50,902 bases of DNA, taken from contig CANSFI010000011.1 of NCBI GenBank assembly GCA_947646095.1, positions 1 to 50,902 of the forward strand. Reading direction: 5' to 3'. This stretch comes from an uncultured Mycoplasmatota bacterium. GTDB taxonomy: Bacteria > Bacillota_I > Bacilli_A > RF39 > UBA660. A program made the position numbers and the translations under genes. The notes below the pieces were generated by a model. It ran no database searches. It had not been told where the DNA came from and saw only the letters and a list, made by a program, of their open reading frames with translations. How positions within the stretch are numbered: position 1 is the first letter of the stretch; each line of letters opens with the position of its first letter. This document shows, piece by piece, positions 1 through 50,902 of this stretch.

Positions 1-1012
1 AAAAATGGAAAAAATCATATAGTAAAATCACCACCTGTATTAATAGATAATACCGCCCCTTCTATTTCATATGAAGAAGATTCTAATTTATACTATAGTC
101 TTACCGAAAATGAAGGAACTATCGTTAATATAAATGATTCTCATAGTGGTATAAAAACAGCACAATATGTATGGAGTCGTTCTAATAAACAAACTCCTAA
201 TAATTTCCCTAATAATTTTTCTAATGGACAAAAAATATCAAAAGCAGCAAATTCAAAAGCTTTTTATCTTTGGATAAAGGTATGTGATCAAGTAGATAAT
301 TGCTCTATTTCTGTATCAAAACCATTCGTAGGAACTTTAATTCATCCTAATACAGTAAATAACGATCGACCTCGCCTTACAACATGTGGAACATTTGATG
401 GAAATGAAATTGCCATTTATAATTATATTTTAGAATCTAGGATTTCTAATGCTCAAACAAAAAGAGAAAAAGTTGTTGCTGCTGCAAGATTTCTAGCAAT
501 AGAATTTCCCTATAGAATTGTATATTACATGAACGATATTATCGCTAAATATCCAACCCAGGGGCATTATTATCAAAAAGGATTATATTTAAATTCTTCT
601 AATGGGTGGGGGTGTTCAATTAAAAAAGAAAAAGACTTTTCTTCATTAAATTTTATAACAGGTAATTTTTATCCAAATGGATTAGACTGTTCTGGTTTTA
701 TAACATGGGCATTTTATAATGGGGGGAATTAATATTAATGATCGTTATTCAGATACTTTTCCAAGCCTTGGCACTTTAATTTCTGTTTCTAGTGCATCTT
801 CTACGCAATTAAAAATTGGAGATGTTCTATGGAAAAAAGGACATATAGGAATTGTTATTGAAAAAAATCAAAATCAAATATTAGTTGCTGAAGAAAAAGG
901 AAATGCTAATAATGGGGGTATTTTTGTAACAATTTATAAAAACTTTGAAGATTTCAAAACAAATACACCTTTTACAGATATTATTTCTATGGACCAACTA
1001 TATTCAAAATAA
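1..1012 (+). CDS. Secreted NlpC/P60-type cell-wall hydrolase with Ig-like domain, 5'-truncated and frameshifted
   Basis: The reading frame is open from base 1, so the true start lies before the window. The first ~110 visible residues look like a bacterial Ig-like repeat (a GIKTAQYVWS stretch, then YLWIKVCDQVDNC). The C-terminal domain resembles NlpC/P60 cysteine peptidases that cut peptidoglycan peptides: Cys in LDCSGF, His in KKGHIGIVIE. The frame ends at 732 in a run of six G (721-726). Removing one G joins it to the frame at 719-1012 (FYNGG continuing as ININDRYSD), which carries the catalytic His. As written, the Cys and His halves are in different frames, so the product would be inactive unless the run is a sequencing error or slippage site. 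The protein is probably exported, but no signal peptide can be seen. Domain call fairly sure; intactness unknown. Confidence 0.75.
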
Positions 1013-1146
1013 ATTATTCACTTAAACATATAATATATTAATATAAATTTAATAATTAAAAAATGTTTTGCAAACTTTAATTTAATTTATCTATTTATAA
1101 ATAGACTTATATAATACAATTTGATACAATATTAATGGAGGTTATT

Positions 1147-1839
1147 ATGAAAAATAATTATAAAAAAACTTTAATTGGATTAGGTGTATTTTTGCTTTAT
1201 TTTTTTGTTTCAGAATTTCAAGGATTACCATTTTGGCTTTTAAATATTGATACTGAAACAATTCCCCAAATAATTAAAATCATTTATGTTTGCTGTGTTC
1301 AATTACTACTTATTGGAACAATTATTTTTATTTATAGAAAAGATATAAAAAGAGACATTACTGATTTAAAAGAAAATCATCAAGATTATTTTAAAACTTA
1401 TTTTAAATATTGGTTTGTTGCGATAGGATTAATGATGCTTTCTAATTTTATTATTTTAATGTTTAAACCTGATGCAATTGCTGGTAATGAAGAAGCAATA
1501 AGGGATATGTTCCATTCTATGCCAATATATACCTTTGTTTCGGCTGTTATCTTTGCTCCTATTCTTGAAGAATTAGTATTTAGAAAATCATTTAGATATA
1601 TGTTTAATAGTAATATAATGTTTATAATTATGTCAGGATTCATATTTGGTGCTTTTCATGTAGTTGGTAGTTTTGAATCATTGTTTGATTTATTATATGT
1701 ATTTCCATATTCAGTACCAGGTTTAGTATTTGCATATGTCCTTTCTAAATCTGATAATATATTTGTTCCAATAGGGTTACACTTTTTCCACAATGGAATA
1801 TTAATGGCTCTACAAACATTTATAATGTTATTTAGTTAA
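1147..1839 (+). CDS. CPBP family intramembrane glutamic endopeptidase (Abi/CAAX-protease-like)
   Basis: A polytopic membrane protein of 230 residues with the three CPBP signatures: EELVFRKSFR (EExxxR) after the middle of the chain, FIFGAFH (FxxxH), and HFFHN near the C-terminus. These supply the Glu and His residues of the membrane-embedded active site. Relatives in Gram-positives act in bacteriocin self-immunity, prenyl-protein processing or signalling; the substrate here cannot be told. An in-frame ATG at 1135 exists, but GGAGG at 1137-1141 sits correctly only for the ATG at 1147, so that start is used. The gene stands alone between the hydrolase and the convergent rny gene and ends in a shared hairpin. 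Confidence 0.85.
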   Translation: MKNNYKKTLIGLGVFLLYFFVSEFQGLPFWLLNIDTETIPQIIKIIYVCCVQLLLIGTIIFIYRKDIKRDITDLKENHQDYFKTYFKYWFVAIGLMMLSNFIILMFKPDAIAGNEEAIRDMFHSMPIYTFVSAVIFAPILEELVFRKSFRYMFNSNIMFIIMSGFIFGAFHVVGSFESLFDLLYVFPYSVPGLVFAYVLSKSDNIFVPIGLHFFHNGILMALQTFIMLFS

Positions 1840-1869
1840 AAAAAATCAATTATTTTAATTGATTTTTTT
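1840..1869. terminator. Bidirectional intrinsic terminator between the CPBP gene and rny
   Basis: AAAATCAATTA and its complement are separated by a four-base loop, with a T run on one side and an A run on the other. The hairpin lies between the convergent stops at 1839 and 1871, so it can serve both genes. Confidence 0.8.
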
Positions 1870-1870
1870 A

Positions 1871-3424
1871 TTATTTAGCTTCTTCTAAAGCTCTAGTTTC
1901 TCTAATGACTACAACTTTAATAGTTCCAGGATATTGCATTTCCTCTTCTATTTTATTTTTGACATCTCGAGCTATTTTATAACTTCCTAAATCATCAATT
2001 TCCTCTGGTTTTACTATTACACGAAGTTCACGCCCTGCTTGAAGAGCATATGTATTAGAAACACCTTCCATTTTATTAGCAATATTTTCTAGTTCTTGCA
2101 ATCTTTGAACATAGTTTTCTAATGAATCATTTCTAGCTCCTGGACGTGATGCAGAAAGTACATCAGCAATTGATACTAAAACTGATATAATACTAGTAGC
2201 CTCTGCATCTCCATGGTGTGATTCTATAGCATTAATTACTATATCATTTTCATGGTATTTTCTAGCAAGATCTCTACCTAAATCAACATGACTACCTTCT
2301 ACTTCATGATCAATAGCTTTTCCTATATCATGAAATAATCCAGCCCTTTTAGCTAAGGCAACATTTTCTCCTATTTCTGCTGCCATTATTCCAGCTAGAT
2401 GACCAACTTCAATAGAATGCTTTAAAGCATTTTGTCCAAAACTAGTTCTAAAATGAAGTTTTCCTAATGTTTCTACTAATTCAGGTTCTACCTTAGTTAC
2501 TCCTAATTCAAATAATGCTTCTTCTCCAAATTCTAAGATTTTTTGATGCATTTCTTTAACTGTTTTATCATAAATTTCTTCAATTCTAGAAGGATGAATT
2601 CTTCCATCTTTTATTAAATTATCCAATGTTACATGAGCTATTTCACGACGTAGAGGATCAAAACTAGAAATAACTATTGCTTCAGGAGTATCGTCAATAA
2701 TTAAATCGACACCTGTAACAGCTTCAATTGCTCTAATATTACGTCCTTCTCGACCAATTATTCTACCTTTCATATCATCGTTAGGTAAGCTAACAACTGT
2801 AACTGTTTGCTCGTTAGATACATCACCAGCATATTTTTGCATAGTAGAAACTAACATTGATTTAGCTTTTTTATCAACTTCTAATTTAGCTTCTGTTTCT
2901 CGCTCCTTAATATAAGAAGCTATTTCTAAATTCATCATTTCTTCTACTTTTTTAAGTACTAATTCACGAGCTTGATTTTTAGAATATCCTGCAATATTTT
3001 CAAGTAAAGTGATTTGTTCTTTTTTTATTTCTTCCACTTTTTCTTGCTCTTTTTGAATTTCTTTTTGTTTATTAATTATACTATTTTCTTTTTCTTCTAA
3101 CATTTGTTCACGATTTTGAAGAGTTTGATCTCTCCTATCTATGTTTCCTTCACGCACAAGTAAACGTTCCTCAGATTCTTTTATTTCATTTTTCTTTTCT
3201 TTTACTTCTTTTTCGATATCATTCTTTATTTTATAGGCTTCTTCCTTAGCCTCTAGTAAATAATCTCTTTTTATTTTATCTGCTTCTTTTTTAGCCTTTT
3301 CTAATATTTGTTCAGCTTTTTTATTTGAAGCTATTCCCCTAATATAATTAACAATAAACATTAAAATTATTCCTATAAAAATTCCAACTAAAACAAGTAA
3401 AATGGAGAAAATAACATTATTCAT
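1871..3424 (-). CDS. rny: Ribonuclease Y
   Basis: Membrane-anchored endoribonuclease that starts bulk mRNA decay in Bacillus-type bacteria. The 517 residues show the family order: one N-terminal membrane helix (about residues 5-27), a long charged coiled coil (about 35-190), a KH RNA-binding domain with the [12 protein letters not shown] motif, then an HD domain with [15 protein letters not shown]. The length is normal for RNase Y. Start ATG at 3424 follows GGAGG. It lies downstream of recA on the same strand, as in the B. subtilis recA-rny neighbourhood, but a hairpin at 3539-3566 separates them. Confidence 0.97.
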
Positions 3425-3538
3425 ATAGTTACCTCCATCTTTCTATCTTTTTAAAGTGAAATACAATTATCCACTCTATTATAATTGTAATAGTTCTAAC
3501 AAAATAAGTCAAGTAAAATAGAAGTGTCTAAAATTAAA

Positions 3539-3566
3539 AAACATGTATTTTCATTTAAACATGTTT
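3539..3566 (-). terminator. Intrinsic terminator downstream of recA
   Basis: On the minus strand AAACATGT and ACATGTTT form a perfect 8-bp stem with a 12-base loop, followed by TTT and AT-rich sequence. It sits 14 bases after the recA stop. The T tract is short, so termination may be partial, allowing read-through into rny. Confidence 0.6.
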
Positions 3567-3580
3567 AATTTATTAAGATA

Positions 3581-4615
3581 TTATTTTTCTTCTTTTGATT
3601 TTTCGTTAATCTGTTTTTTATCACTAATTTCATAAAAATTGCGCACTTTTTGATCTAACTCTGCTTTTAATTTAGGATTATTTTTAAGGAATTCTTTAAC
3701 ATTTTCTTTACCTTGACCAATTTTTTCACCATTATAAGAATACCAAGCTCCACTCTTGTCTAAAATATTTGCTTCACTAGCTAAATCTACTATTTCTCCT
3801 TCAACAGAAACACCTTCACCATACATTATATCCACAACACAACTTTTAAATGGTGGAGCCATTTTATTTTTAACAACTTTAATTGATGTTTTATTTCCTA
3901 TAATATCAGTTCCATTTTTAATTTGTTCCGATCTTCTTATTTCTAAACGAATTGAAGAATAGAATTTTAAAGCTCTTCCACCAGGTGTAGTTTCAGGATT
4001 GCCAAACATAACTCCAACTTTTTCACGCAATTGATTTATAAATATTGCGATAGTGTTTGTTTTACTAATAACTCCTGATAATTTTCTTAAAGCTTGACTC
4101 ATTAGTCTTGCTTGTAATCCAACATGTGAATCACCCATTTCTCCCTCAATTTCTGCCTGTGGAACTAGTGCTGCTACAGAATCAATTACTACAACACTAA
4201 TCGCTCCACTACGAACTAATGCTTCACATATTTCTAAAGCTTGTTCTCCATTATCAGGTTGTGATAACAATAAATCATTTATATTTACTCCTAATTTAGA
4301 TGCATATTGTGGATCTAGTGAATGTTCTGCATCGATAAAAGCTACTCTTCCACCTTTTTTTTGTGCCTCAGCGATAGCATGTAATGCAAATGTGGTTTTA
4401 CCACTTGATTCTGGTCCATATATTTCAATAATTCTTCCTTTAGGATATCCTCCTATACCTAAAGCAATATCTAAACTTAATGAACCACTTGATATAACAT
4501 CTATTTCACGATGTTCATTATCACCTAGTTTCATAACAGAACCTTTACCAAATTGTTTTTCTATATCTAATAAAACCTGATCCAATGTTTTATCATTAGT
4601 TGTTGATTTAACCAT
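3581..4615 (-). CDS. recA: Recombinase RecA
   Basis: DNA strand-exchange ATPase of homologous recombination and co-protease for LexA-type repressors. The 344 residues match RecA along their length: Walker [10 protein letters not shown] at residues 67-75, Walker B around [12 protein letters not shown], loop L1 region [21 protein letters not shown], loop L2 [22 protein letters not shown]. The C-terminus is Lys/Glu-rich as usual. Start ATG at 4615 follows AGGAGG. In B. subtilis cinA lies between pgsA and recA; here the 149-base gap has no gene. Confidence 0.98.
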
Positions 4616-4740
4616 TTATATTCCTCCTAACATAATATCATTCTACACTATCTATTTTACTTTGTCAATACTTTTTTCGAACATTTGTTCTTAAAAATTT
4701 GTATGTAATTTTTTCCACTTTTTTTAAATTTGGTTAAACA

Positions 4741-4767
4741 AAAAGAAAAAAATAGATCTTGGATCTA
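4741..4767 (-). terminator. Intrinsic terminator overlapping the pgsA stop codon
   Basis: On the minus strand TAGATC, loop CAA, GATCTA, then a T-rich tract. The first stem arm contains the pgsA stop codon TAG. Confidence 0.8.
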
Positions 4768-5355
4768 TTCAAATATATATTTTTTATTTAATTGATAATA
4801 TTGAATTCCTGAAATTATAGACATAATAGCTGCTATTATAAGTAAAAAATCTGATACTTTAAAATTAAATAACTCAAATGGTAAATTATAAAATAAAGTT
4901 AATACAATTCCTACCATTAAACAAGCTGTTTTAATTTTACCGCTTTTTATAGCCGCTACTACTTTCCCTTTATTACCAGCTACCATTTTAATTGAATTAA
5001 CAACTGTATCTCTTAAAATAACGATTACTGGAATAATTGGATGAACAAAACCACTAGCTGATAAAATAATTAAAACTGAGTTAACTAAAACTTTATCAGC
5101 AATTGCATCAATCATTTTTCCAAAATCAGTAACCATATCATATTTACGAGCAATATAACCATCAAGAAAATCGGTTAAAGAAGCTATTATAAATAATATT
5201 CCAGATATTATATATTTTATATCTACAACAATTGATTCATTTACATAAAATTTATATAAGCTAATTCCCATAGCATCGAATGGAATTAAAAGTATTGCAA
5301 TTATTAAAATTGATAATGCTATTCTAAGCATTGTTAATTTATTTGGTAAATTCAT
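4765..5355 (-). CDS. pgsA: CDP-diacylglycerol-glycerol-3-phosphate 3-phosphatidyltransferase
   Basis: Makes phosphatidylglycerol phosphate from CDP-diacylglycerol and glycerol-3-phosphate, the committed step to anionic phospholipids, in the cytoplasmic membrane. The 196-residue protein carries the CDP-alcohol phosphotransferase motif as DFLDGYIARKYDMVTDFGKMIDAIADK (shown here only as landmarks: DG, AR, G, D and D at the usual spacing, near residues 62-88) and several membrane helices. The chain begins MNLPNKLTMLRI, as PgsA proteins do. Start ATG at 5355 follows AGGAGG, which overlaps the end of the rodZ-like gene 8 bases upstream, so the two are co-transcribed. Confidence 0.95.
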   Translation of the reverse strand: MNLPNKLTMLRIALSILIIAILLIPFDAMGISLYKFYVNESIVVDIKYIISGILFIIASLTDFLDGYIARKYDMVTDFGKMIDAIADKVLVNSVLIILSASGFVHPIIPVIVILRDTVVNSIKMVAGNKGKVVAAIKSGKIKTACLMVGIVLTLFYNLPFELFNFKVSDFLLIIAAIMSIISGIQYYQLNKKYIFE

Positions 5356-5363
5356 AAATCCTC

Positions 5364-5834
5364 CTAGTCAACATAATATCCTATAGATGGTTGATCATTT
5401 TTATTATCTTTTTTTAATGTATTTGCTATAAAATAAATAATGATTACTAATAAAATAACAAATAAAATGATAAAAACAAATTTAGGTATATGTTTTGTTT
5501 CTTTATATTCAATTGTATATGGTGATGATATTTTAGGTTTTTCTGATTTTATTTCTTTTTTAGCTTTCTTTATATCATCAATAGATAATTTAGAAGTATA
5601 ATCAAATAAATATTCATTAAACTCATCAACCATATCCTCATAACTAAGCCCTAGGTATTTAGCATACTCACGTATAAAATATTTTACTGAAAATACATCT
5701 TTAAAAGTTTCCATATCTCCTGTTTCTATAGCTTCAACTTGTGATGGTAATACTTTTAAATCCTCTGATGCCTCCTCAATTGAAATACCAATATTTTCAC
5801 GTGCTTCTTTTAACTTTTCTCCTATTTCTTTCAA
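5364..5834 (-). CDS. rodZ: RodZ/YmfM-like helix-turn-helix membrane protein
   Basis: Short RodZ-type protein linked to MreB and cell-shape control: an N-terminal HTH_25 domain (KEIGEKLKEARENIGISIEE onward, about residues 1-75), a Lys-rich linker and one membrane helix (about residues 116-140), with only a short outer tail. An upstream ATG at 5909 would place 25 residues inside the RNase P RNA, so it is unlikely. The family-like N-terminus begins at a TTG codon at 5834, 27 bases after the RNA ends, and is preferred at 156 residues. The gene precedes pgsA, as ymfM does in B. subtilis. Confidence 0.85.
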   Translation of the reverse strand: MKEIGEKLKEARENIGISIEEASEDLKVLPSQVEAIETGDMETFKDVFSVKYFIREYAKYLGLSYEDMVDEFNEYLFDYTSKLSIDDIKKAKKEIKSEKPKISSPYTIEYKETKHIPKFVFIILFVILLVIIIYFIANTLKKDNKNDQPSIGYYVD

Positions 5835-5860
5835 GTTATAAACACCATCTTTCAAAAAAT

Positions 5861-6214
5861 AATATTTTATAAGCCATGTTCTGTACCTAATATAATAGGC
5901 GACAAACATTTATCTATTGCTTTTAAAGCAATCCCATAAAAGATTCTGATTCTCTTTTACTAGGTTCCCCTACCAAAATTTGGGTTTCTCACTCGTGGGG
6001 TTTACCGCGTTCCATACTATTTATTTCTAAATAGATCGTCTCTATGGCACTTTATGCCTATAACCATATCATATGACTTAGGTTAATTGGCGCCGTTAGT
6101 TAAAAACTACTACAGGTTATTTTTTCCCTGTACACGAACACTAAAGTCATCACAGACTTTGTGAGCATGGACTTTCCTCTACATTATTATAAATGCAGCG
6201 TTTGTCAAAATATT
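5861..6214 (-). ncRNA. rnpB: RNase P RNA (bacterial type B-like)
   Basis: Catalytic RNA that matures tRNA 5' ends. On the minus strand the conserved parts appear in order: GTAGAGGAAAGTCCATGCTC near 6165-6188, TAGTGTTCGTG, GGAACGCGGTAAACCCC, GAGAAACCCAAATTTTGG, GTAGGGGAACCT, and ACAGAACATGGCTTA near the 3' end. AATATTTT near 6214 pairs with AAAATATT near 5861, closing helix P1 and setting the ends. It lies directly after gpsB, the same order as B. subtilis gpsB-rnpB. The ends are estimated to within a few bases. Confidence 0.95.
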
Positions 6215-6539
6215 ATTCTTTTCCATATATAATTTTTTCAAGGTTAGAAATCCTTCTTAATAAATCAGCATTGTTACTATCACTTGATCCAGTTCCTTCT
6301 TTTAAGGCATCAAGTTGTGTTCTAAGTCTTCTTATTTCTTGTTTTAAACGAATATTATCTTCAATTATTTCTTTTTTATCTGCTTCTGTTTCTTTAATTA
6401 TACGAGCAAATTCTTCATAATCACGAATAATAACATCCAAATATTTATCTACTTCTTGTGGTCTATACCCTCTAGTATCAATTTTAAATTCTTTTTCTAA
6501 TATATCTTTACTAGTAAGTAAGATCCTTTCATGATACAT
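6213..6539 (-). CDS. gpsB: Cell division protein GpsB (DivIVA-like)
   Basis: Small cytoplasmic adaptor that moves between sidewall and division site and guides class A PBPs. The 108 residues hold the DivIVA/GpsB N-terminal domain (RGYRPQEVDKYLDVIIRDY), a coiled coil, a Ser/Asn-rich linker and a short C-terminal helix (LLRRISNLEKIIYG), matching GpsB rather than the longer DivIVA. Start ATG at 6539 lies 6 bases after AGAGGTG; a TTG further upstream is not needed. The stop codon abuts the RNase P RNA. A good vegetative promoter precedes the gene, and ponA, a likely client of this adaptor, lies nearby. Confidence 0.93.
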   Translation of the reverse strand: MYHERILLTSKDILEKEFKIDTRGYRPQEVDKYLDVIIRDYEEFARIIKETEADKKEIIEDNIRLKQEIRRLRTQLDALKEGTGSSDSNNADLLRRISNLEKIIYGKE

Positions 6540-6568
6540 AAGCAACACCTCTTTAAATTCTGATTATA

Positions 6569-6597
6569 ATTATCTCAGAAAAATACATGTTTGTCAA
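6569..6597 (-). promoter_or_regulatory. Sigma-A-type promoter for gpsB (and probably rnpB)
   Basis: On the minus strand TTGACA (6592-6597), 17-base spacer, GATAAT (6569-6574), 30 bases before the gpsB start codon. Confidence 0.75.
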
Positions 6598-6620
6598 TTG
6601 CAGTTTTAGTCTATTTTTTT

Positions 6621-6661
6621 ACAAAAAAAACTATTCTTTATTTCTTAAAGTTGATAGTTTT
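6621..6661 (-). terminator. Intrinsic terminator at the end of a 29-codon ORF
   Basis: On the minus strand AAAACTAT pairs with ATAGTTTT, with an inner CTTTA/TAAAG stem, followed by a run of T. The hairpin covers the end of the small ORF at 6631-6720 and shields gpsB from upstream transcription. Confidence 0.75.
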
Positions 6662-6720
6662 ATATATCTTATATCTTCAATCATTTCATTAAATATATTT
6701 TCGATATGATGTCTATTCAT
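6631..6720 (-). CDS. Possible 29-residue small protein, function unknown
   Basis: A short ORF beginning MNRHHIENIFNEMIEDIRY, with GAGGTG 5 bases before its ATG. It ends inside a strong intrinsic terminator, so it is bounded like a real monocistronic unit. The peptide is charged and helical with no membrane segment, and I recognise no family. A TATAAT sits immediately before the ribosome-binding site, too close to serve this start, so the true promoter is unclear. It may be a real small protein or the coding-like part of a small RNA. Confidence 0.4.
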   Translation of the reverse strand: MNRHHIENIFNEMIEDIRYIKLSTLRNKE

Positions 6721-6841
6721 ATATTCACCTCGATTATACTTTAGCACATTTAAATATTTAAATGTTGCATTTCGACAAAAGTAGTTAAAACTTTGATTAT
6801 AATAACAATTTGTGACATTTTATTAATAATTATAAATTTTA

Positions 6842-6870
6842 TAGAAAAAAAAATAAAATTATAGTATAAT
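6842..6870 (+). promoter_or_regulatory. Promoter for recU-ponA
   Basis: TAGAAA (6842-6847), 17-base spacer, TATAAT (6865-6870), 16 bases before the recU start codon. The -35 is weak (4 of 6); the -10 is perfect. Confidence 0.5.
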
Positions 6871-6885
6871 TATATAGGTGATGAT

Positions 6886-7452
6886 ATGCGTTATCCTTCT
6901 GGCATAAATAAAACTTACAAGAATAATATTCATTATGACAATCGTGGTATGAATTTAGAAAGTGATTTAAATGCAACTAATGAATACTATCGCATTCATG
7001 ATATTGCTGTTATATATAAAAAGCCGACATCAATTACTATTGTTAAAGTTGATTATCCATCTAGGTATGAAGCTGTTATTAAAGAAGCATATTTTAGAAC
7101 TCCATCAACTACTGATTATAATGGCATCTATAAAAAAAAATATATTGATTTTGAAGCTAAAGAAACTAAATTAAATTCTTTTCCGTTAAACAATATTCAC
7201 AATCATCAAATAGAACATTTAAAAAAAATCATTTTTCATGGTGGTATCGGTTTTATTATAGTTAAGTTTACTAAAGTTAATAAAATTTTCTTACTTACAG
7301 CAGACAAATTTATTAATTATATTGAAAACAATTCTAAAAAATCTATTCCAATTACTTTTTTTGAACAGCATGGATATTTAATTAAATTAAATTATAACCC
7401 ACGTATAGATTATTTAAAAGTTATTGATGAAATTTATTTTAAAGGAGATTAG
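6886..7452 (+). CDS. recU: Holliday junction resolvase RecU
   Basis: Endonuclease that resolves four-way junctions during recombination and chromosome segregation in Firmicutes. The 188 residues match RecU: MRYPSGINKTY at the start, a basic ALYKKPT-like stretch (here AVIYKKPTSITIVKV), GIYKKKYIDFEAKET carrying the nuclease Asp/Glu-x-Lys residues, and the HQIEHLKKI helix. Start ATG at 6886 follows AGGTGAT. It overlaps no neighbour but its stop is 1 base before the ponA start, so the two form a tight operon, the standard recU-ponA arrangement. Confidence 0.96.
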   Translation: MRYPSGINKTYKNNIHYDNRGMNLESDLNATNEYYRIHDIAVIYKKPTSITIVKVDYPSRYEAVIKEAYFRTPSTTDYNGIYKKKYIDFEAKETKLNSFPLNNIHNHQIEHLKKIIFHGGIGFIIVKFTKVNKIFLLTADKFINYIENNSKKSIPITFFEQHGYLIKLNYNPRIDYLKVIDEIYFKGD

Positions 7453-7453
7453 T

Positions 7454-10429
7454 ATGAAAAAAATATTAAATAAAATCAGAAAATTTATTGTTCAAAATAA
7501 ATCCAATTGCTTATTAGGTTTAATTAGTTTAGTAGCATTTATTATTGGTGGTTTAGCTATTAATTTTATTACATCTTTTATAATAATAGCTATTATCGAT
7601 ACTTTCTTATTTGGGTTCCCATTATTTTTAAAAAGAAAACCTAAAAAGAAAAATATTAATAGTACTAAAACAAATAATAATACTAAAAGTATTAATAATA
7701 AAAAAACAAGTAATAATACTAAAAAGAGCAATGATAAAACCAAAAAGAAAAAAAAGAAGAGAAAATGGTTAAAAATACTACTAATTTTGTTCTTTATTGG
7801 CTGTATGTTAGCGATGATTTCTTTATGTGTTTTCTTCTCTATAATTGTCAAAAATGCTCCTGAGTTTGATCCCGATCAATTATATAAAAAGGAATCTAGT
7901 ATTTTATATGATAACGAGGGAAAAGAGTTTCAAAAATTAGGAAGTCAAAATCGTGAAAAAATTTCTTATGATGAATTACCTGAAGTATTAATTAATGCTA
8001 TTATAGCAACAGAAGATTCAAGATTTTTTCAACATAATGGATTTGACCTTCCAAGGTTTGTAAAAGCTTCTATAGGTCAATTGAGTGGCAATGGATCTGC
8101 TGGTGGAGCTAGTACTCTTACAATGCAAGTTATAAAAAATACTTATACAGGTTTTGAAGATAAAGGTCTTAAAGGTATCATGCGTAAATTTACTGATATT
8201 TATATGGCAATATTTAAACTAGAAAAAAAATATACTAAAGAAGAAATTTTAGAATTTTATGTTAACTCTTACTACATGGGTGGAGGAGCTTGGGGAGTTG
8301 AACAAGCTTCGATAACTTATTTTGGAAAACAAGCTAAAGATTTAACTTTACCTGAAGCTTCTCTAATTGCTGGATTATTCCAGTCTCCAAACACTTATAA
8401 TCCTTTCAACAATCCTGAGGCTGCTACTAAACGTCGTTCTACTGTTTTAAAATTAATGGAACGTCACGGTTATATAACTAAAGAAGAAAGAGAAGCAGCT
8501 GAGGCTATCTCTATTGAAAGTTTACTAACTGAGAAAAAAACAGAAGAAGTTAAATATCAATCATTTGTAGATATTGTTGTAGCAGAAGTAAAAGAAAAAA
8601 CAGGAAATAATCCATACACTGTTCCAATGGAAATATATACTACTATGGATAGGAAAAAACAAGATTATATCAATGATATTATGAATGGAACTAAGTGGAA
8701 ATGGGAAAATGATAAAGTTCAAACAGGTATTTCTGTATTAAATACGAAAACTGGTGAAATAGTAGCAATTGGGGCTGGTCGTGATAGTAGTAGTGACGAT
8801 AGAATTGATTTTGCTTCTGGTATTAAAAGACAAATAGGTTCTACTGCTAAACCATTATATGATTATGGCCCTGCTATTGAATACAATAATTGGTCAACTT
8901 ACAATCTTCTAGGTGATGAACAATATACTTATACTAATGGACCTGAAATATTTAACTGGGATGGGGGATATCAAGGTTTAATTACAGCTCGTACTGCTTT
9001 AGCTGGTTCTCGTAATATTCCAGCATTAAAAACTTTCCAACAAGTTTCTAATAAAAATATTAAAACATTTGTAACTAATTTAGGATTATCTCCTGAAATT
9101 GAAAGCAATATGATTCATGAAGCTCACTCTATTGGTGGTTATAATGGAGAATCTCCGCTTACTATGAGTGCTGCATATGCTGCATTTGCTAATGGTGGAT
9201 ATTATAACGAACCAAGAAGTTATACTAAAATTATCTATCGTGAAACTGGTGAAGAAATTGAAAATAAACTTAACAAAAAAAGAGCGATGAGTGAAGAAAC
9301 TGCTTATATGATAAATGATATGTTAATTACAACTTCTACTCAAGCTTTAGGATATTATGCTAATGTTAATGGTTATAAGTTTGCTGCTAAAACAGGAACA
9401 TCGAATTTTACAGATGAAATAAAAAGAAATAAAAACTTGCCTGATGATGCTATTAATGATTATTGGGTTGTAGGAATGACTGATGAATATTCAATTGGTG
9501 TTTGGTATGGATATAATACTGCTTCTAGAGAATATCATAATACTTTTGGTACTATGAATCATGCTAATATGTTTAATACAGTTGCTAAAGGCATGTTCAC
9601 TAGAAGTACTAATGTTAAAAAACCAAATGGAGTTATAGAAGTAACAATTGAAAAGGAATCTAATCCTGCACAATTACCAAGCGCATATACTCCAGATGAT
9701 ATGAAAATTACTGAATTATTTAAATCTGGTGCTGAGCCTAAAGAAGTTTCTACTCGTTTTTCTGGGTTAGATAATCCTACTAATGCTAGTGGATCTTATG
9801 CTGGAGGTGAAGTAACCCTAAATTGGAGTGAAATTAAAACACCTGATGCGTTAAATAAAGATAAGTTACTTGCTCTAGCTAAACTATCATTTACTAATGC
9901 TGGATATCAAGAATCTTATGTCAATTCTAGACTAAGTTACAATAACAATGTTCTTGGGTCTTTAGGATATGATATATATATTAAAAATAGTTCAGGCAAT
10001 TTAACTTATGTTGGTACATCTACAAAAAATAGTTTTGCTTACACTGTATCTTCAACCGCACAACCTATTACTTTTGTTATAAAAACTGCTTATTCTAAAT
10101 TTAAAAGTAATGCTAGTACAGGGGTTGAAGTAACTGTTAATTTTAATGGTAGTGATCCAATTCTATCTGCAAATTTAAATGGTGATAAAACTGTAAATAA
10201 AAATCGAGGAGAAATTTATACTGATGAAGGGATTACTGTTTATGATAATTTAGTTGATGTTACAAATCAAGCTAGTATTAGTATTATTGTTAAAGATAGC
10301 AGCAATAAAACAATTGGAAATAAAATAAGTAATATCGACTTTAATGTTGCTGATACTTATACTGTTTCTTATATTATTAAATATCATTCTTTAACAAAAA
10401 CTTTAACTAGAACTATAATAATTCAATAA
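7454..10429 (+). CDS. ponA: Class A penicillin-binding protein 1A with C-terminal FN3- and Ig-like domains
   Basis: Bifunctional peptidoglycan glycosyltransferase/transpeptidase of 991 residues. The GT51 domain shows EDSRFFQHNGFD (catalytic Glu about residue 187), GASTLTMQ and the EILEFYVNSYYMGGGAWGVE region. The transpeptidase shows STAK (Ser nucleophile), SRN and KTGT. The C-terminus adds an FN3-like segment (EVTLNWSEIKTP) and a DUF5011-like Ig domain ending in IIIQ. The N-terminus is unusual: hydrophobic segments before about residue 60, a Lys/Asn-rich linker, then a further membrane helix. AAAGGAG supports the ATG at 7454 rather than an in-frame ATG at 7424 inside recU. Confidence 0.95.
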   Translation: MKKILNKIRKFIVQNKSNCLLGLISLVAFIIGGLAINFITSFIIIAIIDTFLFGFPLFLKRKPKKKNINSTKTNNNTKSINNKKTSNNTKKSNDKTKKKKKKRKWLKILLILFFIGCMLAMISLCVFFSIIVKNAPEFDPDQLYKKESSILYDNEGKEFQKLGSQNREKISYDELPEVLINAIIATEDSRFFQHNGFDLPRFVKASIGQLSGNGSAGGASTLTMQVIKNTYTGFEDKGLKGIMRKFTDIYMAIFKLEKKYTKEEILEFYVNSYYMGGGAWGVEQASITYFGKQAKDLTLPEASLIAGLFQSPNTYNPFNNPEAATKRRSTVLKLMERHGYITKEEREAAEAISIESLLTEKKTEEVKYQSFVDIVVAEVKEKTGNNPYTVPMEIYTTMDRKKQDYINDIMNGTKWKWENDKVQTGISVLNTKTGEIVAIGAGRDSSSDDRIDFASGIKRQIGSTAKPLYDYGPAIEYNNWSTYNLLGDEQYTYTNGPEIFNWDGGYQGLITARTALAGSRNIPALKTFQQVSNKNIKTFVTNLGLSPEIESNMIHEAHSIGGYNGESPLTMSAAYAAFANGGYYNEPRSYTKIIYRETGEEIENKLNKKRAMSEETAYMINDMLITTSTQALGYYANVNGYKFAAKTGTSNFTDEIKRNKNLPDDAINDYWVVGMTDEYSIGVWYGYNTASREYHNTFGTMNHANMFNTVAKGMFTRSTNVKKPNGVIEVTIEKESNPAQLPSAYTPDDMKITELFKSGAEPKEVSTRFSGLDNPTNASGSYAGGEVTLNWSEIKTPDALNKDKLLALAKLSFTNAGYQESYVNSRLSYNNNVLGSLGYDIYIKNSSGNLTYVGTSTKNSFAYTVSSTAQPITFVIKTAYSKFKSNASTGVEVTVNFNGSDPILSANLNGDKTVNKNRGEIYTDEGITVYDNLVDVTNQASISIIVKDSSNKTIGNKISNIDFNVADTYTVSYIIKYHSLTKTLTRTIIIQ

Positions 10430-10430
10430 T

Positions 10431-10462
10431 AAAAATCGAAGAATTTAAACTTCGATTTTTTT
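10431..10462. terminator. Bidirectional terminator between ponA and nth
   Basis: AAAAATCGAAG and CTTCGATTTTT form a perfect 11-bp stem with an 8-base loop and flanking A and T runs, between convergent genes. Confidence 0.9.
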
Positions 10463-10479
10463 ATAATTTTGTTATGTTG

Positions 10480-11106
10480 TTACTTATTTTTATTATGATA
10501 TTTACACATATTTTTTAGCTCACAATTTACACAGTCAGGATTTATAGCCTTACAGTAATATCTCCCAAATAAAACTAATTGGTGATGCATTCTAGCAAGT
10601 TTTTCTTTAGGTATTTTTTTAGTAAGCTTTTGTTCTATTTTTAAAACATCATCTGTTTCTTTAGCTAAGCCTAATCTTTTACTAACTCTAGAAACATGGG
10701 TATCTACAGCTATACATGGTTCATTATATAGATTACTAAGAACTACATTAGTTGTTTTTCTACCAACTCCACTTAAACTTTCTAAAAACTCTCTATCATT
10801 TGGAACAATACTATCTGCATCACCTATTAATCTAGTAGCTATGTCTTTAATATTTTGAGCTTTTTTATGAAATGTTCCTATTGGTCTAATAATATCTATT
10901 AAATCATTGATATCGGCTTCTTTTAAATCTTGTAATGTAGGATATTTTTTAAATAAAATATCTGTTACCATATTAACTCTTTTATCAGTTGTTTGGGCAC
11001 TTAGCATTACAGCTATTAAAAGCTCATAATCTTTTGTATAATTTAGTTCACAAATAGCATTAGGAATAATTCTATCCAAGTAATTTATAATTTCATTCAT
11101 TGTCAT
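10480..11106 (-). CDS. nth: Endonuclease III
   Basis: DNA glycosylase/AP lyase that removes oxidised pyrimidines in base-excision repair. The 208 residues contain the helix-hairpin-helix with catalytic Lys (SGVGRKTTNVV), the catalytic Asp in AVDTHVSRVSKRLGL, and the C-terminal [4Fe-4S] loop with Cys spacing 6-2-5 in CKAINPDCVNCELKNMC. Two ATG codons (11106 and 11100) are possible. Either overlaps the dnaD end by about 14 or 8 bases with no strong ribosome-binding site, so translation is probably coupled to dnaD. The dnaD-nth order is conserved in Bacillus. Confidence 0.96.
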   Translation of the reverse strand: MTMNEIINYLDRIIPNAICELNYTKDYELLIAVMLSAQTTDKRVNMVTDILFKKYPTLQDLKEADINDLIDIIRPIGTFHKKAQNIKDIATRLIGDADSIVPNDREFLESLSGVGRKTTNVVLSNLYNEPCIAVDTHVSRVSKRLGLAKETDDVLKIEQKLTKKIPKEKLARMHHQLVLFGRYYCKAINPDCVNCELKNMCKYHNKNK

Positions 11107-11734
11107 TCAACCAATCATAATCAAACATTTCTATGTTTTTATTTTTTTTCTTATTGAAACTTTGTTTATCAATTTCTACATCTTTACTTGTTTGTATTCC
11201 TTTTTTCTTCCATTCATGTAGTATTTTATCAATATATCTTAAATTAGAAACACCATTATAAGTAGCTTCTTTTAAAGCAGAAATAATAAGTTCATCTGTA
11301 AACCCTATATCAAGCCAAGCATTAATTATTTCGTATTCCATAGGAGAAATTGTTCTACCAAATTCATTTTCAAATATTGTAAATAAATTAGTACTATCTT
11401 CTTTTGTTTCTTCTTTATTAATTAAAATAAAACTTAATTTCTGATATAATTTATCTATACATATTGTCTCTGAACATATATTGTTATCTTTTTCTACTTT
11501 TATTTCTAATAAATCTTTTTCTACAAGATTATTAATTGTTTTTAACAAATCTTTACTATTAACGTTTAGTTCTAAAGACATCTTTTTTAAATTAAAACAG
11601 GAACTTGTATTTATTAAGTAAATAAGTAAAATTAATTCTTCTTCTGTTATATCTATTTTTTTGTAGTTAAAAAATAATATCTTTGGTACTATTAAATCTC
11701 TATCTTTTATAATATCTGTTATCTTTTCAAGCAT
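11093..11734 (-). CDS. dnaD: Primosomal DnaD-like protein
   Basis: Firmicute replication-initiation and restart protein. Of 213 residues, the N-terminal half is a winged-helix DnaD_N domain (LILLIYLINTSSCFNLKKMS) and the C-terminal half is a DnaB_2/DnaD domain with the typical LRYIDKILHEWKKKGI (YxxxILxxW) motif. A non-ATG start at 11761 is possible, but AAGGTGAT directly precedes the ATG at 11734 (MLEKITD), which is chosen. It runs into nth with a 14-base overlap. Confidence 0.93.
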   Translation of the reverse strand: MLEKITDIIKDRDLIVPKILFFNYKKIDITEEELILLIYLINTSSCFNLKKMSLELNVNSKDLLKTINNLVEKDLLEIKVEKDNNICSETICIDKLYQKLSFILINKEETKEDSTNLFTIFENEFGRTISPMEYEIINAWLDIGFTDELIISALKEATYNGVSNLRYIDKILHEWKKKGIQTSKDVEIDKQSFNKKKNKNIEMFDYDWLNDNE

Positions 11735-11810
11735 TCTATCACCTTGGATAATATTATACAATAAATAATTTTAATTTACAATTATTATAGATACTATTAT
11801 TACTTATATT

Positions 11811-12725
11811 TTAAACTTGTTTTTGTAAAATATTTATTTCATCAATACTAAGTTTAGTTATTTCTGATATTAGTTTAATATTCATACCTTTTTTTAACAT
11901 ATTCATGACTATTTCCTTAGTATTTTGTTCAATTCCTTGTTCAATACCTTCTCTTTTAGCTTCATCTTTTAAAGCCCATTCTTTATCATATGCCTCTAAT
12001 ATTTTCTTATCTTTACTCGTATTCAAAGCATCTTTTACATATTCTTCCACTATATTCAGATCCTTTCCTAACTTCAGTGCGTTTTTTACACTTGGTACTA
12101 CTAAAGCCAAAAGATATCTTTCTTTATCTATTAAGCTTTCTATACCATCAGTATACCATTTTTTAATTAAGTTTGGTAGATATATCTGAAATATTATCAA
12201 TTTTTCATTTAGGATTTTTCCTTCATCATCCTTAAACATATAAACTTCTTCTATATTATCATTGTTTACAAATGCAAAACTGTTTATATTAAACTGAATT
12301 ATTTGAATATATTTTCCTTTTCCTCTTTCTTTATTTTGTGAGTACAAATGAAATGCATAATCCAAATTTCGTTCCATTATCTCTTTACTGCTATTATTAT
12401 TAACTTCAATATTTAAATAAGTGTTTCCTATTCTTCCTACAAAATCACTTCTATATCCTACATCTTTTTCATAACACTTATCTAATTCATTGGATTCTAA
12501 ATGAAAACTTTCTAATAATTTTTCTAATTCAACATCAAGATAATAACTAAAAAGTTGACATGGATATTTTAACCTACTGCTATTTTGAATCATAGTTTTA
12601 AACATTGGATCAAATATTATTGAGAACTTTTCTTCTTTTCCTAATTTTTTATAGTTTCCCAAGTTCAATTTATGAACCTCTTTTGAATATACAGTATTCA
12701 TATTATAATTTCTTAAATTTACCAT
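11811..12725 (-). CDS. PD-(D/E)XK nuclease family (Rpn/YhgA-like) protein
   Basis: A 304-residue member of the 'PD-(D/E)XK nuclease family transposase' group related to recombination-promoting Rpn nucleases. Visible features are FDPMFKTMI near the N-terminus, the core DFVGRIGNTYLNIEVNN (Asp, then Glu with Asn where Lys/Gln is usual), and EGIEQGIEQ close to the C-terminal helix, typical of the family. Genes of this type spread as solitary units without terminal repeats; none is visible here. A start at 12725 follows AGGAG. It is inserted between dnaD and prmC. Its cellular role is unknown. Confidence 0.8.
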   Translation of the reverse strand: MVNLRNYNMNTVYSKEVHKLNLGNYKKLGKEEKFSIIFDPMFKTMIQNSSRLKYPCQLFSYYLDVELEKLLESFHLESNELDKCYEKDVGYRSDFVGRIGNTYLNIEVNNNSSKEIMERNLDYAFHLYSQNKERGKGKYIQIIQFNINSFAFVNNDNIEEVYMFKDDEGKILNEKLIIFQIYLPNLIKKWYTDGIESLIDKERYLLALVVPSVKNALKLGKDLNIVEEYVKDALNTSKDKKILEAYDKEWALKDEAKREGIEQGIEQNTKEIVMNMLKKGMNIKLISEITKLSIDEINILQKQV

Positions 12726-12955
12726 TTATATTCTCCTTCTTTTATTGACTATAACATATATAAACAAACAATAAAAATGGTAATTTTTAAGTATCTAAAT
12801 ACATTTAATCTACAAATTTTTAATATTATCATAATATTTTTCAAATATTTTTACCAATGTTTTATATACAATTTTAAAATATAACAAATTTTATTAGCTT
12901 TAAATTTATTGTAAACCTTAAAACTAATAATTTTATATAAATTTAAAATAATATA

Positions 12956-12989
12956 TAAAAAGATAAATTCCATTAATGGTTATTTATCT
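12956..12989 (-). terminator. Intrinsic terminator after prmC; the rest of 12726-12979 is AT-rich and empty
   Basis: On the minus strand AGATAAAT pairs with ATTTATCT (inner CCAT/ATGG), followed by a short T run; the first arm overlaps the prmC stop. No gene or further structure was seen in the 254-base gap. Confidence 0.7.
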
Positions 12990-13699
12990 ATAAATACAAA
13001 TATAAAACGATCGCGGTTTTGCAAATCTTTTTCAAGACGTACTTTAGAATTAGGTATATAATTTTTAACTAATTCTTTTATTTTTTTACCTTGACTCTCA
13101 CCTATTTCAAAACATATTATTGATTTTTGTTTCAAATAATTACAAATATTTTTTAGTATTTCCTCATAATAATAAAGACCATTATTATCAGCATATAATG
13201 CTATATTAGGTTCATTGTTTTTTACTATATCCATAATAGGTTCATTATGAGCAATATATGGTGGATTACTAATAATTAAATCATATTTTTTATTTACATT
13301 GGAAAATAAATCACTGTAGAAAAAGTTAACATTAGAATGATTATTTTTACCATTTTCTTTAGCTAATTCTAAAGCTGCTTTAGATATATCTAAAGCTTCT
13401 ACTTTGCTATTTTCCAAATTTTTATCTAATGTTATAGCAATACACCCACTACCTGTTCCTATATCTAGAATATCTATTTCTTTATCAAAATATTCTAAGG
13501 CATAATCTATAGTTTTTTCTACTAACTGTTCTGTTTCAAATCTTGGTATTAAAACATTATAATTGACTAAAAAATTTAATCCATAAAAGTCTACATTACC
13601 AACTATATATTGTACAGGAATACCTTTTTTTAATAATTCTAAACCTCCCTCTAATTTAGAAGAATCTAAATATTTTTTTAAATATTCATAGTCTTTCAT
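12980..13699 (-). CDS. prmC: Peptide chain release factor N5-glutamine methyltransferase PrmC (HemK)
   Basis: SAM-dependent enzyme that methylates the Gln of the GGQ motif in RF1 and RF2. The 239 residues hold a short N-terminal helical domain (GIPVQYIVGNVDFYGL, with IPRFETE), the SAM-binding ILDIGTGSGCIAI, and the diagnostic NPPYIAHNEP that contacts the Gln substrate. Somewhat shorter than usual at the N-terminus. Start ATG at 13699 follows AGGTGGT. It normally sits next to prfA; here about 3.4 kb (ABC exporter, lipoprotein, RNA candidate, zinc-ribbon gene) lies between them. Both of its substrates, prfA and prfB, are encoded in this window. Confidence 0.95.
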   Translation of the reverse strand: MKDYEYLKKYLDSSKLEGGLELLKKGIPVQYIVGNVDFYGLNFLVNYNVLIPRFETEQLVEKTIDYALEYFDKEIDILDIGTGSGCIAITLDKNLENSKVEALDISKAALELAKENGKNNHSNVNFFYSDLFSNVNKKYDLIISNPPYIAHNEPIMDIVKNNEPNIALYADNNGLYYYEEILKNICNYLKQKSIICFEIGESQGKKIKELVKNYIPNSKVRLEKDLQNRDRFIFVFIDK

Positions 13700-13740
13700 A
13701 TTACCACCTACTTAATTATACCATGCAATTTAAAATAGTT

Positions 13741-15471
13741 TTATTTCGAATCTTCAGATAAATACAATTTTTTGTATACTTCACTTTTATTTAATAATTC
13801 TTTATGTGTTCCTGAAGATACTAGTTTACCTTTATCTATAACATTAATAATATCAGCATCTATAATTGTTGATAAACGATGTGCGACTATAATAACTGTA
13901 TGATCTTTTACTAAATTGTCAATAGTTTTCTTTATAAATTCTTGTGATTCATTATCTAAAGCAGATGTTGCTTCATCAAATAATATTACTTTAGTATTAA
14001 TTAATAATGTTCTAGCGATTGCTAAGCGTTGTTTTTGACCACCACTTAAATTAACACCACCTTCACCAATTATAGTATTATACTGATTTGGAAGTGACAT
14101 AATATAATCATCTATATAAGCTTTTTTACAACATACTCTTATCTCATCAATAGTTATACTATCCTTAACTAATCTAAAATTATCTAGTATTGATAAATTA
14201 AATAAAAATGGTGATTGTCTAATAATAGATATAGTGTTTCTTAATGACTGTTCTGCCAATTCTTTAATATTAACACCATCAATTAATATTTCTCCTTCTG
14301 TAATATCAAAATAGCGAAGTAATAAATTAAATATTGTGGATTTTCCATTACCACTTCTTCCAACTATAGCTATCTTTTTATTTGGTTTTATTTCAAGATT
14401 TAAATTATTTAAAGTATTTTCTTCATCTGTTGAATATCTAAAACTTACATTATTAAAGTTTATTTGACCTACTACATTTTCTAATGTTTTTTCACCAAAT
14501 TTTTCATCATTATATAAACGATTATTAATAATTTCATCTATTCTTTTTAATGAAACAGTTACTTTATTATAACTAACACCAAAATCAGATATACTTTCAA
14601 CTACTTCGTCAACACGCCATATATACATTTCCATCATTATAAAAACACTATATTCTATTTTTCCGTTTATAAAGAAATATCCACATGTAAATAGAATAAT
14701 AAATTGTAAAATAAAATACACTAAATTATTTAAACTATAATAGAATATTTCATATGTTCTTATTTTTCTATTATCTTTAAATAATTTATCTAAAAATAAA
14801 AATATATTTTTTTCAACATTTTGTTTAATTCCTAAAGCTTTTATTTCTCTTATTCCAGTAATATTCTCAGTTGCTGCTTTAACATAGTTATCAGATTGTT
14901 CTTTTATTTTTTCTTGTGTTTTCTTTATTTTTGGAAAAAACTTATATGAAATTAATCCCATTATAATACCAAATATAATTATTTCTATACCAAGAATTAA
15001 GGAAATAGAGAATGCAAGTATTATTACTATAATTACTACTAAGGATTTACATATTAATCTAATTAATTTAGAAAGCAAATCCATTACTCTTTCAGTATCG
15101 TTATATAAACGATTAATAAATTCACCTACACCTATTTCTTCAAATGCTTGGGCTGGCAAATTATCTATTTTTCTATATAAATCTTTACTAACATTTTTCA
15201 TAAATTTAGTTTCTAAATAATTATATATTTTATCTCTTGGTACTTGTAATATAGAATAAAACAGTATATATAAACCTTCCCAAAGAGCTAAATATTTAAT
15301 GAATTTTACTATATTCTTTAATATTAAAAATTCTAATGCTTTTCCCCAAAAATAGGCTGCCATTAAAACTGGTAAATAAGTTAAAATAACTAATACAATA
15401 TAAATAAATAGTTTTAATTTATCATCTTTTAAATAATGCCATATTATTTTGAAACTAACTACTTTTTTCAT
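13741..15471 (-). CDS. ABC exporter, fused permease and ATP-binding protein
   Basis: A 576-residue half-transporter that would act as a dimer. The N-terminal ~320 residues give about six membrane helices of the ABC type I exporter fold. The C-terminal nucleotide-binding domain has Walker A GRSGNGKST, Q-loop IIRQSPFLFN, signature LSGGQKQR, Walker B VILFDEATSALD and H-loop VAHRLST. The substrate cannot be read from sequence; relatives export lipids, peptides or drugs. The start follows AGGTG. A neighbouring lipoprotein gene lies upstream, 129 bases away, and prmC begins 41 bases downstream, so prmC may be co-transcribed. Confidence 0.9.
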   Translation of the reverse strand: MKKVVSFKIIWHYLKDDKLKLFIYIVLVILTYLPVLMAAYFWGKALEFLILKNIVKFIKYLALWEGLYILFYSILQVPRDKIYNYLETKFMKNVSKDLYRKIDNLPAQAFEEIGVGEFINRLYNDTERVMDLLSKLIRLICKSLVVIIVIILAFSISLILGIEIIIFGIIMGLISYKFFPKIKKTQEKIKEQSDNYVKAATENITGIREIKALGIKQNVEKNIFLFLDKLFKDNRKIRTYEIFYYSLNNLVYFILQFIILFTCGYFFINGKIEYSVFIMMEMYIWRVDEVVESISDFGVSYNKVTVSLKRIDEIINNRLYNDEKFGEKTLENVVGQINFNNVSFRYSTDEENTLNNLNLEIKPNKKIAIVGRSGNGKSTIFNLLLRYFDITEGEILIDGVNIKELAEQSLRNTISIIRQSPFLFNLSILDNFRLVKDSITIDEIRVCCKKAYIDDYIMSLPNQYNTIIGEGGVNLSGGQKQRLAIARTLLINTKVILFDEATSALDNESQEFIKKTIDNLVKDHTVIIVAHRLSTIIDADIINVIDKGKLVSSGTHKELLNKSEVYKKLYLSEDSK

Positions 15472-15600
15472 ACTTCACCTACTAACTAATAATTTAAGTC
15501 CTATTTAAGGATAACATTATAATATTTACTATTCAATAATTTTATATAAATTTTTATTATAAAAAGATATTTTTAAAATTTTTGGATTACTTAACTTTTG

Positions 15601-16272
15601 TTAAAAATTTCTATCATAATAAATTATATTTTCCTCATTACCTACTAAAGATAAAGCATAATTATATAAACTATCTTCTTTTGCTTTATCATCATTTATT
15701 AATTTTATATTGTCTATATTTGTTAAAAGACAAGTCCCATCTTTAAATTTTAGTTGTATTTTATCATCTTCATCATAATCTGTCCAAGTATCTAATTCTA
15801 CTATAATTGCGGTATTATCTGATAAAATAATAGCTTTGTTATATGTATAATTTAAATCTAAAATATCTTTATTCCATAAATCATCAGAGGTATTAATATA
15901 AACCCCTTGCATTTCATTATAATCTTTTACCTTTTCTTCATCATTACCAGCAAGCATTAATGCATAATTATATATTGAATTTGAACTATTAGTTTTTATT
16001 AACTCAGTTTGATGTGTACTTGTTAGTACCTTTAATCCATCTTCAGTAATAAATTGTTCTTGGTCACCAGAATAATCAGCATATGTTTCAATTGCAACTA
16101 TAGAAACATATCCATTATTTGGTTCTATTGCAACATTAAATGATTTATCAAAATCAAACATTTGCTTATTTCCACATCCAGTCATAGTACTTAATGTGAT
16201 TGCCCCTGCCAAAATTAAAGAAACTCCTTTTTTTGTAATTTTAAATTTCTTATTTTCATAATTAACTAACAT
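15601..16272 (-). CDS. Putative lipoprotein with two similar repeats, function unknown
   Basis: A 223-residue secreted lipoprotein: a basic N-terminus, a hydrophobic stretch (SLILAGAITLSTMTGC) and a lipobox Cys after MTG. The mature part has two copies of a related module; compare SIYNYALMLAGNDEEK with SLYNYALSLVGNEENI, each preceded by an acidic, Tyr/Asp-rich strand region. I recognise no family. An upstream in-frame ATG at 16341 lacks a ribosome-binding site and would spoil the signal peptide, so the ATG at 16272 (MLVNYENKK) is used. A hairpin at 16286-16305 lies just before it. Confidence 0.65.
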   Translation of the reverse strand: MLVNYENKKFKITKKGVSLILAGAITLSTMTGCGNKQMFDFDKSFNVAIEPNNGYVSIVAIETYADYSGDQEQFITEDGLKVLTSTHQTELIKTNSSNSIYNYALMLAGNDEEKVKDYNEMQGVYINTSDDLWNKDILDLNYTYNKAIILSDNTAIIVELDTWTDYDEDDKIQLKFKDGTCLLTNIDNIKLINDDKAKEDSLYNYALSLVGNEENIIYYDRNF

Positions 16273-16285
16273 TCCTTTCTTTCGT

Positions 16286-16305
16286 CCTTTCAGTCCTCTG
16301 AAAGG
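16286..16305 (-). promoter_or_regulatory. Hairpin in the 5' leader of the lipoprotein gene
   Basis: On the minus strand CCTTTCAG, loop AGGA, CTGAAAGG: a perfect 8-bp stem ending 13 bases before the start codon. The purine-rich stretch after the hairpin (GACGAAAGAAAGGA) contains the Shine-Dalgarno. It could affect translation, but this is not shown. Confidence 0.4.
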
Positions 16306-16326
16306 CACAAATTGGATTGAAAAAAT

Positions 16327-16354
16327 TTGACTTTTTTGCATTTTTGTTTATAAT
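16327..16354 (+). promoter_or_regulatory. Sigma-A-type promoter facing the structured RNA
   Basis: TTGACT (16327-16332), 16-base spacer, TATAAT (16349-16354). Predicted transcription start is about 16360, exactly at the first paired base of the RNA's closing stem. No protein gene follows on this strand. Confidence 0.6.
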
Positions 16355-16358
16355 AACA

Positions 16359-16559
16359 GTTCGTTGCAGGTACACTACAGAGCACGGCGAGGTGAGTGGT
16401 GTTAAAGTATAACTTTAAACCCGTATAATTATATGTGTCGATTATTCCTGGTGTACAAATGAGTGTTGCCTTTATTGAGCACGGAACCTTATCTATGTTA
16501 AAACATTAATCGTTTTTTAGTTTAGGAATTTTCAGTCAATGCCTCAACAAACTATTATT
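16359..16559 (+). ncRNA. Candidate structured non-coding RNA, class not recognised
   Basis: About 200 bases with noticeably higher GC than the AT-rich flanks and no ORF. GTTCGTTG-CAGG (16359-16370) pairs with CCTCAACAAAC (16542-16552), one bulge, closing the element. Inside, GTACAC..CAG (16370-16380) pairs with CTG-GTGTAC (16448-16456), capped by TTAAAG/CTTTAA (16402-16417). GAGCACGG occurs twice, about 97 bases apart (near 16379 and 16477). A good promoter ends just upstream on this strand; a TATAAT also precedes the element on the minus strand, with no good -35, so direction is not certain. Length and long closing stem resemble 6S RNA or a large leader RNA, but I do not recognise conserved blocks of 6S, tmRNA, SRP RNA or a known riboswitch. 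Confidence 0.45.
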
Positions 16560-16835
16560 TGAATTGTTATTATACATCTTAAATTTTGCGTTTTTTCACA
16601 AAATATTTTTTGCGTTCTTATTTAGTCAATATTTTTTTCAACCTTAAAACCTCACTTTAAAATCATGTATAATATTTTAACATAAATATATTAAAAATAA
16701 AAATTATTGAATCAAATTTAATCATTTCAATAATTTTCTTAGATTATATAACATTTTCATTTATAGAATCAAATTATTTTTTTAATCTTTGATAAATTAA
16801 TTATCTATTTTTTGGTCATTTATAATATGTATTTA
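16560..16835. other. AT-rich intergenic stretch, nothing clear
   Basis: Between the RNA candidate and the zinc-ribbon gene there is no supported ORF. A TATAAT near 16670 and a weak ATTTTG/CAAAAT hairpin near 16602 are the only signals seen. Confidence 0.5.
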
Positions 16836-17081
16836 TTATAGTCTGTTATTATCTCTATTTTTCAGTATTTTAAATACCTTTTGTTCTTGATCTGTTAAGT
16901 TATCTTTAAATTCTAATTCTTTTTCTAATATATCTATTTTATAAATTCCAATTTGGTTTGTTAGTTTCTTACAGTTAAAACAATATGATCTTTTTGTACA
17001 AAGGTTTCTATTATTATATTTTGTTATAATGGGTAATACATTACCGCATTTAGGACATATATAATGAATTAAAATTCCCAC
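16836..17081 (-). CDS. Small zinc-ribbon protein, function unknown
   Basis: An 81-residue protein with two Cys pairs (ICPKCGN and, after a basic spacer, YCFNCKK) that probably bind one zinc ion, followed by a charged helical tail (TDQEQKVFKILKNRDN). It is immediately downstream of prfA. A GTG at 17090 would overlap the prfA stop, but AGAGGTG at the prfA end is spaced correctly for the GTG at 17081, so that start is chosen. Tight coupling to prfA hints at a translation-related role; this is inference only. Confidence 0.6.
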   Translation of the reverse strand: MGILIHYICPKCGNVLPIITKYNNRNLCTKRSYCFNCKKLTNQIGIYKIDILEKELEFKDNLTDQEQKVFKILKNRDNNRL

Positions 17082-17082
17082 C

Positions 17083-18147
17083 TTATTCACCTCTTAATTT
17101 TCTAGCCTGATCTTCTGTTATTAAGGCTTCTATAACTTTACCTAAATCACCTTCCATAACTCTATCTAAGGTATTAATTGTAAAACCTATTCTATGATCA
17201 GTAACTCTATTTTGTGGATAATTATATGTTCTTATTTTCTCACTTCTATCTCCAGTTCCAATTTTGCTTTTTCTAACTTCTCCTAATTCTTCTTCTCTTT
17301 GTCTAGTTCTTAAATCAAATAGTCTTGTTTGAAGAATTTTAATGGCTTTTTCTTTATTTTTAATTTGTGAACGTTCAGTTTGTGAATAAACTACTATACC
17401 TGTAGGCATATGAGTAAGTCTTACAGCTGAATCAGTTGTATTAACTCCTTGACCACCACAACCACTACTTCTAGTTATATCAATTCTAACTTCACTCATA
17501 TCAAGTTCAAAATCTACTTCTTCAGCTTCTGGCATTACTAAAACTGTCGCGGTAGATGTATGTACTCTTCCTTGGGTTTCTGTTGATGGAACTCTCTGAA
17601 CTCGATGAGCACCACTCTCATATTTAAGCTTAGAATAAACATTTTCTCCTTTTACTAAAAAACTAACTAATGAATATCCTCCTGCTTCACTACTTTCAGC
17701 TTCCATTTCTTCTATTTTCCAACCTTCATTTTCGGCATATTTAATATACATTCGATATAAATCACCTGCGAATATATTACCTTCATCTCCACCAGCTGCT
17801 CCACGAATTTCTACTATAACATTCTTACCATCATTAGGATCTTTTGGAAGTAATATAATTTCAATGTCTTTTTCCATTTTCTTTCTTTGGTTTTCTAATT
17901 CTTCTAATTCTTCTTTAGCAAATTCACCAAGTTCTAAATCTTTAGATAATTCCTTGGCATCACTTATATCTGCTAATAATTTTTTGTATTCTTGATAAAT
18001 ATTATAGGCATCTCTAAGCATTGCTTGTTCTTTAGTAATTTCTAAAGTTTTTTTAATATTAGATATTATTTCTTGATCCATAAGCTTTTCATTTAACTCA
18101 TTATATTTATCTTCAATTACTTGTAATCTTTCTAACATAGGATTCAC
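17083..18147 (-). CDS. prfA: Peptide chain release factor 1
   Basis: Ends translation at UAA and UAG. The 354 residues show the family order: N-terminal helical domain, GAAGGDEGNIFAGDLYRMY, the codon-reading tripeptide PST (residues 187-189, the RF1 PxT type) in RVQRVPSTETQGR, and GGQ at 231-233 in SSGCGGQGVNTTDSAVR, which triggers peptide release and is methylated by PrmC. The PxT motif separates it from RF2 at 42472-43570, which has SPF. The downstream zinc-ribbon gene overlaps or abuts its stop. Confidence 0.97.
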   Translation of the reverse strand: MNPMLERLQVIEDKYNELNEKLMDQEIISNIKKTLEITKEQAMLRDAYNIYQEYKKLLADISDAKELSKDLELGEFAKEELEELENQRKKMEKDIEIILLPKDPNDGKNVIVEIRGAAGGDEGNIFAGDLYRMYIKYAENEGWKIEEMEAESSEAGGYSLVSFLVKGENVYSKLKYESGAHRVQRVPSTETQGRVHTSTATVLVMPEAEEVDFELDMSEVRIDITRSSGCGGQGVNTTDSAVRLTHMPTGIVVYSQTERSQIKNKEKAIKILQTRLFDLRTRQREEELGEVRKSKIGTGDRSEKIRTYNYPQNRVTDHRIGFTINTLDRVMEGDLGKVIEALITEDQARKLRGE

Positions 18148-18202
18148 CCTTTCAAAACATATAAATTATACTATAATTATATTACAATTTCAATGTTTTA
18201 AT

Positions 18203-18227
18203 CAAAAAAGAAGATTTATATATCTTC
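18203..18227 (-). terminator. Intrinsic terminator after rpoE
   Basis: On the minus strand GAAGAT, loop, ATCTTC, then six T. The first arm contains the last codons of rpoE. Confidence 0.8.
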
Positions 18228-18647
18228 TTCTGGTTCTTCTTCATCTACTATAGCTAAATCATCAATATCATCTTTATCATCTAAATCCTCGTCTATATTG
18301 ATATCGTCAATACTTTCCTCTTCTATTTGCTCTATTACTTCATCTTCATCTGGTTCTTCTTCAATATCTTCTTCATCATCATCAATAACTAAAGGTATTG
18401 AATGATTATCTTTTAAATCCCATTCTGCTGAGTCTAAAAAAACAAATCTTTTATCAGTAGTAAGCGATGTATAAAACTCTCCTATTTTGTTTGTATACTC
18501 TTCATCACTATATTCTAATAAATCACATATAGTTTTAAATATAGTTGGAGTATTCATTGGTTTTTTATTTTCTTTTAAAATCATATCTGTTAAATCAGTA
18601 TATGATAACAATTCTAATTCTTCTTTAGGTATTTTTTTCAATTCCAT
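18216..18647 (-). CDS. rpoE: RNA polymerase delta subunit
   Basis: Firmicute-specific RNA polymerase subunit that speeds recycling and displaces RNA. The 143 residues consist of an N-terminal HARE-HTH domain (about 1-85, SYTDLTDMILKENKKPMNTP) and a disordered, almost purely Asp/Glu tail (about 88-143), the hallmark of delta. Start ATG at 18647 follows AGGAGG. It follows argS on the same strand, the B. subtilis ywiB-argS-rpoE order, and ends in its own terminator. Confidence 0.95.
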   Translation of the reverse strand: MELKKIPKEELELLSYTDLTDMILKENKKPMNTPTIFKTICDLLEYSDEEYTNKIGEFYTSLTTDKRFVFLDSAEWDLKDNHSIPLVIDDDEEDIEEEPDEDEVIEQIEEESIDDINIDEDLDDKDDIDDLAIVDEEEPEEDI

Positions 18648-18743
18648 AAAGTTCCTCCTACATTCATGGTCAGATTTAATTCTACCACATATTTCTACCT
18701 TGTCAAGACTTTTTTATAGTTTATGATATACATTACATATCTA

Positions 18744-20435
18744 TTACATAATTGAAGGTATTTCAATAACTAATAAATTTAGCATTTCTTTAATAACTTT
18801 ATTAGATAGTTCTAAAATATATAACCAATCATTTTTATTAGTTTTATCTTCCATATTACTTATATAATTATTTTGATAAAAAATATTACAAACTACACAT
18901 AAATTATATACATAATCTGCTATATAATGAGGTTTTCTTTCATTGAATGCTGATTCAATAACATTACTAAATTCTATTATTTTTATTCTTAAATCACGGT
19001 CATATTTATTATATATATTATTTGTTAAAGTGTTACTAATTTCTTGACTTTTTAATATTTTATTAAAACGAAGATAGGTATATAAAACATAAGGTCCTGT
19101 TTTTCCTGTAACATCTGAGAATTTATTTAAATCAAATATATAATCTTTCTCACGAGAGTTTTGTAAATCAGCAAATTTTAAAATGGCATTTACTATTTTA
19201 TCAATATCTTCATTACTCATATCTTTGTTAGATTCTTTTTTACTAATAAATAATTCTTTAGCATTTTTAAATAAATTTTCTAATTTAGGAGTTTCTCCAC
19301 TACGTGTTTTATATGGTTTTCCATCACTACCATTAACAGTACCATAACCTAGATGTTCTAAAGAAGAATATGGCATAATATCAGCTTTGTCACTTGCTCT
19401 AAAAACTTGTTCAAAATGAAGTGCTTGTCTATTATCAACTATATATAGAATATGATTAGGATTATAAAGTTTTTTACGACCTAAAATAGTAGCTAAATCT
19501 GTTGAAGCATAAAGGTAGGCTCCATTACTTTTTTGAAATAAAAGAGGTGGTATTTCTTTTTTATCATCTGTTTTAGATACATCTATAATAAGGGCCCCTT
19601 CACTAGTAGTAATTAAATCTTTACTATCAAAGATATTTTTTAATTCATCTAAATATTTATATGCATCACTTTCTCCTAACCACAAATCGAAATTAGCCCC
19701 TAAAAAATCATAGTTTTTTTTAATATCTTTAATGGATACTTCCAATATTTTTTTCCACAATTTATGATATTCTAAATCTCCATCTTGAAGTTTTTTAGTA
19801 ATTTGTGCACATTTATCTTTTATATCTTCATTTTCTTTACATAAAGAACTCATTTCAGGATAAATTTTATCTAAATATTTAATATCTATTTCATTAATAT
19901 CTTTATTATCTCCTAAAATTCCATATATAACTTGACCAATTTGTAATCCATAATCTCCAAGATGTACATCACTTATTGTTTTATGCCCTAAAAATCTAAT
20001 TATTCTAGCTATACTTTCTCCTACTAAAATAGTTCTCATATGACCTACATGAAGTGGTTTTGCGACATTCGCACCACCAAAATCTAAAATAAATGTTTCT
20101 TTTTCTTGTTTAGGTAATAATGCTTTAAAATCACTTTTAAGAATTTTAATATATTTATTAATAATAGTATTACTAACTTTTATATTAATAAATCCAGGTA
20201 ATACAAATGTTACTTCATCAAAATAATCATTAAAATTTTCTAAATCGTTTAAATTTTTTACTATTTTTTCTCCTATTTCGAGTGGACTTTGATGATAAGT
20301 TTTAGCTAAAGTAAAAGCATTGTCACATTGAAAATCACATAAATCTATTCTATTTGATTTAATAACTTTTGCTTTTATATCATATCCCAATTTATTAAAT
20401 ACTTTTGTTAAAACTAATTCTAATTCATTTATCAT
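18744..20435 (-). CDS. argS: Arginyl-tRNA synthetase
   Basis: Class I synthetase charging tRNA-Arg. The 563 residues contain an N-terminal add-1 domain (about 1-110), the HIGH motif as HVGHMRT (in NVAKPLHVGHMRTI), the KMSK equivalent KTRSG in GKPYKTRSGET, and the C-terminal DALR anticodon-binding domain (from about residue 450). Start ATG at 20435 overlaps the ywiB stop by ATGA and follows GGAGG, showing translational coupling. The leader of ywiB has no T-box that I can recognise. Confidence 0.97.
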   Translation of the reverse strand: MINELELVLTKVFNKLGYDIKAKVIKSNRIDLCDFQCDNAFTLAKTYHQSPLEIGEKIVKNLNDLENFNDYFDEVTFVLPGFINIKVSNTIINKYIKILKSDFKALLPKQEKETFILDFGGANVAKPLHVGHMRTILVGESIARIIRFLGHKTISDVHLGDYGLQIGQVIYGILGDNKDINEIDIKYLDKIYPEMSSLCKENEDIKDKCAQITKKLQDGDLEYHKLWKKILEVSIKDIKKNYDFLGANFDLWLGESDAYKYLDELKNIFDSKDLITTSEGALIIDVSKTDDKKEIPPLLFQKSNGAYLYASTDLATILGRKKLYNPNHILYIVDNRQALHFEQVFRASDKADIMPYSSLEHLGYGTVNGSDGKPYKTRSGETPKLENLFKNAKELFISKKESNKDMSNEDIDKIVNAILKFADLQNSREKDYIFDLNKFSDVTGKTGPYVLYTYLRFNKILKSQEISNTLTNNIYNKYDRDLRIKIIEFSNVIESAFNERKPHYIADYVYNLCVVCNIFYQNNYISNMEDKTNKNDWLYILELSNKVIKEMLNLLVIEIPSIM

Positions 20436-20803
20436 TTTATTTCCTCCAATTCTAATATAAATTCAATTACTTGTTTTTCATTATTATCAAAAATCAAAGT
20501 ATATTCTGTTTCTATTTCATTACTTTTAATAAGTAATTTGTTGGTTTCAATATTTAAATTTACTAATCCTATGTTATTTATATTATAATATCCTTTGGTA
20601 ATTTTATCCAAAGATAGATGTAAAGATATCGTATAATCATCACATTTTCTTTCAAGATTTAATTCATTATTATTGATTTCAATTACTGAAGTTATATTAT
20701 TATCTTTATATTTAATTTTATTATCTGTTTTAATACCTATAAACTTACTTTCAAGTATTTGATTATCTGTTTTATTTTTTAATTTAATATTTACTTTTGC
20801 CAT
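20432..20803 (-). CDS. ywiB: DUF1934 (YwiB-like) protein
   Basis: A 123-residue, beta-rich, lipocalin-like small protein of unknown biochemical role. Alternating strands such as YTISLHLSLDKIT, IGLVNLNIETNKLLIKS and TEYTLIFDNNEKQVIEFILEL fit the DUF1934/YwiB family. Position is the main support: it directly precedes argS and overlaps it by 4 bases, as ywiB does in Bacillus. Begins at ATG 20803 after GGTGATTAA. An extended -10 promoter lies about 30 bases upstream. Confidence 0.8.
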   Translation of the reverse strand: MAKVNIKLKNKTDNQILESKFIGIKTDNKIKYKDNNITSVIEINNNELNLERKCDDYTISLHLSLDKITKGYYNINNIGLVNLNIETNKLLIKSNEIETEYTLIFDNNEKQVIEFILELEEIK

Positions 20804-20829
20804 TTAATCACCAAACTCACTTGTATGTA

Positions 20830-20838
20830 ATTATAGCA
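20830..20838 (-). promoter_or_regulatory. Extended -10 promoter for ywiB-argS
   Basis: On the minus strand TGCTATAAT, that is TG-N-TATAAT, 27 bases before the ywiB start codon; the -35 region is a T run. Confidence 0.5.
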
Positions 20839-20865
20839 TATTCAAAAAAAAAAAACATCTACAAA

Positions 20866-20912
20866 ACAGGTAATAAATTACAAATTAATTATTATTTTAA
20901 TTTATTACCTGT
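20866..20912. repeat. Long perfect inverted repeat in the divergent intergenic region
   Basis: ACAGGTAATAAATTA (20866-20880) and its exact complement (20898-20912) are separated by 17 AT-rich bases. Both flanking genes run away from it, so it does not terminate either. The rest of the 372-base gap (20804-21175) is AT-rich and holds the ywiB promoter and the ribosome-binding site of the next gene; nothing else is clear. Confidence 0.7.
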
Positions 20913-21175
20913 GTTTATATAACTTTTTTAATTCTTATATAAATATAATTTTTTTATTTCCAACTTTGGTGTATAAAATAATTATATTTTCAAATGTTGA
21001 TTTTCACTTTTTACACTTATATTCTAAAAAAATAGAATTTAATTTTTGTATAGTTTAAAGTACAAAAAAAAGACTACTTTTTCAGAAATCTTTTTATAAC
21101 TAATTCTTTTTTAACTAAATAGCTTATATTTTAACTTTTTTTTGCAATACTAATTAAAGATGAGGAAGTGTTAAA

Positions 21176-23137
21176 ATGAAAAAGTTTAAGAAATTTATTA
21201 AATTTAGTTTTGGCATGTTATTAATAATTTTTCTAATCTATAGTGGAATTTATTTATATGCTAAGGTAACACCTAAACTATCTATAAATTCAGCTAATAG
21301 TTTTTATTTATACGATTCTAATAATGAATTATATTCTGGAAATAATGATAATTGGATTAATTTAAATGAAATATCTGATCATTTAATTAATGCTACTATA
21401 TCAATAGAAGATAAAAATTTTTATAGTCATCAAGGTTTTGATTTTTTAAGAATTCTGAAAGCTCTTTTTGTTAATATTAAAAATAGAAAAAATCTTCAGG
21501 GAGCATCTACTATTTCACAACAATACGCCAAAAATTTATTTTTAGACTTTGGGAAAACATGGGAAAGAAAAATTGAAGAAGCTTGGCTTACTGTAAGATT
21601 AGAATCTCATTATGATAAAAAAGAAATACTAGAGGGATATTTAAATACTATTAACTATGGTGGTATATTTGGTATTGAAAATGCTTCTAAATACTATTTT
21701 GGAAAAAGTTCTAAAGATTTAACTTTAGCTGAGGCTTCTATGCTTGCTGGAATTCCTAAATCACCTAGTAATTATTCTCCATTAGTAAATGAACAAAAGG
21801 CTAAAGAAAGACAATATTTAATTTTAAAATCAATGGTTAAAAATAAATTTATTAGTCAATCTGATATGAATGAAGCATATGATGAAAAGTTAGAATATAT
21901 AGGTAAAAATGATGATTCAAAATCTTCTACTCTTATGTATTATCAAGATGCTGTAATGGATGAACTTAAAACAATTAAATCAATACCAAGTTCATTTTTA
22001 TCTACAGGCGGACTTAAAATATATACAAATTTGGATATGAATGCCCAACTTTCTATGGAAAAAAATATGAACAAATATTTAGATGAAAATAACTCTATTC
22101 AAATGGCATCAATAATGATTAAACCTGAAAACGGAGAAATTATTGCTTTAACTGGTGGTAGAGATTATTCTAAAAGCCAATTTAATAGAGCTATTAGTGC
22201 TAAAAGACAAATTGGGTCTACTATTAAGCCTTTCTTATATTATGCTGCTTTAGAAAATGGTTTTACACCTTCAACTACTTTTACAAGTTCTAAAACAACT
22301 TTTGCTTTTTCTGAAAATAAAACTTATAGTCCTCAAAACTTTGGAGATACTTATGCTGATAAACCAATAAGTATGGCTGCTGCTTTAGCTTATTCTGATA
22401 ATATATATGCTGTTAAAACACATCTGTTTTTAGGTGAAGAAACACTTGTAAATATGGCTAAAAGAGTAGGCATAGATACTCCTTTAGAACCACTTCCTTC
22501 TCTTGCTTTAGGCAGCCAAGAACTTAATTTAATGGAAATGATTAAAGCTTATTCTACTTTAGCTAATGAAGGATATAAAATAACTCCACATTTAATTAAA
22601 AAGGTAGAAGATATTAATGGTAATATTTTATATGAATTTAAAGAAGTAAATGAAAATGTTTTAAATAAAAGTATTGTTTATGTATTAAATGAAATGTTAA
22701 GTAATTGCTATTCTTCTAATTTTATTGATTATACTTATCCCACATGTATTAATATAGCTGCCAAAGTAAGTAAAAAGTATTCTATTAAAACAGGTAGTAC
22801 TGATACCGATAATTTAGTATTTGGTTATAATAAAGATATTTTAATGGGTATTTGGACTGGTTATGATGATAATAAATTAACTAATGTTAATGATGGTAAT
22901 AATATTAAAAATGTTTGGATAGATACTGTTGAAGAGTATTTAAAAGATAAGGATACTAAATGGTATACTATGCCTAATAATGTTGTTGGATCTTTAGTAA
23001 ATCCTGTCAGTGGTAAATTAACAAATAATAATGATTCTAAAAAAATTATGTTGTATTATATTAAAGGTACAGAACCTAGTATGGATAATCAAGAATTAGA
23101 TAATTTAATTCCAACTATAAAAGAAGATCAAAATTGA
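21176..23137 (+). CDS. Class A penicillin-binding protein (second copy, PbpG-like)
   Basis: Bifunctional glycosyltransferase/transpeptidase of 653 residues. One N-terminal membrane helix (about 10-30), then GT51 with SIEDKNFYSHQGFD (catalytic Glu), GASTISQQYAKNL and LEGYLNTINYGGIFGIENA; the transpeptidase has STIK, SDN and KTGS. Much shorter than ponA in this window and without FN3/Ig tails. It resembles accessory class A PBPs such as PbpG, which in Bacillus has a sporulation-related role; the exact orthology is uncertain. Start ATG at 21176 after GAGGAAG. Ends in an intrinsic terminator overlapping the stop. Confidence 0.9.
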   Translation: MKKFKKFIKFSFGMLLIIFLIYSGIYLYAKVTPKLSINSANSFYLYDSNNELYSGNNDNWINLNEISDHLINATISIEDKNFYSHQGFDFLRILKALFVNIKNRKNLQGASTISQQYAKNLFLDFGKTWERKIEEAWLTVRLESHYDKKEILEGYLNTINYGGIFGIENASKYYFGKSSKDLTLAEASMLAGIPKSPSNYSPLVNEQKAKERQYLILKSMVKNKFISQSDMNEAYDEKLEYIGKNDDSKSSTLMYYQDAVMDELKTIKSIPSSFLSTGGLKIYTNLDMNAQLSMEKNMNKYLDENNSIQMASIMIKPENGEIIALTGGRDYSKSQFNRAISAKRQIGSTIKPFLYYAALENGFTPSTTFTSSKTTFAFSENKTYSPQNFGDTYADKPISMAAALAYSDNIYAVKTHLFLGEETLVNMAKRVGIDTPLEPLPSLALGSQELNLMEMIKAYSTLANEGYKITPHLIKKVEDINGNILYEFKEVNENVLNKSIVYVLNEMLSNCYSSNFIDYTYPTCINIAAKVSKKYSIKTGSTDTDNLVFGYNKDILMGIWTGYDDNKLTNVNDGNNIKNVWIDTVEEYLKDKDTKWYTMPNNVVGSLVNPVSGKLTNNNDSKKIMLYYIKGTEPSMDNQELDNLIPTIKEDQN

Positions 23138-23147
23138 TCCTCTTTTT
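23120..23147 (+). terminator. Intrinsic terminator of the second class A PBP gene
   Basis: AAGA-GATCA, short loop, TGATC-CTCTT, then a T run. It contains the stop codon and faces the convergent gene ending at 23146. Confidence 0.65.
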
Positions 23148-24846
23148 AATATAATTCTGAACCATAAATAATAGAAGAAATCTTATTTATAAAGTTTACA
23201 AGTGTTTCATTTTGCATTATGTTAGTTAAAATTTCATTTACTTCTTCTTCATTGATATCATCTATGTTAACACTATTTAAAGCATTTTCTATAAAATCTA
23301 TCTCTTCTTTTACTGTTCCATTCAAATCTTCTGTTACTTTTATATTAGCAATAGTTTTATTTTTTGTATCTATTTTTATATCTATGTTAGAATTACCTTT
23401 TATATTTTTATCATTTCTTTCAATATTTTGTACAAATTTCCCAGTTATTTTAAATTCATCTTCAATATTTTGAAATACAAAATCAAATGTATTAATGTTA
23501 CTATCATTATTTATTTTAATAATACCTTCTAAATCAAGTGATGGAATTGTGATTATAATTTTTGAATTATTATCATTTTCTTTTTCGTTTAGTAAAGTAA
23601 TGATTTCTTCTTGATTTTTAAAAATTGTAAATTCTTTTTGTTTATTTCCTTTTTGATAAGATAATTTGATATTGGATTGTAATTCATTTATATCTAAAAC
23701 GTACTTAATAGCTTCGTTATTAATTCCTTTAAAATAAATTGAAAAAACTAATTCTATATCTTCAGATTCTAATATAAAATCTTCTATAATTGAATTTATT
23801 TCATCTTTTACTTCTGATTCACTATTTTCACTATACTTAGAAATTATAGATAAAAATTCTTTATCTACCATTAGTTTTTCTAATACAGATATAATAGTTT
23901 TTTCTAAATTTTTATTATTAAGTGTATAATATATTTTTCTAACTTTTTCTTCTTTATTATCTATTTTTATTGTTTCTTTAGTTTCTTTAAAATCTTTTTT
24001 ATCTAATGAAGATAGTAAAGCATTTTTAATAGATTTTGTAAGTTTTTTTAAATCTTCTATAGTTACATTTGGATCTTCAAATAGACTATCTAGTTCTTCA
24101 TATGGAATATTTATATATTTAGAAAATAAATCTTTTAATTCTAAATATAGATTTTTTTCTTTTCCATACATATTTATTTTAATCATATCTTTTTTATCAT
24201 ATTGAATATTAGTTAACAAAGATAATCTTTTATTTTTATAATCTAATCCATACTTATATTTAAAATCCAATTTATTTACTTCCTCTAGTAATGTTTTGGC
24301 TTCTTTACCAATTAATTCTTCATCTATATCAGTTACTGTTAATTTTAAATTACCTGTTTGAATCATACTACTATTTTTAAAATCTTTATATAAATATTCA
24401 TTTAAATTTAAACTATCTGTTAATTCTACATATTCTTTGTTAATAGCTCTTAAAAAAAGATTTTTAGAATTATTAAATATAGAATATAAACTAATAATTG
24501 TAATAATTATTAATGTAATTATACCTAATATAATAAATATTTTTGTTTTTTTATTTTGTTTTTCTTTAGTATTTGATAATTGATTATAATTTTTTTCTAT
24601 TTGATTTTGGTCTATAAAAGTTGAGGGAAGTATTTCTCTATTTTCAATATTATCTGTTTTTGAATTTATTACACTTTCTTCTACTTGAAATTCACTTACA
24701 ATATTCTGATTTTCTTCAATTAAATTTGATTTTTCATTAGTTTCAATAACTATTCTTTCAGAATTATTTTCTATTTTTTCTTCCTGAGATTCAACTTTTT
24801 GATCATTTAAACCTTGTTCAAATAAATCTTTCTTTTCTTCATTCAT
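23146..24846 (-). CDS. Single-pass membrane protein of unknown function
   Basis: A 566-residue protein. The first ~98 residues are Glu/Asn-rich and probably disordered in the cytoplasm, with KKTK just before one membrane helix (about residues 103-125, IFIILGIITLIIITII), then ~440 outer residues made mostly of beta-strand-like segments (for instance KLDFKYKYGLDYKNKRLSLL). No catalytic motif is seen. The overall plan recalls large secreted DUF6583-type proteins of gut Firmicutes, a weak impression. Start ATG at 24846 follows AGGAGG. No obvious operon partner: the kinase gene upstream is 93 bases away on the same strand. Confidence 0.6.
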   Translation of the reverse strand: MNEEKKDLFEQGLNDQKVESQEEKIENNSERIVIETNEKSNLIEENQNIVSEFQVEESVINSKTDNIENREILPSTFIDQNQIEKNYNQLSNTKEKQNKKTKIFIILGIITLIIITIISLYSIFNNSKNLFLRAINKEYVELTDSLNLNEYLYKDFKNSSMIQTGNLKLTVTDIDEELIGKEAKTLLEEVNKLDFKYKYGLDYKNKRLSLLTNIQYDKKDMIKINMYGKEKNLYLELKDLFSKYINIPYEELDSLFEDPNVTIEDLKKLTKSIKNALLSSLDKKDFKETKETIKIDNKEEKVRKIYYTLNNKNLEKTIISVLEKLMVDKEFLSIISKYSENSESEVKDEINSIIEDFILESEDIELVFSIYFKGINNEAIKYVLDINELQSNIKLSYQKGNKQKEFTIFKNQEEIITLLNEKENDNNSKIIITIPSLDLEGIIKINNDSNINTFDFVFQNIEDEFKITGKFVQNIERNDKNIKGNSNIDIKIDTKNKTIANIKVTEDLNGTVKEEIDFIENALNSVNIDDINEEEVNEILTNIMQNETLVNFINKISSIIYGSELY

Positions 24847-24939
24847 AATAAAATCCTCCTACAATAATATTATAACATTATATAATTTATTATCCAATAA
24901 ATATATTAAGTTAAAGCACTTATAATAGATTTTTAATAA

Positions 24940-26214
24940 TTAATCATTATTTAAATCAATAAAAAGGGATTGAACAAATACATTACTTATAATTTCTGTT
25001 TCGTTTTTTATTATCTTATTTTTTTTAATAATATCTTCTACTAATAATAATCCATATCCATGTCCTTTTCCTTTAGTAGTAGTTCCAACTATATTTTTAG
25101 TTAAATCAATTGTCCCTTCAAATTCATTAGCAATCACTATTAATAATTGATTTTTTTCATTTTTAAAAATATTAATTTTAATTTCTTTATCAGGTAACTT
25201 TTCTACTGCTTCTTTAGCGTTATCAATAAAAACTCCAAGTATTTTTGAAATGGCAATTAATTGTTTATTATTAAATTGGTCTTCATTAATTTTTTTTACT
25301 TTTTTTCCAACTTCTAATTTTAAATCGACATTACTATTTTTAAATTCTAAATATTTATAATATAAAAAACCTCTAATCATGGTAATTGGTATATTAGAAA
25401 CTTCTTTTAAAAATGATTGGTCTATATTATTATTTTCTTCTAATAATGAATCTATATAATCAGATACTTTTTTATCTTTAACTAAAGTTTTAACCATTAA
25501 AAGTTGATTAATGTTTTCATGATTAGAAATTCTTTGTTGTTCTAAAAGATAATCATAGTTTTTTACTTTATTCAGTAGTTGTTTATAACTATCATTAAGT
25601 CTTTCGTAATTGTTTTGTTCTAATAATAAATTAATAAAAATAGTTAAAAATAAAATATTAGATATATAAAAAAATATAACTAAATAAATATGATTAATAT
25701 CTTGATTAATATACAAAAAATTAACTATAGACAGCATAAATAGAAAAAACGCTAAGACAATTATTTTTTTAGGTCTTTTATCTATTAAATAATTTCTTAA
25801 CTTTTTTACAACAGATAGTTTAATTAAATAATAAATTATTATTAATATTACTATATTAAATAGAAATGGTATATTTAAAGGTAAATTGATTTTTATAAAA
25901 GATAACATTAATACTAAAACACATTCTATAATAATTGATAGTAAAAAAATTAATAAAACACTAATGAATGAATCTATTATTGATTTATTAAATATTATAG
26001 TGGTTGTCACCATTAAAGATAAAATAAAAACTTGAGGTTTAAAAAAATGAATAGGTATAAAGTTTAATATAAATAATACGATAGATAAAATAACAATGCC
26101 AATATAGATTTTTAAACCATTCCAATTAATATTTACTTGTAGTAATTTAGATGATATAAATAAATATCCAAAAGACATTATAAATACTAAAATTATATCA
26201 AAAATATCTAGCAT
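24940..26214 (-). CDS. AgrC-like sensor histidine kinase (GHKL)
   Basis: A 424-residue membrane kinase. About six hydrophobic helices fill residues 1-200, followed by a coiled coil and a His-containing dimerisation helix (ISNHENINQLLMVK), then a GHKL ATPase domain with N-box VFIDNAKEAVE and G-box GKGHGYGLLLVEDI. This architecture matches AgrC/quorum-sensing kinases of HPK10. The start follows AGGAGG. It is 11 bases downstream of its regulator gene, so the two form a two-component pair. No AgrB or AgrD-like gene lies nearby, so the ligand is unknown. Confidence 0.88.
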   Translation of the reverse strand: MLDIFDIILVFIMSFGYLFISSKLLQVNINWNGLKIYIGIVILSIVLFILNFIPIHFFKPQVFILSLMVTTTIIFNKSIIDSFISVLLIFLLSIIIECVLVLMLSFIKINLPLNIPFLFNIVILIIIYYLIKLSVVKKLRNYLIDKRPKKIIVLAFFLFMLSIVNFLYINQDINHIYLVIFFYISNILFLTIFINLLLEQNNYERLNDSYKQLLNKVKNYDYLLEQQRISNHENINQLLMVKTLVKDKKVSDYIDSLLEENNNIDQSFLKEVSNIPITMIRGFLYYKYLEFKNSNVDLKLEVGKKVKKINEDQFNNKQLIAISKILGVFIDNAKEAVEKLPDKEIKINIFKNEKNQLLIVIANEFEGTIDLTKNIVGTTTKGKGHGYGLLLVEDIIKKNKIIKNETEIISNVFVQSLFIDLNND

Positions 26215-26225
26215 ACTACTTCCTC

Positions 26226-27056
26226 CTATTTAGAATTAACTATTTTTTCTATTTCATTATATTTTTTGTTGTTGGTTTCTAATTGTATGATTTTGTTTTT
26301 TATTTTATAATTTTTAATCCAACTATAAACAGTTTGAGAATTTATATTATATTTTTTACTTAAATATTTTACTGAAATACCTTTTAAATAAGATGCAATA
26401 ATTTTATTTTTTAAATCATTAGAGTATACTTTATGACTTATAGATTCACTATAAACAATTATTTGATCATTTGAATAATATATTTTTTTTACAATGTATT
26501 TAGAATTTAGTGTAATTTCTTTAATACCATCTGTTTTTTTTGGATTAAATATAATTGAATAGTCATATTCTTGACCATTCTTTTTAATACAATTTATGAC
26601 TGTTTTATCATCTTTAGTATCTATTGATATTATTTCTTCTAAAGTAAGTGTTAAATGTTCATTATCACTATTAATCTCGATATTATTACTATTATTATTA
26701 TTTTCTATTAAACTTATTATAGATTTCTCTAATTTTAATTTATAATTATCTTCTTTATCAATTAAAACATAATTACTTAAACCATAAGAACGGATATCAA
26801 AATCTGTTTTTTTAGAGGTAAGTAGTATCAAACCATTTGGCTTATGTTTTCGATATATCTGTTGAATATCTTCTAATCTTTGATTGGATTCTAAATCAAA
26901 TATATAAATATTATAACTATTATCTATATTAATATCATCTATATCATCAATATTCATTTTTAAATCATAATTATCTTTATTTAAACAGTCTGAAATTATA
27001 TTTTCTACTTGATTTTTATATAATAAATCATCAGTAATTACATAAAACTTTATCAT
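26226..27056 (-). CDS. Response regulator with LytTR-like middle and transposase-type HTH C-terminus
   Basis: A 276-residue regulator for the adjacent kinase. Residues 1-115 look like a divergent receiver domain: acidic pair D9-D10, probable phospho-acceptor D54 in YIFDLES, Lys in VLIDKED. Residues 125-200 resemble the first half of a LytTR domain (LTLEEIISIDTKDDKTVINC). Residues 205-260 form a helix-turn-helix like those of IS-element and InsE-type proteins (LKNKIIASYLKGISVKYLSK, then YNINSQTVYSWIKNYK), rather than the usual DNA-binding end. Start ATG at 27056 follows AGAGGGA. Unusual domain order; the function as a transcription factor is inferred from the pairing. Confidence 0.75.
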   Translation of the reverse strand: MIKFYVITDDLLYKNQVENIISDCLNKDNYDLKMNIDDIDDINIDNSYNIYIFDLESNQRLEDIQQIYRKHKPNGLILLTSKKTDFDIRSYGLSNYVLIDKEDNYKLKLEKSIISLIENNNNSNNIEINSDNEHLTLTLEEIISIDTKDDKTVINCIKKNGQEYDYSIIFNPKKTDGIKEITLNSKYIVKKIYYSNDQIIVYSESISHKVYSNDLKNKIIASYLKGISVKYLSKKYNINSQTVYSWIKNYKIKNKIIQLETNNKKYNEIEKIVNSK

Positions 27057-27121
27057 AAAATCCCTCTTTATCTAACACCATTTTATCATTTATACTTAAA
27101 ATTAAGCAAGAAAAAATACTT

Positions 27122-27832
27122 TTATTTTTTAAATATTTCATAAATGCTTGGAAGATTAAATTCTTGCTGATGAATTTCAATTTCATCTAATAACTTATAA
27201 ATATTAGTCACTGGTTTTTGTTTAGCTTTAAAATGTTCATTAATATTTGCTATTTCACTTAACTTATATGCTCTGGTGATAGCTTTTAAAATATCCCCAT
27301 GGTTATATAATTTATCAAATATTGATTTGTCATTTTTATGATATTTTCCTATATTATTTTTCTCAAATATTTCGTTTATTTTATTTATTAAATCAAATCT
27401 ATTTATAGAAACATCTATATAATTAAAGTGAAAATAAAACCATAATTCAATACATTCGTTTGAATAAAGGGGTATATAATCATTTTCATCACACATTTTG
27501 ATAGCTTTATTATAATCTTTATCATTAAAATCATCTTTATCAAAAACAACAAATATTTTTGAAAACCGAATATCTAGTTTTTCAGAACAAATAGTTATTT
27601 CCCTTTTTATTTTTTCCACTAAGTTTTTAGGATCTAAGGGAATTGCTTTTAATTCATATATTATTTTTTGATTAATAGGACAATATTTATTAACTTTATC
27701 AATCAATTCTCTTATATAATTTATTTCTGTTTCTAAAGCACCACAGACAATCAGCCATTTCCCACTACGTAAATTTCTTTTTTTACTAATCCTATATCTT
27801 CTTGAAATTCTTGGTACAATTGATGAATTCAT
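27122..27832 (-). CDS. rloB: RloB-like protein of an RloA/RloB (AbiL-type) defence pair
   Basis: A 236-residue RloB family protein. Recognisable stretches are the basic N-terminus (RRYRISKKRNLRSGKWLIVC), GALETEINYI, KIFVVFDKDDF (an acidic patch reminiscent of a TOPRIM/nuclease centre) and SNECIELWFYFHF. RloB proteins accompany RloA ATPases, and the pair corresponds to the AbiLi/AbiLii abortive phage-resistance genes of lactococci. Its start codon follows the repaired rloA reading frame by 2 bases, with AAGGA inside the rloA end, so translation is coupled. Mechanism not known from the sequence. Confidence 0.88.
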   Translation of the reverse strand: MNSSIVPRISRRYRISKKRNLRSGKWLIVCGALETEINYIRELIDKVNKYCPINQKIIYELKAIPLDPKNLVEKIKREITICSEKLDIRFSKIFVVFDKDDFNDKDYNKAIKMCDENDYIPLYSNECIELWFYFHFNYIDVSINRFDLINKINEIFEKNNIGKYHKNDKSIFDKLYNHGDILKAITRAYKLSEIANINEHFKAKQKPVTNIYKLLDEIEIHQQEFNLPSIYEIFKK

Positions 27833-27834
27833 AT

Positions 27835-27923
27835 TTAATCCTTATTAATAAATGGTATAGCACCTAGTTCACCAGCTAAATATTTTTTTTCATAATTAGA
27901 ATCTATTCTAAGTTTATCAAAAA
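27835..27923 (-). other. Out-of-frame C-terminal end of rloA
   Basis: The rloA frame stops at 27917 right after a run of five A (plus strand 27919-27923). Removing one base continues the protein as DKLRIDSNYEKKYLAGELG, then AIPFINKD and TAA at 27835-27837. KKYLAGELGAIPF is the usual end of these AAA ATPases, so this is real former or slippage-dependent coding sequence. Confidence 0.8.
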
Positions 27924-29014
27924 TCAGATAAACTATATAATGAAGATTTTCCTATATTATCTTTTTCAACTAAAACTAATTGATCACGACGCATATCACA
28001 AGAATTAAATAGAAATGTTGAATGTGTAGTAAAAATTAACTGTGCATTTTTAGTGTTTATACTTTTATCATAAAATAATGAAACTATTTTTCTATATACA
28101 AGTGGATGAAATTTAGTATCTAATTCATCTATTAAAACTGTTCCTCCATCTAATAACCCCTTAAATAAATGAGGAATAGAATTAATAAATTTAAATGTTC
28201 CAAGGGATTCTTTATCTATATCAAAGAAGTATTTCTTATTATTAGATTCATGAATACAATAAATTTTATAATGATTAAAGTAATTATTATCTTTTTCTAT
28301 TTTTAAACCTACTATATTTGAATCTATATCTTGTAATAAGTTTTCAACTCTATTTTTTATATCTTCATTTTCTAATAACAATTTATAAGTTGTATTTTCT
28401 TTTTGACGACTATTAATAAACTTATCACTAATAGCTTCTATATTATTAAAGTAATCATATACATAACACCAAGGTGTTACTTTTCTTTTTCCTAAAATGG
28501 ATGCGAATAAAATATTATCATTTCGAACTATCTCAAATAATTTTTTTAATTTATTATCCACTGTATTAATTTTGTTATCTTTTATTTCAAAAATTAATTT
28601 ATTAACTGTAGATCTATTACTAAATTTTTTTCTATATAACCATTCTTCTTTTATTTTATTTTCTATAATTTTAAAACCGTATTGATATTCATATCCATCA
28701 TGTTCAATAAATATTTCAAATTCTGATGGTTCTAATTGGGCATTCTCATAAAATTTAAACGAAGAAATTACTGGCATTTCACTATCACTTATAGTTGGAG
28801 AATAAAGGATTAAATATCTCATGAAAAATATAGCATTTAATACACTTGTTTTGCCCGAGGCATTATTTCCATGGATTGCAACAGTTGACAAAATTTTAAT
28901 ATTATTTTTAACAATTAAATGATTATCTAAAGATAATTCTTTAGAAGCGGTCATATCAAAAATTGTTTCATCATAAAAAGATTTATAATTTTTAAAACGA
29001 AATTGTAATAACAT
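27917..29014 (-). CDS. rloA: RloA-like AAA ATPase of a defence pair (C-terminal frameshift)
   Basis: ATPase of the AAA15/ABC-like class. Walker A is GNNASGKTS (near residue 47); the C-terminal part has GTVLIDELDTKFHP (Walker B plus the following Leu-rich turn) and LIFTTHSTFL (His switch), spaced as in SMC/RloA proteins. Residues between form the insert and coiled arm. Paired with rloB downstream; relatives defend against phage by abortive infection. GGAGGTG supports ATG 29014 (MLLQFRFKNYKSF) over an upstream ATG at 29035. As written it ends at LSDF, losing 27 conserved residues to a frameshift in a homopolymer. Confidence 0.88.
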   Translation of the reverse strand: MLLQFRFKNYKSFYDETIFDMTASKELSLDNHLIVKNNIKILSTVAIHGNNASGKTSVLNAIFFMRYLILYSPTISDSEMPVISSFKFYENAQLEPSEFEIFIEHDGYEYQYGFKIIENKIKEEWLYRKKFSNRSTVNKLIFEIKDNKINTVDNKLKKLFEIVRNDNILFASILGKRKVTPWCYVYDYFNNIEAISDKFINSRQKENTTYKLLLENEDIKNRVENLLQDIDSNIVGLKIEKDNNYFNHYKIYCIHESNNKKYFFDIDKESLGTFKFINSIPHLFKGLLDGGTVLIDELDTKFHPLVYRKIVSLFYDKSINTKNAQLIFTTHSTFLFNSCDMRRDQLVLVEKDNIGKSSLYSLSDF

Positions 29015-29051
29015 ACAGCACCTCCATATAGTCAAAGTATAACATTTAGTT

Positions 29052-29093
29052 AAAAAAAGTAAAGTTTAGGAGAAGTTTTCTCTTAAATTTACT
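29052..29093 (-). terminator. Intrinsic terminator after pduL
   Basis: On the minus strand AGTAAATTTAAGAGA pairs imperfectly with TTCTCCTAAACTTTACT and is followed by seven T. The stem includes the pduL stop. Confidence 0.75.
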
Positions 29094-29658
29094 TTTTAAT
29101 TATTATTTCAGCTATATCATTAGGTTCAATTAAAAAAGCATTTGCATCATCTGTGTCTAAATGAGCTTCAAAATATGAATTATCTGCTACTCTTAATTTA
29201 ACATGATCTAAAATTCCACCTTTGCTTCCACCTATTTTAAGACTAACTTCATTAACCTCAAAACCTAATTCTTTATACATATTAGAAGTTATATGAATAT
29301 GTCTATCAGCAATTATACAACACTCATCTAAGGTTAAAGTTCCGTTAGGTCCAATAATGGTAACACTTTCACTACCTTTTAAATCTCCTGATTTTCTAAT
29401 AGGTGGATTTAATCCTAGTTTAAAAGCATCTGTTTTGGATATTTCTACTTGAGTATAAGGTCTAATGGGACCTAAAACTCTAACATTATCTATTATATCT
29501 TTATCTGTTTTTAAAGTTACTTTTTCTTTGCAAGCAAATTGTCCAGGTTGATTAATATCTTTTAAATGTGTTAAGTTATAATCTAAACCAAACAAAATAT
29601 CTAAATGTTCTTTTTTTAAATGAACATGCCTATTTGAAATACCTATATTAATATTCAT
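29089..29658 (-). CDS. pduL: Phosphate propanoyltransferase / phosphotransacetylase PduL
   Basis: Interconverts acyl-CoA and acyl-phosphate (propionyl- or acetyl-), feeding acetate/propionate kinase for ATP. The 189 residues contain two PduL beta-barrel halves with the zinc ligands in SNRHVHL and ADRHIHIT and the conserved FEAHLDTDDANAF near the end. There is no N-terminal microcompartment targeting extension, and no pdu/eut shell gene nearby, so it probably acts as a cytosolic Pta replacement. Start ATG at 29658 follows AGGTGAT. Stands alone, divergent from gerQ. Confidence 0.93.
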   Translation of the reverse strand: MNINIGISNRHVHLKKEHLDILFGLDYNLTHLKDINQPGQFACKEKVTLKTDKDIIDNVRVLGPIRPYTQVEISKTDAFKLGLNPPIRKSGDLKGSESVTIIGPNGTLTLDECCIIADRHIHITSNMYKELGFEVNEVSLKIGGSKGGILDHVKLRVADNSYFEAHLDTDDANAFLIEPNDIAEIIIKK

Positions 29659-29710
29659 ATTATCACCTATTTAATTATATCAAAATTTAAAAAACTATTA
29701 AACAAATTAA

Positions 29711-29738
29711 TCATAATTTGATAAAGTTATCATATTCT
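29711..29738 (+). promoter_or_regulatory. Possible sigma-E promoter for gerQ
   Basis: TCATAAT (29711-29717), 13-base spacer, CATATTCT (29731-29738). This resembles the sporulation sigma-E pattern (TCATATT, N13-14, CATACAAT) and lies 22 bases before the start codon. Confidence 0.4.
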
Positions 29739-29757
29739 TTATCGAAAGGATGATTTT

Positions 29758-30114
29758 ATGAATAACAATTATAGTTCTAATGTATTTCCTGGTACACCTA
29801 TTTATTCTGGTAACATGCCAACTCCAAATCAAATGACACAAATGTCATATGACTTACCTATGGAACAATCTTATATCGAAAATATTCTAAGACTAAATAA
29901 AGGTAAACAAGTTAGAATTCATATGACTTTTCCTGATTCAACTGAATTTAGAGATCGTGAATTTGTAGGTATTATTGAACAATCTGGTAGAGATCATATT
30001 ATTATAAGTGAACCTTCTACTGGTAAATGGCAATTATTACTTATGATATATGTTGATTTTATTTCTTTTGATGAAAAAATCAATTATAGTCCAGAATTTG
30101 TTCCAAGTAATTGA
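29758..30114 (+). CDS. gerQ: Spore coat protein GerQ
   Basis: Coat protein cross-linked by transglutaminase and needed in Bacillus for the cortex lytic enzyme CwlJ to work in germination. The 118 residues have an Asn/Pro/Met-rich N-terminal part, then the GerQ core: SYIENILRLNKGKQVRIHMT, FRDREFVGIIEQSGRDHIII and SEPSTGKWQLLLMIYVDFISFDE. Start ATG at 29760 region follows AAAGGATG. No cwlJ lies in the window. A transglutaminase-like gene exists at 34457-35341, but a functional link is only a suggestion. Confidence 0.95.
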   Translation: MNNNYSSNVFPGTPIYSGNMPTPNQMTQMSYDLPMEQSYIENILRLNKGKQVRIHMTFPDSTEFRDREFVGIIEQSGRDHIIISEPSTGKWQLLLMIYVDFISFDEKINYSPEFVPSN

Positions 30115-30139
30115 AATTACAATTAATATTTGTTATAAT
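30111..30139 (+). promoter_or_regulatory. Sigma-A-type promoter for lemA
   Basis: TTGAAA (30111-30116), 17-base spacer, TATAAT (30134-30139); the -35 overlaps the gerQ stop codon. It uncouples lemA from the sporulation gene. Confidence 0.7.
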
Positions 30140-30155
30140 GTAAATAGGTGATAGT

Positions 30156-30698
30156 ATGAATGTATTTGTTTATTCCTTAATAGTTTGCATTGTAATATGT
30201 TTAATGATGATATGGTATATAAATATCTATAATAGATATCAAAATTATATAATTAGAATAAATGAAGCTGAAGCTAATATAGACTCAACTTTAAGAAAAA
30301 GATTTGATCTTTTAAATAAATCAATTGGTATTATTAGTTCTAATACAGAAGAAAATGATGTTTTAAAGTCAATATCTAATTTAAGATCTAAAAAATTAAC
30401 TAATTTTGAATTAGATCGTAAATTATATGATGCTATTAATGAATTCAATAGATATAGAGAAGTACATCCTGATTTAAAAACTAATGAATCTTTTATGAAA
30501 ATAGAATTAAGTTTAAACGAAACTGAGGCAGAAATAGTAGCAGCAAGAAAATATTATAATGATATTATTACCGATTATAACAAATTAGTTGTAACTTTTC
30601 CATCTAATGTAGTTGCAAAAGTATCAAAATATAAAACACGTACATATTTTGATGGTAAAAACATGGAAGATGACATTGTCAATGATTTTAAATTATAA
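30156..30698 (+). CDS. LemA family protein
   Basis: A 180-residue membrane-anchored protein: one N-terminal helix (about 4-24) and an outer or cytoplasmic helical bundle with the LemA pattern YNRYQNYIIRINEAEANIDS, RFDLLNKSI, and NETEAEIVAARKYYND plus a typical YN-x-x-V. The LemA function is poorly known; in some bacteria it works with membrane stress regulators. Own promoter at 30111-30139 and own terminator at 30697-30728, so it is monocistronic. Start ATG at 30156 follows AGGTGAT. Confidence 0.9.
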   Translation: MNVFVYSLIVCIVICLMMIWYINIYNRYQNYIIRINEAEANIDSTLRKRFDLLNKSIGIISSNTEENDVLKSISNLRSKKLTNFELDRKLYDAINEFNRYREVHPDLKTNESFMKIELSLNETEAEIVAARKYYNDIITDYNKLVVTFPSNVVAKVSKYKTRTYFDGKNMEDDIVNDFKL

Positions 30699-30728
30699 AC
30701 TATTCAAACGAATAGTTTTATTTTTTTT
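30697..30728 (+). terminator. Intrinsic terminator after lemA
   Basis: AAACTATTC, loop AAAC, GAATAGTTT, then a long T run: a 9-bp perfect stem. Confidence 0.9.
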
Positions 30729-30752
30729 GCATACATTTAAATGGGTGATAAT

Positions 30753-31544
30753 ATGGAGTATAAAATAGGAGATTTAGTAACTAGAAATTCATATGATAAT
30801 GACACCGTATTTATGATAGTGGATATTGATGATGATAGTAATAATTACTACTTAAAAGGGATTAATATAAGATTATATGCCGATAGTGAAAAAGAAGATT
30901 TAAAACTATATAATCGTGATAATGATATAGAAAATGAAAAACACTTTTTAGAAAGAATAAAAAATAATGTTGAATTAGATCGTAACGATTATTTTTATTT
31001 ACCAGGAAAAATTCTTCATATAGATGGAGATACTGATTATTTAAATAGATGTTTAAATTACTATAAAGACTCTAATTTACTTGCTGTTGGAATGATAGAA
31101 AAAGAAGAAAATATTCCTTATAAAATTACTGAATGGTTAGAGGAATACAATCCAAGTATTGTTGTAATTACTGGTCATGATGCCTACTATAAAAAAAAGG
31201 GGGATACTGATGATATAAAAGCTTATAAAAATAGTGAAAATTTTGTTAGTGCTGTTAAAGAGGCAAGAAAATTTGAAAAAAGTCATGATAAATTAATTAT
31301 TATAGCAGGTGCTTGTCAATCAGATTATGAAGAATTAATTAAAGCTGGCGCTAATTTTGCATCTAGTCCTAAAAGAATTAATATTCATGCTTTAGATCCT
31401 GCTATTATAGCATCCTATATGGCTTTATCTGATAGTAGTGAAGATATAGATTTAAAAAAAATACTTGAAAATACTAAATATGGAGCATCTGGTTTAGGAG
31501 GTATAAAAACTAAGGGAACTATGTATATAGGTTATCCTAGATAG
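30753..31544 (+). CDS. yabG: Sporulation-specific protease YabG
   Basis: Cysteine-type peptidase that trims spore coat proteins. The 263 residues follow YabG: a small N-terminal SH3-like part (YKIGDLVTRNSYDNDTVF), the FYLPGKILHIDGD-type motif, VVITGHDAYYK, IIAGACQSDYEELIKAGANF with the conserved His (GHD) and Cys (AGAC), and NIHALDPAIIA. An ATG at 30741 lies inside the ribosome-binding region; GGGTGAT fits the ATG at 30753. CATACATT at 30730-30737 resembles a sporulation sigma -10, weak evidence only. The yabG-veg order is conserved in Bacillus. Confidence 0.94.
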   Translation: MEYKIGDLVTRNSYDNDTVFMIVDIDDDSNNYYLKGINIRLYADSEKEDLKLYNRDNDIENEKHFLERIKNNVELDRNDYFYLPGKILHIDGDTDYLNRCLNYYKDSNLLAVGMIEKEENIPYKITEWLEEYNPSIVVITGHDAYYKKKGDTDDIKAYKNSENFVSAVKEARKFEKSHDKLIIIAGACQSDYEELIKAGANFASSPKRINIHALDPAIIASYMALSDSSEDIDLKKILENTKYGASGLGGIKTKGTMYIGYPR

Positions 31545-31552
31545 GGGGATTT

Positions 31553-31771
31553 ATGACAATCGATAGTGTTCGTAAAGATTTAGAAAATCATATAGGTAAA
31601 AAAGTGGTGTTAAAATATAATTTAGGAAGAAATAAAGTGGAAAAATATCATGCTGTTATAAAGGAATTATATAATTATGTATTTTTAGTTGAATTAAATA
31701 ATAATTTTAATGAAGTGAAATCTTTTTCTTATTCTGATATAATTACTAAAACTATAAAAATAGATTATTAA
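31553..31771 (+). CDS. veg: Veg protein
   Basis: A 72-residue conserved Firmicute protein that in B. subtilis stimulates biofilm matrix genes. The family core is visible: IDSVRKDLENHIGKKVVLKYNLGRNKVEKYHAVI, followed by YVFLVELN and the SFSYSDIITKTIKI end. Positioned 8 bases after yabG, in the conserved yabG-veg order. ATG follows GGGG. No separate promoter is seen, unlike the strong veg promoter of B. subtilis. Confidence 0.93.
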   Translation: MTIDSVRKDLENHIGKKVVLKYNLGRNKVEKYHAVIKELYNYVFLVELNNNFNEVKSFSYSDIITKTIKIDY

Positions 31772-31857
31772 TTGACATAAATTTACATTTGTCTATTGCT
31801 TTTTAAATTTTATTAGTATATACTGAACTTGTAATATACTGAAGGGAGAGAAAACTT

Positions 31858-32115
31858 ATGAAAATTACAACAGTAAATGTACGCAAAGTAGAGAAAGAAG
31901 AATCTCGAATGAAAGGAATTGCATCAGTTTTAGTAGATGATTGTTTTGCCATTCATGATATTCGTATTATTGAAGGAGATAATGGTTTATTTATAGCTAT
32001 GCCAAGCCGTAAAACTGCAACAGGAGGATATAGGGATATTGCTCATCCAATTAATCCAGAAACTAGAAAAATGTTTGAAGATGCTATATTAGAAGCTTAT
32101 AAAAATGCAGAATAA
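31858..32115 (+). CDS. spoVG: SpoVG septation/regulatory protein
   Basis: Small RNA/DNA-binding regulator acting in sporulation septation and virulence in Firmicutes. The 85 residues match SpoVG end to end: KITTVNVRKVEKEESRMKGI, ASVLVDDCFAIHDIRIIEGDNGLFI and AMPSRKT-GGYRDIAHPINPETR. Strong GGGAGAG site before ATG 31858. The leader carries two copies of ATATACTGAA (31818-31827, 31834-31843). Followed by an intrinsic terminator, so it is separate from yabP. Confidence 0.97.
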   Translation: MKITTVNVRKVEKEESRMKGIASVLVDDCFAIHDIRIIEGDNGLFIAMPSRKTATGGYRDIAHPINPETRKMFEDAILEAYKNAE

Positions 32116-32137
32116 AACCAATTAGTTGGTTTTTTTT
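32114..32137 (+). terminator. Intrinsic terminator after spoVG
   Basis: AAAACCAA, loop TTAG, TTGGTTTT, then T run. Confidence 0.85.
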
Positions 32138-32164
32138 CATATTCAAAAATCAAAAACATATAAT
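32137..32164 (+). promoter_or_regulatory. Sigma-E-type promoter for yabP-yabQ
   Basis: TCATATT (32137-32143), 13-base spacer, CATATAAT (32157-32164): a full -35 and 7 of 8 at the -10 against the sporulation sigma-E pattern. Start is predicted about 13 bases before the yabP ATG. In B. subtilis the yabP promoter is also sigma-E dependent. Confidence 0.65.
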
Positions 32165-32183
32165 GTATTAGTGGAGGATGATT

Positions 32184-32474
32184 ATGGACAAGACTGATAC
32201 ATTAGCTTCTTTAAATCATAATATAACAATTAATGAAAGAAAAAATATTGTTATATCTGGTGTAAAGAAAATAGATAGCTTTGATAATGAAGAGTTTTTA
32301 ATGGAAACTACTATGGGATATATGGTAATTAAAGGAGCTGAATTAGAAATAGTGAAATTAGATACTTATCAAGGGAATGTTTCTATTAAAGGTAAAATAA
32401 ATAGTTTAACTTATATGGAAACAGCTTCAAAAAAAGAAAAAGAAGATGGAATATTTACTAAACTATTTAAATAA
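32184..32474 (+). CDS. yabP: Sporulation protein YabP
   Basis: A 96-residue mother-cell protein of the YabP/YqfC family. Visible family features are LNHNITINERKNIVISGVKKIDSFDNEEFLM, TTMGYMVIKGAELEIVKLD and the GKINSLTY segment near the end. An ATG at 32178 lies within the ribosome-binding site GGAGG; the ATG at 32184 is correctly spaced. It overlaps yabQ by one base (TAATG), so the two are translationally coupled, as in Bacillus and Clostridium. Confidence 0.92.
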   Translation: MDKTDTLASLNHNITINERKNIVISGVKKIDSFDNEEFLMETTMGYMVIKGAELEIVKLDTYQGNVSIKGKINSLTYMETASKKEKEDGIFTKLFK

Positions 32475-32755
32475 TGAATTTAGAAATACAAATAAAATTA
32501 CTTCTTTTTTCTATTATTTTTGGAGCTTATCTATCTTTTATGATAGATATTAATCATAAGTATTTATATTACCCTAAAACGGTTTTCAAAATAATATTTA
32601 CCTTTATTTTTGTTTTTACTAATACTTTATTATATTTTTTAATTTTAAAAAAAATTAATGAAGGAATAATACATATATACTCAATTTTTTGTATAATTTT
32701 AGGTTTTTTTATAGAACATATTATAAGAAAAAAAGTTGTAAAGACTAAAAAATGA
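32474..32755 (+). CDS. yabQ: Spore cortex biosynthesis protein YabQ
   Basis: A 93-residue membrane protein, about three helices, of the YabQ family needed for cortex formation in Bacillus. Starts IQIKLLLFSIIFGAYLSFMID, a YabQ-typical first helix, and ends in a basic tail IIRKKVVKTKK. Short compared with B. subtilis YabQ (about 210 residues), which has an extra C-terminal part, but similar to shorter homologs. Coupled to yabP; a vegetative promoter for divIC starts at its end. Confidence 0.88.
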   Translation: MNLEIQIKLLLFSIIFGAYLSFMIDINHKYLYYPKTVFKIIFTFIFVFTNTLLYFLILKKINEGIIHIYSIFCIILGFFIEHIIRKKVVKTKK

Positions 32756-32764
32756 TGCTATAAT
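32756..32764 (+). promoter_or_regulatory. Extended -10 promoter for divIC
   Basis: TGCTATAAT (TG-N-TATAAT) directly after the yabQ stop, 16 bases before the divIC start codon. It lets divIC be expressed in growth, independently of the sigma-E promoter upstream. Confidence 0.55.
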
Positions 32765-32780
32765 TTTTATAGGTGATATT

Positions 32781-33197
32781 ATGGCTAAGAAAAAAATTGG
32801 TAAAAAATCAAAACGTCGTTTAGCTATATTTGCACCTTTATCACTCTTAATAATAATATCTTTTGTTTTTACTTTTATAAGTTATACCCTTAATATTACT
32901 AGACTTGCTAAAGAAGAAAAGGAATTAAAAGAAAAGTTAGCTACCTTAGAAGTGGAAGAAAAAGATTTAAATATTGAAATTAATAAATTAAAAGATCCTG
33001 AGTATATTGCTAAATATGCTCGCGAAAAATACTATTATTCTAAAGATGGAGAATATGTTATTAAATATTCTGAAAAAGATGAAGAAAAAAAGGATAATAA
33101 TGAAAAAAAAGATTATACTAATTATATAATAGGCTTTGGTATTTTTGCTTTATTAACAATTTTTATATTTATTTTGAGAAGAAAAAAAGATAAGTAA
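32781..33197 (+). CDS. divIC: Septum formation initiator DivIC (FtsB-like) with a second C-terminal membrane helix
   Basis: Division protein that forms a complex with FtsL and DivIB. The 138 residues have a basic cytoplasmic start, one membrane helix (about 14-36), a coiled coil with typical EEKELKEKLATLEVEEKDLN and the conserved KLKDPEYIAKYAREKYYYSKDGEYVI end of the DivIC domain. It then continues with a charged linker and another hydrophobic helix (about 113-131) and RRKKDK, not usual in DivIC. In the conserved yabP-yabQ-divIC order. An IS relic begins 10 bases after its stop, but it does not disrupt the gene. Confidence 0.9.
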   Translation: MAKKKIGKKSKRRLAIFAPLSLLIIISFVFTFISYTLNITRLAKEEKELKEKLATLEVEEKDLNIEINKLKDPEYIAKYAREKYYYSKDGEYVIKYSEKDEEKKDNNEKKDYTNYIIGFGIFALLTIFIFILRRKKDK

Positions 33198-33240
33198 GGA
33201 TATTAGTACCTGTCAAGTACTCACTAAATAAAAATATTAA

Positions 33241-34139
33241 TTAATTTGAATATTTAAGATGATATTGAACAGGTGATAAATATCCAAAATTCTTTTGAAT
33301 ACGTTCGTTGTTATACCAATGGACGTATTTTTTAATTTCTTCAGTAGCTTGTTTTCTAGTTAACTTATTAAATTGGCAAAGCCATTCATGTTTGAGTTGG
33401 AAAAACCAATTTTCTATAGGACAATTCTCCCAACAATGTCCACTGTGTAACATACTTCTTTTAAATCCTAATTTTTCTGCAAGTTCTACGTATTCATAAG
33501 CAAAATACACAGCACCTTGATCTGTATTCACTATTGCTCCTTTTTGTGGTTTTAAATCTTTATAACTTTCTTTTATTAAATTTATATCATTGTTATTAGA
33601 AGTAGAATGTGATACAATTTCTTTATTGAAGTAATCTTTAATAGTTGATAAATAAAATGTTTCATCACTACATTTTATATAGCTAACATCAGAAGAAAAC
33701 TTTTGACTTGGTTTTTCTGAATTAAAGTTACATTCAATTAGATATTGAGCCTTATTTTCAAGGCTCTTTTCTTTTGCTCTTGAAACCGATAACCCCTTCT
33801 TAGTACGTTTTACTGTTTCTAAATGTAAAATATGTTTATATCTTCTAATTAATTTGTGATTTAAAACTAATTTTAACTTATTTTCTATATGTTTCTTTAA
33901 CCTTATTGTTCCATAAATACCTTTAACATTTTATGCTCTTCTGATATAACGTCAGCAATTTCTTGTTTAAAATTATTAGCAATTGGTTTTCCAATCTTAC
34001 ACCACTTATAATAACTTCTTCTATTCACATTTAAAACATTACATATCCTTAATACAGGATATACAAATCTCAATCTATCAATTATTTGATATCTTTCTAT
34101 TTGTGTTGCTGAGAGTGGATTTCCATCAGAAGAGCATAG
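33241..34139 (-). pseudogene. IS3-family transposase OrfB (broken)
   Basis: DDE transposase (rve integrase core). In two pieces: 34139 to about 33932 encodes NPLSATQIERYQIID and the RSYYKWCKIGKPI region; after a one-base loss in the T run at 33929-33932 (plus strand) the frame continues NVKGIYGTIR to the end. Catalytic residues remain: Asp in SSDVSYIK, Asp in VNTDQGAVYF, Glu in CPIENWFFQLK. Only the last 96 codons follow a start-like GTG. The broken frame makes an active protein unlikely. Confidence 0.85.
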
Positions 34140-34362
34140 GATTTTTTAATATATCAATATCCTCCAATTCTGTCTGATATTTCTTTTTCCCTCGATTACC
34201 AGTTCCTAATCTTCCCTCATTATATTCCTAATTCCATCTACTTACTGTTCCCATACCAGAAATTCCATATTTATTATTCAGATATGAAATAGTAGCTCCA
34301 TTTTTAAATTCTTTTACAATCTTAACTTTTTGTTCTAAAGTCCTTTTTTTATGTTTTTCTAT
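34126..34362 (-). pseudogene. IS3-family OrfA (HTH subunit), dead
   Basis: Encodes EKHKKRTLEQKVKIVKEF and NGATISYLNNKYGISGMGTV, a transposase helix-turn-helix. The presumed ATG is now ATA at 34362, with GGAGG still 9 bases upstream, and an in-frame TAG interrupts it at 34228-34230 (WN*EYNEG). It ends overlapping the start of OrfB, as in frameshift-fused IS3 elements. Confidence 0.75.
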
Positions 34363-34456
34363 GAAAAAATACCTCCTTGATTCTTTCTAAATAAAATTTT
34401 ATCATTCTTTTTATTTAGTGTGAACCTTAAAGGTATTATAATCTAAGTTTATCTTT

Positions 34457-35341
34457 TTATTTGTAGTTATGCATACATATACTATCTATATTAGGTTTTA
34501 TTTGATTATGAAAGTCTAACATTAATATTTTATTTTTATCACATATTTTTTTAGTTTCTCTTATTGTTTCACTCATTTCATGTTTACTTATAAAATTACT
34601 ACGATCTTGAGTAATTATTGAACATAATAAATCTATTACTTCTTTTTTACTCATATGTTCATATCTCATAAGACTCCAAGGTTTAATATGACATTCTCCA
34701 TATGTACCATTTATATATATATCATATAAATTTGCTACTAAAAAATTATCTACTTTATATACAAATAATTGTACTGAATCATATATATAATAATTTCCAT
34801 TATACTTTATTAATAGTGATGCATGATCTCCCATACCATCCATTATTTTAGATCCAAAATATATTTTACCATCTGTAACATAAAAAGATGTTTGGATATC
34901 ATAAACTTCAAATTTAAAATATTTTAGAACTTTATTAAATATCTCTACCATATGTCTACAACAACCATAACCATTAATAACATCTAATCCAAAATAACCA
35001 TCTTTATCTAATATTATATTTTCATCTGCTGTTAATTCAAATTGATTGTTTCTAGAAATATAACCATTTAATATTAATTCTAATAAAATAACATAATAAC
35101 TTGTTGGATTATTTTTTAATCCTAATTCTTTTATAAATTTAGATATTTCTTCTATTATTTTATTATATTCCTTTATTAAATATTTATTATTTATTTCAAA
35201 TTCTTTTTGATTTTTATCGGTAAAAATAAGTACTTCTTTAAACATTTGTGATTCTAAACTTTTTTTATCAAAAAAAAGATAATTATCGATGTTGCCTAAA
35301 AATTTATTGTATCGTTCATATTTTTTATTAGAATCATCCAT
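34457..35341 (-). CDS. Transglutaminase-like cysteine protein, function unknown
   Basis: A 294-residue cytoplasmic-looking protein without signal peptide. The middle holds a papain-like/transglutaminase-type triad pattern: Cys in NGYGCCRHMVEIFNKVLK, His in GMGDHASLLIKYNG, and Asp in YYIYDSVQLF, in the usual order and spacing. The substrate is unknown. N-terminal ~100 residues are helical and charged. Start ATG at 35341 after GGGGG. The gene ends just outside the IS element. Family assignment rests on motif order only. Confidence 0.6.
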   Translation of the reverse strand: MDDSNKKYERYNKFLGNIDNYLFFDKKSLESQMFKEVLIFTDKNQKEFEINNKYLIKEYNKIIEEISKFIKELGLKNNPTSYYVILLELILNGYISRNNQFELTADENIILDKDGYFGLDVINGYGCCRHMVEIFNKVLKYFKFEVYDIQTSFYVTDGKIYFGSKIMDGMGDHASLLIKYNGNYYIYDSVQLFVYKVDNFLVANLYDIYINGTYGECHIKPWSLMRYEHMSKKEVIDLLCSIITQDRSNFISKHEMSETIRETKKICDKNKILMLDFHNQIKPNIDSICMHNYK

Positions 35342-35432
35342 ACTTTAACCCCCAATTAGTTTTATATTATATATCTTTTTTATTAAATGTCAAATTACAA
35401 AAATTAAAATATTTACTTGCATAATAACTTTA

Positions 35433-36344
35433 CTATAAAATTATATATGGATTATCTTTACTTCCATCACCACTTATAATTTTCATTTCTTTTAAAACTA
35501 ATACTGGATATATATCCTTTAATTCATTACTATTCTCTAAATAAATATTACCATCATTATATACATAATAACTATTATCTTTATTATAATTAGATAACCA
35601 CATATTATGTGTTATAAAACTTTTAGAACAAATTAAATTATTATTTTTTATAGTACATTTTTTATTTAAGGTATTTAAATAGTCTTCTAATGATAATATG
35701 CCTATATAATTATTTGTTTTTTTATCGTTTATTTTTTCTATTTTATTATTTATATTTATTTCACTTATATCATAAGATTGTTCTAATAAATTATTCTGAT
35801 TATAGATATTTTTATTTAAAATTTCTAGATAATTATTTTTACTTATATTTTTAATAGGTTTATCTTTTACTATTTTTATTTTATTGCTTTCAAAACTTAA
35901 TATTCTAAAATATTCATTATTAAATAATATATAGTTATTAGCATTACCTTTATAGTAATAAATATTATCTTTTTTTACTAAACCATCTTTTTCTACTATT
36001 GGAATAATAGCATTATTTATTAATTCTAAATCTTGACATTTAGATTTAGAAAGTGCCACTTCATTTAATGATGGTATTTTAACTGAACAATAATCTTTAT
36101 AAGACAGAACTACTGTAACATTTTCTTTATCTATAAAAGCTTTACCTGTTCCTCTAGTTTTTATATTTTTAACTTTTTTATCGATATTAATTTGAGTTAA
36201 TTCTGAATAACTATTTTTTAAGATTTCACTTATTTTTAATGTTTCTTCTTTTAATTTTTTTAAGTTATATTCATTTATTTCTCTTAATAGTATTGGTATA
36301 ATTACTACTAAAGCTACTATAATTATAATTATTTTATTTTTCAT
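35433..36344 (-). CDS. Membrane-anchored protein with DUF6273-like domain
   Basis: A 303-residue protein with one N-terminal hydrophobic helix (about 4-20, IIIIIVALVVIIPILL) that resembles a signal anchor or degenerate pilin start. The outer part has one segment (YILFNNEYFRILSFESNKIK) and the end (YPVLVLKEMKIISGDGSKDNPYIIL) that match DUF6273-type domains, also seen at the end of the large pilin next door. Cys pairs (CSVKIPS and SKCQDLE; CTIKNNNLICS) may form disulfides. Placed 68 bases after the pilin gene on the same strand, but a terminator lies between. Confidence 0.6.
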   Translation of the reverse strand: MKNKIIIIIVALVVIIPILLREINEYNLKKLKEETLKISEILKNSYSELTQINIDKKVKNIKTRGTGKAFIDKENVTVVLSYKDYCSVKIPSLNEVALSKSKCQDLELINNAIIPIVEKDGLVKKDNIYYYKGNANNYILFNNEYFRILSFESNKIKIVKDKPIKNISKNNYLEILNKNIYNQNNLLEQSYDISEININNKIEKINDKKTNNYIGILSLEDYLNTLNKKCTIKNNNLICSKSFITHNMWLSNYNKDNSYYVYNDGNIYLENSNELKDIYPVLVLKEMKIISGDGSKDNPYIIL

Positions 36345-36386
36345 AACACCACCTATTTTATTATACTATTAAGTTAATATAAAAGC

Positions 36387-36414
36387 AAAAACTGATAAAT
36401 TAATATCAGTTTTT
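36387..36414 (-). terminator. Intrinsic terminator after the pilin-adhesin gene
   Basis: AAAAACTGATA and TATCAGTTTTT form a perfect 11-bp stem with a 6-base loop; the T-rich side points downstream on the minus strand. Confidence 0.75.
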
Positions 36415-39400
36415 ATTTTTTAGGTACTTTAATTACTGGTCTAATACCACCCTTCGAAGGTGCAGTTGTAAAATCAAGACGTCCAGTATAATACATAACT
36501 AATGCATTTTGATTGCCTTCCATTGAAGCACTAGCAGATAACCAATAATATCTTTGTGATGAATCCAAATTATCATATAAATATGTTGAACAACTATTTG
36601 AACTCTTTGTACATCCTAATGTATTTGCCTCTGCATAAGTTAACATTCTTGCTCTGACATTTGTCCTTTTAATTGGTTGATATAATATTTTTCCCTGATA
36701 TGGATCTGCTTCATCGACTAATGTATAATCATATGCTTTTATATTGGTCCAATTACTCGTTCTACTTTCTAATTCTTTTAAAGCTGTCCTTGGTCCTACA
36801 TCTGCATAATAATGATTACTATCCCAATTTGTTCCACCAGCTTCCACATAATCTGGATACACGATCCAGTAAACATCTTGATTTCCTAGATTTCTATCCA
36901 TTATTAATTTTAATTCACTTCCTGTATCATTTATTACATAGAAATTATAATTTTCACTACTATTTACCTGAACATTAACTAATGTTCCATTTGAACATGT
37001 ACCAGTATTTATACAGTTATTTTGCGATTTCAATATACCATTTGCGTATCCTGAAACTTTAACTGTTACTTCTTTTGTTATATTAGATCCATCTGTAGTA
37101 GTTGCTTTTATCTTTGTAGTTCCAGCTTTTACTCCAGTTATTACTCCATTAGATACTGTTGCTATAGTAGTGTTATCACTAGTCCATTTAAGTGTTTTAT
37201 TGTAAGCAGTAGAAGGTGATACTGTTGCTGTTATATTTATTGTATCAGTTGGATATAATTCTACACTTGTTTTATCTAGTGAAATTGATGTTACAGATTG
37301 CCTTACTGTTGCTGAATATATTTTACTTGCTGCATTATTGTTTGTAGAAGAGGCTACATTTACTGTTATAGTAGATGTTCCACTTGCTACTCCATTTACT
37401 GTTACTGTTGTTCCACTTATAGAACAGGTTGCTACTGAAGTATTACTACTTGTACAACTTAATGTTCCTGTTGAATTACTTGCTGTAAATGTTATAGATT
37501 TTCCTGTATATACTATTCCTGATGTTGCTGATAAACTTACACTTCCATTTGCTTTATTAATTACAATATTTTTACTTCCTGTTACTGTTTTATATCCTTC
37601 TTTGGTTACTTGATAATATACTGTATATGTTCCTGTATTAGTGTATGTTGGACTACTTGTTAAATTATATGTTCCTTCACTTGTTCCATATTTTATTGTT
37701 GCTCCACTACTTGTGACAATTATTCCATGGGATGCTCCATCATATGTTCCTGTATAACCGTTTGCTGTTACACTTAAGATACCTTGTTCAGTAGTTGCTA
37801 CATAAGATGCTTGAGCTTCTTTATAATTTGTTGTAGCTGTTGATTTAATTGTTAGTGTTGCTGAGCCTTCTTTTGTTTTTGGTGTTACTGTTACTGTTGT
37901 TCCACTTATAGAACAAGTTGCTACACTTTCATCACTACTTGTACAACTTAATGTTCCTCCACTTTTATTTTCTGTTATTTTAAATGTTCCACTAGTTGGA
38001 TATGTATAACTTCCACTTGTTTCTGATAAAGTTACTTTTCCATCTGCTTTAGAAATTGTTACTGTTTTATTTCCCTTTATTGTTTTATATCCTTCTTTTG
38101 TTATTTGATAATATACTGTATATGTTCCAGCATTAGTGTATGTTGGACTACTATCTAAATTATATGTTCCTTCTACTGTTCCATATTTGATAGTCGCTCC
38201 ACTACTTAATACACTTATTCCATGTGATGAACCATCATATACTCCTGTATATCCATTCGCTGTTACACTTAATAGGCCTTGAGTAGTCATTGCTACATAT
38301 GATACTTGAGCTTCTTTATAATTGTTATTTCCTTGTGAGGTTATGGTTAATATAGCTGAGCCTTCTTTAGTTCCTGGGGTTACTGTTACTGTATTATTAT
38401 TTATTGAACAGGTTGCTACACTATTATCACTACTTGTACAATTTAATGTTCCATTACTTTTATTTTCTGTTATAGTAAATGTTCCACTTGTTGGATATGT
38501 ATAGTTCCCACTTGTCTCTGATAATATTATATTTCCTTCCGCCTTAGTAATTATAACATCCTTACTTGATGTAACTGTTTTATATCCTTCTTTACTTACT
38601 TGATAATATACTGTATATGTTCCTACATCTGCATATGTTGGACTTTCATTTAAATCATATGTTCCTGTTTTAGTTCCATATTTAATTGTTGTTCCTTCAC
38701 TTACTACTGTTATTCCATGAGGTTGTCCATCATATACTCCTTCATATCCATTCGCTGTTACACTAAATAAACTTTCTGCTGTAATTACTACATGTGAAGC
38801 TGTTGCTTCTGTATAACTACTTGTTTCAGAAGATTTTATTATAAGTGTTGTTGTTCCTTCTTTATTTTTTGGTGTTACTGTTACTATATTCCCACTTATT
38901 GAACATTCTGCTATAGTCTCATCACTTGATTTACAACTTAAGCTTCCTCCACTTATATTTTCTACTACTTCAAATGTTCCATTATTTGGATATTTATAAT
39001 TCCCACTATTACTTGATAGTTTGATGCTTCCTTGTTTTTTTATATTATCTTTATTACAACCACTAGTCTCTGCTTTTGCTTTACTATTTTGATAATTTAC
39101 TGTGTAATTATTTACACAGAATGTTCCACTTTCTACATTTCCATTTTTTAATGTATATAATCCTCCTGTTGGCGATGATCCCTTCATTTCTACTTTTATA
39201 TCATCTAAGGTATAATCATTTCCATCTTTATATACTTTATTTTCTAAATTTGATAAGGCTATTTCATTTTCTACTGCTTTTATATAATTATAGGTCGAAT
39301 CTTCTGCAGCTCCTTTTCTCACCTTTTCTATTATATTCATAATGACTGGTACTGTAATCAAAGCTATGATGGCAAGTATTATTATAACTGCTAAAAGTTC

Positions 39401-39427
39401 TATTAATGTAAATCCTTTTTTCTTCAT
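36413..39427 (-). CDS. Giant type IV pilin-like adhesin with MBG-type repeats and a Big_2 domain
   Basis: A 1004-residue surface protein. Residues 1-35 are a class III signal/methylation site and helix of type IV pilins (KKKGFTLIELLAVIIILAII, cleavage expected at G-F). A pilin-like head follows (about 36-125, CVNN and SGC Cys pair). Then three near-identical 164-residue repeats (133-296, 297-460, 461-624), each an Ig-like half with CTSSD..ATCSISG and an MBG-like half with VTANGYTGVYDGS..HGI and YTVYYQVTKEGYKT. A partial fourth copy, a Big_2 domain (about 711-793) and a C-terminal DUF6273/FGE-like domain (about 800-1004) complete it. Start follows GGGAG. No pilus assembly gene is in the window. 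Confidence 0.85.
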   Translation of the reverse strand: MKKKGFTLIELLAVIIILAIIALITVPVIMNIIEKVRKGAAEDSTYNYIKAVENEIALSNLENKVYKDGNDYTLDDIKVEMKGSSPTGGLYTLKNGNVESGTFCVNNYTVNYQNSKAKAETSGCNKDNIKKQGSIKLSSNSGNYKYPNNGTFEVVENISGGSLSCKSSDETIAECSISGNIVTVTPKNKEGTTTLIIKSSETSSYTEATASHVVITAESLFSVTANGYEGVYDGQPHGITVVSEGTTIKYGTKTGTYDLNESPTYADVGTYTVYYQVSKEGYKTVTSSKDVIITKAEGNIILSETSGNYTYPTSGTFTITENKSNGTLNCTSSDNSVATCSINNNTVTVTPGTKEGSAILTITSQGNNNYKEAQVSYVAMTTQGLLSVTANGYTGVYDGSSHGISVLSSGATIKYGTVEGTYNLDSSPTYTNAGTYTVYYQITKEGYKTIKGNKTVTISKADGKVTLSETSGSYTYPTSGTFKITENKSGGTLSCTSSDESVATCSISGTTVTVTPKTKEGSATLTIKSTATTNYKEAQASYVATTEQGILSVTANGYTGTYDGASHGIIVTSSGATIKYGTSEGTYNLTSSPTYTNTGTYTVYYQVTKEGYKTVTGSKNIVINKANGSVSLSATSGIVYTGKSITFTASNSTGTLSCTSSNTSVATCSISGTTVTVNGVASGTSTITVNVASSTNNNAASKIYSATVRQSVTSISLDKTSVELYPTDTINITATVSPSTAYNKTLKWTSDNTTIATVSNGVITGVKAGTTKIKATTTDGSNITKEVTVKVSGYANGILKSQNNCINTGTCSNGTLVNVQVNSSENYNFYVINDTGSELKLIMDRNLGNQDVYWIVYPDYVEAGGTNWDSNHYYADVGPRTALKELESRTSNWTNIKAYDYTLVDEADPYQGKILYQPIKRTNVRARMLTYAEANTLGCTKSSNSCSTYLYDNLDSSQRYYWLSASASMEGNQNALVMYYTGRLDFTTAPSKGGIRPVIKVPKK
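37556..39031 (-). repeat. Three 492-bp tandem coding repeats in the pilin-adhesin
   Basis: Period is 164 codons. Copies 2 and 3 are closer to each other than to copy 1, judged by eye from the encoded residues. Such arrays can gain or lose copies by recombination. Confidence 0.85.
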
Positions 39428-39442
39428 TATTTCACTCCCTTC

Positions 39443-39476
39443 TAAATAAAATACTGAATTATCAGTACTTTATTTT
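39443..39476 (-). terminator. Hairpin between the small lipoprotein and the pilin gene
   Basis: AAATAAAGTACTGA and TCAGTATTTTATTT on the minus strand pair over most of their length and end in T-rich sequence, 7 bases after the lipoprotein stop. It probably separates the pilin from the upstream gene, fully or partly. Confidence 0.6.
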
Positions 39477-39841
39477 ACAATACTATATTCGATCATAGCT
39501 GCTTTAGATAAATCTATATCTGTTTTTGTTTCTATTGTTAATGTAGAACCTACTTCTACTTTTTCTTTTACTTCATCTATTATTTCTTTGATTAGTTTTC
39601 CATTTTCATCCATTATTTTCATTGAAAATTTTGATCCATTGTATACTGAGTTTGTATTATTTATGATTGTTGTTTTTATTACTTTATCTTTTACTCCTAC
39701 ATTTACAAATTCTAATCCTTCAAAGTCCTGATTTTCTACTACATCTGGTTCGTTTATTTGAACTGGTTCTTTTTCTTTTTTACTGCATCCACATCCTGTT
39801 ACTAATCCTACTACTAATATTATTATTATTATTTTTTTCAT
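39470..39841 (-). CDS. Small lipoprotein, probably FxLYD-like domain
   Basis: A 123-residue lipoprotein: hydrophobic N-terminus, lipobox VTGC followed by GCSKKEKE, then an acidic linker and one beta-sandwich-like domain (about residues 40-123; KTTIINNTNSVYNGSKFSMKI, MDENGKLI, VGSTLTIETKTD). The order of strands resembles FxLYD domains of extracytoplasmic proteins, a moderate match. Start ATG at 39841 follows AAGGAAGG. Directly upstream of the pilin-adhesin on the same strand, so it may belong to the same surface system. Confidence 0.65.
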   Translation of the reverse strand: MKKIIIIILVVGLVTGCGCSKKEKEPVQINEPDVVENQDFEGLEFVNVGVKDKVIKTTIINNTNSVYNGSKFSMKIMDENGKLIKEIIDEVKEKVEVGSTLTIETKTDIDLSKAAMIEYSIVK

Positions 39842-39939
39842 TTAAATACCTTCCTTCTACTATATTAATTTTATCACATAAATTTATCCTTAACAATAAT
39901 TATACATAATTTTTAGTTAATAATTATTTTATAATATAA

Positions 39940-39972
39940 AAAGTAAATAAACATAAAATATTTATTTACTTT
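39940..39972 (-). terminator. Intrinsic terminator after ftsX
   Basis: AAAGTAAATAAA and TTTATTTACTTT form a perfect 12-bp stem with a 9-base loop, followed by T residues. Confidence 0.85.
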
Positions 39973-39977
39973 ATAAA

Positions 39978-40877
39978 CTATATTTTTAAGTATTTTTTTA
40001 CTGCTCTCCAAGAACCAAACATACCTACTAATATACCTATTACTAATAATACTAGTGATACATAAAATATAAAAGGTTCTGGTTTTAATAATTTTATAAA
40101 TGGGGAAAATAATTGTCCATCAAAGTTATTATAGAGTGCTGAATAACCATAAGTAGTAATTATAATTGGGATAATTGCTCCAAGTATTCCTAAAATAAGC
40201 CCCTCAACCATAAATGGTATTTTAATATTAATATTAGATGCCCCTACTAAACGCATTATTTCTATTTCTCTTTTACGTGAAAAAATTGTTATTTTAATTG
40301 TGTTAGCTATTAAGAAAGCAGTTACTACTATTAATGCTATTACTATACCTATACTTACTTTTTTAACAATTTCAAATACAGAAACTAATTGTTCTACCAT
40401 TCCTTCTCCATATTTAACTGTACCAACATGATCTAATTTTTTTATTTTTTTAGCAACATCTCCTATTTGTTCAATGTTTTTAACTTTTACTTGAAAAGTT
40501 GATTGTAATGGAGAGGCTTCATCATCCCAAGATGACATTATATTGTTAAATACATCTGATGATTCCATCATTTCTTTAGCTATTTCCCCTTTAGATTGAT
40601 ATGTATATGTATCAACACCTTCTATTTTTTTTATTAAGTCTTCAACATCATCTTTTTCTTCAGGAGTTATATTAGTATCTAAAAATACTACTATAGTTAC
40701 ATCTTTTTCTACATTTTCTGCAAAATTATTAACATTATAGGAAAGAATAATTGATATTGATACTACAATTAGGGTTATTGTTATACATGAAATAGAAGCT
40801 AAAGAAAGAGAGAAATTTCTAAAAACACTTTTAAATGAATCTCTTATATTTCTACTAATTATTCTTAATGCCTTCAT
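39978..40877 (-). CDS. ftsX: Cell division ABC permease FtsX
   Basis: Membrane partner of FtsE that activates cell-wall hydrolases at the cell surface. The 299 residues show one N-terminal helix, a large outer loop (about 50-170, with KGEIAKEMMESSDVF) and three C-terminal helices with SRKREIEIMRLVGASNINI, the FtsX signature, and the MFGSWRAVKKYLKI end. An ATG at 40898 is possible, but AAAGGA precedes the ATG at 40877 (MKALRIIS) and is chosen. It overlaps ftsE by 23 bases. Confidence 0.95.
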   Translation of the reverse strand: MKALRIISRNIRDSFKSVFRNFSLSLASISCITITLIVVSISIILSYNVNNFAENVEKDVTIVVFLDTNITPEEKDDVEDLIKKIEGVDTYTYQSKGEIAKEMMESSDVFNNIMSSWDDEASPLQSTFQVKVKNIEQIGDVAKKIKKLDHVGTVKYGEGMVEQLVSVFEIVKKVSIGIVIALIVVTAFLIANTIKITIFSRKREIEIMRLVGASNINIKIPFMVEGLILGILGAIIPIIITTYGYSALYNNFDGQLFSPFIKLLKPEPFIFYVSLVLLVIGILVGMFGSWRAVKKYLKI

Positions 40878-41559
40878 GTTTATATGTTCCTTTCTCATAA
40901 TCTTTTAAAATACGTCCTGAGTCTAATAAAATTGTTCTTTTCTTTAATTTATCAACTATTTCTCTATCGTGTGTAACCATAATTATAGTTGTTCCTAGTT
41001 TATTAATTTCTTCTAAAACATTCATGATTTCCATACTAGTATTTTCATCTAAATTTCCAGTTGGTTCATCACATATTAGAAGTTTTGGACCATTTACAAT
41101 TGCTCTTGCGATTGCAACTCTTTGCTGTTCCCCTCCTGATAATTGAGTAGGATAATGTTTAGCTTTATTTTTAAGACCTACTAAATCTAATACTTTAATA
41201 ACTTTAGAATATATTTCATTTTTAGGAAGTCCAAATATTTCTAGTGCAAAGGCAACATTTTCATATACTGTTAATTTAGGTAAAAGCTTGAAATCTTGAA
41301 AAACTACTCCTATTTGTCTTCTTAATTTATATACTTTGTTATTTCTTAATTTAACAACATTTTTACCACCAATAACAATACTTCCCTTATCAGGTTTTTC
41401 TTCACGATATAACATTTTTATTAAAGTTGATTTTCCACATCCTGTTGATCCTATAACAAAGACAAAGTCTCCTTTTTTAATATCTAAATTAAGATCATAA
41501 AGAGCTGTTACGCCATTTTTATATGTTTTTTTAACACCTCTTATTTGTATTAAATCCAT
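40855..41559 (-). CDS. ftsE: Cell division ATP-binding protein FtsE
   Basis: ATPase of the FtsEX complex. The 234 residues have Walker A GSTGCGKSTL, Q-loop VFQDFKLLP, signature QLSGGEQQRVAIARA, Walker B KLLICDEPTGNLD and the His switch VTHDRE, at the FtsE spacing. Its C-terminus is extended past usual E. coli FtsE (about 222) by a short tail. Start ATG at 41559 follows GAGGTGG. Part of prfB-yitT-ftsE-ftsX, on the minus strand. Confidence 0.96.
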   Translation of the reverse strand: MDLIQIRGVKKTYKNGVTALYDLNLDIKKGDFVFVIGSTGCGKSTLIKMLYREEKPDKGSIVIGGKNVVKLRNNKVYKLRRQIGVVFQDFKLLPKLTVYENVAFALEIFGLPKNEIYSKVIKVLDLVGLKNKAKHYPTQLSGGEQQRVAIARAIVNGPKLLICDEPTGNLDENTSMEIMNVLEEINKLGTTIIMVTHDREIVDKLKKRTILLDSGRILKDYEKGTYKHEGIKNN

Positions 41560-41573
41560 ATTACCACCTCTAT

Positions 41574-42467
41574 CTACAAACTCTCGTTATTAATAACTCC
41601 TCCAGATACTTCATAAGCATCTGTTACTAAGAAGAATGCTTTTGAGTCTATTTTTTTAATTCCTTCTTTTACTTTAAAATATTCTTTTGTTGGTATAATA
41701 CACATAATCATTTTCTGCATATTTCCAGTAAATCCTCCACGAGTTTCTAATACTGTCACACCATGACTTAAATGTTCTAAAATATATTTTTTTACTGCTG
41801 TTTCATGTTCTGTAATAATATAAAAAGCTTTTGATTGAGAAATACCTAAAATTACTTTATCTGTCATTATACTAATTACGTAAATTGAAACTACTGAATA
41901 TAGAAATTTTTGCCATCCAAAGAAAAACAAACTTGTAAATATTATTAAGCCATCTGTAAAAAACATAGCATTTCCAATTGACATTTTAAAGTATTTAGAA
42001 ACTATTTGATTTAAAATGTCAGTTCCTCCTGTTGTAAATCCAGATTTAAATATAAGTCCTATTCCAAATCCTGAAACTGCTGCTCCAAAGATTGCTATTA
42101 AAAAGGGCTCTGTATTACCTAAATCTACTAAGGGAATTACCCATTCTGTTAGTTTTACAAATAATGGATAAATAAGTGAACCTACTACCGAATTAGCTGT
42201 TTTTTCTTTTCCCATTAATATATAGCTTAAAATTAATAAAATAAGCGAACCAATTAATATAACAAGTGATGGATCTATTCCATATAGTTTTTTTAATATA
42301 ACTGCTAATCCACTAATTCCATAAACAATGTCATTAGGTAAAAGTAAAACATTAAATGCAATAGCGACTATAAGTATTCCTACTAAAAAAGAAGCATATC
42401 TTTGTAATTTATCTTGTTTATATATTTCTTTTATTATATCTATTTTTTCTTTATGAAATAATCCCAC
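41574..42467 (-). CDS. YitT family membrane protein (DUF161/DUF2179)
   Basis: A 297-residue membrane protein: five to six helices (about residues 25-210) with GISGLAVILKKLYG and GFTTGGTDILNQIVSKYF typical of YitT/DUF161, then a cytoplasmic DUF2179 domain (about 215-290; VTVLETRGGFTGNMQKMIMCIIPTKEYFKVKEGIKKID). The transported substrate is unknown. Starts at GTG 42467 just after the prfB stop, with AAAGG overlapping the prfB end, so it is co-translated with prfB. Confidence 0.9.
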   Translation of the reverse strand: MGLFHKEKIDIIKEIYKQDKLQRYASFLVGILIVAIAFNVLLLPNDIVYGISGLAVILKKLYGIDPSLVILIGSLILLILSYILMGKEKTANSVVGSLIYPLFVKLTEWVIPLVDLGNTEPFLIAIFGAAVSGFGIGLIFKSGFTTGGTDILNQIVSKYFKMSIGNAMFFTDGLIIFTSLFFFGWQKFLYSVVSIYVISIMTDKVILGISQSKAFYIITEHETAVKKYILEHLSHGVTVLETRGGFTGNMQKMIMCIIPTKEYFKVKEGIKKIDSKAFFLVTDAYEVSGGVINNESL

Positions 42468-42471
42468 AATA

Positions 42472-43570
42472 TCAACCTTTCATTAAATAATCATTTATAA
42501 ATATATCTATATCACCATCTAATACTTTTACTACATTACTTGTTTCTGTATTAGTTCTATGATCTTTTACCATTGAATATGGATGCATAATATAACTTCT
42601 TATTTGTGAGCCAAAATTAATATCAGAGTTTTCTCCTTTAATTTTTTTCATTTCTTGTTCTCTTTTTTCTAATTCTAATTGATATAGTTTATTTTTTAAA
42701 ACTTCCATTGCTTTTTCTTTGTTTTGTATTTGACTTCTTTCATTTTGACAAGTAACTACTATTTTAGTTGGAATATGGGTAATTCTAACTGCACTATCAG
42801 TAGTATTAACTCCTTGTCCACCACAACCACTAGATCTATATACATCAATTCTTAAGTCATTTTCATTTATTTCGACATTTACTTTATTATTATCAAATAA
42901 AGGACTAATATTAACTGATGCAAATGATGTATGTCTTCTATTATTAGAATCAAAAGGTGATAATCTAATTAATCTATGAACTCCTTTTTCACTTTTTAAA
43001 TATCCATAAGCATTAGTCCCTTTAACTAAAATTGTAACACTTTTTATTCCAGCTTCTTCTCCTGGTTGTTCATCAATTATTTCATATTTATAATTTTTAT
43101 GTTCAAAATATCTTTGATACATTCTATATAACATAAAAGCCCAATCACATGCTTCTGTTCCTCCTGCTCCTGAATGTATTTCGATTATAGCATTTTCATG
43201 ATCATATGGACCATTTAATAAAACAGTAACTTTTATTTCTTTATATTTTTCTTTTATTTCTTCTAATTCATTTTGAATTAATTCTTTTAAATTATCATCA
43301 TTTTCTTCTTTTAACATATCAATTAATTCTATATTAGAAATTATTTTATTTTTTAATTCAGATACAGTTAAAATGGTATTTTTTAAATCATTAAGTTCAT
43401 TTATCGTTTTTTCACTTTCTTTTTTATTATCCCAAAAATTAGGGTTATTCATTAAGTCTTCTAGTTCTTTAATACGTTCATTTTTTATATCTGGTTCAAA
43501 GTGACCTCCATAAATCATTTATTTTGTTTAAAGATTCATTATATGTATTATATAACTCTGTTAATTCCAT
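42472..43570 (-). CDS. prfB: Peptide chain release factor 2 with programmed +1 frameshift
   Basis: Ends translation at UGA and UAA. A first frame starts at ATG 43570 after GGTGAT and encodes 24 residues (MELTELYNTYNESLNKINDL, then WRSL) to CTT TGA at 43501-43496. GGAGG lies 3 bases before CTT, the standard frameshift stimulator. Skipping one base resumes EPDIKNERIKELE in the long frame, total 365 residues, the normal RF2 length. The main body holds SPF (LIRLSPFDSNNRRH), the UGA-reading tripeptide, and GGQ. Low RF2 should favour frameshifting, giving autoregulation. TGA is followed by A here rather than the usual C. Confidence 0.97.
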
Positions 43571-43686
43571 ATCATCACCATAATTAATTATATCATTTTT
43601 TTTTATTTTTTCCTAATGAATTTTATGGTAATAATTTTTTACATTATTCCAAAACAAAAAAAGCAGAACGAATGTTCTTAAAAATA

Positions 43687-43715
43687 TTCAGATTATATTA
43701 GATTAATAGTATAAT
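43687..43715 (+). promoter_or_regulatory. Promoter for a small plus-strand transcript
   Basis: TTCAGA (43687-43692, 4 of 6), 17-base spacer, TATAAT (43710-43715). The start would be near 43722. Confidence 0.5.
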
Positions 43716-43719
43716 GTTT

Positions 43720-43812
43720 ATGAATACATTTGAAATATCAGATGTTTTATCTTTCTTAGAAAAGAAAGGTGGTGGTTTTATGACAAAAAGAGAAAAAGTC
43801 TTTTTATCATAA
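43720..43812 (+). CDS. Possible small peptide (30 codons, or 10 from an internal ATG)
   Basis: The frame ATG at 43720 reads MNTFEISDVLSFLEKKGGGF then MTKREKVFLS and stops. The internal ATG (43780) has AAAGGTGGTGG just upstream and gives only 10 residues. Immediately past the stop, other frames read hydrophobic residues (IIILLFF, IFLIIFKQLFI), which suggests a small membrane peptide lost to indels in T runs. No family recognised; a type I toxin or holin-like peptide is one possibility. Confidence 0.25.
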   Translation: MNTFEISDVLSFLEKKGGGFMTKREKVFLS

Positions 43813-43865
43813 TCCTACTATTTTTTTAATTATATTTAAGCAATTATTTATATAAAAAATAAAAA

Positions 43866-43960
43866 GAACACCTGATTTCAACATAAGTTGATTTCAGATG
43901 CGTATCCAATTAAGGGATTACATCTGATTCAGAGAGTCAAACGTATCCTTTTTTATTTTA
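43866..43960 (+). ncRNA. Candidate structured small RNA with alternative hairpins and terminator
   Basis: AGATG (43896-43900) pairs with CATCT (43921-43925), with inner ATCC/GGAT. GTATCC occurs twice (43902-43907 and 43943-43948); the second copy can pair with GGGATTAC (43914-43921) and is followed by a T run, which would make a terminator. TCAAC/GTTGA (43878-43891) adds a small hairpin and TGATTTCA occurs twice. The plus direction is favoured by the T run and upstream promoter. Confidence 0.4.
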
Positions 43961-44014
43961 TGAAAAATCTCTCATCTATATACATGATATCGTTAATTTA
44001 ATTTTTTAGCAAGT

Positions 44015-44043
44015 AAAAATGTGACTATTTTACATAATCACAT
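44015..44043 (-). terminator. Intrinsic terminator after topA
   Basis: ATGTGA and TCACAT pair around a 13-base loop on the minus strand, followed by five T. The first arm overlaps the last codons of topA. Confidence 0.65.
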
Positions 44044-46052
44044 TCACTACATTTAATTGTTTCTTTTTTCTTAACTAACATTTTTCCACAATTTGGGCAC
44101 ATTTCACCAGTTGGTATATCCCAATAAGCTGTTTTACAAGTAGGATAGTTATTACATCCATAGAATACTTTTCCTCTTTTACTTTTCTTTTCTATTATTT
44201 TTCCATCACAATTTGGACAATTAGTAATTTCAATTTCTTCTTTTGGTTCAGCTTTTATATATTTACATTCTGGAAAATTGCTACAAGCAACAAATTCTCC
44301 ATATCTTCCTTTTCTAATTACAAGTGGATGTCCACAATTTGGACAATCCTCTCCAACTTTTTCTAGCTCTTTTTTAGGCATAGCATTAAAAGCTGTTTCT
44401 ACTGCTGGTTCAAATTCTTTATAAAAATCATCTAAAACTTTATACCAAATAGTTTTACCTTCAGATATTTTATCTAAATCATTCTCCATATTAGCAGTAT
44501 ATTCAACATTGATTAAGTGGCTAAAATGTTCTTGTAATTTATCAGTAATTTCAATACCAATATCTGTTGGAATAAATTTCTTTTCAACAACATTTACATA
44601 ACCTCTAGTTCTAATAGTATCCATAGTTTTTGAATATGTACTAGGTCTACCAATTCCAAGTTCTTCCATCTCCTTGATTAATTTTGCCTCTGTATATCTA
44701 GCAGGTGGCTGAGTAAAATGTTGTTCTTTATTTATCTCATTTGAAACTATTACATTAGATTTATAAGTATCAAATGGTGGTAAAATAGATTCACTGGTAC
44801 TTTCATATTCCTTAAATACTTTTAGATAACCGTCAAATATAATAACCTGACCAGTTGCTTTAAATTGATAATTATTATTATCTAAAATAACGGTTGTATT
44901 TTCTGTTTTAGCAGCTACCATTAAAGATGCTAAAGCTCTATAATAAATCATTCGATATAATTTAAATTCATCATTTGATAAATACTTTTTAACTGATTCT
45001 GGTGTTCTATTGATATCAGTTGGTCTAATTGCTTCATGAGCATCTTGAACATTTTCTGTTTTTTTACTTTTCTTAACAACTCCTACATAATTACTACCAT
45101 ATTTAGCTTCAATAAATTTAAAAGTATTTCTAATAAATTCATCAGATAAACGAATAGAATCTGTACGCATATAAGTTATTAAACCAACTGTTTCATCTTC
45201 TAATTCAATACCTTCATATAGTTTTTGCGCAATACTCATAGTTTTTTTAGATGTCATTCCAAGTTTTGTAGAGGCTTCTTGTTGCATAGTACTAGTTGTA
45301 TAGGGAGCTTTAGAATTTTTTGATTTTTCCTTTTTATCAACATTTACTATTTTAAAGGCATTAGAAAGCTTATTTAATATTTCATTAGCTTCTATTTCAT
45401 TATTAATTTTAATATCTTTATTATTATAATTAAAAAGTTCTGCATCAAAATCTTTAAATACTGCACTTATTGTCCAATACTCTTCTGATATAAATTTTTC
45501 TATTTCTCTTTCTTTATCAACAATTAATTTTAAGGCTACACTTTGAACTCTTCCTGCTGAAGTACCATATGTTTTAGATTGAATTAATTTACTCAATCTA
45601 AACCCTATAATACGGTCTAATATTCTTCTTGTTTCTTGACTATTAACTAAATCTTGATCAATTTTACGAGCATGTTTAAACGCTTCTATGACAGCATTTT
45701 TAGTTATTTCATTAAAAACAACACGATCATAATTTTTATCATTTAAACCTAGAACATCATATAAATGCCAAGATATTGCTTCTCCTTCACGGTCAGGGTC
45801 GGTAGCAAGATAAACAAAATCTGATTTTTTTACTTCTTTTTTTAATTCATCAATTGTTTTTTTCTTACCTTTAATTGTTACATAATCGGGTTTAAAATTA
45901 TTTTCAACATCAACACCAAAACCAAATTTACCTTTAGTCGATAAATCTCTAACATGTCCTTTGCTAGAAACAACAGTATAATCTTTTCCTAAGTATTTTT
46001 CAATCGTTTTTGATTTGGCAGGTGATTCCACTATAACTAAATTATGTGCCAT
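44025..46052 (-). CDS. topA: DNA topoisomerase I
   Basis: Type IA topoisomerase that removes negative supercoils. The 675 residues have the TOPRIM domain (LVIVESPAKSKTIEKYLG, YLATDPDREGEAISWHL), the catalytic Tyr294 in GLITYMRTDSIRLS, the ASTKLGMT and RPSTYSKTM regions, and three C-terminal Cys4 zinc ribbons (CPNCGHP..CSNFPEC; CPNCDGK..CNNYPTC; CPNCGKM..CSEC). The length and three-zinc-finger tail match Firmicute TopA. Start ATG at 46052 follows GGAGG. No dprA or other usual neighbour lies beside it. Confidence 0.97.
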   Translation of the reverse strand: MAHNLVIVESPAKSKTIEKYLGKDYTVVSSKGHVRDLSTKGKFGFGVDVENNFKPDYVTIKGKKKTIDELKKEVKKSDFVYLATDPDREGEAISWHLYDVLGLNDKNYDRVVFNEITKNAVIEAFKHARKIDQDLVNSQETRRILDRIIGFRLSKLIQSKTYGTSAGRVQSVALKLIVDKEREIEKFISEEYWTISAVFKDFDAELFNYNNKDIKINNEIEANEILNKLSNAFKIVNVDKKEKSKNSKAPYTTSTMQQEASTKLGMTSKKTMSIAQKLYEGIELEDETVGLITYMRTDSIRLSDEFIRNTFKFIEAKYGSNYVGVVKKSKKTENVQDAHEAIRPTDINRTPESVKKYLSNDEFKLYRMIYYRALASLMVAAKTENTTVILDNNNYQFKATGQVIIFDGYLKVFKEYESTSESILPPFDTYKSNVIVSNEINKEQHFTQPPARYTEAKLIKEMEELGIGRPSTYSKTMDTIRTRGYVNVVEKKFIPTDIGIEITDKLQEHFSHLINVEYTANMENDLDKISEGKTIWYKVLDDFYKEFEPAVETAFNAMPKKELEKVGEDCPNCGHPLVIRKGRYGEFVACSNFPECKYIKAEPKEEIEITNCPNCDGKIIEKKSKRGKVFYGCNNYPTCKTAYWDIPTGEMCPNCGKMLVKKKETIKCSECDYVK

Positions 46053-46139
46053 AAAAAGTCCTCCATTTCATATAAGTTATACACTAATATTTTTATATTG
46101 TCAATAATAATATACCATATAAATATTTAAAAACCTTTA

Positions 46140-47078
46140 TTATTTAAATGTTTTTCCACATTTACTTCCCCATACATCAATTAAATCTTTATTTTTATAT
46201 ATTTTTAATATTTCACAATTATTAGCACATCCATTGCATTCTAATCCTTTAGTTTTAAATTCAATGTTTTTTATATTTAAATTATAAATAGTATCTTTTT
46301 TATTATTCTTTGAAAGTATAGCAACTCCTAATGCTCCCATTAAATGACTATCTTTATCAACTGTTATTTTTTCATTTAATGTTTCTTCAAAATATTTTAA
46401 AACTCCTTTATTTTTACTAACTCCACCTTGAAATACAATAGGTCCTTTTATTTTTTTACCTTTACCAACATTATTTAAATAGTTTAGGACAACTGCTCTA
46501 CAAAGTCCTGCAATGATATCTTCTTTTAAATATCCAACCTGAGCTTTATGAACTAAATCTGATTCAGCAAACACTGTACAACGAGCTGCTATTTTAACAG
46601 GATTTTTAGATTTTAATGCATAATTTCCAAAATCTTCAACTTCAATTCCAAGTCTTTTTGCTTGACTTGATAAAAAAGAACCAGTTCCTGCAGCACATAA
46701 GGTATTCATAGCGTAATCAATTATAATACCATCTTCTATTAAAATTATTTTTGAATCCTGTCCACCTATTTCTAAAATTGTTTTTGTATTGGGATATTTA
46801 CTTAATGTCCCTATTGCGTGAGCAGTTATTTCATTTTTAACAACATTGGCATCTAATAATAATCCTATTAATTTTCTAGCACTTCCTGTTGTTCCAATTC
46901 CTTTTATTTTTAAATCATTTGGTAATTTAGATTTTAATATTTCTATTAACTTAGTAACTGCTTCTGTGGGATTCCCCTCAGTCCAAATGTATTCTGAAAC
47001 TAATATTTTATTATTTTCATCTATTATAACTCCTTTAGTTGAAATAGATCCTATATCAACTCCTAAATATCCATTCAT
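46140..47078 (-). CDS. Acyl-CoA dehydratase activase-like ATPase (BadF/HgdC family)
   Basis: A 312-residue ASKHA ATPase of the 2-hydroxyglutaryl-CoA dehydratase activator group (COG1924). Shows the phosphate loops GVDIGSISTKGVI and EIGGQDSKII, the Cys residues that bind the shared [4Fe-4S] cluster (NTLCAAGTGSF and AARCTVFAES), and QGGVSKNKGV. It ends with a further Cys-rich segment (CNGCANNCEILK..CGKTF). Relatives drive one electron into a dehydratase using ATP. Its ATG overlaps the stop of the upstream gene by 4 bases. The actual substrate is unknown. Confidence 0.85.
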   Translation of the reverse strand: MNGYLGVDIGSISTKGVIIDENNKILVSEYIWTEGNPTEAVTKLIEILKSKLPNDLKIKGIGTTGSARKLIGLLLDANVVKNEITAHAIGTLSKYPNTKTILEIGGQDSKIILIEDGIIIDYAMNTLCAAGTGSFLSSQAKRLGIEVEDFGNYALKSKNPVKIAARCTVFAESDLVHKAQVGYLKEDIIAGLCRAVVLNYLNNVGKGKKIKGPIVFQGGVSKNKGVLKYFEETLNEKITVDKDSHLMGALGVAILSKNNKKDTIYNLNIKNIEFKTKGLECNGCANNCEILKIYKNKDLIDVWGSKCGKTFK

Positions 47079-48148
47079 TTGCTTCGCCTCATTTCTAACA
47101 TATCATAAAATGCTTCTAATCTTGTTTTAATTCCAACTTCTGATGTAGCAGCATCAAAACTGAAAAAAATTATAGGTATTTTATATTGGGCACATATTTT
47201 GCTTATAATTGGCATTGCTCCTATTTCAGGAGTACAAAAAGATGATTTAATATGAATTATTCCATCATATCCTTCTTCACATAGCATTCTAGTTCTACAT
47301 ATATTATCAGATGCATCAGCACCCATTTTATATTTAATATCCCTATTTTTCTTTAGCATTTTTTTAACTTCTTTACTTTTTCTAAACAAAAGATAATCAA
47401 CATTAGTAAATCTTGTTATTTCAATATTTTTAGAAGCTAATTCATATTCTAAAAAGTAATTAGCGAAAGGTTCCATTATTGTATATAGTTCACCAACAAT
47501 AGCTATTTTAATAGGATTATTAGGCTTATTTATTTTTAATTGTTTAAATTCATTTAAATATTTTTTATATTGTTTTTTTAAATCAAAATATCCTTTTATT
47601 TTAGAAAAACTTTTAAGCATTTTATTTTTTAATTTAATAAAGCTATTCTTTTTTACTTCAAAACCAATATTCTTTCTAATATAATCATCTATATTATCCA
47701 TATATTTGACCATTTTTTTAGTTATTAATAAATAATATAGGCTTTTAACGATATTTATTTTAGTAACTTTTTTTAACTCTTTATATATTTTTATAGGGTC
47801 AGTTATTCCAGCAGTTACTAAATTAATCAAAACTATATCATAACCTAAATCTTTTAGTATTTGTTTTTGTAATTCACTATAATAACCATATCTACACCCA
47901 CCACCTGCTTGAATCAAAACATTAGAACCTTTTTCTATACTTTCAATCATAGTACCTAATGTATATTTAAAAGGTGTACAAACAAAATCTGGACTATATT
48001 TACTTCCTATTTCAATTGTTTTAGTGGTTATTTTAGGAGCATCAATTATTTCTAACTTAGTAATATGACTTAGTAAATATTTAACAGGAACTTTATAATC
48101 TCCCATTTGGGGGAAAGATATTTTATACTCTTTGTTCAAGTATATCAA
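47075..48148 (-). CDS. 2-hydroxyacyl-CoA dehydratase-like iron-sulfur protein (COG3581 type)
   Basis: A 357-residue protein. It contains ISFPQMGDYKVPVKYLL at the start, then Cys-rich motifs: DFVCTPFKYTLG, GGGCRYGYYSE, CRTRMLCEEG and SSFCTPEIGAMP. These match the partner of HgdC-like activases in the large fused 'CoA activase' proteins of Firmicutes. Start is a TTG at 48148 (read as Met), because the conserved ISFPQMGDY begins before the first ATG at 48106; this start is uncertain. Overlaps the upstream gene by 26 bases. Role: electron-activated reduction or dehydration of an unknown substrate. Confidence 0.75.
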   Translation of the reverse strand: MIYLNKEYKISFPQMGDYKVPVKYLLSHITKLEIIDAPKITTKTIEIGSKYSPDFVCTPFKYTLGTMIESIEKGSNVLIQAGGGCRYGYYSELQKQILKDLGYDIVLINLVTAGITDPIKIYKELKKVTKINIVKSLYYLLITKKMVKYMDNIDDYIRKNIGFEVKKNSFIKLKNKMLKSFSKIKGYFDLKKQYKKYLNEFKQLKINKPNNPIKIAIVGELYTIMEPFANYFLEYELASKNIEITRFTNVDYLLFRKSKEVKKMLKKNRDIKYKMGADASDNICRTRMLCEEGYDGIIHIKSSFCTPEIGAMPIISKICAQYKIPIIFFSFDAATSEVGIKTRLEAFYDMLEMRRSK

Positions 48149-49025
48149 TAAAACTTTCTAATCTAGTTTCTATTCCCGTTAAAGAATTTAAATCATCAAT
48201 TACTAAATTTATGTATGGTTTTCTTATTTTTCTAATTACTAATTCATTTACCAAAGAATCTGGTCCACAAGGAAACGATGATAAAAAAATAATACCATCT
48301 ATTTTATCTTCAATTTTTACTATAGAACCAATATTTTCTTTATTATAATACCAATATAAATTTGGACAATATTTATAACTTAAATTTAAAATTTCTTTTG
48401 TTTCAAAATTATTAGAAAAAATTACATTAATATTATTGTTTTCTAAATATTTTATTATTGGTTTTCCTATATATTCATCATTTATGTTGTAAGCATGTGC
48501 GACTAATAATAGTTTTAAACCTTTTTTATTTAATTTATTTTTGTTTATAGTTATTAAATTTTTATTATGTTTTTTGTTTTTTATTAATGCACTATCATAA
48601 GCATTTTTAATTTTAGAATTTGAAATATTAAATTTTTGACATATTTTTTTTAATCCAATATACATATTTTCTTTATTTGTATATTCAATATTTATATCTA
48701 AGGTAGGTATTGTAAATAAGTTAGTAACTAAATCATATAAACTTAAAAAATTAGTACAGGTTTGATTATATTTACCATAATTATCAATTCTCATAATTAA
48801 AAGATAGTCACATTTATCTTGTAAATATGCTATATGACCTAAAAAAACTTTTAATGATAAACACATTTCATCATTCGCATATTTCATTCCCTCATCAATA
48901 ATAATTCTATTAGTTTCAGGACTTACTACAACTTCAAAATTTAAGTACTCAAAAAAGTTTTTAAGGAAATAACCATCATAATAATAAAACAATCCTCTAG
49001 GTATTCCAATTTTTATCTTGTCCAT
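48123..49025 (-). CDS. DUF2229/2-hydroxyacyl-CoA dehydratase-related protein (COG3580 type)
   Basis: A 300-residue protein beginning KIGIPRGLFYYYDGYF, a characteristic start of DUF2229-type activase-associated proteins. Cys residues that may hold iron-sulfur clusters are in NDEMCLSLKVFLGH, NQTCTNF, YKYCPNLYW and SSFPCGPDS. The C-terminal half (GIIFLSSFPCGPDSLVNELV, NLVIDDLNSLTGIETRLESF) parallels the end of the neighbour protein. Together with the next two genes it equals the domains of the ~1400-residue fused form, here split in three. First gene of the operon; ATG 49025 follows AGGTGAT. Confidence 0.78.
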   Translation of the reverse strand: MDKIKIGIPRGLFYYYDGYFLKNFFEYLNFEVVVSPETNRIIIDEGMKYANDEMCLSLKVFLGHIAYLQDKCDYLLIMRIDNYGKYNQTCTNFLSLYDLVTNLFTIPTLDINIEYTNKENMYIGLKKICQKFNISNSKIKNAYDSALIKNKKHNKNLITINKNKLNKKGLKLLLVAHAYNINDEYIGKPIIKYLENNNINVIFSNNFETKEILNLSYKYCPNLYWYYNKENIGSIVKIEDKIDGIIFLSSFPCGPDSLVNELVIRKIRKPYINLVIDDLNSLTGIETRLESFIDILEQRV

Positions 49026-49111
49026 CTTATCACCTATATAAATATATTTACTATTTTTTAAAATATGTATAATAAATTTAATAATGTGGAAAAATATTAA
49101 TGGGTGATTTT

Positions 49112-49273
49112 ATGAAAGATGATAAACAAACTATTAATTGTTCGGTTTATGATTGTAAACACTGTAATGTTGATGATAACAAGTGTGTTTTAAAAGAAAT
49201 TAAAGTAGCAAATTGTAATCATAATAATGATAAAGAAGCTACCATGTGTGATAGTTATAAGAAAAGAAAATAA
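49112..49273 (+). CDS. DUF1540 small Cys-rich protein
   Basis: A 53-residue peptide starting MKDDKQTINCSVYDCKHC. Cys at positions 10, 15, 18, 25, 35 and 46 and the pattern NKCVLKEIKV..CDSYK fit DUF1540 domains, which are short metal-binding-like modules found in clostridia and bacilli. Its role is unknown. Start ATG at 49112 follows GGGTGAT; it ends in its own terminator. It is divergent from the dehydratase-like operon, which also carries many Cys-rich sites, but a functional tie is not shown. Confidence 0.8.
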   Translation: MKDDKQTINCSVYDCKHCNVDDNKCVLKEIKVANCNHNNDKEATMCDSYKKRK

Positions 49274-49300
49274 AGTAGCTTGAATTCTACTTTATTTTTA
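49272..49300 (+). terminator. Intrinsic terminator after the DUF1540 gene
   Basis: AAAGTAG, loop, CTACTTT, then T run. The rest of 49301-49594 (294 bases) is AT-rich and shows only the promoter of the next gene. Confidence 0.85.
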
Positions 49301-49557
49301 TATAGTTTTATACTAAATAATATATCTTAAAACTAAATAGTTACTACAATTATAACCTTCAAATTAATTCTTTGGATAAATGAGCTATTTTCCATATAAA
49401 TTAAAAAATATCTATTTATATACTATTAATAATTTAGATTAATTACTGGAAATTCTTTATTTTAATGGCATTTTTGTTACATGATTATTTTCTAGTTTGA
49501 ATCATGGCTTAGATTATAAATAATTTTCTAAAAACCATAGTATTTATTTTAAATTCA

Positions 49558-49585
49558 TGATATAATAATGTAATTTCCAAAGGAG
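49558..49585 (+). promoter_or_regulatory. Extended -10 promoter and ribosome-binding site for the FemX-like gene
   Basis: TGATATAAT (TG-N-TATAAT, 49558-49566) followed by AAAGGAG at 49579-49585, 9 bases before ATG 49595. The -35 is poor, which the TG motif can offset. Confidence 0.6.
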
Positions 49586-49594
49586 AATGGTAAC

Positions 49595-50845
49595 ATGTAT
49601 ATTAAAGAACTAACAAGTGAAGAATTTAATAATTTTACGAATAATTTCCCATATAAATCTATATATCAAACTAGTGAATATGCATATATAATGAATCATC
49701 AAAAATATAATACAATGCTTATAGGCTTAATAGATAATAATACTATTTTAGCTGCTTCTTTAATAATGATAGAAAAAAGAAATAATTTTAAGTATGCATA
49801 TGCTCCTAGAGGTTTTTTAATAGATTATACTGATTATAATTTGTTGCGAGTGTTTACTTTTGAATTAAAAAAATTTTTAGGTAAAAAAGATATAGTAGCT
49901 GTTAAATTAAGCCCTATGATTTTCAAAAATATTTACAATAGTAAAAAATCTATTATTAAAACTAATGTTAATTTTGAAAATATATATAACAATTTAAAAA
50001 TGTTAGATTATTATCATTTTGGATTTAATAATTTTTTTGAAAGTCATAAACCAAGATTTGAAGCTATTCTAGATATCAAAAAAAATTATTTATTGTTATT
50101 TAAAGATATTAGAAAAGAATTTCGTACTAAAATTAGAAGTGCTGAAAAAAAAGGAATTCGTGTTATAAAAGGAAATGAAGAAGAATTAAATTATTTAATT
50201 AATCAAGTTAGTAAAAAATATCCTAGAGGTGAATCATACTTTAAAGATACTTATAATTATTTTAATAAAACTAATAAAGTGGATTATTATTATGCTAAAC
50301 TAGATACTAAAATATACTTAGAAGTAAGTAAAAAACAATTTGAACAAGAAGAAGCTAATAATAATAAAATAAATGCTGCTGTAATCAAAAATGCTGATAA
50401 AAATTCTTCTAAATTGCTTTCTAAAAAAATAGAGTCTGATAACTTGCTTTCTAAAGCTAAAGATCAATTAATTAAAGCTACAAATCTACTTAGAGATTAT
50501 CCAGAAGGTATTATTGTAGCTACTTCATTGATTGTTAAAAACAGTGATGAAATAGTATTATTTATGGATGGATTTAATAATGATTTTAAAAGTTTAAATG
50601 CTAAACATTTGCTTATATGGAAATTAATTGAAAAATATTCTAAATTAGGTTTTTGTAAATTTAATTTAGGTGGTATGTCTAATATAAATGTTGATAATTC
50701 AAAATACAATGGATTAAATGATTTTAAATTAAATTTTAATTCCAATGTTATAGAATATATAGGTGATTTAGAATTAATAACTAACAATCCTTTATATTTT
50801 ATGTATAGAAAATCAGCCCAATTAAAAAGAATGCTTAAAAAATAA
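49595..50845 (+). CDS. FemAB/FemX-like peptidoglycan bridge aminoacyltransferase
   Basis: Adds an amino acid from aminoacyl-tRNA to the stem peptide of lipid II, starting or extending the interpeptide bridge. The 416 residues have two GNAT-like halves split by a long helical arm (about 245-300, KKQFEQEEANNNKI). Recognisable parts are SIYQTSEYAYIMNHQ, YAYAPRGFLIDY, LFKDIRKEFRTKIRSAEKKGI, and FNLGGMSNI near the C-terminus. Which residue is transferred and at what position cannot be told. Works in the same wall pathway as the PBPs in this window. Start confirmed by AAAGGAG. Confidence 0.9.
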   Translation: MYIKELTSEEFNNFTNNFPYKSIYQTSEYAYIMNHQKYNTMLIGLIDNNTILAASLIMIEKRNNFKYAYAPRGFLIDYTDYNLLRVFTFELKKFLGKKDIVAVKLSPMIFKNIYNSKKSIIKTNVNFENIYNNLKMLDYYHFGFNNFFESHKPRFEAILDIKKNYLLLFKDIRKEFRTKIRSAEKKGIRVIKGNEEELNYLINQVSKKYPRGESYFKDTYNYFNKTNKVDYYYAKLDTKIYLEVSKKQFEQEEANNNKINAAVIKNADKNSSKLLSKKIESDNLLSKAKDQLIKATNLLRDYPEGIIVATSLIVKNSDEIVLFMDGFNNDFKSLNAKHLLIWKLIEKYSKLGFCKFNLGGMSNINVDNSKYNGLNDFKLNFNSNVIEYIGDLELITNNPLYFMYRKSAQLKRMLKK

Positions 50846-50902
50846 GTATTGAGTGTGTATAGAAATCTGTGTAAATGATATCTATCCATGAACAGAGGTA
50901 AG

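What the first reader, a model, noticed from the sequence alone, without database searches (positions are those of the whole stretch)
16352..16559. Possible new structured RNA of about 200 bases in an AT-rich gap
GTTCGTTG-CAGG and CCTCAACAAAC close a stem over ~190 bases; internal arms GTACAC..CAG/CTG-GTGTAC and TTAAAG/CTTTAA also pair; GAGCACGG is repeated ~97 bases apart. A TTGACT-N16-TATAAT promoter puts the start at the first stem base. The region is GC-richer than its surroundings and has no ORF. I do not recognise 6S, tmRNA, SRP or a known riboswitch.
Basis: partly seen in the sequence, partly recalled or inferred. Interest (0 to 1): 0.75.

Follow-up and report, generated by a model that had tools for sequence, protein, structure and literature searches.

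The report
Bridge-RNA mini-transposon lacking its own transposase
The structured RNA is real. It is the guide ("bridge") RNA of an IS110-type jumping gene, carried here by a 377-base element that has lost its transposase; many near-identical copies sit at other gene starts in related gut bacteria, nearly all with a guide that fits the copy's own insertion site.

Summary
The RNA is real, but it is not a free-standing new class. It is the bridge RNA (seekRNA) of an IS110-family element. A 75%-identical copy in the same genome lies directly upstream of an IS110 transposase, and the complete IS110 relatives carry it there. In the window it sits inside a compact element (about 16269-16645) with both IS110 ends and no transposase. 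At least 19 such solo elements (372-396 bp where complete) were found in 17 genomes of this family. Some are 98-99.7% identical at different genes in different genera, and one has an empty-site counterpart.

The closing stem and two inner stems show compensatory changes. The RNA carries four guides. One copies the insertion-side start codon plus spacer (192/200 nt matched in 40 elements; shuffled 122). One equals a Shine-Dalgarno sequence, complementary to the opposite flank. Two match the element's own ends, and the one tested covaries with the right end. So the element inserts between Shine-Dalgarno and start codon, as IS900 does. I infer it is moved in trans by a related IS110 recombinase. 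Rfam has no match, and I found no description of transposase-less bridge-RNA elements in the papers searched. Transcription, recombinase binding and present-day mobility are untested.

The parts
16269..16645 (+). Whole solo element (377 bp): left end, promoter, bridge RNA, 3' tail, right end; no transposase. Exact ends uncertain by a few bases
   Evidence: Ends defined by alignment with 15 other solo elements of 372-396 bp and with IS110 relatives; empty site for the relative in G383
16257..16264 (+). Left flank CATAATTA (complement of a start codon plus spacer of the divergent gene): target half matched by the 3' target guide
16269..16279 (+). Left end ACATTCCTTTC; on the other strand GAAAGGAATGT, which can act as a replacement Shine-Dalgarno for the divergent gene (inference)
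   Evidence: Conserved in most subfamily-A elements; pairs with the 5' donor guide
16282..16304 (-). Leader hairpin CTTTCAGAGGACTGAAAGGACGA, part of the left end
   Evidence: Only one match in the window; in this genome found only here and at the IS110 copy on contig C8
16327..16354 (+). Sigma-70-like promoter TTGACT-N16-TATAAT
   Evidence: transcription not tested
16360..16550 (+). Bridge RNA (approximate ends)
16363..16548 (+). Closing helix P1: GUUG-c-AGGU with GCCUCAAC
   Evidence: 4 of 8 pairs with changes on both sides, 98.4% of cells paired
16389..16394 (+). 5' target guide GAGGTG (same as a Shine-Dalgarno; complementary to the right flank)
   Evidence: 28 of 31 right flanks hold a Shine-Dalgarno complement, background 11.6%
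16402..16418 (+). Apical helix P3 of the target loop, TTAAAG/CTTTAA
   Evidence: 4 of 8 pairs with changes on both sides
16424..16431 (+). 3' target guide TATAATTA (same as the left flank CATAATTA, one U-G wobble)
   Evidence: 40 elements: 192/200 nt matched, shuffled 121.6 +/- 6.0, 0 of 20000
16440..16530 (+). Helix P5 at the base of the donor loop, GATTATTCCT with AGGAATTTTC (arms approximate)
   Evidence: 5 of 8 pairs with changes on both sides
16461..16466 (+). 5' donor guide GAGTGT, complementary to left end ACATTC (one G-U)
   Evidence: Read; in L058 AGUGG faces CCATT. Not tested statistically
16485..16490 (+). 3' donor guide AACCTT, same as right end CAACCTT
   Evidence: Across 15 entries 87/90 nt, 13/15 exact; shuffled 64.5 and 2.4, 0 of 50000
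16583..16611 (+). AT-rich hairpin ATTTTG-G...C-CAAAAT followed by a T run; possible terminator
   Evidence: Conserved in solo elements; the terminator scan, which needs 3 G-C pairs, did not call it
16639..16645 (+). Right end CAACCTT
   Evidence: Same end in the complete subfamily-A IS110 relatives and in the solos with a complete right end; decayed in L006
16646..16655 (+). Right flank AAAACCTCAC = complement of the Shine-Dalgarno GTGAGG displaced from the divergent gene

Best explanation
Shown by comparison: the feature is the bridge RNA of an IS110-family element, inside a 377-bp derivative that keeps both ends but has no transposase. The RNA has a closing stem, a target loop with two guides (GAGGUG, and YAU plus about five bases) and a donor loop with two guides (GAGUGU and AACCUU). 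The guides fit the element's own ends and its own insertion site, which lies between the Shine-Dalgarno and the start codon of a gene. Such solo elements arose at least twice and have spread among genera. Inferred: an IS110 recombinase made by an autonomous relative binds this RNA, excises the element as a circle, and recombines the circle into a new translation-start site chosen by the RNA. The inserted left end brings a GAAAGGA sequence that may replace the lost Shine-Dalgarno and so soften the damage to the gene.
For: A homologous RNA lies directly upstream of an IS110 transposase in the same genome and in the complete IS110 relatives. Both ends match those IS110s. Solo elements with the right end 143-149 nt after the RNA model and no transposase occur in many genomes. 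Target guides covary with insertion sites, one donor guide covaries with the right end, and right flanks are Shine-Dalgarno complements. Stems show compensatory changes, also within the solo group. Empty sites: G001 for the IS110 at ssb and G103 for the solo in G383. Solos are 99.7% identical at different genes in different genera, and 98.9% identical at two sites of one genome. A subfamily recombinase is present in 5 of the 17 solo-bearing genomes. Bridge RNA in trans and mini-elements moved in trans are published (PMC11208160, PMC11187229).
Against: No expression, binding or transposition data. In 9 of the 17 genomes with a solo no transposase match was found, and three more hold only a distant or marginal one; these are draft assemblies. 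Guide order is the reverse of IS621. The exact core dinucleotide could not be fixed. No other copy of the solo element was found in the window's own genome, so this particular copy may be stranded.
Confidence: 0.87

Rival explanations
1. Dead remnant: each solo copy is an IS110 that lost its transposase after insertion and no longer moves.
For: Nine of the 17 genomes with a solo show no transposase match; L085 and L099 show a real internal deletion of a transposase gene.
Against: Solos share one compact layout and right tail and cluster into few groups on the tree, not scattered. Near-identical solos sit at different genes, one next to an empty orthologous site. Guides differ between solos together with their sites.
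Confidence: 0.08
2. Independent host small RNA with its own regulatory role that an IS110 later captured.
For: Promoter-like site, conserved fold, location at gene starts; its target guide is by construction complementary to the mRNA start region of the adjacent gene.
Against: Neighbouring genes are unrelated from copy to copy. The RNA comes with IS110 ends, and its donor guide tracks those ends.
Confidence: 0.03
3. Both: a mobile bridge RNA that after insertion also acts as an antisense regulator of the gene it sits beside.
For: The 3' target guide UAUAAUUA is complementary to UAAUUAUG of the adjacent reading frame.
Against: Complementarity follows from target choice alone; only about 8 bases; no expression data.
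Confidence: 0.07

Closest known systems
IS621 / IS110 bridge RNA (Durrant et al. 2024, PMC11208160)
   Same: Non-coding RNA of about 180 nt in the left end upstream of the recombinase; two loops, each with two guides, for target and donor; guides covary with target and donor
   Different: A closing stem P1 spans the whole RNA here; guide order is reversed relative to the transposase strand; no transposase in this copy; no Rfam match
IS1111/IS110 seekRNA (Siddiquee et al. 2024, PMC11187229)
   Same: Natural retargeting; the order 'top-strand complement first' described for IS1111 fits here; mini-elements movable in trans in their assays
   Different: Here that order occurs with the RNA upstream of the transposase, as in IS110; the solo element is a natural one
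IS900 of Mycobacterium avium subsp. paratuberculosis (IS110 family)
   Same: Target motif CATGNNNNNNTCTCCTT (PMC8141618): start codon on one side, Shine-Dalgarno complement on the other
   Different: Different organisms and ends; I did not compare its RNA
Bacterial MITEs, e.g. the Coxiella MITEs that give rise to sRNAs (PMC5896051) and MITECca01 from IS982 (PMC9769881)
   Same: Short, transposase-less, thought to derive from an IS; some give rise to sRNAs
   Different: No terminal inverted repeats at the ends read here; the RNA is the targeting guide itself

Membership tests
IS110-family bridge RNA | Encoded in the non-coding end next to an IS110 DEDD recombinase | tested here: met
   Met for homologues; the window copy itself has no recombinase
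IS110-family bridge RNA | Target-binding guides match both halves of the insertion site | tested here: met
   empty sites
IS110-family bridge RNA | Donor-binding guides match the element's own ends | tested here: met
   for the right end; the left-end guide was only read by eye
IS110-family bridge RNA | Conserved secondary structure with two internal loops | tested here: met
   the basal helix of the target loop (helix 2) and the apical helix of the donor loop (helix 5) have no pair with double changes
IS110-family bridge RNA | Guide order as in IS621 (left guide first) | tested here: not met
   5' guides pair with the right side in both loops; this order varies between IS1111 and IS110 (PMC11187229), so I do not take it as defining for the family as a whole
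IS110-family bridge RNA | Binds the recombinase and is required for recombination | not testable with these tools
   Needs biochemistry
MITE (miniature inverted-repeat element) | Short, no transposase, ends shared with an autonomous relative | tested here: met
MITE (miniature inverted-repeat element) | Terminal inverted repeats | tested here: not met
   Ends ACATTCC... and ...CAACCTT are not inverted repeats of each other, so it is not filed as a MITE
IS900-like target choice | Insertion between start codon and Shine-Dalgarno | tested here: met
   motif from PMC8141618

The most novel reading that the evidence does not exclude
Bridge-RNA-only elements are a natural, actively spreading class: they parasitise the recombinase of IS110s, change their own guides, and because their target guide is complementary to the start region of the gene they land beside, they may also control that gene as antisense RNAs.
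Probability: 0.1. Interest if true: 0.8.

Novelty: new variant of a known kind. Interest (0 to 1): 0.66.

Why it matters
Bridge RNAs were described in 2024 as part of autonomous IS110 elements. Natural elements that keep only the RNA and the two ends would show that the guide and the enzyme can separate in evolution, and would supply a ready natural test of recombinase use in trans. The set also gives dozens of guide/site pairs for a subfamily that targets translation starts, and suggests an explanation in RNA terms for the observation that IS900-like elements insert between Shine-Dalgarno and start codon.

Tried and rejected
Rfam, both thresholds: nothing. Single-sequence folding: not distinguishing. 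The idea that the leader hairpin at 16282-16304 is a repeated host leader or the target: rejected, it occurs only at the two elements in this genome. GTACAC/GTGTAC arm: not kept, broken by eye in relatives. Homologue of the window's lipoprotein gene, to find the empty site of this very copy: none good enough. Plasmid, phage and viral collections: no match. A first tree with 10 solos gave one solo clade; with 19 solos at least two origins are needed, so a single origin is rejected. Published IS110 MITEs: none found in the searched library.

Full report
What was claimed. The letters are as described, the promoter-like site is there, no ORF covers it and Rfam has no match. Folding energy alone would not have proved it (z = -0.39).

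How it was identified. Searching the same genome gave a second, 75%-identical copy on contig C8. It lies directly upstream of, and on the same strand as, a 417-residue ORF with Pfam DEDD_Tnp_IS110 (1.5e-24) and Transposase_20 (4.2e-17). Relatives of this transposase carry the same RNA upstream, and those of the same subfamily end in the same right end, TTTTCAACCTT or nearly so. The window has both: left end ACATTCCTTTC from 16269 and right end CAACCTT to 16645. It has no transposase between them. The window feature is therefore a 377-bp solo element.

More copies. A covariance model of the RNA found 38 places in 30 of 386 genomes of the family. A second draw (385 genomes, overlapping the first) gave matches in 42. 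Counting a locus as solo if the right end lies 143-149 nt after the RNA model with no transposase, or if it is a clear sister with a decayed or cut right end, there are 19 in 17 genomes. L005 ends at a contig end, L006 has a decayed right end, and the left end of L150 was not found. Lengths of the 16 aligned complete ones are 372-396 bp. Identity reaches 99.7% between solos in different genera at different genes (L074 and L151) and 98.9% between two sites of one genome (L151 and L152). In the genus coded g75 three copies at three genes are 98-99% identical. On the tree the solo label needs three changes, with two forced by well-supported branches: the transposase was lost at least twice, once close to the autonomous element of G422.

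Structure. On 16 sequences (8 solo, 8 autonomous) the model has a closing helix P1, a target loop with basal helix CAC/GUG and apical helix GG..UUAAAG/CUUUAA..CC, and a donor loop with basal helix GA..AUUCCU/AGGAAU..UC and a short apical helix. 95.2% of cells pair, 13 pairs have changes on both sides, and the covariation score is 0.329 (shuffled 0.193 +/- 0.013; slid versions 0.068-0.120). Compensatory changes also occur among the solos alone, for example A-U to G-C at columns 51/62 and G-C to A-U at 52/61, as expected if the RNA stayed in use after the transposase was lost. I drew the model with these sequences in view, so the slid controls favour it somewhat.

Guides. In the RNA the stretch YAU plus five bases equals CAU plus five bases of the left flank: 192 of 200 positions in 40 elements against 121.6 +/- 6.0 after shuffling (0 of 20000), and for distinct pairs 83 against 52 (0 of 20000). 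The window itself has UAUAAUUA and CATAATTA. The other target guide is GAGGUG or a variant such as GGGGUG, GAGGGG or AGGAGG. Its counterpart, the right flank, holds a Shine-Dalgarno complement in 28 of 31 elements (background 11.6%, p about 2e-23). The donor guide AACCUU equals the right end; in other subfamilies both change together (AGACTA, AGATTA, AGGTTA, AAACTA, ACACTA): 87 of 90 positions, 13 of 15 exact, shuffled 64.5 and 2.4. All subfamily-A elements except L006 enter that test as one row. The second donor guide GAGUGU faces the left end ACATTC; this was seen by eye only.

Insertion site. In G001 (same genus) the rpsF-ssb junction is empty, GAGGTGTATTTATG, whereas in the window's genome the IS110 lies between GAGGTGT and TATTTATG. 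For a solo element, G103 has the empty site TTTTTCATTTTTTTCATCCTCTTTTC where G383 has the element between CATTTTT and CTAATCCTC. Target genes vary widely, among them (my reading of the sequences) ssb, clpP, ileS, clpB and ksgA. This is the target type reported for IS900, CATGNNNNNNTCTCCTT (PMC8141618). The left end reads GAAAGGAATGT toward the gene, so it can stand in for the lost Shine-Dalgarno; that is an inference.

Mechanism. By the published scheme for IS621 (PMC11208160) the recombinase, the RNA, the target and the circular donor junction are brought together by the two loops. Experiments there and in PMC11187229 show that the RNA, or recombinase and RNA, can act in trans. A solo element that keeps its RNA and ends should need only a foreign recombinase. 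Of the 17 genomes with a solo, five hold a subfamily-A recombinase (G000, G066, G472, G499, G422; the one found in G472 is a partial ORF), nine show no match, two hold only a more distant one (G206, G078) and one a marginal match (G409). All are draft assemblies. The step 'moved in trans' is inferred, not shown.

Order of guides. In both loops the 5' guide pairs with the right side and the 3' guide equals the left side. PMC11187229 describes 'top strand complement first' for IS1111 and the reverse for IS110. Here the IS1111-like order goes with an upstream RNA as in IS110. This is a difference from IS621; because the order is known to vary in the wider family, I do not take it as a reason to deny that this is a bridge RNA.

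Limits. Copies within a subfamily are related, so shuffles overstate independence; the count of distinct guide/flank pairs (18) is the safer figure. The exact crossover dinucleotide is not settled. The library searched holds open-licence papers only, so absence of a report of such elements is weak evidence. No transcript or protein data were available.

Noticed in passing
window 5865-6213 (-): Bacterial RNase P RNA, class B (Rfam RF00011, 289 bits).
   Followed up: no
window 15601-16281 (-): The lipoprotein-like ORF beside the element is not in frame with the nearest ATG (16257-16259 complement); its in-frame ATG (16270-16272 complement) lies inside the element's left end. Either the start is now supplied by the element or there is a one-base frameshift near the start.
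   Followed up: partly
L002 1400-3071 (G000 contig C8): A complete IS110 with the same RNA sits inside the rpsF-ssb-rpsR operon, between the ssb Shine-Dalgarno and its start codon.
   Followed up: yes
L100 (G000 contig C1): A degenerate IS110 of the second subfamily (RNA kept, transposase broken into several frames) upstream of what looks like a glycosyltransferase gene.
   Followed up: partly
L012 1429-2658 (G000 contig C8): Another, more distant IS110-family transposase with a different upstream region; its bridge RNA was not examined.
   Followed up: no
L152 and L149 (G472, G491): Two solo copies carry guide UAUUUUUA but sit at CATATTTA, one mismatch; in G472 a near-identical copy sits at a matching site. 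Possibly off-target insertion, the raw material for retargeting.
   Followed up: partly
window 16346-16357: The -10 region GTTTATAATAAC is nearly symmetrical (GTTATTATAAAC on the other strand), so it might fire in both directions and also drive the adjacent gene.
   Followed up: no
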